DNA of 64,000 bases from Allosalinactinospora lopnorensis (lineage in GTDB: Bacteria; Actinomycetota; Actinomycetes; Streptosporangiales; Streptosporangiaceae). Shown one piece after another: positions 1 through 64,000 of the stretch. The position numbers and the translations under genes are program-made. The stretch spans positions 1-64,000 of the forward strand of contig NZ_LAJC01000026.1 of NCBI RefSeq assembly GCF_000981225.1, read 5' to 3'. Positions within the stretch are counted from its first letter, which is position 1. Every line of letters starts with the position of its first letter. A model generated the notes under the pieces. It was not told where the DNA came from and made no database searches. It saw nothing but the letters and a program-made list of their open reading frames with translations.

Positions 1-101
1 CGCCGGGGGCGCCGTCCGCGGCCTCGCGGCGCCGAGGTTTTCCGTGGACTCGCCGCGGGGTCACCCGGCCCGGCATCCGCCGGCGGCGCGCGCCCCGGCC
101 G

Positions 102-707
102 TCACGCTTTCATCTGCCGTACACGCGTGGAGACCTTGAGCGCGCGCAGCGGTCCGAGAGCGGCCAGCCGGCGTTCCACGGCCCGCGTCACGTCTTCGGC
201 CGGGGAGGCCGAGCTCCACGGTTCGGTACGCACCCGGACGTGCACCCGGCGCCTCCCCACGGAGACGCAGGCACTGCGCACTCCGTCGACATCGTGGGCC
301 GCCGCGGTCAGCGCCCGCCGCAGCGCGGACCGCTCCAGCCCCACGACGAGGTCCGGGGCGTCGGTACTCGGCGCGGTCCACGGTGCGCGCCCGGGCAGCA
401 GCGCCAGAACGATCAGTGCCAGGCCGACCACCGCCAGCATGACGGATGCCCCCTGCACCGGCGGATCGCTCCAGCGCGCCTCCCCCGTGTAGCCGGCGGC
501 GCCCTCGAACGGCAGGAGGCGCAATGGGTGGCCCGCGAGTCCGGAGATGACCTCGGCCGCGGCGACCCCGGCCAGGACCAGGATCGGCACACCGATGATC
601 AGTTCCGGCCAGGACCTGCGCGGCCGGAAGGTGCGCACGGCCACACGGTGTGCGCGCCGGACCGTGGCCGGTTCCGGCCGGCCCAGTACGTCTTCCACGG
701 TCGTCAC
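102..707 (-). CDS. DUF6286-type membrane protein
   Basis: A 201-residue protein of the kind often found beside Asp23/Gls24 envelope-stress genes in actinomycetes; its biochemical role is unknown. A basic N-terminus (residues 17-32) precedes a membrane segment at about 36-55 and a second at about 88-104. A soluble C-terminal region follows, with alternating strands ending in VSTRVRQMKA. I chose the GTG at 707 because a GGGGGAGAAG ribosome-binding site lies just upstream; the frame stays open to 902, but that extension is low-complexity Arg/Gly/Pro sequence typical of a chance reading. No Asp23 gene is visible within the window, though one could lie beyond the left edge. The family call rests on overall pattern only. 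Confidence 0.7.
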   Translation of the reverse strand: MTTVEDVLGRPEPATVRRAHRVAVRTFRPRRSWPELIIGVPILVLAGVAAAEVISGLAGHPLRLLPFEGAAGYTGEARWSDPPVQGASVMLAVVGLALIVLALLPGRAPWTAPSTDAPDLVVGLERSALRRALTAAAHDVDGVRSACVSVGRRRVHVRVRTEPWSSASPAEDVTRAVERRLAALGPLRALKVSTRVRQMKA

Positions 708-1047
708 GGTTTCTTCTCCCCCCTCCGCGTCCCGGACCGCTCCGCTCAGGGCAGGGCGGTACCACTCGACACACGTGTTGCGCACCGGCTCGGCGGCGAT
801 CCGCATCCGCCGCTTCGCGGGACCGCGGCGCGGCGGCCCGCGCCCCGGGATGGCGGCGCCCCCGGCACCCTGCGGGACGTCCTGCTCCCACCGCACTCGC
901 ACCCCGGTCGCGGCCTTCTCCGGCCGAATCGGTCACGCTCCTGCACCCTATAACTACTTATCGTAATCGCCAATGGCTGTGGGGTGATGATCTGTGCGGC
1001 CGCGCGAGACACCGGCCCGGCATATGGGCCGGAGCGGGAAGCGGAGG
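708..1047. other. Intergenic, no gene seen
   Basis: This gap lies between the DUF6286 gene and the 3' end of purU, both on the minus strand. The open frames here are Arg/Pro/Gly-rich in all phases and resemble no protein I know. A short AT-rich patch at about 950-970 could carry a promoter for the DUF6286 gene, but I see no convincing -35/-10 pair. Confidence 0.4.
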
Positions 1048-1929
1048 CTACTGGAACACCACCGTTTTCGACCCGTTGAGCAGCACCCGGCGCTGGGCGT
1101 GCCAGTTGACCGCCCGGGCCAGCGCCACCGACTCCATGTCACGGCCGAGAGCGGCCAGCTGTTCCGGGCTGTGGGTGTGGTCGACCCGCGAGATCTCCTG
1201 CTCGATGATCGGCCCCTCGTCCAGATCGGCCGTGACATAGTGCGCCGTCGCGCCGACCAGCTTCACCCCGCGGGCATGCGCCTGGTGGTAGGGGCGCGCC
1301 CCCTTGAAACTCGGCAGGAACGAGTGGTGGATGTTGATGATCCGGCCCGGCATCTTCGCGCACAGCTCCTCCGAGAGCACCTGCATGTAGCGGGCCAGCA
1401 CCACCAGGTCCACGTCGTAGGAGTCGACCAGCTCCAGCAGCCGCGCCTCCTGCTCCCGCTTGTTCTCCCGCCCCACCGGCAGGTGGTGGAAGTCCAGTTC
1501 GTAGGACCGGGCAAGGAACTCCAGATCGGGATGGTTGGACACCACGGCCACGATGTCGATGTCCAGCAGCCCGCTGCGCTGCCGGTACAGCAGATCGTTC
1601 AGGCAGTGCCCGAACTTCGACACCAGCACCAGCATGCGGGGCCGCACATCGCGCCGCCGCAGATCCCACTCCATGCCGAAGTCGCGGGCCAGGGACGCGA
1701 ACGCCCCGCGGAGCACGTCCTCGCCGACGGCCTCCCCCGCGGACGCGGGCTCGGCGACGAACTGGACCCGCATGAAGAAGCGGTCCGTGTACCGGTCTCC
1801 GAACTGCTGGCTCTCGGTGATGTTGCACCCGTGTCCGGCCAGCAGGGTCGCCACCCCCGCGACGATCCCGCGGGTGTCCGGGCAGGACACCGTCAGCACG
1901 TATTCGCGATCACTCGCACGGTCACTCAT
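1048..1929 (-). CDS. purU: Formyltetrahydrofolate deformylase
   Basis: Hydrolyses 10-formyl-tetrahydrofolate to formate and tetrahydrofolate in the cytosol, balancing one-carbon pools and feeding formate to purine synthesis. The 293-residue protein has the family's two-part build. An N-terminal ACT domain (about residues 8-85, starting YVLTVSCPDTRGIVAGVA) is followed by a formyl-transferase-type catalytic domain. That domain carries the signature NIHHSFLPSFKGARPY, with the catalytic His and the SxLPxFxG loop, and a later ATAHYV...DEGPIIEQ segment with the family Asp. Length is normal. It is a single gene on the minus strand, divergent from the amino-acid lyase. Confidence 0.95.
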   Translation of the reverse strand: MSDRASDREYVLTVSCPDTRGIVAGVATLLAGHGCNITESQQFGDRYTDRFFMRVQFVAEPASAGEAVGEDVLRGAFASLARDFGMEWDLRRRDVRPRMLVLVSKFGHCLNDLLYRQRSGLLDIDIVAVVSNHPDLEFLARSYELDFHHLPVGRENKREQEARLLELVDSYDVDLVVLARYMQVLSEELCAKMPGRIINIHHSFLPSFKGARPYHQAHARGVKLVGATAHYVTADLDEGPIIEQEISRVDHTHSPEQLAALGRDMESVALARAVNWHAQRRVLLNGSKTVVFQ

Positions 1930-2033
1930 AGGTCAGGCCCCCGGACGACTCCCGCTGATCAGCGCGGCTCTTCAGCGTATCCGCCCCCGTCCTTCCCCGC
2001 GGGTAACAACGCCCCCGAGTTGCGCGACCAAAA

Positions 2034-2048
2034 GTGAATATATTTCAC
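2034..2048. promoter_or_regulatory. Inverted repeat ahead of the lyase gene
   Basis: GTGAA-TATAT-TTCAC, a five-base inverted repeat in an unusually AT-rich pocket between purU and the lyase gene. It lies 22 bases before the ATG at 2071. Possible operator or promoter element; the spacing between GTGA and TCAC is seven, so it does not fit the six-base CRP spacing. Confidence 0.3.
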
Positions 2049-2070
2049 AAAATATGGCATGCTGCACACC

Positions 2071-3275
2071 ATGAAAAGCGTGCAGAAGCAGTACGACGCG
2101 GCGACGCGGGACATCGAACCGCCGTTCGCCATCGTCGATCTGACCGCCTTCCGATCCAACGCGGCCGACCTCGTCCGCCGCGCGAACGGTAAGCCCATCC
2201 GGGTCGCCAGCAAATCCGTCCGCTGCCGGCACCTGATCAAGGAGCTCTCGCCCTCCCCGGCTTCGCCGGGATCATGGCCTACACCCTCCCCGAAGCCCTC
2301 TGGCTGGCGGCCGGCACACCCGACGGCCCCCTGAGCGACGACATCCTCGTCGGCTACCCCACCGCCGACACCCGCGCCCTCGCCCGGCTCGGCCGGGAGC
2401 CCCTCCTCGCGCGGAGCATCACCGTCATGGTCGACGACCCCCACCACCTCGACCTGATCACCCGGGCCAACCCGGACCCGGTCCGCCCCATCAAGGTCTG
2501 CATCGACATCGACACCAGCTGGCAGCCGCTCGGCCCCCGCCTCCGCTTCGGCACGCACCGCTCCCCGGTGCGCACCCCCGCCCAGGCCGCGGCGCTCGCC
2601 CGCGCCGTCACTCGCCGGCCCCAGCTCCAGCTCGACGGCATCATGGCCTACGAGGCCCAGATCGCCGGCGTCGGCGACGCCCCGCCCGGCCACCCCGCCT
2701 ACGGGCATGCGCTGCGCTGGTTCCAGCACCGCTCCCGGATCGAGCTCGCCCGCCGCCGCGCCGCCGTCGTCCGCGCCGTCCAGGACATCGCCGACATCCG
2801 CTTCGTCAACGGCGGCGGCACCGGAAGCCTGCACACCACGGCCCGCGAACGCGCCGTCACCGAGCTCGGCGCGGGGTCCGGCCTCTACCAGCCGCGACTG
2901 TTCGACCACTACCGCGGTTTCACCGCAACGCCCGCGGCGCTCTTCGCCCTCCCGGTCGTGCGCCGCCCCGCCCCCGGCGTCGCCACCGCGCTCGGCGGCG
3001 GCTACCTCGCCTCCGGAACCGCCGACTGCCAGCGGTTACCCCAGCCCTACCTGCCCGCCGGCCTCTCCTTCAGCCCGACCGAAGGGGCCGGCGAGGTCCA
3101 GACACCGCTCATCGGCGCCGGCGCCCTCGCCATCGGCGACCGCGTCTGGATGCGCCACGCCAAGGCCGGCGAACTCTGCGAACGCTTCACCGAACTCCAC
3201 CTGGTCGACGGCGCTCCGCCGCAGGTCGCCGCCAGCGTCCCCACCTACCGCGGCGAGGGGCAGGCCTTCCTTTGA
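2071..3275 (+). CDS. PLP-dependent amino acid deaminase/aldolase (alanine-racemase N-terminal fold), frame break
   Basis: A D-serine-deaminase/D-threonine-aldolase-like enzyme: a PLP barrel of alanine-racemase N-terminal type expected to cleave or deaminate a D-hydroxy amino acid. The N-terminal part (PPFAIVDLTAF...RVASKSVRCRHLIKEL) carries the cofactor lysine in RVASKSVR. It breaks frame at about 2245-2247, where one missing base (CTCTC for CTCCTC) would restore LLALPGFAGIMAYTLPEALWLA. From there the rest reads without interruption to the stop at 3275, ending in the metal- and substrate-binding C-terminal domain. Restored length is about 401 residues, normal for the family. The ATG at 2059 is also in frame; neither start has a good ribosome-binding site. 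I read the break as a sequence error, since nothing else is degraded. Confidence 0.8.
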
Positions 3276-3290
3276 CCCCTTGGGAGCAAC

Positions 3291-3328
3291 AGCGCGGGGG
3301 CGGAGTCGCCGGACTCCGCCCCCGCGCT
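3291..3328. terminator. Bidirectional terminator
   Basis: Perfect 17-bp inverted repeat (arms 3291-3307 and 3312-3328, loop GCCG) between the convergent lyase and DUF3618 genes. Confidence 0.8.
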
Positions 3329-3342
3329 CACGTACCGCGGAC

Positions 3343-3747
3343 TCAGCGCCTCTTCGAACGCCGCCGCCACATGACCACCAGGCCGACGGTGACCACCAGA
3401 CCCGCTCCCAGGCCGAGCAGCACCGCCTCGGTCGGCACCGCGCTGCGCGAGGCGTAGGTCGAGACGACCTCGTCGTCGCCCTTGAGCAGGACGCTCCCCT
3501 CAGGGGGCTCGACGACGTGGCTCTCCAGCCGGATCGTGCCGTCCCCGGTCGCCATGGCACGAGCACCGCCGGCCAGGTGCACACCGGTGTCGCGCATCCG
3601 CTGCCAGCCGCGCCGCGCCACGTTCCGGGGGCTCGTACGGTCGACGATCTCATCGACCGCCCACGCGAGCCGCCGCTGCGTCCGCTCGATCTCCGCCTGT
3701 ACACCGGCCGGATCCCGACGCGCTTCCGCAGGGTCGCGTCCCTCCAT
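3343..3747 (-). CDS. DUF3618-type membrane-anchored protein
   Basis: A 134-residue protein. The N-terminal half (about 14-60) has the DUF3618 pattern: a helix starting VQAEIERTQRRLAWAVDEIVDRTSPRNVARRGW, usual in small actinobacterial envelope proteins. A single membrane segment near residues 107-125 (AVLLGLGAGLVVTVGLVVMW) ends in a basic tail RRRSKRR, suggesting a cytoplasmic C-terminus. Function is unknown. It lies 17 bases downstream of the phosphatidyltransferase gene on the same strand and is probably co-transcribed with it, which hints at a membrane or envelope role. Confidence 0.8.
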   Translation of the reverse strand: MEGRDPAEARRDPAGVQAEIERTQRRLAWAVDEIVDRTSPRNVARRGWQRMRDTGVHLAGGARAMATGDGTIRLESHVVEPPEGSVLLKGDDEVVSTYASRSAVPTEAVLLGLGAGLVVTVGLVVMWRRRSKRR

Positions 3748-3764
3748 GCAGCCGCTCCCTTTCG

Positions 3765-4844
3765 CTAACGCAGGGTCGCCTGAGAACCACTCGCGGCCGG
3801 CTCCCGCCGCTCGGCCACCTCATCGTCAGACGGACGCCTGTACCCCAACGCGCCTTCGATTCCGTCCACGACACGGAAGAAATCCCGCGTGGACAACCAC
3901 AGTTTATAGACAACCGCAATCTCGAACGCGAGAAGCACAACGCCCACCACGACGGTAATCCACCCGATCGCCGCGGCCGACACGACCCCCGCCAGCGGTG
4001 CCAGGACGAAGACCGCCATCTGGAACTCGATGCCGCTGACCAGGTGGGTGCGGATCCGCCGGGCGCGCAGGAAGTCCCAGAACCGCTGGTACCAGGGAAA
4101 GCGGCTGCGGAACTCCTGGTGCAGGTCCACTTTCGGCAGCGCCACGTCCGGCTGCTTGCCGGCGCGGCGGTCGTAGGTGCTCTCCTTCTCCGTCTGCGTG
4201 CGCAGGATCTGCTCCAGCACGGCGATCCCGTGCCGCAGCACCGCCTGCTCACCCTGGTCGCTCATCGGGCGCCGGCCGGCGGACGGCGCGTCCTCCGCCG
4301 GCTCCAGCATGGACAGCGTCGCCCGCGACCGCTCCAGCGCTCCCGCGAGGTGCGAACGCATCTCCCGGCGCACCTTGTAGACCTGCAGCGCGTTCAGGTA
4401 GCGCAGCATGTCGCCGAAGACGACGACGAGCGCCAGCCAGACGAACGCGACGTTGCCCGTCAGTACGTACTGCCCGCCCATCAGCGCGATCGCGCACACC
4501 AGGACCCGGAACCGGTCGAAGAGGTAGTCCATCCACGACCCGAACAGGGACTCCCGGTCCGTCAACCGCGCCAGCTTGCCGTCCATGCAGTCCAGCAGGA
4601 AGCACAGGTAGTACAGCACCGCGCCGGCTATGAGGAACTGCCACAGGCCCAGCGCGAAGCAGGCCGCCGCCCCAAGCCCGAAGAACAGCACGGCGACCGT
4701 CAACTGGTTCGGCGTTACCGAGGTCCGGTTGGCCACCAACCGGACCAGGCGCACCGCCAGCGGATCGACCATCCACACGGTCCACCAGGAGTCCCGGTCC
4801 CGGCACGTGCGTTCCCTGACATCGTCCAGAGTGAAACCAGCCAT
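3765..4844 (-). CDS. CDP-alcohol phosphatidyltransferase family membrane protein
   Basis: Transfers a substituted phosphate from a CDP-alcohol to an acceptor alcohol in phospholipid or polar-lipid synthesis, at the cytoplasmic membrane. The hallmark D-x3-DG-x2-AR-x8-G-x3-D-x3-D motif is complete: DCMDGKLARLT followed by ESLFGSWMDYLFDR. Hydrophobic helices lie on both sides, including LTVAVLFFGLGAAACFALG before the motif and two more near the C-terminus. The protein is 359 residues from the ATG at 4844, which has a GGGAG site 12 bases upstream. That is longer than minimal family members because of a hydrophilic insert (about 180-240) between the motif domain and the C-terminal membrane pair. 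The substrate cannot be read from the sequence. Confidence 0.85.
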   Translation of the reverse strand: MAGFTLDDVRERTCRDRDSWWTVWMVDPLAVRLVRLVANRTSVTPNQLTVAVLFFGLGAAACFALGLWQFLIAGAVLYYLCFLLDCMDGKLARLTDRESLFGSWMDYLFDRFRVLVCAIALMGGQYVLTGNVAFVWLALVVVFGDMLRYLNALQVYKVRREMRSHLAGALERSRATLSMLEPAEDAPSAGRRPMSDQGEQAVLRHGIAVLEQILRTQTEKESTYDRRAGKQPDVALPKVDLHQEFRSRFPWYQRFWDFLRARRIRTHLVSGIEFQMAVFVLAPLAGVVSAAAIGWITVVVGVVLLAFEIAVVYKLWLSTRDFFRVVDGIEGALGYRRPSDDEVAERREPAASGSQATLR

Positions 4845-5203
4845 CGTTGCCTGAACTCCCAAACGCGAAGCGGACGTGCCTCCGGTCCAATAGCGCCGAC
4901 CTTGAGCGTCGAGAGACGGGGACGTGGCACACGCGTCTACGCACAAGGTGTCGGCCGGTGGTGGCGAGGCCGGATGCACGGATCTGCTCAACGATAAGTG
5001 ATGAGTCAGCGGAATGGCGGCGCCCCCGGGGAACCGAACACAGATCGAAACCGAAGGGCGACCGAATCCAACCCGCTCTGGAACAATCCGGCGCCATCCG
5101 GAAAGCCGCGCCCGCCCGAACATGCCGGTGTCCTCTCCGGCGGTCACCGCGCGCCCATAGGCTGGGACCGAAGCCGACCTCGGGAAAGGGAGCAAGGAAC
5201 ACG
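4845..5203. other. Divergent intergenic region
   Basis: Separates the phosphatidyltransferase gene (minus) from bcp (plus), so it should hold two divergent promoters. Frames crossing it are not protein-like, and I could not assign -35/-10 boxes with confidence. Confidence 0.4.
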
Positions 5204-5689
5204 ATGAGCGAGACCACCGTCCGCCTGGAACCCGGCGACACCGCCCCCGATTTCACCCTCGACGGCGCCGATGGCGATCCGACCAGCCTCAGCGAGGTCC
5301 TGAAGTCCGGTGGCAAACGGGTCGTGCTGTACTTCTACCCGGCCGCGATGACCCCGGGCTGCACCACGGAGGCCTGCGACTTCCGCGACAACCTCCGCGA
5401 GTTCGAGACCGCCGGGTTCACCGTCCTCGGCATCTCCCCCGACAGCCCCGAGAAGCTCGCCCGGTTCCGCGACAAGGAAGGGCTCACCTTCCCCCTTCTC
5501 GCCGACCCGCAGAAGGAGGTACTGCGCTCCTACGGCGCCTTCGGCGAGAAGAAGAACTACGGAAAGACCGTCCAAGGGGTGATCCGCTCCACCTTCATCG
5601 TCGACACCGACGCGAAGGTGCAGAAGGCCTTCTACAACGTGAAGGCCACGGGGCACGTGGACCGCATCAAGCGCGAATTGGGGCTGTGA
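5204..5689 (+). CDS. bcp: Thioredoxin-dependent thiol peroxidase (Bcp-type peroxiredoxin)
   Basis: Reduces hydrogen peroxide and organic hydroperoxides using thioredoxin or another dithiol, in the cytosol. The 161-residue protein has the thioredoxin fold with the peroxidatic cysteine in TPGCTTEACDFRDN. The second Cys of that CxxxxC pair is the resolving Cys of atypical two-cysteine Bcp proteins. The Pro/Thr of the active site (YPAAMTPGC) and the later strand STFIVDTDAKVQKAF are as expected. The ATG at 5204 has an AGGAA site eight bases upstream; the frame stays open to 4847, but that extension has no homology-like features. It stands alone between the phosphatidyltransferase gene and a tRNA gene. 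Confidence 0.95.
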   Translation: MSETTVRLEPGDTAPDFTLDGADGDPTSLSEVLKSGGKRVVLYFYPAAMTPGCTTEACDFRDNLREFETAGFTVLGISPDSPEKLARFRDKEGLTFPLLADPQKEVLRSYGAFGEKKNYGKTVQGVIRSTFIVDTDAKVQKAFYNVKATGHVDRIKRELGL

Positions 5690-5696
5690 CACGCGC

Positions 5697-5718
5697 CGGC
5701 CCGGCGCCCGCCGGGCCG
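5697..5718 (+). terminator. GC-rich hairpin after bcp
   Basis: Perfect 10-bp inverted repeat (5697-5706 with 5709-5718) starting a few bases after the bcp stop; no T-tract, as is usual for actinomycete terminators. Confidence 0.55.
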
Positions 5719-5817
5719 CCGCGACGACTTGCGGCTGCTCTGTCCCGACTGCCATTCTCAGAGCCGTAATTCTCCGATCGCTTGACGGACCGAACGGCAG
5801 CGATACGTCGAGCGCAC

Positions 5818-5891
5818 GGGGCCGTAGCCCAATAGGTCGAGGCACACGGTTTAGGTCCGTGACAGTGCGGGTTCGAGTCCCGCCGGCCCCA
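5818..5891 (+). tRNA. tRNA with UAG anticodon (Leu), short variable loop
   Basis: The cloverleaf folds cleanly. The acceptor stem is GGGGCCG (5818-5824) with CGGCCCC (5884-5890). The D arm starts GCCC (5827) and its loop contains GG. The anticodon stem is CACGG/CCGTG (5845-5849, 5857-5861), with loop TTTAGGT giving anticodon UAG at 5852-5854. The T arm is GCGGG-TTCGAGT-CCCGC. Discriminator base is A (5891) and CCA is not encoded. UAG reads the leucine codon CUA, but the variable region is only five bases (ACAGT), whereas bacterial leucine tRNAs have a long variable arm. The D stem has a C-A mismatch at its last pair. It may be a divergent or non-canonical tRNA. Confidence 0.85.
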
Positions 5892-5901
5892 CAATGGGTC
5901 T

Positions 5902-5952
5902 TGCGCTGGGGTTCCACAGACGGCCAGGGAACGGCATCCGAACCCCAGCGCA
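5902..5952 (+). terminator. Hairpin just after the tRNA
   Basis: Perfect 13-bp inverted repeat (5902-5914 with 5940-5952) around a 25-base loop, beginning 10 bases after the tRNA. Probably the tRNA terminator. The rest of the stretch to 6206 shows no gene, no integrase and no second copy of the tRNA 3' end. Confidence 0.5.
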
Positions 5953-6206
5953 GGGAACCGCCGTCAACCGTTGTGACGCGGGGGCACGTCGCGGCGGTCC
6001 AGCGTCGCTTTCTGGGCGACACAGGGACCCCGAAGTCACCCACTGAGGGCTCGAACCCGCTTCGCGCCGGAGAAACGAGTCAGCGCGAGCTTGCTCCGGT
6101 CGCAACTCCTTGGAGCGAACGAAACCCTCGGCGTCCGCAGCTAATGTCTGCCCATGGTCAGGTCGGGGTCGTCGATACCTTCGGGGGCCGGAGGCCGCGT
6201 AGCTGA

Positions 6207-6779
6207 TCACGGGTGGGCAGAGCGGTAGCGTGCCGCTTTCGCCTGGTTCCCGCAGGTTTTCATGCTGCACCACCGGCGACGTCGGCCGCGGGAGGTGTCG
6301 GTGAAGAACCAGCCACAGCGATCGCAGGAACGTACCGGTTGGGACGATGGGCTCAGCGCCAGCCTGACTCCGTGCAGCGCGAGGACGGTGAGCGCCCCCT
6401 GAGCGGTGAGGGGCGCCGTGGAGCCGTCCGGACCTACGGCGACGTCGCTACCGATGCCGCGACGCGCCGTATCGAGGAGATCGGCGAGGGCGTCCGCGGG
6501 GAGATCGCGACCATCCGTCTTCGCCTCGAAGATCCCCCAGAAAAGCTCACGCATCCTGCGCGCCTCGCACAGTGCGGTCTGGGAGCCGTCAAAGCGGTCT
6601 CGCGCGTCGTCGAGCGCCGGCAGCAGCTTGGCGTGATGGAGCCAGGCGGTCAGGGCGTTGGCGCTATCGAGAAGGTCGATGCCGATCTCCGGCGTGCGGC
6701 GGTAGACGGTGTTCGCGAAGTCGAGTGCGACGTCACCAGCGATGAAGTGGTCATCGCTCCAGGCGGTGGCGGTGTTCAT
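6207..6779 (-). CDS. CGNR zinc-finger protein with ABATE-type N-terminal domain
   Basis: A likely DNA-binding stress regulator of 190 residues. The N-terminal ABATE-like domain begins GDVALDFANTVYRR (about 15-28). The C-terminal CGNR zinc finger is complete: CDRCGWFFTDTSRGRRRRWCSMKTCGNQAKAARYR, with the pairs C-x2-C and C-x4-C and the CGN box that names the family. Family members are treated as transcription factors, but their targets are mostly unknown. Its start overlaps the stop of the GNAT gene by four bases (ATGA), so the two are translationally coupled. Confidence 0.88.
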   Translation of the reverse strand: MNTATAWSDDHFIAGDVALDFANTVYRRTPEIGIDLLDSANALTAWLHHAKLLPALDDARDRFDGSQTALCEARRMRELFWGIFEAKTDGRDLPADALADLLDTARRGIGSDVAVGPDGSTAPLTAQGALTVLALHGVRLALSPSSQPVRSCDRCGWFFTDTSRGRRRRWCSMKTCGNQAKAARYRSAHP

Positions 6780-7354
6780 CGGAGTGGGTATCGCATCACG
6801 GGGCGGTCGCTTCGAGGACGAGCGATCTCGGTGAACCCGGCGGCAAGGAACGCGCTGGCTATACCTGTCATCGCGTTGTCCGCGCCTGCCTTGCGGCCCT
6901 TCGCCGGTTCCACCGGATAGGCCTCGACCGTTCGTGTCTCGGCGGTTTCAGCGAGGTAGTCGCATACTGCGACGATCAACTCCGAACACAAGCCTTCCCC
7001 GCGATGCCCATTCTTGATGAGCAGGCACGTCAAGGAGATGACCGGCTCATCGTCGATCGGTTTCAGCAGCGAGGAGCGCTGCATGCGCGGGAAGTCCGAG
7101 CGGTCTCCGAACCCGCACCAGGCGACCGGTTCGTCATCCACGTACGCCACGACCCCCGGTGGTGTCTTGCGTTTGGCGAGATTCCGCATCGCGGCCTTGT
7201 TGCCGTCGCCCTTGCCCTCCATCCACTCCTCGATGCTCAGGCGCCAGTGCATGCACCAGCAGCCGCGGGCTCCGCCGTTGGTGCCCATGACGGTCTCGAC
7301 GTCGTCCCAGGTGTCCGACGTCAGCGGTCTGACCGTGATGTCCAGCGTGCTCAC
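6776..7354 (-). CDS. GNAT family N-acetyltransferase
   Basis: A 192-residue acetyl-CoA-dependent acyltransferase of unknown substrate. The fold is readable: the strand VISLTCLLIKNGHRGEGLCSELIVAVCDYL matches GNAT motif A, with the acetyl-CoA pyrophosphate loop as NGHRGEGLC in place of the usual RxxGxG/A. An unusual N-terminus, GTNGGARGCWCMHWRL, has a Cys-x-Cys pair typical of the subgroup with a CWCM(x)WR motif. The GTG start at 7354 overlaps the stop of the upstream hydrolase remnant (GTGA), so translation probably depended on that gene. It overlaps the CGNR gene downstream. Confidence 0.85.
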   Translation of the reverse strand: MSTLDITVRPLTSDTWDDVETVMGTNGGARGCWCMHWRLSIEEWMEGKGDGNKAAMRNLAKRKTPPGVVAYVDDEPVAWCGFGDRSDFPRMQRSSLLKPIDDEPVISLTCLLIKNGHRGEGLCSELIVAVCDYLAETAETRTVEAYPVEPAKGRKAGADNAMTGIASAFLAAGFTEIARPRSDRPVMRYPLR

Positions 7355-7754
7355 GAGTGAACTCCCGCGTGGTCGAGCACGTCACCGATGAAGGTGACGA
7401 GCAGTGTGCAACTTCGGTGGCGTGCGCCTCCAGCAGGAAGTGCCCGGCGTCGTAGAGGTGAGCTTCGAGGGAGGTCATCGATCAGGGCCTCGATCACGTG
7501 AGACAAGTGCCCGAAGGTGTACTCGTACTCATCGGGCGGCGGCGCATCCGAGAACCCGAAACCGGGTGTGTTCGGCGCGATCGCGTACACCTGCCCCCCA
7601 GCGTCGGGAGCACACCGCGGAACGAGTACGACGAGCCGGGGAAGCCGTGGAGCAGGAGGACCGCGGCCGATGATGGCACCCCCGCCTCGCGGTAGTGCGC
7701 CTTCACTCCGTCCAGCACCCGGAACAAATGCCTCGTCTTCGCTGCGTACTTCAC
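7351..7754 (-). pseudogene. Epoxide-hydrolase-like alpha/beta hydrolase, internally deleted remnant
   Basis: Two ends of an alpha/beta hydrolase survive without the middle. The first part (7754 to about 7480) reads RHLFRVLDGVKAHYREAG, then VLLLHGFPGSSYSFRGVLPTL with the oxyanion-hole HGFPG. After a frame break at the run of six C at 7594-7599 it continues APNTPGFGFSDAPPPDEYEY and HVIEALIDDL. It then jumps to the family's C-terminal piece LEAHLYDAGHFLLEAHATEVA, which holds the catalytic His, in another frame, and ends LLVTFIGDVLDHAGVHS. The nucleophile elbow, cap domain and catalytic acid region, roughly 150-200 residues, are gone. No activity is possible. The locus may survive because its transcript and overlapping stop feed the GNAT gene. 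Confidence 0.85.
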
Positions 7755-7803
7755 CGGACTCCCTATCGAGGCCAGGACCCTCCATGCTCCAGAATAACCG
7801 CAC

Positions 7804-8429
7804 TACGGCATTTTAAGGGTTACTCCTGAAAACCGTAAGAGGATGGACACCAGGGCTCGGCCAACGGTCAGGGCGGCGCGGCGGTGTCGTGTGCGGCCGC
7901 CGCGCACCAGGCGGGCTCGCCGTGGCGCTGCACCTGGCGGCGGTCGCCCTTTGTGCGGCTCCGGCGAGCACGCCGGAAGAGGCGTCCTTCTCACCCGCTG
8001 CCGGTCTCGCCGATCGCGCCACCGGGCCTGCCCGGCTCCTGCCCGAGGGGCGGAGCGGGAGGGTATGCCGCCGCCGTGGTGGGCATCGAGCGCGCCCGCT
8101 TTCGGGCCGTTCTCCGGCCCGGCTCAGCCGCCGGGCCGGAGAACAAGCCCTTCACCGAAAGCGACGCTGCGCTGCCCTGCACACCCTTACGGTGAGTTCC
8201 TCCCGGCCGCCCGATCCACTGGCGGTGAAGCCCAAAGCGGGCACCCCCGCAGGAGGACTCCCGCCCCCGGCTTTCCGCTGGGAAGCGGCCTTCCACCGCA
8301 GAGGACCTCCAGACCGTCTTACCCGCCTGCCCCACTCATCGCTATGTCGTCAGGGCTCCGAAGTGTTGGGGGCGACCACGACCACGCACTCCGGCCGGTC
8401 CGGTCCTTCGGCTCCGGGCACCTCGGCGT
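7804..8429. other. Gene-poor stretch after the NRPS-like gene
   Basis: About 630 bases with no recognisable gene. The open frames on both strands are Arg/Pro/Gly-rich and protein-unlike. The stretch holds one strong nested inverted repeat (listed separately). Confidence 0.45.
8097..8163 (-). terminator. Nested inverted repeat, probable terminator of the NRPS-like gene
   Basis: Inner perfect 14-bp arms (8109-8122 with 8131-8144, eight-base loop) lie inside outer perfect 9-bp arms (8097-8105 with 8155-8163). It lies about 270 bases past the stop of the NRPS-like gene. Confidence 0.5.
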
Positions 8430-11400
8430 TCAGCATGGTTCCGTCTCGACGCGGTCCACCTCCTCCGGCCGCGGCAGCGTACCGGCCTTCACACTGTGGT
8501 CCAGGTAGCGGTACACCAGTTCGCGGTCGATCCGCGGGCATCGGATACCGGTACCGGCGAGCCCGCGGTCCAGGTTCTCCGTGCGCACCGGTCCCAGACG
8601 GAGACCGGTCGCGCTGCCGGAGTGCAGGTCGAAGAACGCCAGGGTGGCCGCCGCCTCGTCGTCTGTGTCCCGCAGCCGGTCCAGCCAGGCCGGGACCGGC
8701 AACCGGAGCACCGGGTAACCGTAGTCGGCCACCCAGTCGAACACCTCGGTCAGCCGGACCTGCCGTACCGGCACGACGTTGTACACCCTCGGCTGAGGAG
8801 TCTCCGCCGGCGTAGTCGCCATGGCCAGCCGCACCACGGCGCGGGCCACGTAGTCGACGGGCGTCCAGGGCTCGGTCACGTCCAGCTCCGGCAGTACCCC
8901 GGCGGGCAGGCCCACGCGGAGTATCCGCCAGAGCAGATCGTTGGGGTTGGCAAGGCCGGTTCCGGGTGCGGCGACGATCCGGCCCGGCCGGTACACCGCC
9001 ACTGGGAGCCCGCGCTGCCCCGCCTGCTCGACCAGCTGCTCGGCGACCCATTTGCTCTGCTGGTAACCGTCCTGCAGGCCGGGGTGAGCGGCCACGAAGT
9101 CCTCCGGCACCTCGGGCAGCACCGTGTCCGGCGGGGCCACCGCGAGGGTGGAGACGTGATGCAGTGCGCTGGGGCGGCCGGCGGACGCCAGGCGCAGCAC
9201 CTCGCGCGTGCCGCCGACGTTGATCTGGCGCAGGCTCGTATAGCCGCGGACCACGCTGACCATGGCCGCGTTGTGGACCACCGCGTCGGCCTCGGCCGCG
9301 AACGCGGCGAACTGGTCGGCGTCGAGGCCCAGCCGGGGCTGGGCCAGGTCTGCCCGTACCGGAACCACCCGGCCGTCCAGCGCGGTCGAGGGCAGCGCCT
9401 GGTCGGCCAGGGCCCGGGTGATCCGCTCGGCGGCGTTGCCGGTGTCGCTCGCCCGCACTGGGCAGACGACCTGTGCGTCCGTCTGGCCCAGCAGTTCGGT
9501 GAGCAGGTGCGGCCCGAGGAAGCCGGTGGCGCCGGTGAGCACAACGGTCGCAGCGGCGGGAGCCGTCCGGGCGGGACTGCCAGGCGCCGGCGTTGGCGTG
9601 ATGTCGTCCGGCAGTTCGGTGTCGACCATGTACCCCTCGCCGGGCGCACCGGCCGGAGTCGCCGCGTCCTCAGGGGTCGACGCGCCGGCCGCGCCGGTCC
9701 CCCCTGCCGGGGTCGGCATGCCGCGCTCGGCGGTTGCGAGGGAGGCGGCCAGCTCGGCGACGGTCGAGTACCGGAACAGCATGGCGGCCGTAACCTCGAA
9801 ACCCAGCTCGTGGCCCAGCCGGGTTGCCACCTGGACACTCTGCAGCGACTGCCCGCCGAGTCCGAAGAAGTCGTCGTGTACGTCGTTCGGACGCACCCCG
9901 AGCACCTGCTCCCATACGTCGGCGACCAGCTCCTCCGTCCTGTCCCGCGGTGCCTGGCCGGACGCTGCCCGGCTCGCGGCCGTCCGCCCGGCCCGGGGCT
10001 CCGGGAGCGCGCCGTAGTCGATCTTGCCATGGCGGGTCAGCGGCAGCTGGTCGAGCACCACGAAGACGTCCGGGAGCAGATGCGCCGGCAGATCGCGGCA
10101 CAGCTGGCCGCGGAGGCCGCGGATAAACGCGTTCTCCCGCAGCGGGCGAAGCGGATCGTTGGCCACGACGGTGCCAGAGGGCGGTTCCTGCACGCAGGCC
10201 AGGCGTAGGTACGGTTCGGCGGAGTCATCGGCCGGTGTGAGCAGCAGGTGGAGCCGGTCGGAGCGGTGCGGCGACAGCAGTACTTCGGCGGTACAGGGAA
10301 AGTCGCCCCCGAGCGCCCACAGCTCCTCCGGGGCGATCCCCGCGCCGGTCCAGGTCGGCTCCGAACGCAGCCCGCCCAGCAGCGCCCCGCCGGTCCCGCC
10401 CGCGCGAAGTTCCGCGGCCAGGTCGCACAGCTGTGCGACCCGGGCGTTCGGAATGTCGCGAATGAGGAGTGGCCGGGTCAGCTGCCGGGCCCGGCGGTGC
10501 AGCTCCTCCAGGGAGAGTGAGCCCGGATCCCAGTCGAGCACCGCGAGATGGTGGCCGGCTTGGCCGGGTTCACCGATGGTGAGGACCGCGTCGAACCGGA
10601 AGCACGTCAGTTCGTTCTCCAGGCGCCCGCGCTTGGGGAGCAGCCGAACGGCAGACACCCCGGGGAGCTCCCGGGCCAGCCTCCTGACCGCGTCCGGGTG
10701 CACGACCAGCTCGGTCTCACCGCGCGCCCCTTGTTTGGCCGCGTTCCAGATCGCCGCCGGAGCCCGGTCGCCGCGGTCGCCGTACAGCTCCAGCGCGAGG
10801 TGGAACTCTTCCAGCAAGCCGAGGTGGCGGAGGTCTCCCAGGAAGACGTGGCCACCGGGCCGGGTGGCGCGGGCCGCATTCTCCACGGTCCGGCGCAGGT
10901 ACTCCAGGCTCGGGAAGTACTGGGCCACCGAGTTGAGCACGACCACGTCGAAGTACCCTTCGGGCAGCCCGGTGAAGTCGTCCGCCGCCTGCCGGAGGAG
11001 CCTGGCCCCAGAAGTTCCGCTCGCGGCGTCCAGCTGCCGCCGTAACTGGTCAAGCGCGTTCTCGGAGATGTCCAGACCCCAGTACTCGACGCCGTCCTCG
11101 ACCAGTGGCACGGCGAGCAGTCCGGACCCGCAGCCGAGTTCGAGCACCCGGCGCGGCCGCAGTGCGCGCAGGCGGTCGACCGTGGTCGTCACCCACTCGT
11201 CGAGATCCGCGGCCGGCATCGCCTCCCCGGTGAAACTGCTGTGCCAGCCGACCGTGGCGTCGCCGCGGTCGGCAGAGGCCCCGTACATCTGCTCGCTCAG
11301 TGCGGTCCAGTGCCGCAGCCGCTCGCCGGTGAGCTTGTCGGTCTCCTCGTGCGTATTCGCCGGCGGCTCGGAAGGGACCACGTAGGCGGCCAGGTAGCGG

Positions 11401-12755
11401 TCGGTCTCCGCACCGTAGGCGGTCACCGCCGCCGCGGTCACGGAGTCGTGTGCGAGCAGCGTGTGCTCGATCTCACCGGGCTCGATCCGGAAACCGCGGA
11501 CCTTCACCTGCCGGTCCACCCGGCCGAGGAACTCCAGCTCCCCGTCGGGGGTGCGGCGGACCAGGTCACCGGTACGGTACATGCGCGCGTCCGGTCCGGC
11601 GTCAAACGGGTCGGGCAGGAAGCGCGCGGCGGTCAGCTCCGGCCGGTCGAGGTAGCCGAGCGCCACCGTCGGCCCGGCCACGTACAGTTCGCCGGCGACT
11701 CCGGGAGCGACCGGTCGGCCGTCCGGGTCGAGGATGTAGGTGCTGAGCCCCTCGACCGCCCGGCCGATGGTGGGCTCGCCGTCACCGTGGCCGACCTCCG
11801 CGTACGTCGCCCACAGGGCCACCTCGGTAGGTCCGTACACGTTGTAGAAGCTCCGGCCGGCGCCCCAGGTGCGGACGAGACCGCGGTTGCACTGTTCCCC
11901 GCCGGTGATGATGATGCGCACGGACGGCAGCGGCACATCGGCCGGCAGCGACTGCAGCGCGGACGGGGTCATGGCGACGACCGACACCCCATGCTCGTTG
12001 ATCAGCTTGGTCAGGCCGGGACCGGGCAGCTCTCCCGGCTCCGGCAGACTGAGCGCGGCCCCGGCGGACAGCCCGAGTCCGATCTCGAACAACGAGGCGT
12101 CGAAGCTCATGGGGAGGAACTGCAGCACTGTATCGTCCGGGGTGAGGGCGAACACGTCGCGCATGCGCTGCGTCGCCAGCGCCAGCCCGCCATGGTGGTT
12201 CAGAACGCCCTTGGGCTTCCCTGTGGTGCCCGACGTGTACATCAGGTAGGCCGCGTCGCCGGGAGCCGGGCGGTGGAGGGCAACGTCCCGCGAATGCGCG
12301 GCGATGTTGTCCCGCTCCGCTTCCAGGTCGATAACCGGTGCCGTCGCCCCGGTCAGCACCGGCGCGGTCGCGGCGGTCGCGATGATCGTCCGGGGGCGGG
12401 CGTCGGCCAGTAGGAATTTGATCCGGTCCGGCGGGCTGGACGGATCCAGCGGCATGTACACCGCTCCCGCCTTCAAAACCGCCAGCAAGCTTATTATCAG
12501 GTCGAACGAGCGGGGTACGCAGACCCCGACCGCGTTCTCCGGGCCGACACCGTTCGCGGTCAGGTAATGCGCCAGCCGCTCGGATCGCGTGTCCAGCTCA
12601 CCGTAGGTCAGGGTCCGGTCGCCCTCCCTGAGCGCGACAGCGGTGGGACGCGCGGCGGTCAACCGGCGGAATGTGTCCGGGAAAGACGCGAGATCCGTGG
12701 CCTGACCAGGCCAGAATCTGTCCATCGCCGAAGAGCTCCACGTTGGCCTGTGCAT
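8430..12755 (-). CDS. Stand-alone NRPS-like enzyme: adenylation, embedded methyltransferase, thiolation, reductase (A-MT-T-R)
   Basis: A 1441-residue single-module enzyme predicted to activate one amino acid, N-methylate it, hold it on a phosphopantetheine arm and release it by NAD(P)H reduction as an aldehyde or alcohol. Adenylation core motifs are LMYTSGTTGKPKG (171-183), NVYGPTE (305-311), YRTGDL (393-398), GRVDRQVKVRGFRIEPGEIE (411-430) and RHGKIDY with Lys911. A methyltransferase with SAM loop VLELGCGSG (537-545) is inserted between adenylation motifs A8 and A10. The carrier Ser is S970 in LGGQSLQ. The reductase begins VLTGATGFLGPHLL (1072-1085), with catalytic Y1231 and K1235 in YQQSK. 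By eye the specificity residues are D-A-F-A-I-G-V-L-W-K, which I cannot assign. There is no condensation domain, thioesterase or MbtH nearby. The ATG at 12755 has a GAGGTGA site. Confidence 0.92.
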   Translation of the reverse strand: MHRPTWSSSAMDRFWPGQATDLASFPDTFRRLTAARPTAVALREGDRTLTYGELDTRSERLAHYLTANGVGPENAVGVCVPRSFDLIISLLAVLKAGAVYMPLDPSSPPDRIKFLLADARPRTIIATAATAPVLTGATAPVIDLEAERDNIAAHSRDVALHRPAPGDAAYLMYTSGTTGKPKGVLNHHGGLALATQRMRDVFALTPDDTVLQFLPMSFDASLFEIGLGLSAGAALSLPEPGELPGPGLTKLINEHGVSVVAMTPSALQSLPADVPLPSVRIIITGGEQCNRGLVRTWGAGRSFYNVYGPTEVALWATYAEVGHGDGEPTIGRAVEGLSTYILDPDGRPVAPGVAGELYVAGPTVALGYLDRPELTAARFLPDPFDAGPDARMYRTGDLVRRTPDGELEFLGRVDRQVKVRGFRIEPGEIEHTLLAHDSVTAAAVTAYGAETDRYLAAYVVPSEPPANTHEETDKLTGERLRHWTALSEQMYGASADRGDATVGWHSSFTGEAMPAADLDEWVTTTVDRLRALRPRRVLELGCGSGLLAVPLVEDGVEYWGLDISENALDQLRRQLDAASGTSGARLLRQAADDFTGLPEGYFDVVVLNSVAQYFPSLEYLRRTVENAARATRPGGHVFLGDLRHLGLLEEFHLALELYGDRGDRAPAAIWNAAKQGARGETELVVHPDAVRRLARELPGVSAVRLLPKRGRLENELTCFRFDAVLTIGEPGQAGHHLAVLDWDPGSLSLEELHRRARQLTRPLLIRDIPNARVAQLCDLAAELRAGGTGGALLGGLRSEPTWTGAGIAPEELWALGGDFPCTAEVLLSPHRSDRLHLLLTPADDSAEPYLRLACVQEPPSGTVVANDPLRPLRENAFIRGLRGQLCRDLPAHLLPDVFVVLDQLPLTRHGKIDYGALPEPRAGRTAASRAASGQAPRDRTEELVADVWEQVLGVRPNDVHDDFFGLGGQSLQSVQVATRLGHELGFEVTAAMLFRYSTVAELAASLATAERGMPTPAGGTGAAGASTPEDAATPAGAPGEGYMVDTELPDDITPTPAPGSPARTAPAAATVVLTGATGFLGPHLLTELLGQTDAQVVCPVRASDTGNAAERITRALADQALPSTALDGRVVPVRADLAQPRLGLDADQFAAFAAEADAVVHNAAMVSVVRGYTSLRQINVGGTREVLRLASAGRPSALHHVSTLAVAPPDTVLPEVPEDFVAAHPGLQDGYQQSKWVAEQLVEQAGQRGLPVAVYRPGRIVAAPGTGLANPNDLLWRILRVGLPAGVLPELDVTEPWTPVDYVARAVVRLAMATTPAETPQPRVYNVVPVRQVRLTEVFDWVADYGYPVLRLPVPAWLDRLRDTDDEAAATLAFFDLHSGSATGLRLGPVRTENLDRGLAGTGIRCPRIDRELVYRYLDHSVKAGTLPRPEEVDRVETEPC

Positions 12756-14901
12756 ATTTCACCTCGTGAGTTAGGGAATAGGGGGAGGGGAGTTCAGGCT
12801 GCTCCGCTGCACCACGCCCTCCGGAAACCGGACCTCTCACCTGCGACATGCGAGGTAGCCACGCGATAAACCACGGCGTTGGTACCGGGACGTATGCGCA
12901 GCCGGACCGGCGATTACGGCTACTCCCGTGCGTCGGGACTCAGGTGCCCTGTTCGGTTTTCCGAGGGAAACCGGAAAGCTCAGGTCGGGGGCCGAACCGG
13001 CCCAACTCATAGGCCGAGCGGAACCCGCCGTGAGCGGTCACGCCGGTGAAGGTAGGCGGAAAGGCGCCAGGTTTCCGCAGCTCGACGACGTGCTTGTGCT
13101 CGTTCCGGTTACCGAAAACCCATCCATGGATCCTTCCGCGGTGTCGGAGAGCACCCAGGCTGCCGGGACAGCGAGCGCTCGACACAGCCCTGTGGAGGTC
13201 GACCTATGGTGCCCCCAATCGGGTAGCCCGAGTGGGCCCGCCAGCGCTGCCGGGGCTTGACACCCCCGTGCCCTGGGAGAAGCGCCCTCCGCCGGACCGT
13301 TGGACCGGACCGCCCCTGGAAGAGCGCAGCGCCCCGACTCCTCAGGCGTCCGCCGAAGCCGGACAGGAGCGGCGCGGGGGCTGCCAGCCTGGGCGCGGGC
13401 TAGCCGCATATCTCGGCGAGCGGCGAGGGCGGCGAGTGGGGCCGGCGAGGAACGCGGCGGGGCACACCGTGAGTACGGCGGGCGGGTACTTCGCGGCCCG
13501 CGCACGGTGCGGGACTTCCCGATGGCTCCTAGGCGGCCGGGAGATGTCCTCAGCCGGAGGATGCTGGCGCAGCCGGTCGCGTCGGCCGTACCGCGGGTAC
13601 CAGGCGCGGACGGTGTCGCGCTGCGCAGGGGCATCCCCTCATCGGACCGACGCGCGCCGCCCCGCCCCTCCTCCCCTCCCCAAGAGTTGTGCCAGCGGGT
13701 ACTATCGGCGTCCTTTTAGACCAGGACCATCAACAGCGTCCGGAAATCTAAACTGCATCCAGTAGTGATGTGTCGTGTCGGCGCAGGGGGCGACACACGG
13801 GCGAGGAGCGCGGCGGCGAGTTCTCCCCTATCACGCGTTTCTACTGGTGTTGGGTATAGGCGAGTTTCCTCATCATGGCAGTTGAGATTTCCGTAGACTC
13901 GTTCTATGCTTCACGTCGCCGAGGCCTTCTACTTGAATCATGCGATATCCGAAATACGCTCTATAAAAGTATGAGGGTCGTACGGGGGGCGCTCGGTGAT
14001 CTGATCCTGGCCGGGGCCGCTGTTCAGGACTCCTCCGCGTCGGCGTCGAGGTGCTCTGCGGAGACGGCGTCACGACCACGGCGCCTGAGATAGTGAAGAG
14101 GTAGCTCCCAGATGCAGCCATTCGTGGGACATGACCATGAACTGCTGACATTCCTCACCGGCCTGCGAGAGGCGTGGAGGGGCTCATCTTGGCTATTCCC
14201 GGCCACGGTGTCCCATGCGGCGGCGAAACCCCTAACACGCAGCGCCGAAACGTTCGGTACGAGGCTGCCGACCCGCACCGCGCGAGGGCGGCGCACATGC
14301 CTCGTCCAAACAGGGCGGCGGATGTCGCCACCGGGAACCGTCGACGAGCCCCGAGAGCCGGAGGCGCTATCAGTCGCGGTCGACACCGCCCCGATACGGG
14401 GAGCTCCCCTCACCCCGGTTTCCGCCGAACAGATGGGCCGCCCTGATCGCGTCTGATCTCGAACTCTTTGTGCGCTCGTCGCGCACACCAGGAGAGGGCT
14501 CGGCCGCCTATCCCGGCGGAAAGGCGCGTCGCGGAGTTCGCCCCGGCATCGGCCCACGGACAGAACGCCAAAGAGCCTGGTGAGCACGTACTGTACTGTC
14601 GCCCCTCGCCTGTCCGGGGGTCGCCGCGGTCCCGGCGCCGGGCTGCTGGAAGTTGCTCGTCCTTACCTGGGAAGGCACGCCCGGACCCCACTATTGCCTC
14701 CGTCGCTCACGCTCTGTTTGCGGTCACGACCTCTACCGCCAGAAGGCTCGTGACGACCACCAGGCCCGAGATGCAAAGAGTTCCGGTATCTCCGTGGTGC
14801 CATCGCACGGAGTCCGTAACCAAGATAGTCATGGCGAGAAAAGCTGACATCGCGGAAGGGGCGCCTTTCATCGAGACAGCGATAAGGCAGGAAGGCTGCA
14901 C
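12756..14901. other. 2.1-kb stretch without recognisable genes
   Basis: Between the NRPS-like gene and the LuxR regulator. Frames up to about 240 codons exist on both strands, but all are dominated by Arg, Pro, Gly and Ser with no hydrophobic core, family motif or ribosome-binding site. A GC drop at about 13,700-13,990 and 14,700-14,900 suggests regulatory or decayed DNA. One short minus-strand frame (14707-14901) has a hydrophobic stretch but weak start signals. I see no transposase, tRNA or att-like repeat here. Confidence 0.4.
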
Positions 14902-15600
14902 GTGAAATTCATTGATTATTCAGCATCTTCCCCCTGTAGGTCAGGTACCGTAGCCAATGTTCCGACTGGCGGAATGGAATCCTCTGTCGTTATCCTGCAC
15001 CAGGACGAGGTCATCAGATCCGGGCTCGAAACGATAATCGACAGAATTCCACAGGTCAGTCACTCGAAATCATATTCAGACTGGTCCGCGGTGGCCCCGG
15101 TACTGCGAAGTTTCACCGCGGGAAGCATATGGATCGTCTCCCACACTGTGGTGCGCCAGGATCCGGACCGCGTGCCGATGCTCCAGTCTCGGGGGATGAA
15201 GGTCATCCTTCTCCTGCACGGGGCCGACGGAAGGGAGATCACGGACGCCGCGGACCTGAGCCCGGACGGGTTTCTGAGCGCAGGCGACGTCAGCAGGGCG
15301 GTGCTGCTGGAGACCATACGCGCGCTCAGGCAGGGGCGCATCCTCATGTCTCCGGAACTGACCCGGGGTTTGCTGACTGAGCTCCGGCGCCCCGGGAAAG
15401 CCGGCGCCAACCTCCTCACCCCGCGCGAGACACAGACCTTGAAACTGTTGGTCGAGGGCTGTAGTAACAAGCAGATCGCGAAGCACCTCGGAATAGGCAT
15501 TAACAGCGTCAAGCGCCATGTGGGAAACATCCTCGCGAAACTCAACTGCCCCAACCGGACGATGGCGGCGGCCGAAGCCGTACGGCTGAAAATCATCTGA
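14902..15600 (+). CDS. LuxR/NarL-family regulator with degenerate receiver domain
   Basis: A DNA-binding regulator of 232 residues. The C-terminal LuxR helix-turn-helix is intact, starting LTPRETQTLKLLVEGCSNKQ (about 168-187) and continuing IAKHLGIGINSVKRHVGNIL. The N-terminal part has the length and secondary structure of a response-regulator receiver (SSVVILHQDEVIRSGLETII), but the strand where the phosphoacceptor Asp should sit reads SIWIVSHTVV and the usual Lys is missing. So it is probably not controlled by a histidine kinase; such atypical receivers often bind ligands or work constitutively. The GTG at 14902 has an AGGAAGG site. It is the nearest regulator to the NRPS-like gene and may control it, but that is inference from position. 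Confidence 0.85.
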   Translation: MKFIDYSASSPCRSGTVANVPTGGMESSVVILHQDEVIRSGLETIIDRIPQVSHSKSYSDWSAVAPVLRSFTAGSIWIVSHTVVRQDPDRVPMLQSRGMKVILLLHGADGREITDAADLSPDGFLSAGDVSRAVLLETIRALRQGRILMSPELTRGLLTELRRPGKAGANLLTPRETQTLKLLVEGCSNKQIAKHLGIGINSVKRHVGNILAKLNCPNRTMAAAEAVRLKII

Positions 15601-15861
15601 TCGCGATCCGGAGTGGACGCCCGTGACGAACGAATCCTTGACCAGTGCGGTAGCCCGCGTGGCCGGCCGCCGCGTTCTCAGCGTCACGGCCGGTACGCGG
15701 TCGAGCCCTGGTCAGGAGAACCCGAACACCCCTTCAGTCGTGTGCGCGACGGAGGTGGGCAGCACACCTCCCACTGGCGTGCCGAAAACTCATTGCCCGC
15801 TCCAGCACCGCGCGAGGATACGGCGGTGCTGGGGCGGGCCCTCGGCGGGAGCACGGTGCGG

Positions 15862-16652
15862 CTATCTCGCGGGGTCGCGGTTGTACAGCTTCTTCGCCCA
15901 GATGTAGGCGGCCAGTGTGATGCCGGCGCACCAGGCGACAGCGAGTACCGCGCTGTTGCCGATCTCGGTGCCCATCAGCAGCCCACGCAGGGTCTCGATG
16001 ATGGGGGTGAAGGTTGGTACTCGGCGAACCACCGCAGCCCGGTCGGCATCGTGTCGGTGGGCACGAAACCGCTGCCGAGGAAGGGCAGGAAGACCAGGGG
16101 CATAGGGAGGTTGCTCGCGGTCTCGACGCTCTCGGAGACCATGCCGAGCGCAACCGACAGCCAGGTGAGGGCGAAGGTGACCACCGACAGCAGGCCGGCG
16201 GCCGCGATCCACTCGACAGGGCCGGCGTCGGGCCGGAATCCGAGGAGCAGCGCCACCCCGGTCACGATCGCGACGCTGATCAGCGTCTGGACCAGGGTGC
16301 CCACGACATGGCCGGTCAGCACCGAGACGCGGGCGATGGGCATGGTGCGGAACCGGGCGACGACGCCTTCGGTCATGTCCGTGGCCACCGATATGGCCGT
16401 GCCCTGGGCCGCTGAGGCCACGGTGATCAGCATGATCCCGGGGACGATGTAGTCGAGGTACTCGGCGCGGCCGCCGGACGCGCCGGCGAGTCCGGCGCCC
16501 ATGGCACCGCCGAAGACGTACACGAACAGCAGTAGGAAAACGATCGGCATGCCGGCGAGCAGGAGCGTCATGGACGGGTAGCGCAGCATGTGCCGCAGTT
16601 GGCGGCCCAGCATCGTGGCCGAGTCGCCAGCGGCGTGGGTGAGGGTGTTCAT
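15862..16652 (-). CDS. ABC-2 type transporter permease (DrrB-like), frame break
   Basis: Membrane subunit of a drug-exporter-type ABC transporter. From the ATG at 16652 it shows six hydrophobic segments, among them MTLLLAGMPIVFLLLFVYVF and WIAAAGLLSVVTFALTWLSV. It also has the conserved ABC-2 stretch YIVPGIMLITVASAAQGTAI, then EGVVARFRTMPIARVSVL. At about 16012 the frame breaks after WFAEYQP. One missing base (probably a third G in GAAGGTTGG) restores FTPIIETLRGLLMGTEIGNS and the last membrane helix, ending KKLYNRDPAR. Restored length is 263 residues, normal. Its start overlaps the ATPase stop by four bases. Confidence 0.85.
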
Positions 16653-17617
16653 CGTGAGGCTGCTTTCCGCTCGTTGTTGTCCGCGCTGGGGTGGCCGGTG
16701 AGGGCGAGAAAGACGTCGTCGAGGTCGGGGGCGTGTACCGACAGCTCCTCGGCCTTGATCGACTCGTCGTCGAGGCGGTCGAGGAGCGCCCGCAGCGACT
16801 CGATTCCGCCGTCGCCGGGGATCTGGAGCGCCAGCGCGTCGTCGTCGCGCGACCCGTCGAGGGTGCGGGCTGCCGACTCCAGGTCGCCGGCCTCGGCGAA
16901 GCGCAGGCGGAAATGCCCGCCGGGGACGCGGCGCTTGAGTTCGGCAGGCGTGCCCTCGGCGACGAGCGTGCCGCGGTCCAGGACCGCGATCCGATCGGCG
17001 AGCCGGTCGGCCTCTTCCAGGTACTGCGTGGTGAGGAAGACGGTGACCCCGTCGGCCACGAGGGCGCGGATGATCTCCCACACGCCGCGGCGGCTGCGCG
17101 GGTCCAGCCCGGTGGTCGGTTCGTCGAGGAAGATGAGGCGGGGGTCGCCGACCAGGGTCATCGCGAGGTCGAGTCGGCGGCGCATGCCCCCGGAGTAGGT
17201 GGCGGCCGCCTTCTTGGCCGCGTCGACCAGGTCGAACCGCTCCAACAGTTCGGCGGTGCGCCGTCGGGCGCGACGGCGGCCCAGGCGATGCAGGTTCGCC
17301 ATCAGCAGCAGGTTCTCCTCGCCGGTGAGGAGGCCGTCCACCGCCGAGTACTGGCCGGTGACGCCGATCGCGGTGCGCACCGCGTCGGGGTCCTGGGCCA
17401 GGTCGTGGCCGAGGACACGCGCCTGGCCGCTGTCTGCGCTGATCAGCGTGGACAGGATCTTCACGATGGTGCTCTTGCCGGCGCCGTTGGGGCCCAGGAG
17501 CGAGAAGATCGTCCCCGCGGGAATGTCCAGGTCGATGCCGTCCAACACGACGTGGTCGCCGAAGGACTTGCGCAGCCCGGTGGCCGTGATGGCCGCTTGG
17601 GGAGGGTGCAAGGTCAT
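16649..17617 (-). CDS. ABC transporter ATP-binding protein (DrrA-like, daunorubicin-resistance family)
   Basis: Powers export through the neighbouring permease. The 322-residue protein has Walker A GPNGAGKS (about 43-50), a Q-loop in VTGQYSAVD, the signature YSGGMRRRLDLA, Walker B LIFLDEPTTGLDPRSR and the H-loop position occupied by Gln (FLTTQYLEEAD), as is usual in the DrrA group. The C-terminal DUF4162-like extension matches DrrA proteins (HAPDLDDVFLALTGH). It is the third gene of a minus-strand run RHH protein, DUF4097, ATPase, permease. The exported substrate is unknown. Confidence 0.92.
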   Translation of the reverse strand: MTLHPPQAAITATGLRKSFGDHVVLDGIDLDIPAGTIFSLLGPNGAGKSTIVKILSTLISADSGQARVLGHDLAQDPDAVRTAIGVTGQYSAVDGLLTGEENLLLMANLHRLGRRRARRRTAELLERFDLVDAAKKAAATYSGGMRRRLDLAMTLVGDPRLIFLDEPTTGLDPRSRRGVWEIIRALVADGVTVFLTTQYLEEADRLADRIAVLDRGTLVAEGTPAELKRRVPGGHFRLRFAEAGDLESAARTLDGSRDDDALALQIPGDGGIESLRALLDRLDDESIKAEELSVHAPDLDDVFLALTGHPSADNNERKAASR

Positions 17618-17717
17618 GTCTGCCTCGTTTCTCGTTCGCCGCAGGCGGCGGCTTCGAAAGGGGTGGGGGTCCGGGCGGAGCCTTGCGAAGGCTCGCGGGC
17701 GTGCAGGAGCGAAGGAC

Positions 17718-18512
17718 TCAGGCGCGGCGGACGACGATGTCGCCGTAAACGCTGTGGGCGCGCACCTCGGCGGTCTCCTCAGCGGTGCCCGGGTCCTCGG
17801 CCGATTCCAGGGAGCTGCTCACGCTGCCGTGCTTGGAGCCCACGTCCAGCCAGGCGGCGGTGCCTTCGCGGATGCCGATCTCCAGTTCTCCGTAGGAGGT
17901 CTTCAGGTCCGCACGGCCGCGGACCAGCTCGCCGGTCCGGACGTTGCCGTGGGCGGTCCTGGCTTCGACGGAGGCCAGGGGGCGCTCGGCGGTGATGTCG
18001 CCGTGCGCGGATTTCATCCGCAGCCTGCCGGTCACCGTGCCGAGGGTGATGGCGCCGTTGGACGTCTTGACCGCTGCGCTGCCGTCGATCTCCCGGGCGC
18101 GGATCCAGCCGTGCGTCGAGGTGAGCTCGGCGCTTCCCGTCAGCCGGTCCAGCGCGATGTTGCCGCTGGAGGCGGTGAGCTTGGAGGCGCCCAGGGTGCC
18201 TTCGCAGCGGATGTTGGCGTCCCTGGTACTGGCCTGGATCTGCGAGCCGGTCGGCAGGTCCACGGTCACGTCAGCTACGCCCTTGCGCAGCAGCCGGCCC
18301 AGCCCTGTGGTGGCGGGGTCCTCGACCAGCAGTCGGCCGTCGGCGTACTCGATGCGGATCTGTTCTGCGGCGCGCACGTCGGCGTCCTTGGCGGGGTCGC
18401 GCGGGCGGACCTCGACGGCGGTGTCGGAGCGGTCGCCGGCGTTGATCTGGACGGCGCCGAAGACCAGGTTGATCTCGGCGGTGATCGGTTCGGGTGTGTC
18501 GAAAGTAGGCAT
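17718..18512 (-). CDS. DUF4097 family beta-strand-repeat protein
   Basis: A 264-residue protein made of short repeating strands, with repeated ALT-SSGN / STHG / TSNG / SAHG / TAHG / TSYG / SKHG turns spaced about 20 residues apart. This is the right-handed beta-helix or adhesin-like pattern of DUF4097. No signal peptide or membrane segment is visible, so it is probably cytoplasmic. Its position between an RHH regulator and a DrrAB-type transporter is a common actinobacterial arrangement, but its job there is unknown. A second DUF4097 gene (34562-35416) pairs with a PadR regulator. Confidence 0.87.
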   Translation of the reverse strand: MPTFDTPEPITAEINLVFGAVQINAGDRSDTAVEVRPRDPAKDADVRAAEQIRIEYADGRLLVEDPATTGLGRLLRKGVADVTVDLPTGSQIQASTRDANIRCEGTLGASKLTASSGNIALDRLTGSAELTSTHGWIRAREIDGSAAVKTSNGAITLGTVTGRLRMKSAHGDITAERPLASVEARTAHGNVRTGELVRGRADLKTSYGELEIGIREGTAAWLDVGSKHGSVSSSLESAEDPGTAEETAEVRAHSVYGDIVVRRA

Positions 18513-18592
18513 AGGGGTCTCCCGGTCATGGCGCTTGTGGGCGTCTCCGCTGGTGGGAGACGTGGTGGGTGCGGTGTCGGGTGCAGGGGCGG

Positions 18593-19135
18593 CTAGCGGA
18601 CCCAGCCGGTGTAGCCGCGTCCGACCTGGCGGCTCGCGGCCTGGCCGGCCCGGCGGGTACCGGTGTCGAGCGCGCCGGACACGGCGCGCACCAGCCAGGC
18701 GTTGACCGAAAGCCCTTCGCGGCGGGCCGCCTCCTCGACGCGCGGCTTGAGGTGGTCGGGCAGGCGCAAGGTGATCCGCGACGTGCCCCCTTCCTCGGCC
18801 TCCGGCGGGACCGATCCCGCGGGCGGCCGGCCCTCTGCCGCTGTGTCGTGCGGGCGGCCGTCCTCGTCGGCGTCCTCGAACGCTTCGCCGACCGGGGGTG
18901 ACGTCACAATGAAGTCAGTCTGGCCCCCGCGCAGCCGGACCTCGACCGAGCCCGGGGCGAAGTCGCGGGTGATCTCGTCCGCGGCGTCGGCCAGCGCGTC
19001 CAACAGGGCCAATCGGGCAGCCGGTTCCAGCGCCGCGGTCAGGCGTTCGGCGACCGCCCGAGTGTCCTCGCCTCCGGCTTCGGCGGCCGCCACGAGCTGG
19101 CGGCGGAGGTTGTCGACATACGGCATCAAATCCAT
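18593..19135 (-). CDS. Ribbon-helix-helix (HicB/Arc-type) regulator
   Basis: A 180-residue protein and the first gene of the DUF4097-ABC transporter run. The C-terminal third contains a ribbon-helix-helix DNA-binding unit: the strand SRITLRLPDHLK followed by helices PRVEEAARREGLSVNAWLVRAVSGAL. The N-terminal 70 residues form a separate alpha/beta segment (VDNLRRQLVAAAEAG...LADAADEITRDFA) followed by a strand pair. A clustered TGACGTC repeat lies 9-35 bases before the start, which suggests autorepression. It has been called a HicB-family antitoxin in relatives, but no HicA toxin is adjacent. Confidence 0.82.
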   Translation of the reverse strand: MDLMPYVDNLRRQLVAAAEAGGEDTRAVAERLTAALEPAARLALLDALADAADEITRDFAPGSVEVRLRGGQTDFIVTSPPVGEAFEDADEDGRPHDTAAEGRPPAGSVPPEAEEGGTSRITLRLPDHLKPRVEEAARREGLSVNAWLVRAVSGALDTGTRRAGQAASRQVGRGYTGWVR

Positions 19136-19143
19136 GACTTCAC

Positions 19144-19170
19144 TATGACGTCTATTATGACGTCACGTCA
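19144..19170 (-). promoter_or_regulatory. TGACGTC repeat cluster, likely RHH operator
   Basis: TATGACGTC occurs twice with 12-base periodicity (19144-19152, 19156-19164) and is followed by ACGTCA to 19170. The second copy is part of the palindrome TGACGTCA. Tandem half-sites about one helical turn apart are what RHH dimers bind, and the cluster is 9-35 bases upstream of the RHH gene start. Confidence 0.55.
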
Positions 19171-19320
19171 AGCCATTCCTGACTCATCTTGACGCCATGG
19201 CCCTAGTTCCACCCGGCACACCCGACGACTGCCGGCCCCCGGCATCGCCTTGGGTGCGACCCTCGACCACGACAGTGGTTTCGACCTCCCCTTCGTACAC
19301 ACCTCCGAGCAGTCTGACTA

Positions 19321-19334
19321 GACTAAACTTAGTC
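19321..19334 (+). promoter_or_regulatory. Inverted repeat before the Phd/PIN toxin-antitoxin operon
   Basis: GACTAA-AC-TTAGTC, a perfect 6-bp inverted repeat with further GACTA copies on both sides (19316-19320, 19341-19345). It lies 20 bases before the antitoxin start. Probable binding site for antitoxin autoregulation. Confidence 0.5.
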
Positions 19335-19354
19335 ATGTTGACTATGCTGAGGAT

Positions 19355-19603
19355 ATGACTGTGGAAGTCAACATCCACGAAGCCAAGACGCACCTGTCCC
19401 GGCTGCTGGAGCAGGTCGCCGCCGGTGAGCAGGTCGTCATCTCCAAGGCCGGCCGACCTGTCGCCGACCTGGTGCCGCACCGCTCGACTCCTGTGGTGTT
19501 CGGCGGCCTCAGGGGCGAGCTTTCCTACGACGACGCCGCGTTCGACGAACTCGACCCCGACATCCAGCAGATGTTCTACGGCGACGCCGATGCTGCTTCT
19601 TGA
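19355..19603 (+). CDS. Phd/YefM-type antitoxin
   Basis: An 82-residue antitoxin. The N-terminal Phd/YefM fold is clear: MTVEVNIHEAKTHLSRLLEQVAAGEQVVISKAGRPVADLVP, where the N-terminal dimerisation and DNA-binding module normally sits. The acidic C-terminal tail (YDDAAFDELDPDIQQMFYGD) is the expected disordered toxin-wrapping segment. It overlaps the PIN toxin gene by 14 bases. The operator-like repeat just upstream fits autoregulation. Confidence 0.9.
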   Translation: MTVEVNIHEAKTHLSRLLEQVAAGEQVVISKAGRPVADLVPHRSTPVVFGGLRGELSYDDAAFDELDPDIQQMFYGDADAAS

Positions 19604-19973
19604 CAGCCATGTCGCCCTCTGGGTCATGGATGACAACCCGCGTCTTGGCCGGCAGGCGCGCACCCGGATCGGCGCCGCCGACCGGGTGCACGTCTCCGCG
19701 GCTACCGTGTGGGAACTCACGATCAAGGCGATGCTCGGCAGGCTCGTGGTTCCAGACCGGCTCAGCGAACGCATCGAACAGCAAGGGCTCACGTTGTTGA
19801 GCATCGCCGCCCAGGACACCGAGGGCATCCGCGGCTACCCGGAACTCGTGCGGCACGACCCATTCGACCGGCTTATCGTCGCCCAGGCCGAACGCGCCGG
19901 GATGCAGATGCTGACCGCCGATACCGTGTTGCTCGACCTCAAGCGCCCGTTCATCCTCGACGCCCGGGAGTAA
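19590..19973 (+). CDS. PIN-domain toxin (VapC-like ribonuclease)
   Basis: A 127-residue PIN ribonuclease partner of the preceding antitoxin; such toxins cut RNA, often tRNA, using Mg2+. The acidic residues are present: Asp in LLLDSHVALW (residue 5), Glu in VWELTIK (about 50) and Asp in HDPFDRLIVAQA (about 92-95), plus a C-terminal TADTVLLDL. I start it at the ATG at 19590 inside the antitoxin gene, because LLLDSHVALWV is the conserved family N-terminus. Confidence 0.9.
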   Translation: MLLLDSHVALWVMDDNPRLGRQARTRIGAADRVHVSAATVWELTIKAMLGRLVVPDRLSERIEQQGLTLLSIAAQDTEGIRGYPELVRHDPFDRLIVAQAERAGMQMLTADTVLLDLKRPFILDARE

Positions 19974-20145
19974 CGGGAGACGAACCCGACCTCGTGGCGC
20001 GGCCAGACGGTACATCACCCGAAGCAGCCGTCTGACGAACCTTCACGTGCGCTGGGGGAAGTCCAAGTGTGGCCCCCCGATCACGGTCTGGGGGTTCGCA
20101 TGCTGTCAAGGCCGTACGGGGCACCGTGATCCCCGCGGACTGCGC

Positions 20146-21018
20146 TCAGGCGCGCTCCACGGGGATCCACAGCTCGGCCTCGGCGGTGGCGCCGTCCCCG
20201 GTGTAGTCCACCCGCAGGATCTCCGGCCCCTCGGTGGCCCGGTAGGCCGGGTTGGCGGGGAACCACTGGCCGAAGACGTCCGCCCAGATGCGCTGGAGGG
20301 CCTGGGGGCACTCGCTGGAGGGAGCCGACCTCGGGAAGACCGCCCAGACGCCCGCGGGCACCTCCAGAGTCTCCATGCCTTCGGCGCCCCGGGCCGAGGT
20401 GGCCGCGGCCTGGTAGTAGTCGATCTCGCTGCCCTCCTCGCGATCCGGGGAGAAGGCCGCGGTGACCCCCAGGACACCGCGGGGCTCCTGGTCGGACAGC
20501 TCCCCGATCCGGGCGAGGGTCTCCTCGCCCAGGCCCGTGACGAACTCCTCCATGGCGGTGTTGCGGCCCTCGTAGACGATCGGCACCCGCGTCCTGGGAC
20601 CGACGAGGCGGAAGGCCCCCTTCTCCACGATCCGGTACTGCACGGTGGTTCTCCCTTCGACAGTGAGGCGGAATGCCATCCGCGGCTGTGAGGAGAGCAC
20701 CGCGCCGGTACGCCGGGCCTCGCCGGGCGCTACGCCGTGCATGGCACGGAAGGCCCGCGCGAAGGCCTCGGCTGAGCCGTAGCCGTAGCGCACCGCGATG
20801 TCGAGCAGCGTGTCACTGCCGCCGACGACCTCAGCGCCGGCCAGGGTCAGCCTGCGCCGCCGCACGTACTCTGCCAGGGGCATTCCCGACAGCGCTGCGA
20901 ACAGACGGCGGAAGTGGTGCTCGGAGGTGAGCGCGACCCTGGCCATCGCCGCCGCGTCCACCGGTTCCCCGGTGTCCTCCTCGACCATCTCCAGGGCCTG
21001 GTTCAGCCGGTCCAGCAC
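20146..21018 (-). CDS. AraC-family regulator with GyrI-like ligand-binding domain
   Basis: A 290-residue regulator in the Rob/SoxS-GyrI style. The N-terminal half has the two AraC helix-turn-helix units: VDAAAMARVALTSEHHFRRLF, then LLDIAVRYGYGSAEAFARAFRAMHGVAPGEAR. The C-terminal half is a GyrI-like small-molecule-binding domain (YRIVEKGAFRLVGPRTRVP... to AELWIPVERA). Related proteins sense lipophilic cations or drugs and switch on export genes. I chose the GTG at 21018 because AGGAGGGG lies seven bases upstream; upstream in-frame ATGs lack such a site. The remnant permease just past its start suggests an older, now broken, transport partner. Confidence 0.88.
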   Translation of the reverse strand: MLDRLNQALEMVEEDTGEPVDAAAMARVALTSEHHFRRLFAALSGMPLAEYVRRRRLTLAGAEVVGGSDTLLDIAVRYGYGSAEAFARAFRAMHGVAPGEARRTGAVLSSQPRMAFRLTVEGRTTVQYRIVEKGAFRLVGPRTRVPIVYEGRNTAMEEFVTGLGEETLARIGELSDQEPRGVLGVTAAFSPDREEGSEIDYYQAAATSARGAEGMETLEVPAGVWAVFPRSAPSSECPQALQRIWADVFGQWFPANPAYRATEGPEILRVDYTGDGATAEAELWIPVERA

Positions 21019-21255
21019 GGTGTCCCCTCCTTCGTTCACCATCGAAGCTACGGAGGACGGCCCCGACCGCACCCGACATCTCGCGTCCGCGTTCGGTAGG
21101 GCCACCAAGGCCGCCTTCCGGCCGCACCGCGAAGGTTCCCGGCCCCGTTCAGCGGGTGTGGCCCGGAGTCGCCGGTGGAGTCCGCGGTCCGCCTTCCCGA
21201 TCGCGGGCCCGCCCTCCGGGAACCGGCGGCCGGAATTCTCCGTGTCCTCAACCGA

Positions 21256-21886
21256 CGAATCCGCGCGCTCATAACCCGCGCCGGAATCGAAATGGCCGCG
21301 CAGTTCCCGGCGGTCGCCGCCGGGGCCTCCATCGTGTGGGACCGGGAGATGGGATTCCTGCGGGAGATGCTGGTGGCACCCGTTCGGCGCGGGTCGCTGC
21401 TGGCGGGCAAGTGCCTCGGCGGTGCGACCGTCGCCACCGGCACGGACGGGGCGGTGCTGGCGATGGCGGGGACAGCGAGCGTGCCCTACGATCCGCTGCT
21501 GCTGGGGGTACTACTGGTCCAGATGGCGTTGACGGCGTTCGCGCTGACGACACTCGGCACCCTGTGCGCGGTGTGCATCAGCCGCCCGGAGACCTTCCAG
21601 ACGGACCTGACGGTGGCGATGCTGCCGCTGCTGTTCCTGTCGGGCGCGTTCTTCCTCCTGTCCTCGCTGCCGGGCTGGATCGCCGTCCCCGCGCTCGCCA
21701 ATCCCCTCTCGTATGCGGTGGACGCGCTGCGGCGCACCATGGCGGCCTTCGAGGCGGGCCCCGGTGGCCGCCGGGCCGATGTGGGGCACCTGGCAGCCCC
21801 CGGTCGCGCTGGAGCTGGGGGTGGTGCTGCTACTCGCCGCGGTCGCGCTGACCGCGGCACCCCGCAGGTTCGGACGCCCCTCGTAG
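21256..21886 (+). pseudogene. ABC-2 permease remnant (N-terminus lost, frame break)
   Basis: The sequence VAAGASIVWDREMGFLREML followed by VAPVRRGSLLAGKCLGGATV, then three membrane segments and SLPGWIAVPALANPLSYAVDALRRTM, is the central and C-terminal part of a DrrB-type ABC-2 permease. The first membrane helices and any start codon are missing: upstream of about 21256 the frame is not protein-like. Near 21770 the frame shifts to MWGTWQPPVALELGVVLLLA, the last helix, and stops at 21886. No ATPase gene is next to it. A degraded exporter gene is the likely reading. Confidence 0.75.
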
Positions 21887-22010
21887 GCGCTCCGGCACAC
21901 GGCATCCGCCTCGGCCGTTCCGCGGCAGGGGCTCACCGACGCTGCCGCCGGCGAGCCGGGAGGCCCCGCCCGGGGAGCCGCTCATGGCGGCGAACCTCGC
22001 GCACCGGCCA

Positions 22011-23336
22011 CTACCGGAAGAGCAGCGCCCAGAGCACGATCGCCAGCAGCGCCAGGACACCCGCGCCCACGGCTATGGCCATGGGCAACTGGCTCCTGCT
22101 CCGATGCCGGCCCGAAGCGGTCAGACCGAGGGTATCGGTGGACTCCCGGATGGAGGTGAGCAGCGAGCTCACGGACTCGGGGCGGTGCCGCTGCAGTTTC
22201 TCCTGCAGGTGCGACATCGACTCCGACACCTGCGACACCGATTCGGACATCGACTCCTGCAGCGAGTTCCGCAGGACGTTCGCGCCCTGCCGGAAATGCT
22301 CCTTGGCCTGTTCCCGCGCGGAGTCGTTCTCCTTATCCGACTCGTCCTCGGACTCCTCCCCAGTCCGTTCCACGATGACCGGCCGCTCCCCGGTCGCGGC
22401 CGCGCTCCTGGCGGCGGTCTCGGGGCTGGTCTCCGGCGCCCACGGGGCGAGCGCGGCGATACGCAGCATCTTCATCGCGTTGTCCGCGGTGAGCCGGTCC
22501 TCCGGCCGGACGTGCAGCAGGCCTGCGAGCACCGGCGCGAGCGGCCCGGCGTTCTCCGCCACCGGCGGCTCCTCGAGTTCCTCGCCCCGCAGGATCTGGA
22601 TGTAGCCCTTGCGGTCGTAGGGCGGGCGCCCTTCGACCGCCGCGTACAGCGTGGCGCCCAGCGACCACAGGTCCGACTCGGGGCCGACCGGGCCGGCCTT
22701 CGCCCGCTCCGGCGGAATGTAGGACGGCGACCCGATGATCCGGCCCGAGCTGGTCAACGCGGACTCTCCGGTCCACGCGGCCAGCCCGAAGTCGGTCAGC
22801 ACGACCCTGCCGTCCTCACTGATCATGACGTTGTCGGGTTTGACGTCGCGATGCACGATGCCCTCGTCGTGGGCGACCTTCAACGCGTCGATCAGTTGCA
22901 GGCCGATCTCGGCGACGCGCTGGTACGGCAGCGGGCCGGCCAGCTGGACGATCTCGTCAAGGGTGCTCGAAACGACGAGCTCCATGACGATCCAGGGCCG
23001 GCCGTCCTCGTCCACGACGTCGAGAACGGTCATGAGGCCCGGGTGGGTCAGCCGAGCGGCGACCCGCGCTTCGCGTGTGGTCCGCTGGAGCAGCGATTCG
23101 CGCTCCGTCTCGCTCAGGTCGGTGGGCAGCCGCAGCTCCTTGACCGCGACCTCGCGCTCCAGCGCGAGGTCCGTCGCTCGCCATACGGTGCCGACACCGC
23201 CCCGGGCGATCTCCTCGAGGAGCTGGTAGCGCCCTTTGAGTACACGCTCGCCCGGGCCGGCTTCGATCGTGCCTTGGCGCGCGGATTCCTGCGGCGACCC
23301 TGGCCGCTCCGCGTGGGGCTTCTCAATGGAGGACAC
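22011..23336 (-). CDS. Membrane-anchored serine/threonine protein kinase
   Basis: A PknB-type (Hanks) kinase of 441 residues. The kinase domain spans about 37-300: the glycine loop ARGGVGTVW, the ATP Lys in VAVKEL (K66), the catalytic HRDVKPDN (an RD kinase), the DFG motif LTDFGLA and an activation segment ending SPSYIPPE. A Ser/Glu-rich linker with coiled-coil-like repeats follows (SMSESVSQVSESMSHLQEKL). A single C-terminal membrane segment (about 418-440) places the kinase in the cytoplasm with only a few residues outside, so there is no external PASTA or other sensor domain. Substrates cannot be read from the sequence. Confidence 0.92.
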   Translation of the reverse strand: MSSIEKPHAERPGSPQESARQGTIEAGPGERVLKGRYQLLEEIARGGVGTVWRATDLALEREVAVKELRLPTDLSETERESLLQRTTREARVAARLTHPGLMTVLDVVDEDGRPWIVMELVVSSTLDEIVQLAGPLPYQRVAEIGLQLIDALKVAHDEGIVHRDVKPDNVMISEDGRVVLTDFGLAAWTGESALTSSGRIIGSPSYIPPERAKAGPVGPESDLWSLGATLYAAVEGRPPYDRKGYIQILRGEELEEPPVAENAGPLAPVLAGLLHVRPEDRLTADNAMKMLRIAALAPWAPETSPETAARSAAATGERPVIVERTGEESEDESDKENDSAREQAKEHFRQGANVLRNSLQESMSESVSQVSESMSHLQEKLQRHRPESVSSLLTSIRESTDTLGLTASGRHRSRSQLPMAIAVGAGVLALLAIVLWALLFR

Positions 23337-23579
23337 GGCTTGTCAGCGAGTCAGATCACGGGCCACGGTGGCCTCCTGCGGGCTGTTACGTTCGGGGTCG
23401 CATCGGTTGCCGGACAGATCACTCGTTATATCAGGTGAGAACGAAAACCGAGCAAAGGGCCACCAGGCCAGCGGCACAAAGGTTCGGATTCGTTATGTCC
23501 AACGGAAACGTACCCCATGCAGCGGCCTTACTCTCCTCGCTCGTTCTCGCCCCGACAGCACCCCGTGGTGCGGCACGGG

Positions 23580-24932
23580 TCAGGTCCAGAGGGATTCCGG
23601 ATCGCGTACGAGGACCGGTCCGAAGCCGGTCTCCCGCAGCGGCTCCTCGAGCTGCGCGGCGTCGCCTGCCACGATAACGACCGATTCCCGAGGTCGCAGA
23701 AGGTTTCGGGCCGCGTCCGCGAGGTCTTCGGCGGTGACCCGCTCGAAACCGGCGCGCAGCCGGTCCACGTGGTCCTCGGGCAGGTCGTACACGACCATCT
23801 CGACCAGCGCGTTGGCCAGGCCGCGGGCTGTGGAGTAGGTCACAGGAAGCCCGACCGTGTTGGACTCGCGCACGGCGGCGAGTTCCCCGTCGGTGACACC
23901 ATCGGTCTGCAGCTTCTCGATCTCGCCGAGGATCGCGGTGACCGAGTGAGCGGTCGTGGGTGCCTCCACCTGCGTGCTGACCAGGAACACCCCACTGTCG
24001 CGGCGGAGGTCGAAGCGGCATCCCACACCATAGGTGTAGCCGAGCCGCTCGCGCAGTTCCATGTTGAGCCGGGACGTGAACATTCCACCGAGGACGTCGC
24101 TCATGCCGTCTGCCTTGGGCAGATCGACCTCGGAGCGAGGCGGCGCGTGGTGCGCCAGGATCAGCGCGGACTGCACCGACCCGGGCCGGTCGAGCACGAG
24201 GATGCGCGGGAACTCGCCCGTGGCGGGTTCGGGCGCCGTGATCTCGGGCGCGGGGGCCGGGGCCGCGTCGGCGAAGACGGTCTTGCCGATCTCTTCCAGG
24301 TCGACGTCGGCGAGGTCGCCGACGACCACGAGGGTCCCCGCGGCGCCCGCGACGGAGCGGGCGTGGAAGTCCGTGACGATCTCGGGAGTGACGTCCTGCA
24401 ACCGCACCGGGCCCCCGCTCAGCGGGGTGGCGTAGCGGCCGGTGAAGAGCTGGCCGCCGATGGTCCTCATGGCGAGAGTGGAGGCGACGGAGGCGTCGAG
24501 CCAGAACCGCTCGATGAGCTGGTCCCGGCGGCGCAGGACGTCTTCGGCGCGCAGGGCCGGGGTGCGGACCGCCTCAGCGAACAGCGCCGTGGCGTCGGTG
24601 ATCCGGTTGACGGGGGCGTCGACACCGGTGACGAAGCTGTCCCAGGTGACACGGGAGACCCACTCGGCGCCGTGCTGCTCCAGGGAGGGCGCCAGGGAAC
24701 TGTTTCCGTGCACCCCGTCCTCGAGCGCTTCGCCGGTAAGGGTGGCCACACCCATGCGGTCGAGCGGTTCGTTGGCCCCGCCGACCGGCTGGACGAGCCG
24801 GATCGCGGCGTACTGCTGGCCGGGTACGTCGATGGCGACCACGGTTCCGCCGCCGACGCTCAGGCGCCGGGGCCTGGGAAAGGTGTAGGGCTGCGGCGGG
24901 CCGAGCTCGGGACGGGACTGGAGCATGCTCAA
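23580..24932 (-). CDS. M16 family peptidase-like protein, non-catalytic partner
   Basis: A 450-residue M16 (pitrilysin/processing-peptidase) homologue without the zinc-binding HxxEH motif: the first domain runs straight through the place where it should be. It keeps the substrate-side R/Y-type motif in the second half, MFTSRLNMELRERLGYTYGV, as in the alpha-type subunits of two-chain M16 peptidases. It lies 53 bases after the HxxEH-bearing gene on the same strand, so the two probably form a heterodimeric peptidase. No signal peptide is evident. Confidence 0.9.
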   Translation of the reverse strand: MSMLQSRPELGPPQPYTFPRPRRLSVGGGTVVAIDVPGQQYAAIRLVQPVGGANEPLDRMGVATLTGEALEDGVHGNSSLAPSLEQHGAEWVSRVTWDSFVTGVDAPVNRITDATALFAEAVRTPALRAEDVLRRRDQLIERFWLDASVASTLAMRTIGGQLFTGRYATPLSGGPVRLQDVTPEIVTDFHARSVAGAAGTLVVVGDLADVDLEEIGKTVFADAAPAPAPEITAPEPATGEFPRILVLDRPGSVQSALILAHHAPPRSEVDLPKADGMSDVLGGMFTSRLNMELRERLGYTYGVGCRFDLRRDSGVFLVSTQVEAPTTAHSVTAILGEIEKLQTDGVTDGELAAVRESNTVGLPVTYSTARGLANALVEMVVYDLPEDHVDRLRAGFERVTAEDLADAARNLLRPRESVVIVAGDAAQLEEPLRETGFGPVLVRDPESLWT

Positions 24933-24985
24933 ATCGACTCTTTCTTCGACGTGCGTAAGCGGGCCGGTAGGGCGCGGCGACGGGG

Positions 24986-26296
24986 TCAGGCGTCTCCGCC
25001 TTGGGTGTCCGGGTCTTCGGGGTCGAATCGGACGATCAGCAGGTTCTCCTCGGTAAGGAGCCGTTTGGCGCCGGCCACGATGTCGTCCGTGGTGACGTCG
25101 GCCCAGCGCTGCGGCCAGGTGTAGGCGAGCTCGGGGTCGCCGAACAGCTGGGTGCAGCTCCCGATGGTGTCCGCCAGGCCGCTGGGGTTGGAGAGCGACT
25201 GCAGGTGGTCCCGCTCCAGTACCGCGCGGGCACGGTCGAGCTCCTCCTCGGTGACGCCGTCGGCCAGGCCGGCGACCTCTTCGAGGATGGCGGCCTCGAG
25301 CTCGTCGCCGGAGACCCCATCGCGGGCGATCATGGTCACCAGCATGAGGCTCGGTGTGTAGCGGAACGGCAGAACGTCGGCCGCCGCACCGCCGTCGTCG
25401 ACGGCGAGTCCCCGCTCCACGACGAGCCGCCGGTAGAGGCGGCTGCCCTGGCCCTGGCCGAGAACGGCCGAGACGAGGTGCATGACGTCGAATTCGCGTT
25501 CGCCGTAAGCCCCCACGCGGTAACCGAGGAAGACCGCGGGGGCGGGCACGGCCTCGGTGACCATGTCGCGCGCCGGGCCGCCTATGGGCCCCTCAAGGCT
25601 GCTGTCGGGCGCCTCGGCGACGGTCTCCCGGGCGGCGATCCCGCCGAAGTACGTGGCGACGCGCTGGTGGACGTCGTCCGGGTCGAGGTCGCTGACCACG
25701 GTGAGGACGAGGTTGTCGGGACCGTAGTGCCTCTCGTGGAAGGACAGGACGTAGTCGAGGTCGGCGGCGTCGAGATCCTCCATGGACCCGATGGTCGGGT
25801 GGTGGTACGGGTGGCCTTCCGGGTAGCCGAGGCGGAGGATCCGCTCGAAGGCGGTGCCGTAGGGGACGTTGTCGTAGCGCTGGCGGCGCTCGTTCTTGAC
25901 GACGTCGCGCTGGTTGTCGAGGACCTCCTGGGTCATGCCGGCGCGCAGCGTGGCCAGACGGTCGGCCTCCAGCCAGAGGGCGAGGTCGAGCGCGTGCTCC
26001 GGAACGGTCTCGAAGTAGTTGGTGCGGTCGGTGGAGGTGGAGGCGTTGATATCGCCGCCGAGGCGCTCCACCGCGTCGAAGTGCTCCCCCTTCTTGACGT
26101 TGCCGCTGCCCTGGAACATCAGGTGCTCGAAGAGGTGGGCGAACCCGGTCCGGCCGGGGACCTCGTACCGGGAGCCGACGCCGTACCAGAGGTTGACCGC
26201 CGCCACCTGCCCGGTGGCCGCCGGCGCCGTCACCAGGCGGAGTCCGTTCTCCAACGTGTATTGACCGACCCGGCCGGTCGCTCCGTTCGTGGTCAC
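24986..26296 (-). CDS. M16 family zinc metallopeptidase, catalytic subunit
   Basis: Catalytic partner of the following gene. The inverted zinc motif HLFEH (HxxEH) lies near residue 50 in FAHLFEHLMFQGSGNVKKGE, with the downstream Glu expected about 75 residues later. The second half carries QGSRLYRRLVVERGLA, the matching structural motif. The protein is 436 residues from the GTG at 26296 (VTTNGATGRVGQY), the usual family N-terminus; the frame is open further upstream to 26539 but that region is Arg/Gly-rich and overlaps the neighbour's end. These peptidases degrade short, unfolded or imported peptides. Confidence 0.9.
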   Translation of the reverse strand: MTTNGATGRVGQYTLENGLRLVTAPAATGQVAAVNLWYGVGSRYEVPGRTGFAHLFEHLMFQGSGNVKKGEHFDAVERLGGDINASTSTDRTNYFETVPEHALDLALWLEADRLATLRAGMTQEVLDNQRDVVKNERRQRYDNVPYGTAFERILRLGYPEGHPYHHPTIGSMEDLDAADLDYVLSFHERHYGPDNLVLTVVSDLDPDDVHQRVATYFGGIAARETVAEAPDSSLEGPIGGPARDMVTEAVPAPAVFLGYRVGAYGEREFDVMHLVSAVLGQGQGSRLYRRLVVERGLAVDDGGAAADVLPFRYTPSLMLVTMIARDGVSGDELEAAILEEVAGLADGVTEEELDRARAVLERDHLQSLSNPSGLADTIGSCTQLFGDPELAYTWPQRWADVTTDDIVAGAKRLLTEENLLIVRFDPEDPDTQGGDA

Positions 26297-26480
26297 CAGT
26301 CCATGCACCCCTTGTCCACGGCTCTCGAAGGATCTCGCCCTGCGGTCCGAGCCTATGCGCTCGGACGGGTTTTCGCTCACACAAAGCCGTCCGGTGGATT
26401 GCCGGGCGTGGCCGGTGCCGCGCGTTCCGGCCCCGAGCCGCGGAGGGCCGCACGTCACCGCGCCACCGCCGGTGTCGGCG

Positions 26481-28375
<1,895 letters not shown>

Positions 28376-28395
28376 AAACCGACCGCCCACCGGGC

Positions 28396-28770
28396 CTACG
28401 AGGCGATACCGCGTCGTACCCGGATCTCGTGGAGAGCGTTGTGGAGACGTGTCATCTCCTCGTCCGTGAAGTTCTCGATGAAGCGGAGCATGGTGGTGCC
28501 CGGATCTCCGCAGCCGCTGAGAACCTCGTTCATCATCCGCGCGCTGTACTCCTCACGTGACTCATGGGGCCAGTAGCGCCAGGCCCGTCCGGCCTTCTCC
28601 CGCTCCAGCAGCCCTTTGTGGTACAGGATGTTGGCCACGGTCATGACGGTCGTATAGGCAACGTCGCGGTCATAGGCCATCGTCTCGCGCACTTCCCGGA
28701 CCACGAGCGGACGGTCGGCCTTCCAGAGTGCGTCCATGATGGCGGCTTCGAGTTCACCGAACTCTTTCAC
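28396..28770 (-). CDS. BlaI/MecI/CopY-family transcriptional repressor
   Basis: A 124-residue winged-helix repressor: GELEAAIMDALWKADRPLVVREVRETM, then the recognition helix segment VAYTTVMTVANILYHKGLLEREKAGRAWRYWP, which is the family hallmark. A C-terminal dimerisation helix follows (MNEVLSGCGDPGTTMLRFIENF). In classical systems a BlaR1/MecR1-type membrane protease cleaves the repressor, but no M56 protease gene is adjacent, so the inducing mechanism is unclear. I start at the GTG at 28770, preceded by GGGGGAGG; upstream in-frame residues look random. Confidence 0.9.
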   Translation of the reverse strand: MKEFGELEAAIMDALWKADRPLVVREVRETMAYDRDVAYTTVMTVANILYHKGLLEREKAGRAWRYWPHESREEYSARMMNEVLSGCGDPGTTMLRFIENFTDEEMTRLHNALHEIRVRRGIAS

Positions 28771-28948
28771 CCTCCCCCACCTCCATTTCCGCAATGTTAG
28801 GAGCGGGAGTGCACGAAGGACCGGCAAACACGATCGATCGTACGGATCCGTGTGCCGGCGCCAAGGCGTCAGTGCGATTCGTCATTGGGACGGCGCCGCC
28901 GCCTGCGGATTGCGCCCACTCCGGACGTCGATTCAACGGCGGAGCCGC

Positions 28949-29854
28949 TCAGAACAGCCTGCTGAAATGCTCTTGGGCGTGCTCCGCGAGGCTGCGGGGG
29001 ATCACGTAGGGGCGCTCGGCGTTGATGTCGGGCCAACTGTCGCGGATGTCCTCGGGGGCCGCGTCGCGGAAGACGGCACCCGGCCCTTCCGCGACGAAGA
29101 CCCGGGCCACGCGGCCCCCGCCGACCGTGTAGATCTCGCCGGAGGTCTCGCAGTCCTCGTGGGCCAGCCAGACCACCGCGGGGGTGACACGCTCCGGAGC
29201 GAGTTTCTCCTCGGTCCCGGGGGGCAGCAGGTCGCTGGTCATCCGGGTGTAGGCGATCGGGGCGACCGCGTTGGCGGTGATGTCGTACCGGGTCCCCTCG
29301 ATGGCCAGCGTCTTGGTCAGGCCGACGACCCCCATCTCGGCCGCGGCGTAGTTGCTCTGGCCGAAGTTGCCGAACAGGCCGGAGCGCGACGTGGTGTTGA
29401 CGATCCGGCCGTAGCCGTGCTCGCGCAGATGACCGAATGCGGCGCGGGAGACGAGGAAGGTTCCGCGCAGGTGGACGTCGAGCACGGCGTCCCATTCGGA
29501 GACGCTGATGTTCTTGAACGACTTGTCGCGCAGGATCCCGGCGTTGTTGACAACGATGTCCACCCGGCCGAAGGCGTCGAGCGCGGCCTCCACGAGCGCC
29601 TCCGCCCCGGCCTCGGTCGAGATGTCCCCCCGGTCGGCCAGCGCCGTGCCCCCGCGGTTGCGGATCTCAGCCGTGACATCGTCCGCGGCCATGGGGGGCG
29701 CGGCGGCGGTCCGGGCGTCCTCGCCCGTGTCCCGCACATCGTTGACGACGACCTTCGCACCGCGCGCCGTGAGTTCGAGGGCGTAGGACCGGCCCAGCCC
29801 GTGGCCGGCTCCGGTGACAATGGCGACTCGCCCATCGAACCGCAGGTCCGACAT
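28949..29854 (-). CDS. Short-chain dehydrogenase/reductase with altered catalytic lysine
   Basis: A 301-residue SDR resembling the dehydrogenase domain of peroxisomal multifunctional enzyme type 2 and its bacterial homologues. The nucleotide-binding loop TGAGHGLGRSYA and the NNAG motif are intact. The active-site Ser is in NTTSRSG, but the catalytic YxxxK reads YAAAE: codons TAC GCC GCG GCC GAG, so Lys has become Glu. The rest of that helix (MGVVGLTKTLAIEG) is normal. Unless it is a sequence error, activity should be reduced or lost. The ATG at 29854 has GGAGGAACC before it. The C-terminus (about 240-301) is longer than in FabG-type proteins. Confidence 0.88.
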   Translation of the reverse strand: MSDLRFDGRVAIVTGAGHGLGRSYALELTARGAKVVVNDVRDTGEDARTAAAPPMAADDVTAEIRNRGGTALADRGDISTEAGAEALVEAALDAFGRVDIVVNNAGILRDKSFKNISVSEWDAVLDVHLRGTFLVSRAAFGHLREHGYGRIVNTTSRSGLFGNFGQSNYAAAEMGVVGLTKTLAIEGTRYDITANAVAPIAYTRMTSDLLPPGTEEKLAPERVTPAVVWLAHEDCETSGEIYTVGGGRVARVFVAEGPGAVFRDAAPEDIRDSWPDINAERPYVIPRSLAEHAQEHFSRLF

Positions 29855-30499
29855 GGTTCCTCCGTCTTTCTCCAGTGGCCGGTGGTATCGGCTGCTGGCC
29901 GCGGTTCCCGCGGCCAGAGGCATCATTACCCGTTCTGGCACCGGATGTGCCTGCGTGGAGGGAGCGCCACGGGAACGGCGCCGACCAGAATATGTTCCGC
30001 ATGCCGGAGGGTTCGGCGGAGGCGGGAACGCGGCCGGGCCCGGACCCCCGTCGGCGGAGCCCCCGTAGGTCCGTCGAGCGAGGGTCCGGCCGTCCTGCCC
30101 GGCCTCGTGTGTCTGGTAGGACGCCGGAACCGCGGCCGCGGTTCCGGGGGGTCCGGCGACTCCCGCGGATCCATGGGGTTAGGCATGACCGGAAGTGGGC
30201 ATGGTGAAGGCGACCTTGTAGTCGCCGTCCCCTTCACGAGCGGTAAGAACACCGTTCGCAGCCAGAAGCGGCCACCGCCGTTCATGTCTTTGTGAATGAT
30301 TGTTAGGTATCTCCCAGTTCTGTATCGTCCTGGGCTCCCCACGGGCGTGCCTGGACAAGTAGCCTGTTAGTCGAGATTGCTGGCCGGGCGTGTGTCCAGA
30401 TGGCAATGTGTGGCCGCCGGACTCTGAGCCCGCCCTGCTGAGCGGCCATCTCTGACATAAACATTCACAAGCGAGCTGCGGAAGAGGGCGATCTCCGCC
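29855..30499. other. Divergent intergenic region with a 24-base palindrome
   Basis: Lies between the SDR gene (minus) and kgd (plus) and should hold both promoters. A perfect 24-base palindrome centred on GCGGCCGC occupies 30124-30147. The minus-strand open frame running through kgd into this region is a compositional shadow. An AT-richer stretch at about 30290-30330 and 30450-30480 could hold the kgd promoter. No gene is recognised. Confidence 0.4.
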
Positions 30500-33400
30500 G
30501 TGTCGTCTGAGGCGTCTCAACCCCTGACAGATTTCGGCCCCAACGAGTGGCTGGTCGAGGAGCTTTATCAGAAGTACCTGAACGACCCGAACTCGGTCGA
30601 TAAGGCCTGGTGGAACTTTTTCGCCGACTACAAGTCCGGCACCACCCAGGCCAACGGTGCGACCGGCGGTACCCCGGCCGCAGGCAAGCCTGCCGCGAAG
30701 AGCACGGCCGCGGACCCGGCCACGGATGCGAAGCCGGCCAGGACGGCGGCTCCCAAGAAGGAGAAGCCCGCATCGGAGTCCGCGGAACCGGCCGACGACA
30801 CTCAGAAGGTCCACGAGGAGCGGTTGCGCGGCGCACCGGCACGCACCGCCGCCAACATGGAGTCCAGCCTCTCGCTGCCGACCGCCACCAGCGTGCGCGC
30901 CGTACCGGTGAAGCTGCTCTTCGACAACCGGATCGTGGTCAACAACCACCTGCGGCGCGGGCGCGGCGGGAAGGTCTCCTTCACCCATCTCATCGGCTAC
31001 GCCATGGTCAAGGCCCTGCAGGCGATGCCGGAGATGAACTACTCCTACGTCGAGGTCGACGGCAAGCCGGGCGTGGCCAAGCCCGAACACGTCAACTTCG
31101 GCCTCGCGATCGACCTGCAGAAGCCCGACGGTTCCCGGCAACTGGTCGTGCCCAGTATCAAGGCCGCCGAGACCCTGGACTTCAGGGAGTTCTGGACCGC
31201 CTACGAGGACCTGGTCCGCAAGGCCCGCAACAACAAGCTGGGCGTGCCGGACTTCCAGGGCACCACGATCAGCCTGACCAATCCGGGCGGTATCGGCACC
31301 GTGCACTCCGTGCCGCGGCTGATGCCGGGCCAGGGCGCCATCCTCGGTGTCGGGGCCATGGAGTACCCGGCGGAGTTCCAGGGCGCCTCCCCCGAGACCC
31401 TGAACAGGCTGGCCGTCAGCAAGATCATGACCCTGACGTCCACCTACGACCACCGCATCATCCAGGGCGCCCAGTCCGGCGAGTTCCTGCGCCGGATCCA
31501 CGAGCTGCTGCTGGGCGAGGACGGCTTCTACGACGAGATCTTCCGGTCGCTGCGCATCCCCTACGAGCCGGTCCGGTGGACGCAGGACATCTCCACCGAC
31601 CGCAACCAGCTCGACAAGGCCAGCCGGGTCCAGGAGCTGATCCACGCCTACCGCGTTCGCGGCCACCTCATGGCCGACACCGACCCACTGGAGTACAAGC
31701 AGCGCCGGCACCCGGACCTGGACATCCTGCAGCACGGCCTGACCCTGTGGGATCTGGACCGCGAGTTCCCCACCGGGGGTTTCGGCGGCAAGCAGGTCAT
31801 GAAGCTGCGCGATGTCCTGGGCGTGCTGCGCAACACCTACTGCCGCACAGTGGGTATCGAGTACATGCACATCCAGAGCCCCGAAGAGCGGGAGTGGATC
31901 CAGGGGCGCATCGAGCGGGAGCACGAGAAGGTCAGCCGCGAGGAGCAGCTGCACATCCTGCGGCGGCTGAACAGCGCCGAGGCGTTCGAGACCTTCCTGC
32001 AGACGAAGTACGTCGGCCAGAAGCGGTTCTCGCTCGAAGGCGGCGAGTCGCTCATCCCGCTGCTCGACGGTGTCATCTCGAAGGCCGCCAAGGCCGAGCT
32101 GGACGAGGTCATCATCGGCATGGCGCACCGGGGACGGCTGAACGTGCTGGCCAACGTCTGCGGCAAGTCCTACGGCCAGATCTTCGGCGAGTTCGAGGGC
32201 AACCTCGACCCGCGCAGCGCGCACGGCTCCGGTGACGTCAAGTACCACCTGGGGACCGAGGGCACGTTCGAGACCTTCGACGGCGACAAGATCACCATCT
32301 CGCTCGCGGCCAACCCCTCCCACCTTGAGGCGGTCAACCCGATCACCGAGGGCATCGTCCGCGCCAAGCAGGACATCCTGAACAAGGGGCCGCACGGCTT
32401 CACGGTGCTCCCGCTGCTGATCCACGGCGACGCGGCCTTCGCCGGGCAGGGCGTGGTGGCCGAGACCCTGAACCTGTCGCAGCTGCGCGGCTACCGGACC
32501 GGCGGCACCGTCCACGTCATCGTGAACAACCAGGTCGGATTCACCACGTCGCCGGCGGACAGCCGTTCCAGCGTCTACGCCACCGACGTCGCGCGGATGG
32601 TGCAGGCGCCGATCTTCCACGTCAACGGGGACGATCCCGAGGCGGTCGTCCGTGTGGCGCAACTGGCCTTCGCCTACCGGCAGGCGTTCACCAAGGACGT
32701 CGTCATCGACCTGATCTGCTACCGGCGCCGGGGGCACAACGAGGCGGACAACCCCTCGTTCACCCAGCCGCTGATGTACGACGTCATCGACGCCAAGCGG
32801 TCCACCCGCAAGCTGTACACCGAGGCGCTGATCGGACGCGGCGACATCACGGTCGAGGAGGCCGAGCAGGCGCTGCGCGACTACCAGACCCAGCTGGAAC
32901 ACGCCTTCACCGAAACCCGCGAGGCCGACAAGAAGCCGGTCGAGCCGGGGGCGGTGATCAAGCCCGAGGTGTTCGACGAGGGCCGCATCGACCACGAGGC
33001 CGTGGACACGGCGATCTCCACCGAGACGGTCAAGCGAATCGTCGAGTCCCAGGTCAGCCTGCCCGAAGGCTTCTCGCCGCACCCGCGCCTGCAACCGCAG
33101 ATGCAGCGCCGCGCGCAGATGGTCGAAGAGGACGCCATCGACTGGGCCATGGGCGAGACCCTCGCCTTCGGCTCGCTGCTGATCGAGGACCACCCCGTCC
33201 GGCTGGTCGGCCAGGACAGCCGGCGAGGGACGTTCGGCCAGCGGCACGCCGCCCTGGTGGACCGGCACACCGGCGAGGTGTACACCCCGCTCAAGCAGTT
33301 CGACCACGGGACATCGCGGTTCTACGCGCACGACTCGCTGCTCAGCGAGTACGCGGCGCTGGGCTTCGAGTACGGCTACTCGACCGTCCGCCCGGAGGCG

Positions 33401-34164
33401 CTGGTGTGCTGGGAGGCGCAGTTCGGCGACTTCGTCAACGGCGCGCAGAGCGTCATCGACGAGTACATCACCGCCGGCGAGCAGAAGTGGGGCCAGCGCT
33501 CCAGCGTGACCCTGCTGCTCCCGCACGGCTACGAGGGGCAGGGACCGGACCACTCCTCGGCGCGCATCGAACGCTTCCTGCAGCAGTGCGCCCAGGAGAA
33601 CATGACCGTGTCCATGCCCACCACCCCGGCGAACTACTTCCATCTGCTGCGCTGGCAGGTGAAGTCGCCGTACCGGCGCCCGCTCGTGGTGTTCACGCCC
33701 AAGTCGATGCTGCGGCTGAAGGCCGCGACGTCGGCCGCGGCCGATTTCACGTCGGGTTCGTTCCAGCCGATCATCCCCGACTCCTCCGGGATCAGCCCCG
33801 AGGACGTTCGGCGCGTGGTGCTGTGCTCCGGCAAGGTCTTCTACGACCTGGAGGCGGCGCGCGAGCGCACGGGCGACAAGCACACCGCCATCATCCGGGT
33901 GGAGCGGCTGTACCCGCTGCCGACCGAGGAGATCCGGCAGCGGCTCTCCTCCTTCCCGAACTCCGGCGAGGTGCTGTGGGTGCAGGAGGAGCCGGCGAAC
34001 ATGGGCCGTGGCCGTTCGTGGCGCTGGTCTTCTCCGAGCAGCTCGACCGCCCGTTCACCCGGGTGTCGCGCCCGGCGGGCTCCGCGCCGGCGGCCGGCTC
34101 GGGCAAGCGGCACGAGGTCGAGCAGCAGGCGCTGATCAACACGGTGTTCCCGCCGGCGGAGTAG
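30500..34164 (+). CDS. kgd: Multifunctional 2-oxoglutarate dehydrogenase E1/decarboxylase (Kgd/SucA type), frame break
   Basis: The actinobacterial fusion of E1 with an E2-type acyltransferase core. It decarboxylates 2-oxoglutarate with thiamine diphosphate and can pass the succinyl group to lipoyl partners, or make 2-hydroxy-3-oxoadipate. Order: N-terminal [19 protein letters not shown]; an Ala/Pro/Lys-rich linker (about 45-105); the acyltransferase core ([20 protein letters not shown] ... [20 protein letters not shown]); then E1 with [38 protein letters not shown] and the C-terminal [12 protein letters not shown]. At about 34006 the frame breaks after EEPANMG. One more C restores [17 protein letters not shown] through to INTVFPPAE and the stop at 34164; without it the product would run to 34135 with a random Arg/Ser tail. 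Restored length is about 1221 residues, as usual. The start is GTG. Confidence 0.95.
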
Positions 34165-34167
34165 GCC

Positions 34168-34347
34168 ATGTACTACACCGATCGCGGAATCGAGGAGCTG
34201 GAGAAGCGCCGCGGGGACGAAGAGGTCTCCCTGGCGTGGGTCTCCGATCAGCTGCGCACGTTCACCGATCTGCACCCGGAGTTCGAGACCGCCGTCGACC
34301 GGCTGGCCACGTGGCTGGCCCGGTTGGAGGACGACGACGAGGAGTAG
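34168..34347 (+). CDS. DUF6104-type small acidic protein downstream of kgd
   Basis: A 59-residue protein starting three bases after the kgd stop: MYYTDRGIEELEKRRGDEEV and ending ATWLARLEDDDEE. This small acidic helical protein sits next to kgd in many actinobacteria, so it is likely co-transcribed and may assist or regulate the dehydrogenase. Its function is unknown. It is followed directly by a strong terminator hairpin. Confidence 0.85.
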   Translation: MYYTDRGIEELEKRRGDEEVSLAWVSDQLRTFTDLHPEFETAVDRLATWLARLEDDDEE

Positions 34348-34377
34348 GCGCGGCGGCGCCGAGCGCCGTGCCACCGT

Positions 34378-34412
34378 AGAGGGGATCCCGGTCACCGGCC
34401 GGGATCCCCTCT
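34378..34412 (+). terminator. Terminator of the kgd operon
   Basis: Perfect 14-bp inverted repeat (34378-34391 with 34399-34412, seven-base loop) 30 bases after the DUF6104 stop. Confidence 0.8.
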
Positions 34413-34488
34413 GGCTTTGCCGGCGCTGAGGCCGTGCTCCCCGGCGGCACCGCGTCCCACCGCTCCCCGACACGCCGCTGATTCTTCA

Positions 34489-34524
34489 CGACATATCTTG
34501 AGTACCGCACGGTCGCGACATATC
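34489..34524 (+). promoter_or_regulatory. Repeated CGACATATC boxes, likely PadR operator
   Basis: CGACATATC occurs at 34489-34497 and 34516-34524, 27 bases apart, and a related TATATCGA follows at 34538. They lie 38-73 bases before the DUF4097 start in an AT-rich promoter region. PadR proteins usually bind ATAC/ACAT-type repeats at their own operons, so autoregulation is likely. Confidence 0.5.
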
Positions 34525-34561
34525 GTGTTCCTATAGGTATATCGAGTCGAAAGGGCCCGCG

Positions 34562-35416
34562 ATGGCGCGATGGACCATCGACCAGCCGATGACACGCACC
34601 CTCGACGGGATCGTGGCGCTGCGCGTTCGCATCATCGGCGGTTACGTCAACATCCTTCCCACCGACGATCCGGTCACCTTCGAGGTCTCCGACATCGTGG
34701 GCGAGCCGGTTCTCGTCACCCAAGAGGCCGGCATCCTCACCGTCACCTACGAGGACCTCACCGGGAGCGGGCTGCTCGATCGGCTGCGCCCGATCCAGCT
34801 GTCCGGGTACAAGAGCATGGGGCGTCGCGCCTCGACCGTCAGCCTGCGAGTGCCCCGCGACTGCCCGGTCGAGGTCACCACGCTCTCCGCTCCGATCGTG
34901 GCCGCGGGCCTGAGCTCCAAGACCCAGTTGCGCACCGCGTCCGGGGATGTGACCCTCGACGACATGAGCGGTGAGGTCGATGTCAACACCGTCTCCGGCA
35001 ACCTGGACGTCCGCGACCTCGACGGCAGCCTGCACTTCAACAGCGTCAGCGGCGAGATCGCCGTGGCCGGCGGACGGCTTGCCGACTTCTCCGGCAAGAC
35101 CGCTTCGGGCCAACTGCTCGCCGACATCGATCTGGCCCCGTCGTCCCGCGTCCGCCTGGCGTCCATCTCCGGCGAGGTCGCGCTGCGCATTCCGGCCGGG
35201 ACATCGGCCGCGGTCGAGCTGCGCTCGGCCACCGGAACGCTTGACACGGCTTTCGGCCTGAACCGGCGCGAGATGCGCGGACGCCGCTATGTCAGCGGCA
35301 AGATCGGTGACGGGGTGGATCCGGCGAACATCACCACAACGACCGTCTCGGGCTCGGTCTCGCTGCTCCGACGCGAACCCGACGCCCCCGCCGCGATCCC
35401 GAGGGGGACCCGATGA
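34562..35416 (+). CDS. DUF4097 family beta-strand-repeat protein
   Basis: A 284-residue protein with the DUF4097 repeat pattern: LRTASGDVTLDDMSGEVDVN, VSGNLDVRDLDG, FNSVSGEIAVAGG, TASGQLLADIDL, ISGEVALRIP, about 20 residues per turn. No signal peptide or membrane segment. It is translationally coupled to the PadR gene by a four-base overlap, so the pair likely works together. The same fold pairs with an RHH regulator and ABC transporter at 15.9-19.1 kb, so the window has two DUF4097 genes under two unrelated regulator types. Confidence 0.87.
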   Translation: MARWTIDQPMTRTLDGIVALRVRIIGGYVNILPTDDPVTFEVSDIVGEPVLVTQEAGILTVTYEDLTGSGLLDRLRPIQLSGYKSMGRRASTVSLRVPRDCPVEVTTLSAPIVAAGLSSKTQLRTASGDVTLDDMSGEVDVNTVSGNLDVRDLDGSLHFNSVSGEIAVAGGRLADFSGKTASGQLLADIDLAPSSRVRLASISGEVALRIPAGTSAAVELRSATGTLDTAFGLNRREMRGRRYVSGKIGDGVDPANITTTTVSGSVSLLRREPDAPAAIPRGTR

Positions 35417-36399
35417 GCACCATCTTCGGCCATGGCCGGCTCCGCCTGTACCTGCTGAAACTGCTGGACGAGAGCCCGCGGCACGGCTACGAGATCATCA
35501 GCCTGCTGCGTGACAGGTTCCTTGGTGTCTACTCCCCCTCCCCCGGCACCATCTACCCGCGCCTGGCCCGCTTGGAGGAGGAGGGCCTGGTGACCCACGA
35601 GGAGGTCAACGGGCGCAAGGTCTACCGCCTCACCGACAAAGGCCGCGAAGAACTGCGGAACCGCAGCTCCGACCTTGACGACCTGGAGCGGGAGATCACC
35701 GACTCGGTGCGCGATGTCGCCCGCGCGGTGAAACAGGACGTCCGCGACACCATCAGCTCCCTGCGCGAGGAACTGAAGTTCGCCGCCGGCGGTGGCCGCC
35801 GCTCCGGCGGCGCCGGGGAGAAGGCCGGCTCCGGCGCGGAGGACTCCGAACAGGACACCGGCGAACACCGGGAGGAGGAGCGCGAGGGCCGGAGCGGCAC
35901 CTGGTGGGAGCGCGACTGGGAGAAGCTCGCGCAGGGCCTCGGTTCCTGGGGAGGATCCTGGGGCAAGCACGAGAAGACCTCGGAGCGCCCTGACTTCGAG
36001 CACGCGCTGCGCGACTTCTCCGAGCGCGTCCGCAACGTTGTCCGCGACGCCGGACACGCCGGCGAGTCCACGTCGCACAACCTGCGCCGCATCCTGGACG
36101 ACACCATCGAGGTGATCCGGCGCGACCTCGCCTCATGGGGACCGCGCGAAAGCGATGAGGAGGCGGCCGGCACGGGAGAGGGCACGGCCGGCACCGCGGA
36201 GCGGGAAGAGGAGGACAGGGACACCACCGCGAAGTCGGGAACCGCATACGGCCCCACCAGTCAGCCCACCGCCGATCCGCGGACCGAGGACCGCGGGGAG
36301 GCGCCCGCGTCCGGCGATCCCTGGAGCACCGCGATCCACGAGGAGCAGGAGGCCGAGAGCGAGGACCGGGACGAGCCCGGCCCCGGCGGCCAGCGGTGA
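35413..36399 (+). CDS. PadR-family transcriptional regulator with long acidic C-terminal tail
   Basis: A winged-helix PadR domain fills residues 1-85: RLRLYLLKLLDESPRHGYEI, then YSPSPGTIYPRLARLEEEGLV and KVYRLTDKGREEL, the family hallmarks. The rest of the 328-residue protein is unusual. Helical segments (DLEREITDSVRDVARAVKQDV; FEHALRDFSERVRNVVRDAG) are joined by Gly/Trp- and Glu-rich linkers, and a disordered acidic tail follows. Ordinary PadR proteins have one short C-terminal helix bundle of about 80 residues. It overlaps the DUF4097 gene by four bases and ends just before a strong terminator. Confidence 0.87.
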   Translation: MSTIFGHGRLRLYLLKLLDESPRHGYEIISLLRDRFLGVYSPSPGTIYPRLARLEEEGLVTHEEVNGRKVYRLTDKGREELRNRSSDLDDLEREITDSVRDVARAVKQDVRDTISSLREELKFAAGGGRRSGGAGEKAGSGAEDSEQDTGEHREEEREGRSGTWWERDWEKLAQGLGSWGGSWGKHEKTSERPDFEHALRDFSERVRNVVRDAGHAGESTSHNLRRILDDTIEVIRRDLASWGPRESDEEAAGTGEGTAGTAEREEEDRDTTAKSGTAYGPTSQPTADPRTEDRGEAPASGDPWSTAIHEEQEAESEDRDEPGPGGQR

Positions 36400-36413
36400 C
36401 CCCGACCACCCGA

Positions 36414-36439
36414 AGGGCGCCGCCCGCGGGCGGCGCCCT
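36414..36439 (+). terminator. Terminator after the DUF4097-PadR operon
   Basis: Perfect 26-base palindrome-like hairpin (arms AGGGCGCCGCCC and its complement) starting 15 bases after the PadR stop. Confidence 0.7.
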
Positions 36440-36440
36440 G

Positions 36441-36454
36441 ATTCTGTACAGAAT
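36441..36454 (+). promoter_or_regulatory. Palindrome before the YefM/RelE-type operon
   Basis: ATTCTGTACAGAAT, a perfect 14-base palindrome, 30 bases before the antitoxin ATG. Likely operator for toxin-antitoxin autoregulation. Confidence 0.5.
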
Positions 36455-36483
36455 TCGCGCCAGAAACGAGCTACACTGAAGAC

Positions 36484-36765
36484 ATGACGAGTATGTCGCT
36501 CACAGAAGTGCGCAACCACCTCTCCGAACTCATCGACGATGTCGAGCGTACGCATGAGCGCGTGGCGATCACCCGACACGGCGAAGTCGCCGCGGTGCTC
36601 ATCTCCCCGGACGATCTGACCACCCTGGAAGAGACGCTGGACGTACTCGCGAGCCCTGAGGCGATGAGGCAGCTGGCGGAATCACGGAACGACATCGCCG
36701 CCGGCGACGTGCTGGACGCTGACGAGCTGGGAGCTCTGCTGGAGAGGCAGCGACGCGACGCATGA
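36484..36765 (+). CDS. Phd/YefM-type antitoxin
   Basis: A 93-residue antitoxin with the Phd/YefM N-terminal fold: MSLTEVRNHLSELIDDVERT followed by RVAITRHGEVAAVLISPDDL. The helical C-terminal half (LEETLDVLASPEAMRQLAES...DADELGALLERQRRD) should bind the toxin. It overlaps the toxin gene by four bases (ATGA), and a 14-base palindrome sits at the promoter. Confidence 0.9.
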   Translation: MTSMSLTEVRNHLSELIDDVERTHERVAITRHGEVAAVLISPDDLTTLEETLDVLASPEAMRQLAESRNDIAAGDVLDADELGALLERQRRDA

Positions 36766-37049
36766 CCGACGGCTCCCCCCGGTACCGGCTTGTCGTCACC
36801 CGCACGACCGCCCGAGCGCTCAGCGGCCGCCTTCCGGAGAAGGTGGCCGCCGCCGTGCATGAATTCATCACCACGTCATTGCTCGAACGTCCTCACCGGC
36901 TGGGAAAACTCCTCCTGCTGCCGCCGTACGCGGGTACTCGGTCAGCGCGGCGCGGCGCCTACCGGGTCCTGTACGAGATCGATGAGGACGAGCGCACTGT
37001 AACGGTGACCTCGATCGAACATCGCGCCGACGCCTACCGATCTCGTTGA
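36762..37049 (+). CDS. RelE/ParE-superfamily toxin
   Basis: A 95-residue toxin; RelE-type members cut ribosome-bound mRNA, ParE-type members attack gyrase. The fold reads YRLVVTRTTARALSGRLPEK at the N-terminus, HRLGKLLLLPPYAGTRSARR in the middle (the basic loop before the catalytic strand) and YRVLYEIDEDERTVTVTSIE-HRADAYR at the end, which matches RelE of the YefM-partnered group (final HRxDAYR). Confidence 0.9.
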   Translation: MTDGSPRYRLVVTRTTARALSGRLPEKVAAAVHEFITTSLLERPHRLGKLLLLPPYAGTRSARRGAYRVLYEIDEDERTVTVTSIEHRADAYRSR

Positions 37050-37097
37050 CGTTCCGCGACATCGTTCAGGCGAACGCCCCTGAGCCCCGGATTGACG

Positions 37098-37259
37098 ATG
37101 GACGTTTGTTATGTGCTGGAGCAGGACGAGGACGGCGTGTGGTGTGCGCATGCGCGGCTGCGTCCAGGTGTGGGCGCGCATGGTGAAGGTACCGACCCTG
37201 AGTCCGCGATCGCCGACCTCCGGGTCGCCCTGGCGGGGTCGACCGAAGACCTCACGTAG
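37098..37259 (+). CDS. HicB-like small protein, no HicA partner
   Basis: A 53-residue protein: MDVCYVLEQDEDGVWCAHAR then a loop and DPESAIADLRVALAGSTEDL. The strand-strand-helix order (a strand with xxxE-Dxx-W/Y-x-A/V, then a helix after DPxxAIxxL) is the partial RNase H-like fold of HicB antitoxins. There is no C-terminal DNA-binding domain and no HicA-like toxin on either side. It follows the RelE pair by 48 bases and could be an orphan antitoxin or a fragment of a lost module. Confidence 0.6.
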   Translation: MDVCYVLEQDEDGVWCAHARLRPGVGAHGEGTDPESAIADLRVALAGSTEDLT

Positions 37260-37274
37260 CCCGCGCTTCTTCGG

Positions 37275-38242
37275 TCACACTGTGAACACGATCTTGCCGA
37301 ACAGGTCGCCCTTCTCCATGGCGGTGAAGCCTTCCCGCGCCTGGTCCAGAGGGAGCACGCGGTCGATCTCGGGGCGGACACCGGTCCGGGCGCAGAACTC
37401 GGCGAGGCGGTGCAGCTGGCCCCGGGGCCCCATAGTGGACCCCACGACCGACAGTTGCAGGAAGAACACCCGGGTGAGCTCGGCCGATGGCGCGTCACCG
37501 CTCGTGGCCCCGCAGGTGACGATGCGGCCGCCGGGACGCAGGCAGCGCAGCGAATGGCGCCAGGTGTCCTGGCCCACGTTGTCGAAGACGACGTCGACCC
37601 TCTCCGGGAGCCGCTCGCCCGAAGGAACGGCCGCGTAGGCGCCGAGCTCCAGCGCGCGCTCGCGTTTTGCCTCGCCGCGGCTCGTGGCGTAGACGCGGTG
37701 GCCGACCTCGCTCGCCATCCGGATCAGGGCACTGTTGACGCCCCCTCCGGCGCCCTGCACCAGGATGGTCGAACCGGGCTGCAGCCCGGCCTTCTCGAAG
37801 AGCATCCGGTAGGCGGTGAGCCATGCCGTCGGCAGGCAGGCGGCCTCCTCGAAGGAGAGCTCCGCGGGCTTGGGGACCAGGTTGCGCCGGGGAACGGCGA
37901 CCTTCTCGGCGAGCGTGCCGTCATAGACCTCCGACAGCAGAGAGCCACGCGGGTCAAGAGTCTCGTCTCCCCCGCCGGCGTCCGGGTCGCCGATCACGGC
38001 GTGCACGATGACCTCGCGCCCGTCCTCGTCCACGCCGGCGGCGTCGCATCCGAGCACCATAGGGAGCTTGTCCTGGGACAGGCCGACCCCGCGCAGGCTC
38101 CATATGTCGTGGTGGTTGAGTGCGGCGGCCCGCACGCTCACCGTGGTCCAGTCTCCCCCCGGCACGGGGTCGGGTCGCTCGCCCGCCTCCAGCCCGGCCG
38201 AGGGAGTGTCCTTGTCGATACGCGCAGCGTGATAGCGAACAT
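37275..38242 (-). CDS. Zinc-binding dehydrogenase family (quinone oxidoreductase-like), frame break at start
   Basis: A medium-chain dehydrogenase/reductase of about 322 residues. GroES-like N-terminal domain: VSVRAAALNHHDIWSLRGVG and LPMVLGCDAAGV. The NAD(P)-binding domain has LVQGAGGGVNSALIRMASEV (a GxGxxG-type loop) and GRIVTCGATSG. The structural-zinc cysteines of alcohol dehydrogenases are absent, so it is likely a zinc-free, quinone-oxidoreductase-like member using NADPH. The reading frame for the true N-terminus (VRYHAARIDKDTPSAGLEAG) has no start codon. One extra G after the ATG at 38242 (ATGGTTCGC for ATGTTCGC) would supply one, giving MVRYHAARID. An uncorrected call would start at a GTG at 38165 and lose 26 residues. 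Confidence 0.85.
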
Positions 38243-38449
38243 GCCCCCGACACTAGCGATCCGCCATGGGCGCACGCACGGGGCCCGGCACGCCGGCTCC
38301 ACGATGTGGGCCGGCGCGGCACGTCGCTCCCTGTGAATCACCCGCTGCAATTGCCCCGCGGAATTTCCGGCATGATCATTCTGCTCTCTGTGTCGAGTAA
38401 CCTGCTTTCGTTCCGGAAGTAGCCCTTCCCCGGAATAAGGAGGCTCCTG

Positions 38450-39333
38450 ATGGCCACTGGTATAACCCGACGGTCCGCCGTCGCCGTCTTGGTGTGGAAT
38501 TGCGACGTTTACGGGAAAACGTCGGAATGACTGGCGAAGAGGCCGCGGAGAAGATGTCGTGGTCCGGCAGCAAACTCTCCCGTATCGAACGGGGACAGGT
38601 GGCCAGCAACTCCGACGACATCCGTGACCTGCTGGAACTCTACGGAGTCAACGAGCCCGGCCTTCGCCAGACACTGGTGATGCTGGCCCGCGAGTCACGG
38701 CGGCGCGGCTGGTGGCACGTCTACGGCGATGTGCTGCCCGAGCGCTTCGAGGTCTATCTCGGCCTGGAACCGGAGGCGAACGCTCTCCACTTCTACCAGT
38801 CGGTCGTCGTCCCCGGTCTGGTCCAGACCGAGAGGTATGCCCGCGCCCTCCTCCAAGCGCACCCCATGGAGGTCGACGCCCGCGAGATCGAGCGGCGCGT
38901 GGAGCTGCGGATCCGCCGTCAGGAGCTCCTGTTCCAGGAGAATCCACCCAAGACCTGGGTGGTACTGGACGAGGCGGTGCTGCACCGCCCGATCGGCGGT
39001 CCCGAGGTGATGGCCGAACAGCTCCAACACCTGATGAAGATATCCACGGAACAGCACATCACCGTGCAGGTATTGCCCTTTGGCGCGGGAGCCCATTCGG
39101 GACTCAACGGATCATTCGACATCCTCGAGTTCCCGGAAGCGGATGTCTACGCACCACGCCTTGTCCATTTGGAGAATCTGACGAACAGTCTCTACATAGA
39201 AAAGGCGAAAGAGGTCCAGAATTACATACTCGCCTTCGAGTACCTGCGTGCCACCGCCCTGCTCCCGGAGCAGAGCCGAGAACTCATCGCCGAGGCGGAA
39301 CAGCGCATACGGACGCGGGAAGCCGGGGGCTGA
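38450..39333 (+). CDS. XRE-family regulator with DUF5753, frame break near start
   Basis: A helix-turn-helix protein of the abundant actinobacterial type paired with DUF397. HTH: LGVELRRLRENVGMTGEEAA then EKMSWSGSKLSRIERGQV. The DUF5753 domain follows: WWHVYGDVLPERFEVYLGLE, VVVPGLVQTERYARALLQAH, VLDEAVLHRPIGG, ITVQVLPFGAGAHSGLNGSF. The ATG at 38450 has a strong AAGGAGG site, but its frame ends at 38531. One more C at about 38478 would join MATGITRRSARRRRLG to the HTH frame, giving 294 residues, the usual length. The gene is followed by its DUF397 partner 24 bases on. In Streptomyces such pairs affect development and antibiotic production. Confidence 0.87.
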
Positions 39334-39357
39334 CGACACACACCGAAAGGGCGCGAC

Positions 39358-39558
39358 ATGACCAAGAAAGATCCATACCGCCCGCGCTGGCGCGCGAGCT
39401 CCTACAGCGGTACCTCCGGAGGGCAATGCGTCGAGGTCGCGAGGTTGCCCGGGACTGTCGCGATGCGCGACTCCAAGACCCCTGGTGGTGCGGTGCTGAG
39501 CTTCTCCCCAGATTCGTGGACGGCCTTCATCGAGGCCGCCACGCGTGCGGACCTCTGA
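39358..39558 (+). CDS. DUF397 domain protein
   Basis: A 66-residue protein with the DUF397 pattern WRASSYSGTSGGQCVEVARL then VAMRDSKTPGGAVLSFSPDSWTAFIEA. These small proteins are partners or antagonists of the XRE/DUF5753 regulators, and the gene sits directly after one here. The ATG has an AAAGGG site. Confidence 0.92.
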   Translation: MTKKDPYRPRWRASSYSGTSGGQCVEVARLPGTVAMRDSKTPGGAVLSFSPDSWTAFIEAATRADL

Positions 39559-39633
39559 CTCCCCTTCAGCCGCCCGGCCCCGCCGGTGCGAGCTCCCCGG
39601 CGTTCCGCTGACCCGCACAGAGCCCGGTAAAAC

Positions 39634-39662
39634 GATCCGGAGCGGAAACCCCGCTCCGGATC
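39634..39662. terminator. Bidirectional terminator
   Basis: Perfect 12-bp inverted repeat (39634-39645 with 39651-39662, loop AAACC) between the convergent DUF397 and malic-enzyme genes. Confidence 0.8.
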
Positions 39663-39685
39663 GGCCACTTTAGATAATCAACCGG

Positions 39686-40864
39686 TTACGTACGGGTAAC
39701 ACCGTCCGTGCGGGCCTGCTCGGCAACGGCGGCGGAGAGCGCCGGAACCACACGGTCGTCGAACGTGCTCGGCAGGATGTAGTCGGCGGACAGGTCGTCG
39801 CCCACCAGGTCCGCGAGCGCGTTCGCGGCGGCCAGCTTCATGCCCTCGGTGATGTCGGCGGCGCCGGAATCCAGTGCGCCCCGGAACACCCCCGGGAAGG
39901 CGAGAACGTTGTTGATCTGGTTCGGGAAGTCGCTGCGCCCGGTCGCCACGACGCTCGCGTACTTGTGCGCGACGTCCGGGTGGACCTCCGGGTTGGGGTT
40001 GGCCATCGCGAAGATGACGGCGTTCTCGGCCATCGTCGCGACCACTGATTCCGGCACCTCGCCGGCCGACAGCCCGATGAACACGTCGGCCCCGGCCAAC
40101 GCGGTCTCGATCGACCCGCGCAGCCCGGCCTTGTTGCTGATCGCCGCGATCTCCTCCTTGAACGGGGTCAGCCCCTCGCGCCCCGCGTAGATGAGACCCT
40201 TGCTGTCGGCCACAGCGATGTCGCCGATGCCGCTGTCGACCAGCATCTTGGTGACCGCGATACCGGCGGCGCCCGCACCGGAGACGACGACGCGCAGGTC
40301 ACCAAGGCTCCGGCCGGTCACCCGGGCCGCGTTGCGCAGCGCGGCCACCGTCACGATCGCCGTCCCGTGCTGATCGTCGTGGAACACGGGGATGTCCAGA
40401 CGCTCGCGCAGCCGCTTCTCGATCTCGAAGCAGCGCGGCGCGGAGATGTCCTCAAGGTTGATGCCGCCGAAGGAGGGCGCCATCCGCTCGACGGTCTCGA
40501 CGACGTCCTCAACGTCGTTGCAGGAGAGCGCGACGGGCACGGAGTCGACGCCGGCGAACTGCTTGAACAGCAGGGACTTGCCCTCCATCACGGGCAGGGC
40601 CGCCTCGGGTCCGATGTCGCCCAGCCCGAGAACGGCCGTCCCGTCGGTGACGACGGCGACGAGGTTGCTCTTCCAGGTGTAGGTGCCGACGAGCTCGGGG
40701 GTCTCGGCGATGGCGCTGCACACCCGTGCAACGCCCGGAGTGTAGGCGAGGGACAGCCCCTCGTGGTCGTTGACGCTGACGGACGAACCGACGTTCAACT
40801 TACCGCCTCTATGCAGGGCGAACGCCGGATCTTCGTCCAGATGGGCATATGGATCGGTGGTCAA
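39686..40864 (-). CDS. NAD(P)-dependent malic enzyme
   Basis: Oxidative decarboxylation of malate to pyruvate and CO2 with NAD(P)H production, a cytosolic link between the citrate cycle and pyruvate. The 392-residue protein is a short, bacterial-type enzyme without the phosphotransacetylase extension. Landmarks: [18 protein letters not shown], the catalytic Lys region [13 protein letters not shown], the metal site [26 protein letters not shown], the nucleotide loop [12 protein letters not shown] and ANPNPEV. I chose the TTG at 40864 because GAGGGG lies seven bases upstream; another TTG at 40870 is in frame but too close to that site. Confidence 0.92.
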
Positions 40865-41222
40865 CTTCAAACCCCTCGGTCTTCACGCTCGTCCGCGACG
40901 GCCATGACGCGGACGGCCTGCTTCTCCAAAGACAGCGCGCGGAGAGGTGAATGCTAGGGGATGTTCCACCACAACGGTCGGTCGCGACCGGGGTTCGGAG
41001 GGAATGTGCTCTCCGCTGGGCTCCTATGCGAGCTCAGCGCCGCCGTGTGTACGGGGTTGACCCGTTACCCAATCCTCTCACAACAGTGACCACAGCCTTC
41101 ATCCGGGTTGGGGACGATAGTAATCCCACGTCACAAGCCGTGTTTGGATTATGTGCCCAGTCACGGGCATGAACGGTCGGGCGACACAGCCGGCCGTTCA
41201 GCACAGATCAAGGAGGCCGAAC
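40865..41222. other. Divergent intergenic region
   Basis: Between the malic-enzyme gene and the amino-acid transporter operon. It should hold both promoters; the AT-richer part at about 41070-41150 is the likeliest place. No gene-like frame. Confidence 0.4.
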
Positions 41223-42182
41223 ATGGCCGTGTCGAAGCATCCGATCACCTCGATCTTCCGGACCGGAAGCATCCTCGCCGGCGGGCTCGCCGCCGCCCTG
41301 GCGCTCTCCGCCTGCGGAAACGGTGAGGGCACCCAGGCGGAGGAAGAGGCCACACCGCAGGTCGAGGCCGACCCCGAACTCGAAGAGATGGTTCCCGGGC
41401 AGTACCGCGAACAGGGCACCCTCACGGTCGGGGTGGACCCCAGTTACGCACCGGGGGAGTTCCTGGACGCCGACGGGGAGACCGTCATCGGGTTCAACGT
41501 GGAGCTCTTCGACGCCGCCACCGCCAAACTCGGCCTGCAGACCGAGTGGGAGGAGTCCACCTTCGGCACCATCGTCGAAGGCGTCGACACCGGCAAGTAC
41601 GACGTGGGCGTCTCCTCGTTCACCATCAACGAGGAGCGCCTGGAGCAGGTGAACATGGTGAGCTACTACACCGTCGGCACCCAGTGGTTCACCGCGGCGG
41701 GCAATCCGGAGAACGTCGACCCAGACAACGCCTGCGGCAAGCGGATCGCCGTGCAGCGGGACACCGTCCAGGTCCCCGACATCGAAGAGCGCAGCGAGCA
41801 GTGCGAGCAGGACGGGGAACCGGCGATCGACGTCCAGCAGTACGAGCGCCAGGACCAGGCCACCGAGTCGATCACCTCGGGCCGGAACGACGCCGGGCTC
41901 GCCGACATGCCGGTCGCCGTCTACGCCGTCGAACAGACCGGCGACCAGCTCGAGACCCTGGGCGAGCAGTACGAGGCCGCCCCCTACGGCGCGATCGTCC
42001 CCAAGGAGGAGACCGAGCTCGCCGAGGCCATCGCGGCCGGCTACCAGGCCGTCATGGACGACGGCACCTACGACGAGATCCTCGGGAACTGGGATCTCGC
42101 GGGACAGGGGCTCCTCGAAACGGCCGAAGTCAACCCGGATGTCACAGAAGACGGCAGCGGAGATGACGAGGCCGAGGAATAG
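41223..42182 (+). CDS. Polar amino-acid ABC transporter, substrate-binding lipoprotein
   Basis: A 319-residue lipoprotein that captures an amino acid outside the membrane. The N-terminal signal ends in the lipobox LSACGN, so the Cys at about residue 32 should be lipidated. The type-2 periplasmic binding fold follows: LTVGVDPSYAPGEFLDADGE, VIGFNVELFDAATAKLGLQT, the hinge strand VGVSSFTINEERLEQV and IAVQRDTVQVPD. An acidic tail closes it (DVTEDGSGDDEAEE). AAGGAGG precedes the ATG. It is the first gene of a three-gene operon; which amino acid is bound cannot be told. Confidence 0.93.
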   Translation: MAVSKHPITSIFRTGSILAGGLAAALALSACGNGEGTQAEEEATPQVEADPELEEMVPGQYREQGTLTVGVDPSYAPGEFLDADGETVIGFNVELFDAATAKLGLQTEWEESTFGTIVEGVDTGKYDVGVSSFTINEERLEQVNMVSYYTVGTQWFTAAGNPENVDPDNACGKRIAVQRDTVQVPDIEERSEQCEQDGEPAIDVQQYERQDQATESITSGRNDAGLADMPVAVYAVEQTGDQLETLGEQYEAAPYGAIVPKEETELAEAIAAGYQAVMDDGTYDEILGNWDLAGQGLLETAEVNPDVTEDGSGDDEAEE

Positions 42183-42188
42183 GGGAAT

Positions 42189-43153
42189 GTGAGTACGACC
42201 ACCGAACCGCCCCGGCCCCCGGGAGAGCCGGTGCCGGGGCGGCCCGAGCCCGAACCGATCAAGGCGGTACCGGTCCGGTATCCCGGACGGTGGATAGTCG
42301 CCGCGATCCTCCTGGTCCTCGCCGGAATGCTGGTCAACATGCTGGTCACGAACGACGCGTTCGACTGGCCGTTCATGCTCGACAACATGTTCACCGAGCC
42401 CGTGCTCGTCGGCGTACGGACCACGCTGATCCTGACCGTGCTGTGCATGGCCATCGGCATCCTGCTCGGGATCATCGCGGCCGTGATGCGGCTGTCCGGG
42501 AACCCGATCCTGGTCGCCATGGCGTGGCTCTACACCTGGTTCTTCCGGGCGGTGCCGCGCCTGGTGCTGTGCGTGGTGTTCGGCAACCTCGGCATCCTGT
42601 ACTCGCATCTGGAGTTCGGGCTGCCCTTCGACAACTACTGGATGCCGTGGCTCGGATTCGACGGGGACGCCCGCTTCTTCTCCGTTCCGATGAACGACCT
42701 GCTCACCGCGTTCATGGCGGCGTTTCTGGCGCTGGCTCTCTCCGAGGGGGCCTATATGGCCGAGATCGTCCGCGCCGGGCTGCTCTCAGTGGACAAGGGC
42801 CAGACGGAGGCGGCCCAGGCCCTGGGCATGAGCCGGGGCAAGGTGCTGCGGCGCATCACGCTGCCGCAGGCGCTGCGGGTGATCGTCCCCCCGTCCGGAA
42901 ACGAGACGATAGCGCTGCTCAAGGACACATCGCTGGTGTCGGCCATCCCGCTCACAACGGAATTGTTCTTCCAGCTCCAGGCCGTCGGCAACCGGACGTT
43001 CAACCTGTTCCCGATGCTGGTCGCCGCCTGTCTGTGGTACCTCGCGATCACCAGCCTGCTGATGGTCGGGCAGTATTTCCTGGAACGCTCCTTCACAAAG
43101 GGGGACCGCCAGGCGCAGACCGGTGTGAAGGCGATGCAGAGTAAGGCTGGCGC

Positions 43154-43157
<4 letters not shown>
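42189..43157 (+). CDS. Polar amino-acid ABC transporter, permease
   Basis: The 322-residue membrane subunit of the HisM/GlnP type. A proline-rich cytoplasmic N-terminus (to about 37) precedes a first helix ([19 protein letters not shown]). Then come the core permease helices with the AxxA-type coupling region [20 protein letters not shown] followed by [20 protein letters not shown], the EAA loop that contacts the ATPase. It starts with GTG six bases after the binding-protein stop and overlaps the ATPase gene by four bases. Confidence 0.93.
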
Positions 43158-43966
<809 letters not shown>

Positions 43967-43978
43967 ACCCCGTCCTTT

Positions 43979-44006
43979 CGGGCGCCGGCCGCGCGGCCGG
44001 CGCCCG
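43979..44006 (+). terminator. Terminator of the amino-acid transporter operon
   Basis: Perfect 28-base palindrome-like hairpin centred at 43992/43993, starting 12 bases after the ATPase stop. Confidence 0.7.
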
Positions 44007-44051
44007 ATACCGTGGGGCGTGTCAGCCTCGTGTTCTGCCTTGGGGAGCGCC

Positions 44052-44624
44052 GTGATCCGCCCTGCCCGTCCCGACGACGTACCCGTGATCCACCGCCTCG
44101 TTCGCGACCTGGCTGAATACGAGAGGGAGCCCGATGCCGCGGTGGCCACGGAGGCCGATTTCAAGGAAGCCCTGTTCTGCGGCGATCCCGCGGTGTTCGC
44201 CCACATCGCCGAGCACGTACCCGATGAGGGCGAACCGGTCGTCGCCGGATTCGCCCTGTGGTTCAAGAACTTCTCCACCTGGACCGGACGCCACGGTATC
44301 TATCTTGAGGACCTCTACGTACGCCCGGAACTACGCGGCCACGGCTACGGGAAGGCCCTGCTCACCGAGCTGGCCGCGATCTGCGTCGAGCGAGACTACA
44401 CGCGGCTCGAATGGTGGGTGCTGGACTGGAACACGCCCTCGATCGACTTCTACAGGCCCCTGGGCGCGCATCCGATGGACGACTGGACCGTTTTCCGGCT
44501 CGACGGCGACGCCCTCTCCTCACTCGGCCGCCGCCGAACCGGTACCGGAACGCGCCGCCCATCTCCCGACCTGCCGCGGCCAGGCGACGGGACACGACGT
44601 GGACCGGAGTGCACCGGAGGCTAG
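44052..44624 (+). CDS. GNAT family N-acetyltransferase (diamine-acetyltransferase-like)
   Basis: A 190-residue acetyltransferase. The N-terminus VIRPARPDDVPVIHRLVRDL followed by AEYEREP, the strand GIYLEDLYVRPELRGHGYGK with the acetyl-CoA loop RGHGYGKAL, and EWWVLDWNTPSIDFYRPLGA are typical of the spermidine/spermine (SAT) group of GNATs. The C-terminal 35 residues are Arg/Gly/Pro-rich and probably disordered. I start at the GTG at 44052, with GGGGAG upstream; ORF extension to 44019 adds non-conserved residues. The substrate is not certain. Confidence 0.87.
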   Translation: MIRPARPDDVPVIHRLVRDLAEYEREPDAAVATEADFKEALFCGDPAVFAHIAEHVPDEGEPVVAGFALWFKNFSTWTGRHGIYLEDLYVRPELRGHGYGKALLTELAAICVERDYTRLEWWVLDWNTPSIDFYRPLGAHPMDDWTVFRLDGDALSSLGRRRTGTGTRRPSPDLPRPGDGTRRGPECTGG

Positions 44625-44678
44625 GGGAAACAAGATAGATTGCTCTCAAGCGGAAATCTCGCTTCCCTAAGGAGGGAC

Positions 44679-45104
44679 GTGACTGAAGAAACCGCGGCGC
44701 CAGTGGCGGGCGCGATGGGAGTACGCGACGCGGTGACCGTGCGCATGCCGGCCGACAGCGCGTACCTCTCGGTTCTGCGCACAGCCACGGCAGGCCTCGC
44801 GGCGCGGCTCGACTTCACCCTGGATGAGATCGAGGACCTCCGCATCGGGGTTGATGAGGCCTGTGCGATGCTGCTTTCCCAGGCGCTGCCCGGAACGGAC
44901 CTGACGACCGAATTCGAACTCAACGGCGGTGGGATGCGCGTTGCTGTTTCGGTGCTGACCGCTGACGGCCGGCTGCCGGCCCGGGACACCTTCGCCTGGA
45001 CCGTGCTCTCGGCACTGGCCGGCGATGTCAGCGCACATGCCGGCCCCGACGACCGCGTGACCATCGTTCTGCACAAACATCGCGACGCGGTGGAGTCGGC
45101 GTGA
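44679..45104 (+). CDS. RsbW-like anti-sigma factor (HATPase fold)
   Basis: A 141-residue small ATPase-fold protein that likely binds the sigma factor encoded next to it. Readable parts: VTVRMPADSAYLSVLRTATA, DFTLDEIEDLRIGVDEACAM (the N-box helix with E and D/N positions) and a short C-terminal strand. The G1/G2 ATP-binding glycines are not obvious, so kinase activity is doubtful. The GTG at 44679 has AAGGAGGG; its stop overlaps the sigma gene start (GTGA), so the two are made together. Confidence 0.8.
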   Translation: MTEETAAPVAGAMGVRDAVTVRMPADSAYLSVLRTATAGLAARLDFTLDEIEDLRIGVDEACAMLLSQALPGTDLTTEFELNGGGMRVAVSVLTADGRLPARDTFAWTVLSALAGDVSAHAGPDDRVTIVLHKHRDAVESA

Positions 45105-45904
45105 GCGAAAGGGGGCCCGCTCTGACAGCGAAGACGGAGTACTCTGTGCCTGACCGGGCCCGTGCACGAGAGCTGTTCGAGCGTTTGGGCGAGCTGCCGC
45201 CGGACGCACCGGAACGGCAGCGCATCCGCGACGAGCTCGTGGAGCTGCATCTGCCCCTGGTCGAGTACCTGGCACGGCGCTTCCGCAACCGCGGCGAATG
45301 GCTCGACGACCTCACACAGGTCGCGACGATCGGCCTGATCAAGTCGATCGACCGGTTCGACCTGGATCGCGGGGTCGAGTTCTCCACTTACGCGACACCC
45401 ACCATCGTAGGTGAGATCAAGCGGCACTTCCGCGACAAGGGCTGGGCGGTTCGCGTTCCCCGCCGACTGCAGGAACTGAAGCTCTCGCTCACCAAGGCGG
45501 TGAGCGACCTCTCGCAGCGCGAGGGGCGCGCGCCGACAGTCCACGAACTCGCCGAGCACCTGCAGATGACCGAGGAGGAGGTGCTCGAGGGCCTGGAGTC
45601 CGCGAACGCCTACTCCACGGTGTCGCTCGACGCTCCCGACAGCGGCGACGAGGACGCTCCCGCGGTGGCCGACTCGCTCGGTATCGTGGACGACTCCCTG
45701 GAGGGGGTGGAGTACCGCGAGTCGCTCAAGCCCCTGCTGGAGCAGCTACCTCCACGGGAGAAGCGCATCCTGCTGCTGCGCTTCTTCGGCAACATGACCC
45801 AGTCGCAGATCGCCCAGGAGCTCGGGATCTCGCAGATGCACGTCTCGCGTCTGCTGGCCCGCACGCTGGCGCAACTGCGCCAGGCGCTGACCACCGAGGA
45901 ATGA
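45101..45904 (+). CDS. SigB/SigF/SigG-family RNA polymerase sigma factor
   Basis: A 267-residue group 3 sigma factor for stress or developmental promoters. Region 2: LHLPLVEYLARRFRNRGEWL then DDLTQVATIGLIKSIDRFDL and FSTYATPTIVGEIKRHFRDK. Region 3: GWAVRVPRRLQELKLSLTKA. Region 4 ends with the helix-turn-helix RILLLRFFGNMTQSQIAQEL then GISQMHVSRLLARTLAQLR. It is translationally coupled to an RsbW-like anti-sigma gene, the standard partner-switching arrangement, although no RsbV antagonist gene is present here. Confidence 0.95.
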   Translation: MSERGPALTAKTEYSVPDRARARELFERLGELPPDAPERQRIRDELVELHLPLVEYLARRFRNRGEWLDDLTQVATIGLIKSIDRFDLDRGVEFSTYATPTIVGEIKRHFRDKGWAVRVPRRLQELKLSLTKAVSDLSQREGRAPTVHELAEHLQMTEEEVLEGLESANAYSTVSLDAPDSGDEDAPAVADSLGIVDDSLEGVEYRESLKPLLEQLPPREKRILLLRFFGNMTQSQIAQELGISQMHVSRLLARTLAQLRQALTTEE

Positions 45905-45922
45905 CCGCCAGGCCGGAGGATC

Positions 45923-46327
45923 TCAATTCGTCCGGTCCCGCCTCCCCCGCTCACCGGAAAACAAGGTGGCGGTGGTCGACGGCGCCAGTACCAGTGCGGC
46001 CCCGGCCGCGGCGACCAGCGCCATGCCCACGCTGAGCGCGTACTGTTCGCTGGTCCACATGTAGTAGGCGATGATGAGCACGAAGATCTGCGTCAGCAGC
46101 ACCGGTGTCCGTGCCCAGTCCCGCAGTTCGAACAGCCCCCACGCGGCGTAGCCGACAGCGGCCGCGGCCCCGAACGCCAGGACCGCCAGTGGAAGGGCCG
46201 CGGAGACATCACCCGCCCTCCCCAGGGGCGTGTTGTACAGGACGTAGAGTCCTCCCGCCGCGAGGACCAACCCGACCAGGGCTTCCACAGCGGCCGCGAG
46301 GACGATGGTGACGGGACGCGGCGACAC
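45923..46327 (-). CDS. Four-helix integral membrane protein, function unknown
   Basis: A 134-residue hydrophobic protein with four predicted membrane helices: TIVLAAAVEALVGLVLAAGG, LPLAVLAFGAAAAVGYAAWG, PVLLTQIFVLIIAYYMWTSE and ALSVGMALVAAAGAALVLAP, and a basic Arg-rich end. No enzymatic motif. It is convergent with the sigma-factor gene (18 bases apart) and divergent from the lipid-kinase gene. The GTG at 46327 is my choice of start because the first helix begins eight residues later. Confidence 0.75.
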   Translation of the reverse strand: MSPRPVTIVLAAAVEALVGLVLAAGGLYVLYNTPLGRAGDVSAALPLAVLAFGAAAAVGYAAWGLFELRDWARTPVLLTQIFVLIIAYYMWTSEQYALSVGMALVAAAGAALVLAPSTTATLFSGERGRRDRTN

Positions 46328-46397
46328 ACTTCGAGGATATCGGCCTCCCCGCACCCGAGCCGCCCACCCAGTGGAAATGATCATTACACTGTCGCGG

Positions 46398-47332
46398 GTG
46401 CGCGCCCTCTTCATCGTCAATCCCCAGGCGACCGCCACCACGCCCCGCGCCCGGGACGTGATCACGGGAGCATCGCGCGTGACGTCGAACTGCACGTCGC
46501 GCACACCGAGTACCGCGGCCACGCCCGGGAACTGGCCGCCGACGCCGCCGCAGCAGGATACGAGCTGGTGGTCAGCCTCGGTGGGGACGGGACGATAAAC
46601 GAAGTCGTCAACGGACTGCTCGCCACACCGGCCGAGTTCACACGCCCCAGCTTCGCCGCCCTTCCCGGCGGAAGCGCCAATGTCTTCATCCGGGCACTCG
46701 GACTTCCGGGCGCCCCCGTGGAGGCGACGGGCGCCGTGCTGGAGGCGCTGCGGTCCGGCCGCCAGCGCACGGTCGGACTCGGTCGGATCTCCAGTGAGGA
46801 GGACGACCGCTACTTCACCTTCTGCGCCGGGTTCGGCTGGGACGCCGAAGTCGTTCAGGAGGTGGAGCGGCAGCGCCTGGCCGGCCGCCGCGCGTCGCCC
46901 TCGCTGTACGCGGGCACCGCGTTGAAGCTGTTCCTGCGCGGCGACGTCCGCGCCCCGTCGCTGCGGGTCGAGGTTCCCGGACACGACCCGGTAAGCGGGC
47001 TGTACTCCGCGCTGGTGACCAACACCACACCGTGGACCTACGCCGGTTCGGTTCCGGTCCAGCCGACACCGCGCTCCGGTTTCCAGCTCGGCCTCGACGC
47101 GTTCGCGCTCACCCAGGTGCACACGGTGACGACGGCACGGCTACTGCTGCGGATGATGTCGCGTAAGGGGGTTCCGCCGCACGGCCGCGGATACGTCGGG
47201 TGGCATGACGAGGACACCTTAACGATCAGTTCGCACCATCCCCGAGCGTTCCAGATCGACGGTGAATACCTCGGACCCCGCAAACGGGTCAATTTCCACT
47301 CGATACCGAAGGTATTACGAATATTCGGCTAA
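46398..47332 (+). CDS. Diacylglycerol/lipid kinase family protein (DagK-like), frame break
   Basis: Phosphorylates diacylglycerol or a related lipid using ATP. The N-terminal RALFIVNPQATATTPRARDVI breaks frame at the GGG at 46466-46468; one more G joins it to SIARDVELHVAHTEYRGHAR and the signature VVSLGGDGTINEVVNGLL (GGDGT nucleotide motif). It continues FAALPGGSANVFIRALGLPG to the stop. Restored length is 311 residues. A TACACT -10-like box at 46385-46390 ends seven bases before the GTG at 46398, and no ribosome-binding site is present, so the mRNA is probably leaderless. An ATG at 46377 is also in frame but would overlap that promoter. Confidence 0.87.
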
Positions 47333-47675
47333 GTCAGGGCAAAGCATGCAGGTCATACCGCATGTGATGCACACGACATCGCGTTGTCGCAGATAGACAA
47401 TCCTCACCCTTGCGCCCGTCCGTCAACCCTGCCACAGTCAAAAGTGTCGCCGCACGTTACGGACGAGTAAAACGAATGAATCCGCGGTCACAGCCCGCAC
47501 CCCGACACTGACTCGGCGGCGCCGCTGGGACTGTCGGATCAGACTGGTATCACCGCGCTCGTTCAGCGACACGGAACGGGGACCGACAACGGCGTGGCCC
47601 TGAAGCATCGTCAACTTCGTGAATTTGTTCACAAGGGCACGTCCCCCAGATTGCTTCACGTGAGGAGTGGACCGC
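47333..47675. other. whiB promoter region
   Basis: Long untranslated stretch before the WhiB gene with no protein-like frame. Besides the CRP-like site (listed separately) it holds an AT-richer patch at about 47460-47480 that could be a -10 region. Confidence 0.45.
47618..47633 (+). promoter_or_regulatory. CRP-like site before whiB
   Basis: CGTGA-ATTTGT-TCACA: GTGA and TCAC separated by six bases, the spacing of cAMP-receptor-protein sites (TGTGA-N6-TCACA). It lies 43-58 bases before the whiB start. Mycobacterial whiB1 is known to be controlled by CRP, so the same control is plausible here. Confidence 0.6.
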
Positions 47676-47931
47676 ATGGACTGGCGCTACCACGCCGCCT
47701 GCCGTGACGAAGACCCGGAGCTGTTCTTCTATCGGGAATTCCGGTCCGGCACTGATCCAGATCGAGGAAGCCAAAGAGGTATGCCGGAGTTGTCCCGTGA
47801 GCAGCTCCTGCCTGCAGTGGGCACTTGAGAGCGGGCAGGACAGCGGTGTCTGGGGCGGCATGAGCGAGGACGAGCGCCGTGCGATCAAGCGCCGCCGCAC
47901 CTCGCGTCCGATGCTGCGCACCGCCGTCTGA
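47676..47931 (+). CDS. whiB1: WhiB-family iron-sulfur regulator (WhiB1-like), frame break
   Basis: A [4Fe-4S] cluster transcription factor of 85 residues after correction. The first part MDWRYHAACRDEDPELFF holds the first cluster Cys. The frame breaks after that at 47730/47731, and restoring two bases (CCTATC for TATC) gives FFPIGNSGPALIQIEEAKEV then CRSCPVSSSCLQWALESGQD, with the CxxC-x5-C cluster motif. Next come GVWGGMSEDERRAIKRR and the basic tail. GVWGG is the sigma-binding/DNA-turn motif. The gene neighbours a PdtaS-type kinase and a small biotinyl protein, as mycobacterial whiB1 does. Confidence 0.88.
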
Positions 47932-48041
47932 AGCCGCGCACCCGCTACCCGAGAACCCCATCTTCCGGCGGCCGAGTCCGGGCGTCCACCAGCGGTACGA
48001 CGACGCCCGGGGCCGCGGGGGGACAGGGACGGTAATCCACT

Positions 48042-49592
48042 TCACACGTAGGACTCTACATCCCGTTCGACCGGGAGCTCGATCGAGACCTTTGTTCCCC
48101 CGCTCTCCTGCGGCTTGATCTCCAGTTGCCCGCCGAGCTCCCCCACGATCAGGGTACGCACGATCTGCAGTCCCAGGCTCGCCGTGTCGTCGATGTCGAA
48201 CTCCGGGGGCAGCCCCCCGCCGTCGTCACTCACCTCGACCAGCAGTCGGCTCCCGTTCTCCTCCTCGTCGGGACGGGCGTCCTCCCGGTACACCCGCACC
48301 TCGATCCGACCCGGACCGTAGTCGAGACCGTGCTCCACCGCGTTCTGCACCAGCTCGGCCAGCACCATCGACAGCGGTGTCGCGACCAGCGCCGATAGCA
48401 GACCGAACTGGCCCACCCGGTGCGGCTCCACCGGATCCCCGGTCGAGGAGACCTCAGCGGCCATCTCGATCACCCGGTCGGCGATGTCGTCGAAGTCCAC
48501 GACCTCGTCCGGGGTGTGCGAGAGCATCTCGTGCACGATCGCGATCGACCCCACCCTGCGCACGGCCTCGTCGAGCGCCGCCCTGCCCTCGGGGTGCCGC
48601 AACCGCCGCGATTGCAGGCGCAGCAGCGCCGCCACCGTCTGCAGGTTGTTCTTGACCCGGTGATGGATCTCCCGGATCGTCGCGTCCTTGGTCATGAGCT
48701 CGCGCTCACGCCTGCGCAGCTCGGTCACGTCTCGGACCATGACCAGCGCGCCTATCCGGACTCCCCCGATGACCAGCGGGATCGAACGCAGCTGTACCGT
48801 CGAGCCGCGCGCCTCCACCTCGGCCTCCTGCGGGACGCGGCCACCCGCGGTCCAGGTGAGCACCTCGTCCCGGGCGTCCCCCGCGGCGGCGAGGTCCAGG
48901 GTGGTCCGGTCCAGCCGGGCGCCCACCAGGTCCGCCGCGAGTCCGAGACGGCGGTAGGCCGACAGCGCGTTGGGACTGGCGTAGATGACCTCTCCGTCCT
49001 GGTCGAGCCGGAGCAGACCGTCGCCGACGCGCGGCGAGCGCACCATCAGCGGACCCTGGTCACTGAACGGGAACTCGCCCTCCGCGATCATCTGCGCCAG
49101 GTCGCTGGCGCTCTGCAGGTAGGTGAGCTCCAGGCGGCTGGGCGTGCGCGCCGCGCTGAGGTTGGTGCTGCGCTGGATCACACCGATCAGCCGCCCGTCG
49201 CGGCGGACCGGGATCGTCTCCTCCCGGACGGGCACGCCTCCGGACCAGTCCGGATCGCCCTCGCGGCAGATCCGGCCCTCGCGCCACGCGTGGTCGATCA
49301 GGACGCGCTTGCTGCTGGGACGTGTCCGGCCACTCCCGCCCGCGGTTCCCGCCGGGTCATCCCGGAGAATGGTCTCCACCAGATCGTCCTGGAAGGCGGT
49401 CGGCCCGGTGGTCGGGCGCATCTGCGAGACCGCGACCCAGCCGGTGTCGTCGCGCAACCGCACCCAGAGCACCAGGTCGGCGAACGACAGGTCAGCGAGC
49501 AGTTGCCAGTCGGAGACCAGCGAGTGGAACCACTCGAGGTCGCCCGTTTTGAGCGCCGTGTAGCGCCGGATCAGATCGCTGAGGTGAGGCAC
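48042..49592 (-). CDS. PdtaS-type sensor histidine kinase (HisKA_2, PAS)
   Basis: A cytosolic 516-residue kinase. An N-terminal GAF-like sensor spans about 1-150 ([34 protein letters not shown]). A PAS domain lies at about 185-300 ([35 protein letters not shown]). Then comes the phospho-His in [20 protein letters not shown], the HisKA_2 hallmark, and a C-terminal ATPase with N-box [10 protein letters not shown] and G-box [12 protein letters not shown]. No membrane segment. In Mycobacterium PdtaS signals to an RNA-binding ANTAR regulator PdtaR; no PdtaR gene is in this window. Adjacent to whiB, as in mycobacteria. Confidence 0.9.
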
Positions 49593-49753
49593 TCACAAAT
49601 CATCCATGGTTGAGGGCATACTCAAGGGACGGACTCGACCAGTGGTCCAAACCAATGGCAGCCGGTTCGGCAGCCCGCAGCCGACCCGGGGCCCGACCCG
49701 GCGAGGACGCGACGAGTCGCCGAACGGGGTGGGAAGTGGTGGAGGAAGCCGAC

Positions 49754-50497
49754 GTGACGGGTCAGCGAACGCTCGAGGAGAATCCCCGTGTCCCCAAGTA
49801 CTACCAGGTCAAGAAGCAGCTTCTGGACCTGATCGAGGCGATGCCCGCGGGCAATCCGGTGCCCCCGGAACGCGCGCTCGCAACCCAGTTCGGCACGTCG
49901 CGAACCACGGTCAGGCAGGCCCTGACCGAGATGGTGGTCGAAGGCCGGCTGCTCCGCATCCAGGGCAAGGGAACCTTCGTCGCCAAACCCAAGGTGGCGC
50001 AGGTCCTGCAGTTGACGAGCTACACCCAGGAGATGCGCTCGCACGGTCTGCACCCGGCGACCCGCATCCTCGATGTGAGTTACATCAACGCCGACGACCA
50101 CCTGGCCGAACTGCTGGCGATCCGCTCCGGCGGCCGGGTGCTGCGGATCGAACGGCTGCGGCTGGCCAACGGCGAACCCATGGCGGTGGAGACCGCGCAC
50201 CTGGCGGCGCGCAGGTTCCCCGGGCTGCGCCGCCAGCTTGAGCGCTTCGCGTCGCTGTACGAGGCGCTGGCCAGGGCCTACGACGTCCGACTGGCCGAGG
50301 CCGAGGCGTCCATCGAGACCGTGCTGGCCACACCGAACGAGGCCCGGCTGCTCGGGGTCGACGTCGGCCTGCCGCTGGTGCTGCACTGCCAGCACAGCTT
50401 CGACGCGGAGGGCCACCCGGTGGAGTGGGTGCGTTCGCTCTACCGCGGCGACCGGTACAAGTTCGTCACCCGCCTGCGCCCCCCGGCGGAGGAGTGA
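49754..50497 (+). CDS. GntR-family regulator with UTRA domain (DasR/NagR-like)
   Basis: A 247-residue repressor. The winged helix-turn-helix spans about 20-85: [20 protein letters not shown] then [20 protein letters not shown] and [20 protein letters not shown]. The UTRA ligand-binding domain follows ([56 protein letters not shown]). UTRA members sense sugar phosphates or other metabolites; DasR-like proteins sense N-acetylglucosamine derivatives. No sugar-uptake gene is next to it, so its target is uncertain. I chose the GTG at 49754, six bases after GGAGGAAG, over earlier in-frame starts. Confidence 0.9.
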
Positions 50498-50645
50498 GGC
50501 GCTCCGCCGGGAAGGAACGCAATGCTCAAGATCGGTGGGAGCCGGCCCCGAGACTCCCCGCTCGGGAAGTGTGGACTGGCTCACCCCCGACCCTACTGAC
50601 TGGTAAGTTATGGAGGTGTCCGGCAAGGCGCCTAAGGAGAGTGTT

Positions 50646-52313
50646 ATGCCCCCGTCCCCGCCCCCGTTCACCGGCCGCCTCACGGGCCACGGAGGATCGC
50701 ACGCCGTCGCCGCGGCACGGCACCACGGCGTCGACACGATGTTCACGCTGAGCGGCGGGCACGTGTTCCCCCTCTACGACGGCGCGGTGCGGCCCGATCC
50801 GACGATGCGGCTGCTGGACGTCCGGCACGAGCAGACCGCGGTGTTCGGCGCCGAGGGGATCGGCAAGCTCACCCGCCGGGCGGGCCTGGCCGTGGTCACC
50901 GCGGGCCCCGGCGTCACCAACGGCGTCAGCGGCGTCGCCACGGCGCACTTCAACGGCTCGCCGATGGTCCTCATCGGCGGCCGCGCCCCGGACGGCCGCT
51001 GGGGGCAGGGACTCCTCCAGGAGCTCGACCAGCCGCCGCTGCTGGAGACGATCACCAAGCGCGCCCGGACCGTGCACGGCACCGACGAGATCGGCGTGGA
51101 CGTGGACGAGGCGTTCACCCTGGCCAACACCGCCCACCGCGGCCCCGTTTTCCTGGACATACCGATGGACCGGCTCTACGACCAGGCGGAGGTCGAGGTC
51201 AAAGGGGCCGCCGCTCCCGCGGAACGCGCCGCCGACCCCGACCGGGTCCAGGAGATCGCCCGGCTGATCAGTGAGGCGGAGCGCCCGGTCCTGGTCTACG
51301 GCTCCGATGTCTGGCTCGACGGCGCCGAGCGCACCGCCCTTGAGGTGGCCGAAGAGCTCGGCCTGCCCGTCATCACCAACGGCCAGGGACGCGGTGTGCT
51401 GCCCGCGGGCCATCCGCTGCTGGCCGCCCGCGCGCGCGGAACGGCGTTCGGCCAGGCCGACCTGGTCGTGGTGGTCGGGACACCGTTGGACTTCCGCCTC
51501 GGCCACGGCCTGTTCGGCGGAAGGGACGGCGCCCCACTGGCGAAGGTGGTGCACATCGCCGACTCCCCCGGCCAGGTCGCGACCCACCTGACACTGGCCG
51601 GCTCGGCCTGCGGTGACCTGTCGGCCATCCTGCGGAGCATCGGCGACACCGCCAAGCCCGGCCCCGGGGTCGGCCGGTGGCGCGGCACCCTCGCCGAGGC
51701 GGCGGCCGCGGCGTCCGGGGACGACACCGAAGCGCTCGCCAGCGACGCCGACCCGATCCACCCCGCCCGGATCTACGGCGAGCTCAACCGGATACTGGAC
51801 GACGACGCTGTGGTGATCGGCGACGGCGGCGACTTCGTCTCCTACGCCGGCAAATACGTCGAACCGCGCCAGCCCGGCACCTGGCTCGACCCGGGCCCGT
51901 TCGGCTGCCTGGGAACGGGGATGGGCTACTCCATCGCCGCCCGGCTGGCCCGCCCGTCCGCGCAGGTCGTGACGCTGATGGGCGACGGCGCGGCCGGGTT
52001 CTCGCTGATGGATGTGGACACGCTGGTCCGGCACGAGCTGCCCGTGGTCATGATCTGCGGTAACAACGGGATCTGGGGCCTGGAGAAGGCGCCGATGCAG
52101 ATGATCTACGATTACGACGTGGTCGCCGAACTGGCCCCGCAGACCCGCTACGACGAGGTCGTCCGCGCGCTGGGCGGCGGCGGGGAGCTGGTCACCGATC
52201 CCGGTGAGATCGGCCCTGCTCTGCGCCGCGCCTTCGATTCGGGCGTGCCGTACATGGTCAACATCGCCACCGACCCGGAGAACGTCTACCCGCGGAAGAC
52301 GATGGGGGTCTAA
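50646..52313 (+). CDS. Thiamine-diphosphate enzyme of the acetolactate synthase family
   Basis: A 555-residue ThDP enzyme of the acetolactate synthase/oxalyl-CoA decarboxylase group. The N-terminal domain has VDTMFTLSGGHVFPLYDGA, with the catalytic Glu in RHEQTAVFGAEG. The central domain has PVLVYGSDVWLDGAERTALE. The C-terminal ThDP site is GDGAAGFSLMDVDTLVRHEL plus the downstream Asn pair ICGNNGIWGLEK (GDG-x(n)-NN motif). The ATG at 50646 has an AAGGAG site; an earlier in-frame ATG at 50610 lacks one. No ilvN-like small subunit is next to it, so it may be a catabolic or IlvG-like stand-alone enzyme; the substrate is uncertain. Confidence 0.9.
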   Translation: MPPSPPPFTGRLTGHGGSHAVAAARHHGVDTMFTLSGGHVFPLYDGAVRPDPTMRLLDVRHEQTAVFGAEGIGKLTRRAGLAVVTAGPGVTNGVSGVATAHFNGSPMVLIGGRAPDGRWGQGLLQELDQPPLLETITKRARTVHGTDEIGVDVDEAFTLANTAHRGPVFLDIPMDRLYDQAEVEVKGAAAPAERAADPDRVQEIARLISEAERPVLVYGSDVWLDGAERTALEVAEELGLPVITNGQGRGVLPAGHPLLAARARGTAFGQADLVVVVGTPLDFRLGHGLFGGRDGAPLAKVVHIADSPGQVATHLTLAGSACGDLSAILRSIGDTAKPGPGVGRWRGTLAEAAAAASGDDTEALASDADPIHPARIYGELNRILDDDAVVIGDGGDFVSYAGKYVEPRQPGTWLDPGPFGCLGTGMGYSIAARLARPSAQVVTLMGDGAAGFSLMDVDTLVRHELPVVMICGNNGIWGLEKAPMQMIYDYDVVAELAPQTRYDEVVRALGGGGELVTDPGEIGPALRRAFDSGVPYMVNIATDPENVYPRKTMGV

Positions 52314-52338
52314 CGGCCAGTGCCTCCGTCGCCACTCT

Positions 52339-52382
52339 CGGCGGAACCGGTGCCCCGGCGAGCGCTGGGACCGGTTCCGCCG
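52339..52382. terminator. Bidirectional terminator
   Basis: Perfect 13-bp inverted repeat (52339-52351 with 52370-52382) between the convergent ThDP-enzyme and biotinyl-protein genes. Confidence 0.7.
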
Positions 52383-52402
52383 GGACCGGCGGAACGGAAA
52401 CG

Positions 52403-52615
52403 CTAGCCGACCACCGCCAGGAGGTCGCCCTCCTGCACGACGTCGCCCTCGAAGACGTCGACGCTGACGATCCGGCCCGGCTCTTCGAGCAGAACCGGGA
52501 TCTCCATCTTCATGGACTCCAGGATCACCACCGCGTCCCCCTCCTCAAGCTCGTCGCCGGGGGCCGCCGTCACCTTGAAGACGTTCGCGACCATTTCCGC
52601 GCGGATTTCCGCCAT
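52403..52615 (-). CDS. Small biotin/lipoyl attachment-domain protein (BCCP-like)
   Basis: A 70-residue protein that is a single biotinyl/lipoyl domain. The attachment site reads ESMKMEIPV, where the Met-Lys-Met Lys (about residue 36) is the biotin-type site. The strands VFKVTAAPGDELEEGDAVVI before it and GRIVSVDVFEGDVVQEGDLL after it fit the flattened barrel. It would carry biotin between carboxylase subunits, but no carboxylase gene is adjacent. A protein of this size and context (TB7.3, next to pdtaS-whiB1) exists in mycobacteria. Confidence 0.92.
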   Translation of the reverse strand: MAEIRAEMVANVFKVTAAPGDELEEGDAVVILESMKMEIPVLLEEPGRIVSVDVFEGDVVQEGDLLAVVG

Positions 52616-52698
52616 CTCGCGCCCCTTTTCCTACCCGGTGACTGCTTCCTACCCGACGGGGCTGATCTTACGGCAGTACCCGCAGGTAGAACTCCCGG

Positions 52699-54000
52699 TC
52701 ACCACCGGGGTGTCGGCCGATCGAGCACCCGGGCCATCGCCTCGACGACAGCGGGATCGTACTCGTGACCGGCGTCCATGCACAGCCGCTGCAGCACCGC
52801 CTCGGTCCGCTCGCGGTCGGTGGACTCCCCCACGAGGTCGTCGAACGCGTTGGCGACCTTGATGATACGGCTGCCCAGCGGCGGCGGGCCTTCGTCCCCG
52901 TCGCCGTGGCACGACTCGCACTGGCGGCGGACCAGTTCGGCGACGGAGTCCAGCACCCCGGTCTCCCGGATCACCGCCGACCCGAGCTCGGCGATCCGAC
53001 GCTGCTCGCGCGGCGAGGCGAGCACCGTCGCCCCACTGGCGATCGGCGAGCGGAGGGAGAGCTGCCCGATGTCGTGCATCAGCGAGGCGTACTCCAGCTC
53101 CAGCAGCTCCGACTCCCGCAAACCCATCTCGCAGCCGATCTCTCCGGCCAGTCGGCTCACCCGGCGGGAGTGGCCCGTCTCCACGTACCCGCCGACCTCG
53201 GTGACACGCGACAACGCGCGCACGGTCTGCAGGTAGGTGAACCGGATCTCGGCGTAGCGCCGGAACGCCACCTGTGTGACCAGGAGCGGGGCGGTGAACA
53301 CCAGCAGCCCCGCGAGCCCGGTCACGGTGCTGGCCAGGGCTATGAGGATGCCCGAGGAGCCGATGGCCATACCGATCGCGAACTGCGCCCGCAGCTCGTC
53401 GCGGAACGCCACGTTGAGCCGGGTCCGCAACCGTTCGGCCCGGATCGCCGCGGCGATACCGGAGTCGATCACCCACGCCATCATGACCAGGCCGGCCATC
53501 ACGGACAGCACGAGCCACCAGCGGCCGGACTCGGGGACCACCTGCTCGGCGAAGGGCCGGAACACCAGCGCGATCACCACGACGATCAGCACGCGGCGGG
53601 CGAGGTCGCTCCAGCGGGGGCCGCGCCCGACAGCGATGTGCGGTAACTCCCCCAAGGCGAGACCGAGGGCGACCAGGGCGATGGCCTGCCAGGCCGAATG
53701 GTGGACCGGTTCCCCGCCGATGTCGAGCAGGAAGGTGTAGCCGAGGGCGCCGGCCGACGCGATCGGCGCGATCTCGCGATGGCCGGGCAGTGTGATGCGG
53801 GCCAGCTCGCCGGCCGCGATGAGCGCGCCGAAGGCGAGCGCGGCGTTCGGCTCCACGAACCCGGTGAAGAGCGTCCACAGCAGCGAGCCGCCGGCGCACA
53901 CCGCCGCAACGATGATCACTAGCGATCGCGTCGGGTTGATCCGGCTATTCTGCTGCCAGCGGCGCTGCGGCGCCTCGTTCGCAGAACCCAGCGTTATCAC
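52699..54000 (-). CDS. Membrane HD-domain phosphohydrolase-like protein
   Basis: A 433-residue protein with about eight membrane segments in the first 250 residues (including SLVIIVAAVCAGGSLLWTLF, ALAFGALIAAGEL and VFTAPLLVTQVAF), and a cytoplasmic HD domain after them. The domain has GHSRRVSRLAGEIGCEMGL, the HD pair in YASLMHDIGQLSL, and SRIIKVANAFDDLVGES; HxxGxG/GYP is replaced by QCESCHGDG, so it is not a canonical HD-GYP domain. Its GTG start overlaps the stop of the HD-GYP gene (GTGA). The pair may act together in cyclic-dinucleotide or (p)ppGpp-type signalling; substrate unknown. Confidence 0.85.
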   Translation of the reverse strand: MITLGSANEAPQRRWQQNSRINPTRSLVIIVAAVCAGGSLLWTLFTGFVEPNAALAFGALIAAGELARITLPGHREIAPIASAGALGYTFLLDIGGEPVHHSAWQAIALVALGLALGELPHIAVGRGPRWSDLARRVLIVVVIALVFRPFAEQVVPESGRWWLVLSVMAGLVMMAWVIDSGIAAAIRAERLRTRLNVAFRDELRAQFAIGMAIGSSGILIALASTVTGLAGLLVFTAPLLVTQVAFRRYAEIRFTYLQTVRALSRVTEVGGYVETGHSRRVSRLAGEIGCEMGLRESELLELEYASLMHDIGQLSLRSPIASGATVLASPREQRRIAELGSAVIRETGVLDSVAELVRRQCESCHGDGDEGPPPLGSRIIKVANAFDDLVGESTDRERTEAVLQRLCMDAGHEYDPAVVEAMARVLDRPTPRW

Positions 54001-55345
54001 CGCTCGGCCTCCTCTGTGAGACGGAGCGGGACGCTTGGGTCGTCGTGGTCCTGCTGGGCGATCTCCGCGATATCGTCATCGGGCGGCTCGACGATGTCGG
54101 GAGTCTCCCAGCCGTCGCGGCCGACCGCGCTGATCAGGGCGTCCACCATCACCGGGTCGAACTGCGTTCCGGCGCAGCGGCGCAGCTCGGCGATCGTCTC
54201 CTCGACGGAGCGCGCCTTGCGGTAGGAGCGCGTGGAGGTCATGCAGTCGAAGGCGTCGGCCACCGAGATGATCCGGGCGAACTCCGGGATCTCCTTGTCC
54301 GCCAGGCCCATCGGGTACCCCCGGCCGTCCATGCGCTCATGGTGGTGCATGATCCCGGCGAGGGCCTCGTCGAGGAAGCCGATCTCCCGGACGATCTCAT
54401 ACCCGCGCATCGGGTGCAGCTGGATGGCCGCGAACTCCTCTTCGGTGAGCCGACCGGACTTCTGCAGCACCTTCGTGGGCACCCCGAGCTTCCCGACGTC
54501 GTGCAGCATCCCGGCGTAGCGGATGGTCTGCACGCGTTCGGCGTGCATACCCAGCTCCTGGGCGATCATCCGGACGCCTTGGAAACCCGCATGCAGTGGC
54601 CGCGCGTGTAGTAGTCCTTGGTCTCGACGGCCTGGCAGAGAGTCGCGAGAGTGGCGTCGTGCGCACGCTGCTCGGCGATGTACTGGTCGAAGGTCCAGCG
54701 CGCGATGAACAGCGGCAGCAGTACCAGGAGCACGGCGAAGGGCCCGACCACCCCCCAGATCGCGGCGATGAACAGGCCCAGCGTCCCGTAGCCGATCGAG
54801 GAGAGCTCCAGGGTGGCCAGCGGGCGCCAGCGGATCTTGTGCGGCCGCTGGATGCGCACGACGCCCAGGCACCACATGAGTCCGGCGACGAGCGCGGCGT
54901 TGACGACCGTGTGCGCCAGGATCGCGGCGGTGAAGGGGAGCACGATCCAGGGGAAGTCCCCGCGTTCGGGAACCCCGATTCCACCCCCCAGTAGCAGGAA
55001 GACCTTGCCCGCCAGGTACCCGGCGAGAGCGAATTGGGCGCCGTTGAACACGCGTTTGACGATGCTCTGGCGCCGGAAGATCAGACATGAGGAGAAGCCC
55101 ACCACAGCGGCGCCGACAGGCCCCACCAACACGACGGCCGCCAGGGACGCCGACGAGCTCGGGGAGATGCCGGCCTTTCCGCTGTCGACCATCGTGCTAA
55201 TGGATTCCGCGATCACGAACAGGATCGCGACCAGGATCAACGTCGCCGGGTCGATCTCGTCATAACGGCCAAGAAGAACGATGACGGCCGCGCTCAAGGC
55301 GACGAGGCCGACGTACAAACGCGCCGCCAGAGGAAGCGAACGCAT
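53997..55345 (-). CDS. Membrane HD-GYP domain phosphodiesterase-like protein, frame break
   Basis: A probable cyclic-di-GMP-type phosphodiesterase. From 55345 come about eight membrane helices (RLYVGLVALSAAVIVLLGRY through FAVLLVLLPLFIARW). Then the HD-GYP domain begins: ATLCQAVETKDYYTRGHCMR. The frame breaks at about 54577 (AAGGCG for AAGGGCG); one more G continues MIAQELGMHAERVQTIRYAG then MLHDVGKLGVPTKVLQKSGR, HHERMDGRGYPMGL (the GYP motif) and SVADAFDCMTSTRSYRKARS. Restored length is about 449 residues. The HD and GYP residues needed for the bimetallic site are present. Uncorrected, the protein would lose its catalytic half. Confidence 0.87.
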
Positions 55346-55403
55346 TCCCCGGCACCTCCTGCCCCGTTGGCGACCGAACTGTCACGGTTTCACTTGTTCC
55401 GTT

Positions 55404-55496
55404 CTACCACCACGACCACCCGGAGACCGTCGCGATGAGCCATACGGCGTTGATTACCAGGTAAACGAGCTGCACGATCAGTACGCTCATGAACAT
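55404..55496 (-). CDS. Possible 30-residue membrane peptide
   Basis: A short minus-strand frame: MFMSVLIVQLVYLVINAVWL then IATVSGWSWW. It is a single clear membrane helix with two aromatic residues at its end. A GGGAGAGGCGGA stretch lies just upstream of the ATG. It precedes the HD-GYP gene by about 58 bases on the same strand. Codon third positions are G/C-rich, as in real genes here. I recognise no family. It could be a small membrane protein or leader peptide; the evidence is only composition and a ribosome-binding site. Confidence 0.4.
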   Translation of the reverse strand: MFMSVLIVQLVYLVINAVWLIATVSGWSWW

Positions 55497-56072
55497 TCCG
55501 CCTCTCCCCTTCCCTGAACCGGGCCCCACCTAAATGCCGGGACCCGGCACGCGAATTACCCCATACGGTGGATTGACGGCCAGTTTAACGGTGCACAAGA
55601 GCCGTCCGATTCCTTCTTCCCGAACTGCCGAGACGAACTCGGGAAAACATCTCCGAGCAGATTTTCAAACTACGGAAATACTAATTTAATTAGAAGTGCG
55701 CCATGTGACGCTACGCAGTCCCCGACGAAAACACGCCGGGAACGGAAACGCCCCCCACCCCGAGGAGGACGGATAGAATCCCAGTTGACACGACCAGGCT
55801 GCAGTCACTCTAAGTAGCGGCAATTAACAGGGGCGAGATGTATCGGCTCTTCCGGTGAGCCGATCTGACCGGACTAAAAATCCTGTATCCCATCGGCGTG
55901 TCGCCCCCGTGCGCCCGTGGCGGGACGGGACCCTTCTCCAAAATACGAAGACCCTTCGGAGGCGAAACCAGCACAATGTCCGGATACACCAAGACGGCGG
56001 CCGATGTCATCGACCGCCGCCATTGCGGCCATTGTCCGCCCTGTCCCGATAATTCACGTCTGCGGATTTCCG
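55497..56072. other. Long AT-richer intergenic region
   Basis: Over 570 bases without a gene. The GC content is low for this genome around 55,580-55,860. It includes the palindrome CTAATTTAATTAG at 55681-55693. A minus-strand frame at 55810-56010 is not protein-like. It probably holds the promoter of the membrane peptide/HD-GYP run. Confidence 0.4.
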
Positions 56073-56357
56073 CTACTCGGCGTGCGCCTCCCGGATCCTC
56101 AGATCCGCCCTGGCCGCCTCAAGCCGGCTCAGAACCTTGCTTCGCAGGTCACTGGGGGGCGTATCATGCCCGCAGTGCTTGGCGACCAATTTCTTGACGA
56201 CCTCTTCCAGGCCGTACTCCTCCAGGCACGGCGAGCACTCGTCGAGGTGGACGCGGATCTCCGTGTAACTGGTCTCTTCGAGCTCGCCGTCGATGTAGGC
56301 ATAGACCTTGGCCAGTACCTCGCTACAGGGTGTAGCGTGCGGTCCTCCACAGCTCAT
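56073..56357 (-). CDS. rsrA: Zinc anti-sigma factor (RsrA-type)
   Basis: A 94-residue redox-sensing anti-sigma factor that holds SigR inactive until its cysteines are oxidised. The zinc motif is [20 protein letters not shown] (H-x3-C-x2-C, the ZAS pattern). Earlier Cys residues are in [20 protein letters not shown], and the helix-rich C-terminus is [17 protein letters not shown]. It overlaps the sigma-factor stop by four bases, the standard arrangement. Confidence 0.92.
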
Positions 56358-57139
56358 CGTTGGTCCCTCCGATTTACCCCACCTTGAGACGCCTCCAACG
56401 CCATGGAGTCGCGCTCCGCCTCCTCGAGGATTCCGCGGTCCACCGCGTACCCCTCCAGCAGCGAGCGCAGCTGGCGTCTACCGCGGTGCAGCCGCGACAT
56501 CACAGTCCCGATCGGAGTGTCCATGATCTCGGCGACTTCCTTGTAGGCGAAGCCCTCGACGTCTGCAAGGTAGACGGCGATCCGAAAGTCCTCGGGCAGC
56601 TCCTGCAGCGCACGCTTGACGTCGGTGTCGGGCAGGTGCTCGAGTGCCTCGGCCTCTGCGGACTTCAGCCCACTGGACGAGTGCGACGCCGCTTGGGCGA
56701 GCTGCCAGTCCTCGACGTCCTCGGTGCCGGCCTGCTTCGGCTCCCGCTGCTTCTTGCGATAGGAGTTGATGAAGGTGTTGGTGAGAATCCGGTAGAGCCA
56801 CGCCTTGAGGTTCGTTCCTTCCTTGAACTGGTGGAACGAACCGAACGCCTTCGCGAATGTCTCCTGGACGAGGTCCTCGGCGTCGGACGGGTTGCGTGTC
56901 ATCCGCAGGGCTGCCGAGTACAGCTGATCCAAGTACGGCAGTACATCCCGTTCGAACCGAGCTCCACGCTCGTCGACTGTCTCCTCGACCTGATCCAAGC
57001 CCGCCGGCCTCCTTGTGCTGGTCTCCCGTGGAGCAACCGTAATCTCACGATACGACTCGAACGGCGCGGACCGCACATCCACACCAGACGGACGCGTGTC
57101 CGGGCGTGCTTCCCGCGGGCTATCTGTGGCAGCCGGCAT
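56354..57139 (-). CDS. sigR: ECF sigma factor, SigR/SigH family (thiol-oxidative stress)
   Basis: A 261-residue ECF12-type sigma factor. Region 2: [20 protein letters not shown] then [20 protein letters not shown] and [20 protein letters not shown]. Region 4: [20 protein letters not shown] then [20 protein letters not shown] and [15 protein letters not shown]. The first 60 residues form an acidic extension with no known domain; the true start may be a later in-frame codon, and the ATG at 57139 has only a weak GAGG site. It pairs with RsrA. In Streptomyces the regulon covers thioredoxin and mycothiol genes. Confidence 0.92.
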
Positions 57140-57384
57140 AGATCCGCCTCAACCTCCTTATCGACGCGCCATTGACATCCCCGTGAGAGTCAGAGACGGT
57201 CCTGGTTACTCTGGGGACGGCCCGTCGTGCAGTGATGCCACGTCTCAACAACGGCCCGGTGCCGCTGATTCCGGCCGGCGTGCGTCGACGTACCCGCCGA
57301 ACTTGCGTTTTCGGCTGAGCCCGGCAGGTGAAGCGTGGAAGAGTACGGGTAAAACTTTCTTGGAAGGCGTGGAGAGGAGCGAGT

Positions 57385-58248
57385 GTGCGACCGTCCTCCG
57401 ACTCCGCGGCCCGCATATCAGCACCCGGAACGGCCGCCGAATCGGGAACCGCCCCGCAGCCGGACCGTTCGCCTGCGGCCCACTTCGCCACGACCGACTC
57501 GCTGTCGGCGTACTGGCGGTTCTACTGGGCGGTGGCCGGCGCGCAGCTCGCACGCTGGCTCCCTAGGTCTCCAGGACGCATCCTGGACCTGTCCAGCCCG
57601 GACTTCCGCGGCGCCCAGCGTGCGACGACCGCGGGTCATGACGTCGTCACGTTGCTGCCCTCTGCGGAGATGACGCGGCGGCGCCAGCTCACGCTGATCA
57701 ACGGGCACGCGCCGAGACCGCCCCGTGGCTCCCCGGGACGGCTGCGGCAGGTCGTGGGCGAGACGATGTTCCTGTCGAGCTTCGGTTCCGACGTCTTCGA
57801 CGGTGTCCTCGCCGATAACCGGATCCTCTCCCGGCACCTCGCCACCGAGGCGTCGCTGACCGAGATCGCCCGCGTGCTGCGCCCCGGTGGACGCACGCTG
57901 TTGTGCGTCGACTCCGTTGTTCTGGGCATGGCGCTGCTCGCCGAGCAGGACTGCTGGCCGGAGCTGAGCCACGCGCCCAGCGCGGATGTTCTTCTGGTCC
58001 CCTGGCCCGACGGGTCCATCACGCGCTGCTTCACCGCCGAGCAGCTGACCGAGCTGCTGACCGAGGCCGGCCTGGAACCCGAATGGATCAAGCCCCGGAC
58101 CGTGCTATCGGCCTCCACCGTGGAGACCATGATGGCCAAGGGCGATCCGCAGGCGTTGAACAGGCTGGTCGAGATGGAGCTCAAGGCGACCGACTCCGAC
58201 GACTACGTGGGCGTGCACCTGATCGCGAGCGCCAGGAAACCCGGCTGA
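57385..58248 (+). CDS. Class I SAM-dependent methyltransferase-like protein
   Basis: A 287-residue protein with the Rossmann-like methyltransferase layout: ILDLSSPDFRGAQRATTAGH in place of motif I (GxGxG not well kept), DVFDGVLADNRILSRHLATE, and EIARVLRPGGRTLLCVDSVV, the usual post-core loop. The weak motif I makes SAM binding uncertain. The GTG at 57385 has a GAGGAG site; earlier in-frame ATGs give an Arg/Lys-rich extension. Substrate unknown. Convergent with thiC, separated by a strong terminator. Confidence 0.75.
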   Translation: MRPSSDSAARISAPGTAAESGTAPQPDRSPAAHFATTDSLSAYWRFYWAVAGAQLARWLPRSPGRILDLSSPDFRGAQRATTAGHDVVTLLPSAEMTRRRQLTLINGHAPRPPRGSPGRLRQVVGETMFLSSFGSDVFDGVLADNRILSRHLATEASLTEIARVLRPGGRTLLCVDSVVLGMALLAEQDCWPELSHAPSADVLLVPWPDGSITRCFTAEQLTELLTEAGLEPEWIKPRTVLSASTVETMMAKGDPQALNRLVEMELKATDSDDYVGVHLIASARKPG

Positions 58249-58284
58249 CGGTCCACGCCCCGGCGGAGGAACCGCCCATACAGT

Positions 58285-58327
58285 AGAGCGGGTTCCCCGG
58301 TGGCCAGGCCACCGGGGAACCCGCTCT
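58285..58327. terminator. Bidirectional terminator
   Basis: Perfect 21-bp inverted repeat (58285-58305 with 58307-58327) between the convergent methyltransferase-like gene and thiC; the single-base nominal loop means the real loop opens a few pairs. Confidence 0.85.
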
Positions 58328-58333
58328 GTCCGG

Positions 58334-59997
<1,664 letters not shown>

Positions 59998-60003
59998 GGC
60001 ATG

Positions 60004-60106
60004 CCTCCCTACGTCGGAATTACCCGAACAGGTTCTGCGGTCGGCGGCACCCGTCCCCTCCAGGGACAGCCGCCCTCTCAGCCCGCCATGGCGCGAGCTC
60101 CCGCGG
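60004..60106 (-). promoter_or_regulatory. TPP riboswitch (thi box) of thiC
   Basis: On the minus strand the leader reads CGGGAGCTC, then GGGCTGAGAGGG (the CTGAGA of the conserved pyrimidine-sensing arm), a variable stem, ACCGCAGAACCTGTTCGGG (with the conserved ACCTG) and TAATTCCGACGTAGGGAGG. These are the hallmark blocks of the TPP aptamer. Its 3' end contains the GGGAGG ribosome-binding site six bases before the TTG start, so TPP binding should hide that site and block translation. Confidence 0.92.
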
Positions 60107-60125
60107 TTTTCATTTCTCGTGTGTC

Positions 60126-60167
60126 CACGCTGTCGTCACAGCGTGCGGCACCCATCGCGTGGGTGCC
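60126..60167 (-). terminator. Two tandem hairpins after the YedK-type gene
   Basis: Two perfect 8-bp inverted repeats side by side (60126-60133 with 60138-60145; 60147-60154 with 60160-60167). They lie 64-105 bases past the stop of the upstream minus-strand gene and before the thiC leader. Confidence 0.5.
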
Positions 60168-60230
60168 GGCGATCATATGACCGAGGCCACCTTACCTGTG
60201 CACTACCGGACCGATCCAGGCCCTCCCCCT

Positions 60231-61096
60231 TCAGAACAGCGTCTCGCCCTCCGAGGGCGGCTCCTCGTCCACCGGTTCCAGCAGTTCGGGGCCGTTGTTG
60301 CGGATACTGTTGACCGCGTCGCTCACCCGGTGGACCGCGAAGTCGCCCGCCGGTGTCGACGCCATGACGTGCTGCAGGGCGGGCAGGTCGGCGTTCGGGT
60401 CGAGCCAGGTGTCCCACTCGCCGCGCGGGACGACGACGGGCATCCGCTCGTGGATGTGGCTCAGCTCCGGCGCGGCCTCCGCCGTGATGACGGCGCAGCT
60501 CCACAGCCAGGCGGCCGGGTCCTCCTCGGGCAGCTCGGGGTTGCGCCACCGGTCGAACAGTCCGGCCAGCGCGAGCGGGGCGCCGTCCGCGTAGTGGACC
60601 GCGTAGGGGAGCTTCCTCGCCCTGGCCTTGCGGCGCTTGTGACCGGGGTCGGTGGCCGGTGACGTGCCGGGCTCGGCGGCGGCCGGAACGTCTTCGGGCA
60701 GCAACTGCCATTCGTAGTAGCGTCGGCCGGGAGCAGGCAGCGGCGCCGGGCGAACGCCGTGCGGAAGGCGGGCCTCTCCGCGACGGTCTCGCTGCGCGCG
60801 TTGATCATCTTGTAGCCGACGTTGCTGTCCTTGCCCCAAGACGGCACGAGCCCCCAGCGCAGCGCGTGCAGCGACTGCGGGCCGGCCCGGCCCTGGCATG
60901 CCTCATTGGGCGGGGTCCCGAGCACGGCGTAGACGGACGCCCCCGGGGAGATGTTGTAGTCGGGCCGCAGCTCCTCCAGCGGCGGCCACGCCCGCGGGTC
61001 GCGCCCCTTCTCCCCTGCCGGTTCGCCGACCTCCGGGACGTCGAACGCCAACCGCAGTTGATGCCGGTTGCGCGCCTGCGCATAACGACCGCACAT
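60231..61096 (-). CDS. SOS-response-associated peptidase family protein (YedK/HMCES), frame break
   Basis: Forms a covalent protein-DNA link with abasic sites in single-stranded DNA through its N-terminal Cys (Cys2 in MCGRYAQ), protecting them. The catalytic Cys, the Asn of YNISPG and the later HERMPVVV segment match the family. At about 60721 the frame breaks after RRRCLLPAD; one more G restores GYYEWQLLPEDVPAAAEPGT through to the end. A hydrophilic insert AAEPGTSPATDPGHKRRKAR is common in actinobacterial members. Restored length is 288 residues from the ATG at 61096. The frame upstream of that ATG is Arg/Gly/Ser-rich. Confidence 0.9.
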
Positions 61097-61181
61097 ACCA
61101 CCAGTTTCGCACCGCGACCCACCTCCGCGAAGCGAGGAAGGCGAGAGCGGCGACCGGCACCGCGATCGTCCGCCCGGCCCG

Positions 61182-61565
61182 GTGTCGCGGGAGGTCGCCA
61201 CGTATGACAATGAAGACCGGCACCGCGGATCCGCGCACGCCCGGCATCCCGACTACGACGAAAGGCAGTGGCCGGTGGCTTTCCCCCCTCCGCCCCCTCC
61301 GCCCCCTATGCCTGTTCCGGACGGCCGCCCCAGCGGCTACGCCACGGCCAGCGTCATCATCGGCGCGGCCAGCCTGCTGGGCTGCTGCTTCCTCATCGTC
61401 CCGCCTTTCGTCGGTCTCATCCTCGGCGTCATCGCCATGACGCGGACCCCGAGGACGAACCGCAGGGCCGCCACGTGGGCCGTGACCGGCACGGCCCTGA
61501 ACGGGTTCGTCTGCGCGGCCCTGCCCCTCCTCCTCGCGATCGGGGCGATGGCCGATAGAGGGTGA
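61182..61565 (+). CDS. DUF4190-type membrane protein
   Basis: A small membrane protein: a hydrophilic N-terminus with a run of eight prolines and PMPVPDGRP, then two membrane helices (SVIIGAASLLGCCFLIVPPF and [20 protein letters not shown]) joined by a short basic loop (MTRTPRTNRRAA). This is the DUF4190 layout, of unknown function. The start is uncertain. GTG at 61182 has no clear ribosome-binding site. An ATG at 61204 has GGGAGG upstream and would give MTNEDRHRGS if one C is missing after ATGAC, the same kind of error as elsewhere in this window. Confidence 0.75.
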   Translation: MSREVATYDNEDRHRGSAHARHPDYDERQWPVAFPPPPPPPPMPVPDGRPSGYATASVIIGAASLLGCCFLIVPPFVGLILGVIAMTRTPRTNRRAATWAVTGTALNGFVCAALPLLLAIGAMADRG

Positions 61566-61699
61566 TGGGGATTGGGGGCATGTGTCCGGATGCGGTCACG
61601 TGGTGTGGGGCCCGGTGATCGCGGCGTAGTCTCGGATCCGGAACGCGGGCCGTACCCCGCTTGCCGGTATTCAGCCGAATAGGCGGTGGTTGTCCCTCC

Positions 61700-63858
61700 A
61701 TGGCCGTTGCGGACCACTCCTCGGGCAACGTGTTCAGCGGTAGCGGTGAGAACGTGGTGCAGGCCGGGGAGATCCGCGGCGATGTCCACCTGAATGCCCC
61801 GGAGCGGCCCCGGCCGCCGGTCCCCCGCCAGCTTCCGGCGACGACGGCGCACTTCGTCAACCGCGCCCTGGAACTGGCCCGCCTGGACGGCTACCTGGAC
61901 GCGGAGGCGGACCGCCCCTCCTCGGTGGTGATCTCGGCGATCGCGGGCACCGCCGGGGCGGGCAAGACCGCCCTGGCCATGCACTGGGGCCACCGGGTAC
62001 GCGGGCGCTTCCCCGACGGGGACCTGTACGTGAACCTGCGCGGCTACGACACCGGACCGCCGGTGAGCGCCGAGCAGGCGCTGCAGCGTTTCCTGCACGC
62101 GCTGGGCGTTCCCTCCCGGGCGATCCCCGCCGACGTGGAGGCCCAGGCGGCGCTGTACCGCTCGGTGCTCAACGAGCGGCGGGTGCTGGTCGTGCTGGAC
62201 AACGCCGCCAGCGTGGAGCAGGTCCGCCCGCTGCTGCCCGCCGCACCCACCTGTCTGGCCCTGGTGACCAGCCGCAGCCGGCTGGCCGGGCTCAGTATCC
62301 GCGAAGGAGCACAGGCCATGTCACTCGACCTGCTCAGCGAGGAGGAAGGGCTGGCGCTGCTGCGCACGGCCATCGGAACCCGGGTGGACGAGGAACCCGG
62401 GGCGGCCGCCGAACTGGTCCGGCTGTGCTGCCACCTGCCGTTGGCGCTGCGCATCGTGGCCGAACGCGCGGTGAACACCCCCGGCGGTGCCCTGGCCGAC
62501 CTGGTAGAGGACCTGACCGCCGAGCACGACCGGCTCGACGTGCTCTCCAGCGCCGACGACGATGAGGCGTCCGTCCGCGCGGTGTTCTCCTGGTCCTACA
62601 TCGCGCTCCCGGCCGAGGCCGCGCGGATGTTCCGCCTGCTGAGCCTGCACCCGGGCGGCGACATCAGCGCCCACGCCGCCTCCGCCCTGGCGGGAATGTC
62701 CTTGCCGAAGACCCGCCGCCTGCTGGAAACCCTGTTCAGCGCCCACCTGCTGGAGCAGACCGCCCGCGAGCGCTACCGCTTCCACGACCTGCTGCGCGCC
62801 TACGCCACCGAACGCGCCGAGGACGACCAGCCCGAGGAAGACCGCGAAGCCGCGCTGGACCGGCTCTTCTGCTGGTACCTGCACAGTGCCGACGCGGCTG
62901 TGAGGGAGGGAGTCAGGGCTTTTAGCCAATTCCCGCTCTCCCTACCCCCTATGGGCGACGCCGTTCATGCCATGGATTTCAGCAGCACCATAGACGCCCT
63001 TTCATGGCTGGACGTTGAATCGCAGAATATCGCGGATGTCGTTCGGTTCGCTGCTCAGGCAGGAAAGGATTCGGCGGCATGGAAGCTCCCTGTAATATGT
63101 TTGCCGTACTTCCGTCTACGCAGACTCTGGTCCATCCTGATAAACACTCACAATATCGGTCTTTCTGCTGCACAGAGCAGTGGTGAGGATTACGGGGAAG
63201 CAGCGCTTCTTAATGATCTAGGCGTCTTCCATAGGGAACGCGGAGAAGTCGACGACGCTCTCACTTGCTTCGATCGATCCCTTCACCTGTGGGAGCGAGT
63301 TGACGACGACTGGGGAGCAGCCTGGCACTTAGCAACCTGAGCGGTATCTACAGAAGACTCGAACGCCAGGAGGAAGCGTACGCGGCAGCTCAGCGCTCGC
63401 TGGCTCTCTGGCGAGAGCTCAACGACCAAGGTGGTCAGGCTGAAGCGGAATACGGACTAGGGATTCTCCACCGCATTGCAGGACGCTACCAGGAGGCTCT
63501 AGAGAGTCTGGGAGCCGCATATCGCTTATTTGCGAACCTGAGCAACCGTCTGAGCCAAGCAGCGGTCTTGGTCGAACTGGCCGCAACGCACCGGCTTCTC
63601 GATGATCCAACCAAAGCCGTCGAATCCTTGCGGCAGGCGCAGGAAATATTCCGAGAATCCGGTGACAACTGGAGAGAGGCCACCACATCAGACGATCTGG
63701 GCCGGCTCCTCAGCGATCAAGGCAAAACTGCCGAGGCCCGTGAGGCGTGGCTGGCAGCCCTCTCCGTATTCGAGTCCGAGGATCCAGAACGGGCGGCTCA
63801 GACCCGAGCCCGGTTGGAGGCCCTGCAGGAGGCAAGCTCCGACGATCTGCCCAAGTGA
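61700..63858 (+). CDS. STAND/NB-ARC ATPase with C-terminal TPR repeats, frame break
   Basis: A signal-transducing ATPase of about 719 residues after correction. The N-terminal linker reads SSGNVFSGSGENVVQAGEIR then GDVHLNAP, a motif common in actinobacterial NB-ARC/TPR proteins. The NB-ARC core follows: P-loop GTAGAGKT (K89), Walker B RRVLVVLDNA, sensor TSRSRLAG and LPLALRIVA, then the winged-helix-like ARC2 (VFSWSYIALPAEAARMFRLL). From about residue 400 come TPR repeats (LNDLGVFHRERGEVDDALTC, AEYGLGILHRIAGRYQEALE, SDDLGRLLSDQGKTAEAREA). The frame breaks at 63330/63331; one base joins the parts as WHLSNLSGIYRR. No effector domain is visible at the N-terminus. GC content falls sharply at about 62,905 within the gene. 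Confidence 0.88.
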
Positions 63859-63910
63859 GCTGTGCTGACTGGTGGAACCGTACCGGTGTATCATGCCCGC
63901 GGATGAGTAC

Positions 63911-63944
63911 AAGGAGGCCCCGCGATGCCGGGGCCTCCTTCTTT
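63911..63944. terminator. Terminator after the STAND ATPase gene
   Basis: Perfect 12-bp inverted repeat (63911-63922 with 63929-63940, six-base loop) followed by CTTTT. It lies between the STAND gene and the convergent partial gene at the right edge. Confidence 0.85.
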
Positions 63945-63954
63945 TCATCGATTG

Positions 63955-64000
63955 TTACAGCTCACTGGACTTGACGACACCGAGAAGGGCTGCCCACTCA
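63955..64000 (-). CDS. 3' end of a DUF397-like gene (partial)
   Basis: The minus strand reads EWAALLGVVKSSEL followed by TAA at 63955-63957. An EWAALL-x-VKxxEL ending is typical of DUF397 proteins. The rest of the gene lies beyond the window. An XRE regulator would be expected next to it. Confidence 0.6.
   Translation of the reverse strand, partial: EWAALLGVVKSSEL

Follow-up and report, generated by a model that had tools for sequence, protein, structure and literature searches.

Domain organization of the synthetase

The window analysed here, a 64,000-nucleotide stretch of Allosalinactinospora lopnorensis DNA, contains a reverse-strand gene for a nonribosomal peptide synthetase (NRPS) of a single module, in which an adenylation (A) domain interrupted by a methyltransferase (MT) is followed by a carrier (T) domain and a terminal thioester reductase (R). 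The gene and its parts, with the evidence for each in brackets, are as follows.

8430..12755 (-), single-module A-MT-T-R NRPS of 1441 amino acids (open reading frame, Pfam)
12759..12765 (-), likely ribosome-binding site GAGGTGA, 5' of the ATG start (sequence)
11304..12686 (-), A domain core a1-a8, residues 24-484, code DAFAIGVLW (Pfam, alignment)
10521..11303 (-), inserted MT, best read as a backbone N-methyltransferase, residues 485-745, with VLELGCGSG and NSVAQYFP (Pfam, structure match, alignment)
10116..10520 (-), segment following the MT, residues 746-880 (without significant match among the MxcG-type proteins in the set)
9996..10115 (-), C-terminal part of the A domain, a9 and a10, residues 881-920 (nearest relative an A-MT module, 51%)
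9948..10004 (-), A-T linker, residues 918-936, putative junction between A-MT-like and MxcG-type T-R similarity (segment-wise matches)
9720..9950 (-), T domain with S970 (62% to Sorangium MxcG-type T)
8463..9569 (-), terminal thioester reductase, residues 1063-1431, with GxxGxxG, S1202/T1203, Y1231 and K1235 (MxcG clade)

Pfam matches within the protein span residues 33-369 (A), 538-637 (MT), 943-1004 (PP-binding) and 1073-1307 (NAD_binding_4), and the E-values of the A and R profile matches (3e-83 and 2e-63) exclude chance similarity; no condensation (C) or thioesterase (TE) domain was detected in the protein by Pfam. The first-pass annotation, which had been made from the nucleotide sequence alone, had described an A domain interrupted between A8 and A10, a carrier serine at S970, an intact reductase YxxxK and the lack of C and TE domains. 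All of these features were recovered, the insertion site being slightly narrower than claimed, between a8 (residues 411-430) and a9 (889-896), and the serine being placed at S970 by alignment. Loss of SAM-binding or reductase residues was also checked, and VLELGCGSG in the MT and TGATGFLG (1074-1081), S1202/T1203, Y1231 and K1235 in the R domain are all retained. Near-invariant columns of the relatives are conserved at 37 of 38 positions in the A domain, 31 of 32 in the R domain and 36 of 41 in the MT, where the deviating residues are L518, V552, T623, V690 and F721. Third-position G+C is 0.87-0.89 in every part of the 4.3 kb open frame. The A-MT-T-R enzyme is real and apparently intact.

Methyltransferase type and adenylation specificity

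The only close solved homologue of the MT is TioS AMA4 (5wmm; E 2e-44, compared with 3e-8 for the second-best structure), with an alignment spanning query residues 12-919. The motif NSVAQYFP is shared, bar one variable position, with the N-methylating modules in the alignment. This motif and the match to TioS across the whole interrupted unit favour backbone N-methylation, so that the N-type is the best reading of the insert, within a comparison set made up of N-type A-MT modules. Like the query, the TioS A4-M-A4 unit of thiocoraline biosynthesis carries a backbone N-MT between a8 and a9 and can be aligned over its whole length, but it belongs to a multimodular NRPS, whereas the query module stands alone, ends in an R domain and comes from a genome assembly without an MbtH match. 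The MT domains of interrupted A domains are reviewed as acting on the T-bound residue (PMC11355689).

Alignment to 88 other A domains gave DAFAIGVLW for the nine code positions of the query, bearing out the code that had earlier been read by eye (DAFAIGVLW followed by K). The accompanying statement that no standard code is matched also stands within the codes compared here: none of the 88 shares the query code, the highest overlap is four of nine positions, and this counts against the explanation preferred below. One relative with such an overlap has DILQLGVIW, sharing G301 and W331 among the four, which we take to resemble a glycine code. Lysine, as in the MxcG type, was considered as a substrate and is unsupported, the MxcG code being DAEDIGTVV.

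Probable chimeric origin

The best-scoring NCBIfam model is that of MxcG, over residues 880-1430, with 947 bits against a curated cut-off of 2300 for the MxcG equivalog NF038078 and with the C domain missing. Compared with myxobacterial and Streptoalloteichus C-A-T-R proteins, the T-R part of the query matches at 54% over about 550 residues; for the A domain the value is only about 40%. Segment by segment, the nearest relatives of the A core (43%), the MT (42%) and a9-a10 (51%) are actinobacterial NRPS modules, including A-MT units, while those of the T (62%) and R (63%) domains are Sorangium MxcG-type proteins, the change falling between residues 881-935 and 936 onward. In a tree of 68 R-domain rows the query lies inside the MxcG-type reductase clade (support 100/99), whereas in a quick tree of A domains it lies outside the MxcG clade (SH-aLRT 100), and the MxcG-type A-domain code is absent from it.

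From the similarity of these segments we infer a chimeric protein, with an A-MT half that is actinobacterial-like (about 42%) and a T-R half of MxcG type, probably produced when an actinobacterial A-MT module was fused, in the A-T linker, to the terminal T and R domains of a C-A-T-R synthetase of the MxcG type. Because both parents are distant, the fusion may be old. A chimeric origin was absent from the first-pass annotation and is added by the present analysis of the T, R and A segments. MxcG, of myxochelin biosynthesis, and the related C-A-T-R synthetases resemble the query in the T and R domains (at most 63% identity, same R clade), but they differ from it in possessing a C domain, in their A domain (which has the code DAEDIGTVV in the myxobacterial members) and in lacking an MT. 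One of these related synthetases is encoded in a Streptomyces plasmid cluster resembling isonitrile lipopeptide clusters. Such an apparent natural domain swap between distant synthetases at the A-T linker is useful for NRPS engineering.

Rarity and related architectures

Further genomes were searched with the R domain, 99 from the same family, 97 from the class and 101 from a second family, probably Streptomycetaceae. The proteins retrieved had C-A-T-R, A-T-R, A-MT-T-C-A-T-R and C-A-MT-T-R architectures, and none was an A-MT-T-R protein lacking a C domain. An MT was absent from all MxcG-type proteins and all C-less A-T-R proteins retrieved, and from all 46 loci in a scan of genome contigs. No single A-MT-T-R module was found in the plasmid collection, where the sole record spanning at least 80% of the query is a C-A-MT-T-R protein of Bradyrhizobium, and matches in the phage collection were to the A domain only. 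Because the sampled taxa are partial and the searches cover the strongest matches retrieved, these results establish rarity, not uniqueness. No orthologue that would show this combination to be maintained in evolution was found among the sampled genomes, which also counts against the preferred explanation. The literature searched contains no description of an A-MT-T-R enzyme or of a one-protein pathway of this kind, although the parts, and the chemistry of each domain, are already known; it is their joining without a C domain that was not found elsewhere among the genomes sampled.

Three groups of synthetases approach this arrangement. The minimal A-T-R enzymes (ATRed of Xenorhabdus and the PvfC type) likewise lack C and TE domains, activate one residue and release it reductively, features that the query matches in its missing C and TE domains and its terminal R domain with GxxGxxG and Y-K; unlike the query they have no MT, and their primary amino aldehyde goes on to a pyrazine. 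C-A-MT-T-R terminal modules (e.g. in genomes G004 and G248 and on Bradyrhizobium pLCT2) share the A-MT-T-R order, but are preceded by a C domain and further modules, and the R domains of those included in the tree belong to a different clade. The A-MT-T-C-A-T-R synthetases of the same family (loci L087, L094 and L097) share the starting A-MT-T part, but have a second module ahead of the R domain. In several genera of this family (L087, L094, L097 and L085) there is a related synthetase with this A-MT-T-C-A-T-R architecture, about 2900 amino acids long.

Proposed reaction and product

The preferred explanation, to which we assign a probability of roughly 0.6, is that the protein is a free-standing single-module reductive NRPS, formed by fusion in the A-T linker, which loads an amino acid, N-methylates it and reduces it to the aldehyde and probably to the alcohol. 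The A domain would adenylate one amino acid and load it onto S970, the inserted MT would transfer a methyl group from SAM to the α-nitrogen of the T-bound residue, and the MxcG-type R domain would use NAD(P)H to convert the thioester into an N-methyl amino aldehyde, which it would probably carry further to the N-methyl amino alcohol. This scheme draws on the domain order, the retained motifs, the N-type of the MT and the clade of the R domain, all read from the sequence; the motifs and domain order give good support to N-methylation and reductive release by a single C-less module, as had been proposed earlier. Catalytic activity, the four-electron outcome and independence from MbtH are predicted. 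We hold more tentatively, at somewhat less than even odds, that this A-T linker recombinant is a stand-alone, MbtH-independent enzyme which makes an N-methyl amino alcohol or aldehyde by itself. If true, it would provide a single-enzyme route to such compounds.

The aldehyde had earlier been proposed as the end product. A secondary, N-methylated amine would have to lose its methyl group to form a neutral aromatic pyrazine, so that N-methylation would block the ordinary aromatic pyrazine route. The pyrazine-type dimerization suggested at the time suits instead primary amino aldehydes, such as those from which pyrazines form after release by the stand-alone A-T-R enzyme ATRed (PMC7586950). ATRed nevertheless provides a precedent for an R domain that stops at the aldehyde, which could here self-react to dimeric iminium, enamine or dihydropyrazine-like species, or feed another enzyme. 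In the MxcG system the aldehyde is released and, if it is not first captured by a transaminase, reduced by MxcG itself to the alcohol (PMC8400222), and myxochelin is listed with myxalamid and lyngbyatoxin among the products of four-electron R domains (PMC2835699). Since the query R domain lies in the MxcG clade, the amino alcohol is favoured, and the free aldehyde is not the best guess; an aldehyde end point is possible but unlikely. The sequence does not distinguish the two with certainty, and by analogy with MxcG the aldehyde might be diverted by a partner. We regard the N-methyl amino alcohol as at least as likely a product as the free aldehyde.

Genomic context

The synthetase gene has unrelated or general genes on either side: upstream, those for a regulator of LuxR type and an ABC transporter resembling DrrAB; downstream, in the same orientation as the synthetase, those for a GNAT acetyltransferase and a CGNR regulator. 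The likeliest open reading frames of the window include no gene for MbtH, a P450 or a second NRPS, in agreement with the first reading of the locus, and no MbtH family match was found assembly-wide at E 1e-3; with an assembly of 220 contigs that is 96% complete, the genome is likely, though not certain, to lack MbtH. About 2.1 kb upstream of the gene (12756-14901) and about 0.6 kb downstream have little coding signal and are devoid of Pfam matches; such an upstream stretch is unusual for an actinobacterium. No dedicated pathway gene is evident nearby, which, together with these poorly coding flanks, counts against the preferred explanation; a search of the surroundings for RNA elements and repeats gave nothing notable.

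A decayed C domain upstream was considered and rejected, because the genome's only C-domain matches, in a search at E 1e-3 that read through stop codons, lie on another contig (C2). The sole condensation-domain protein is encoded there, in a separate, unrelated cluster (L061, 8396-18026) comprising A-T, C-T-C, ketosynthase and ACP-reductase genes together with 3-hydroxyacyl-CoA- and acyl-CoA-dehydrogenase-like genes, possibly a reductively released hybrid pathway. The C-T-C protein, and the N-terminus of the query (MDRFWPGQATDL), which resembles a C-A linker as though cut from a longer NRPS, could suggest that the module acts in trans, donating an N-methyl aminoacyl unit to a separate assembly line or accepting one from it. 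This is improbable, as the cluster on C2, a different contig, already includes A-T and ACP-R proteins of its own, and an R domain directly after the T domain would release the bound residue. The view that the free-standing enzyme is instead an unexpressed or inactive recombination product, consistent with the single copy found, the unusual junction and the poorly coding flanks, is highly improbable given the long open frame with its high third-position G+C, the plausible ribosome-binding site and the retained catalytic residues.

A 28-codon open reading frame on the reverse strand (8350-8436; MLNAEVPGAEGPDRPECVVVVAPNTSEP) starts within the sequence ATGCTGA, where it overlaps the NRPS stop codon; it may encode a small coupled peptide, represent the remnant of a gene or have arisen by chance. 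Elsewhere in the window, a small open reading frame overlaps a PIN-domain gene (19361-19973, +), likely forming a VapBC-type toxin-antitoxin pair, and a Methyltransf_24 open reading frame adjoins a class I/II aminotransferase gene (26481-28390, -).
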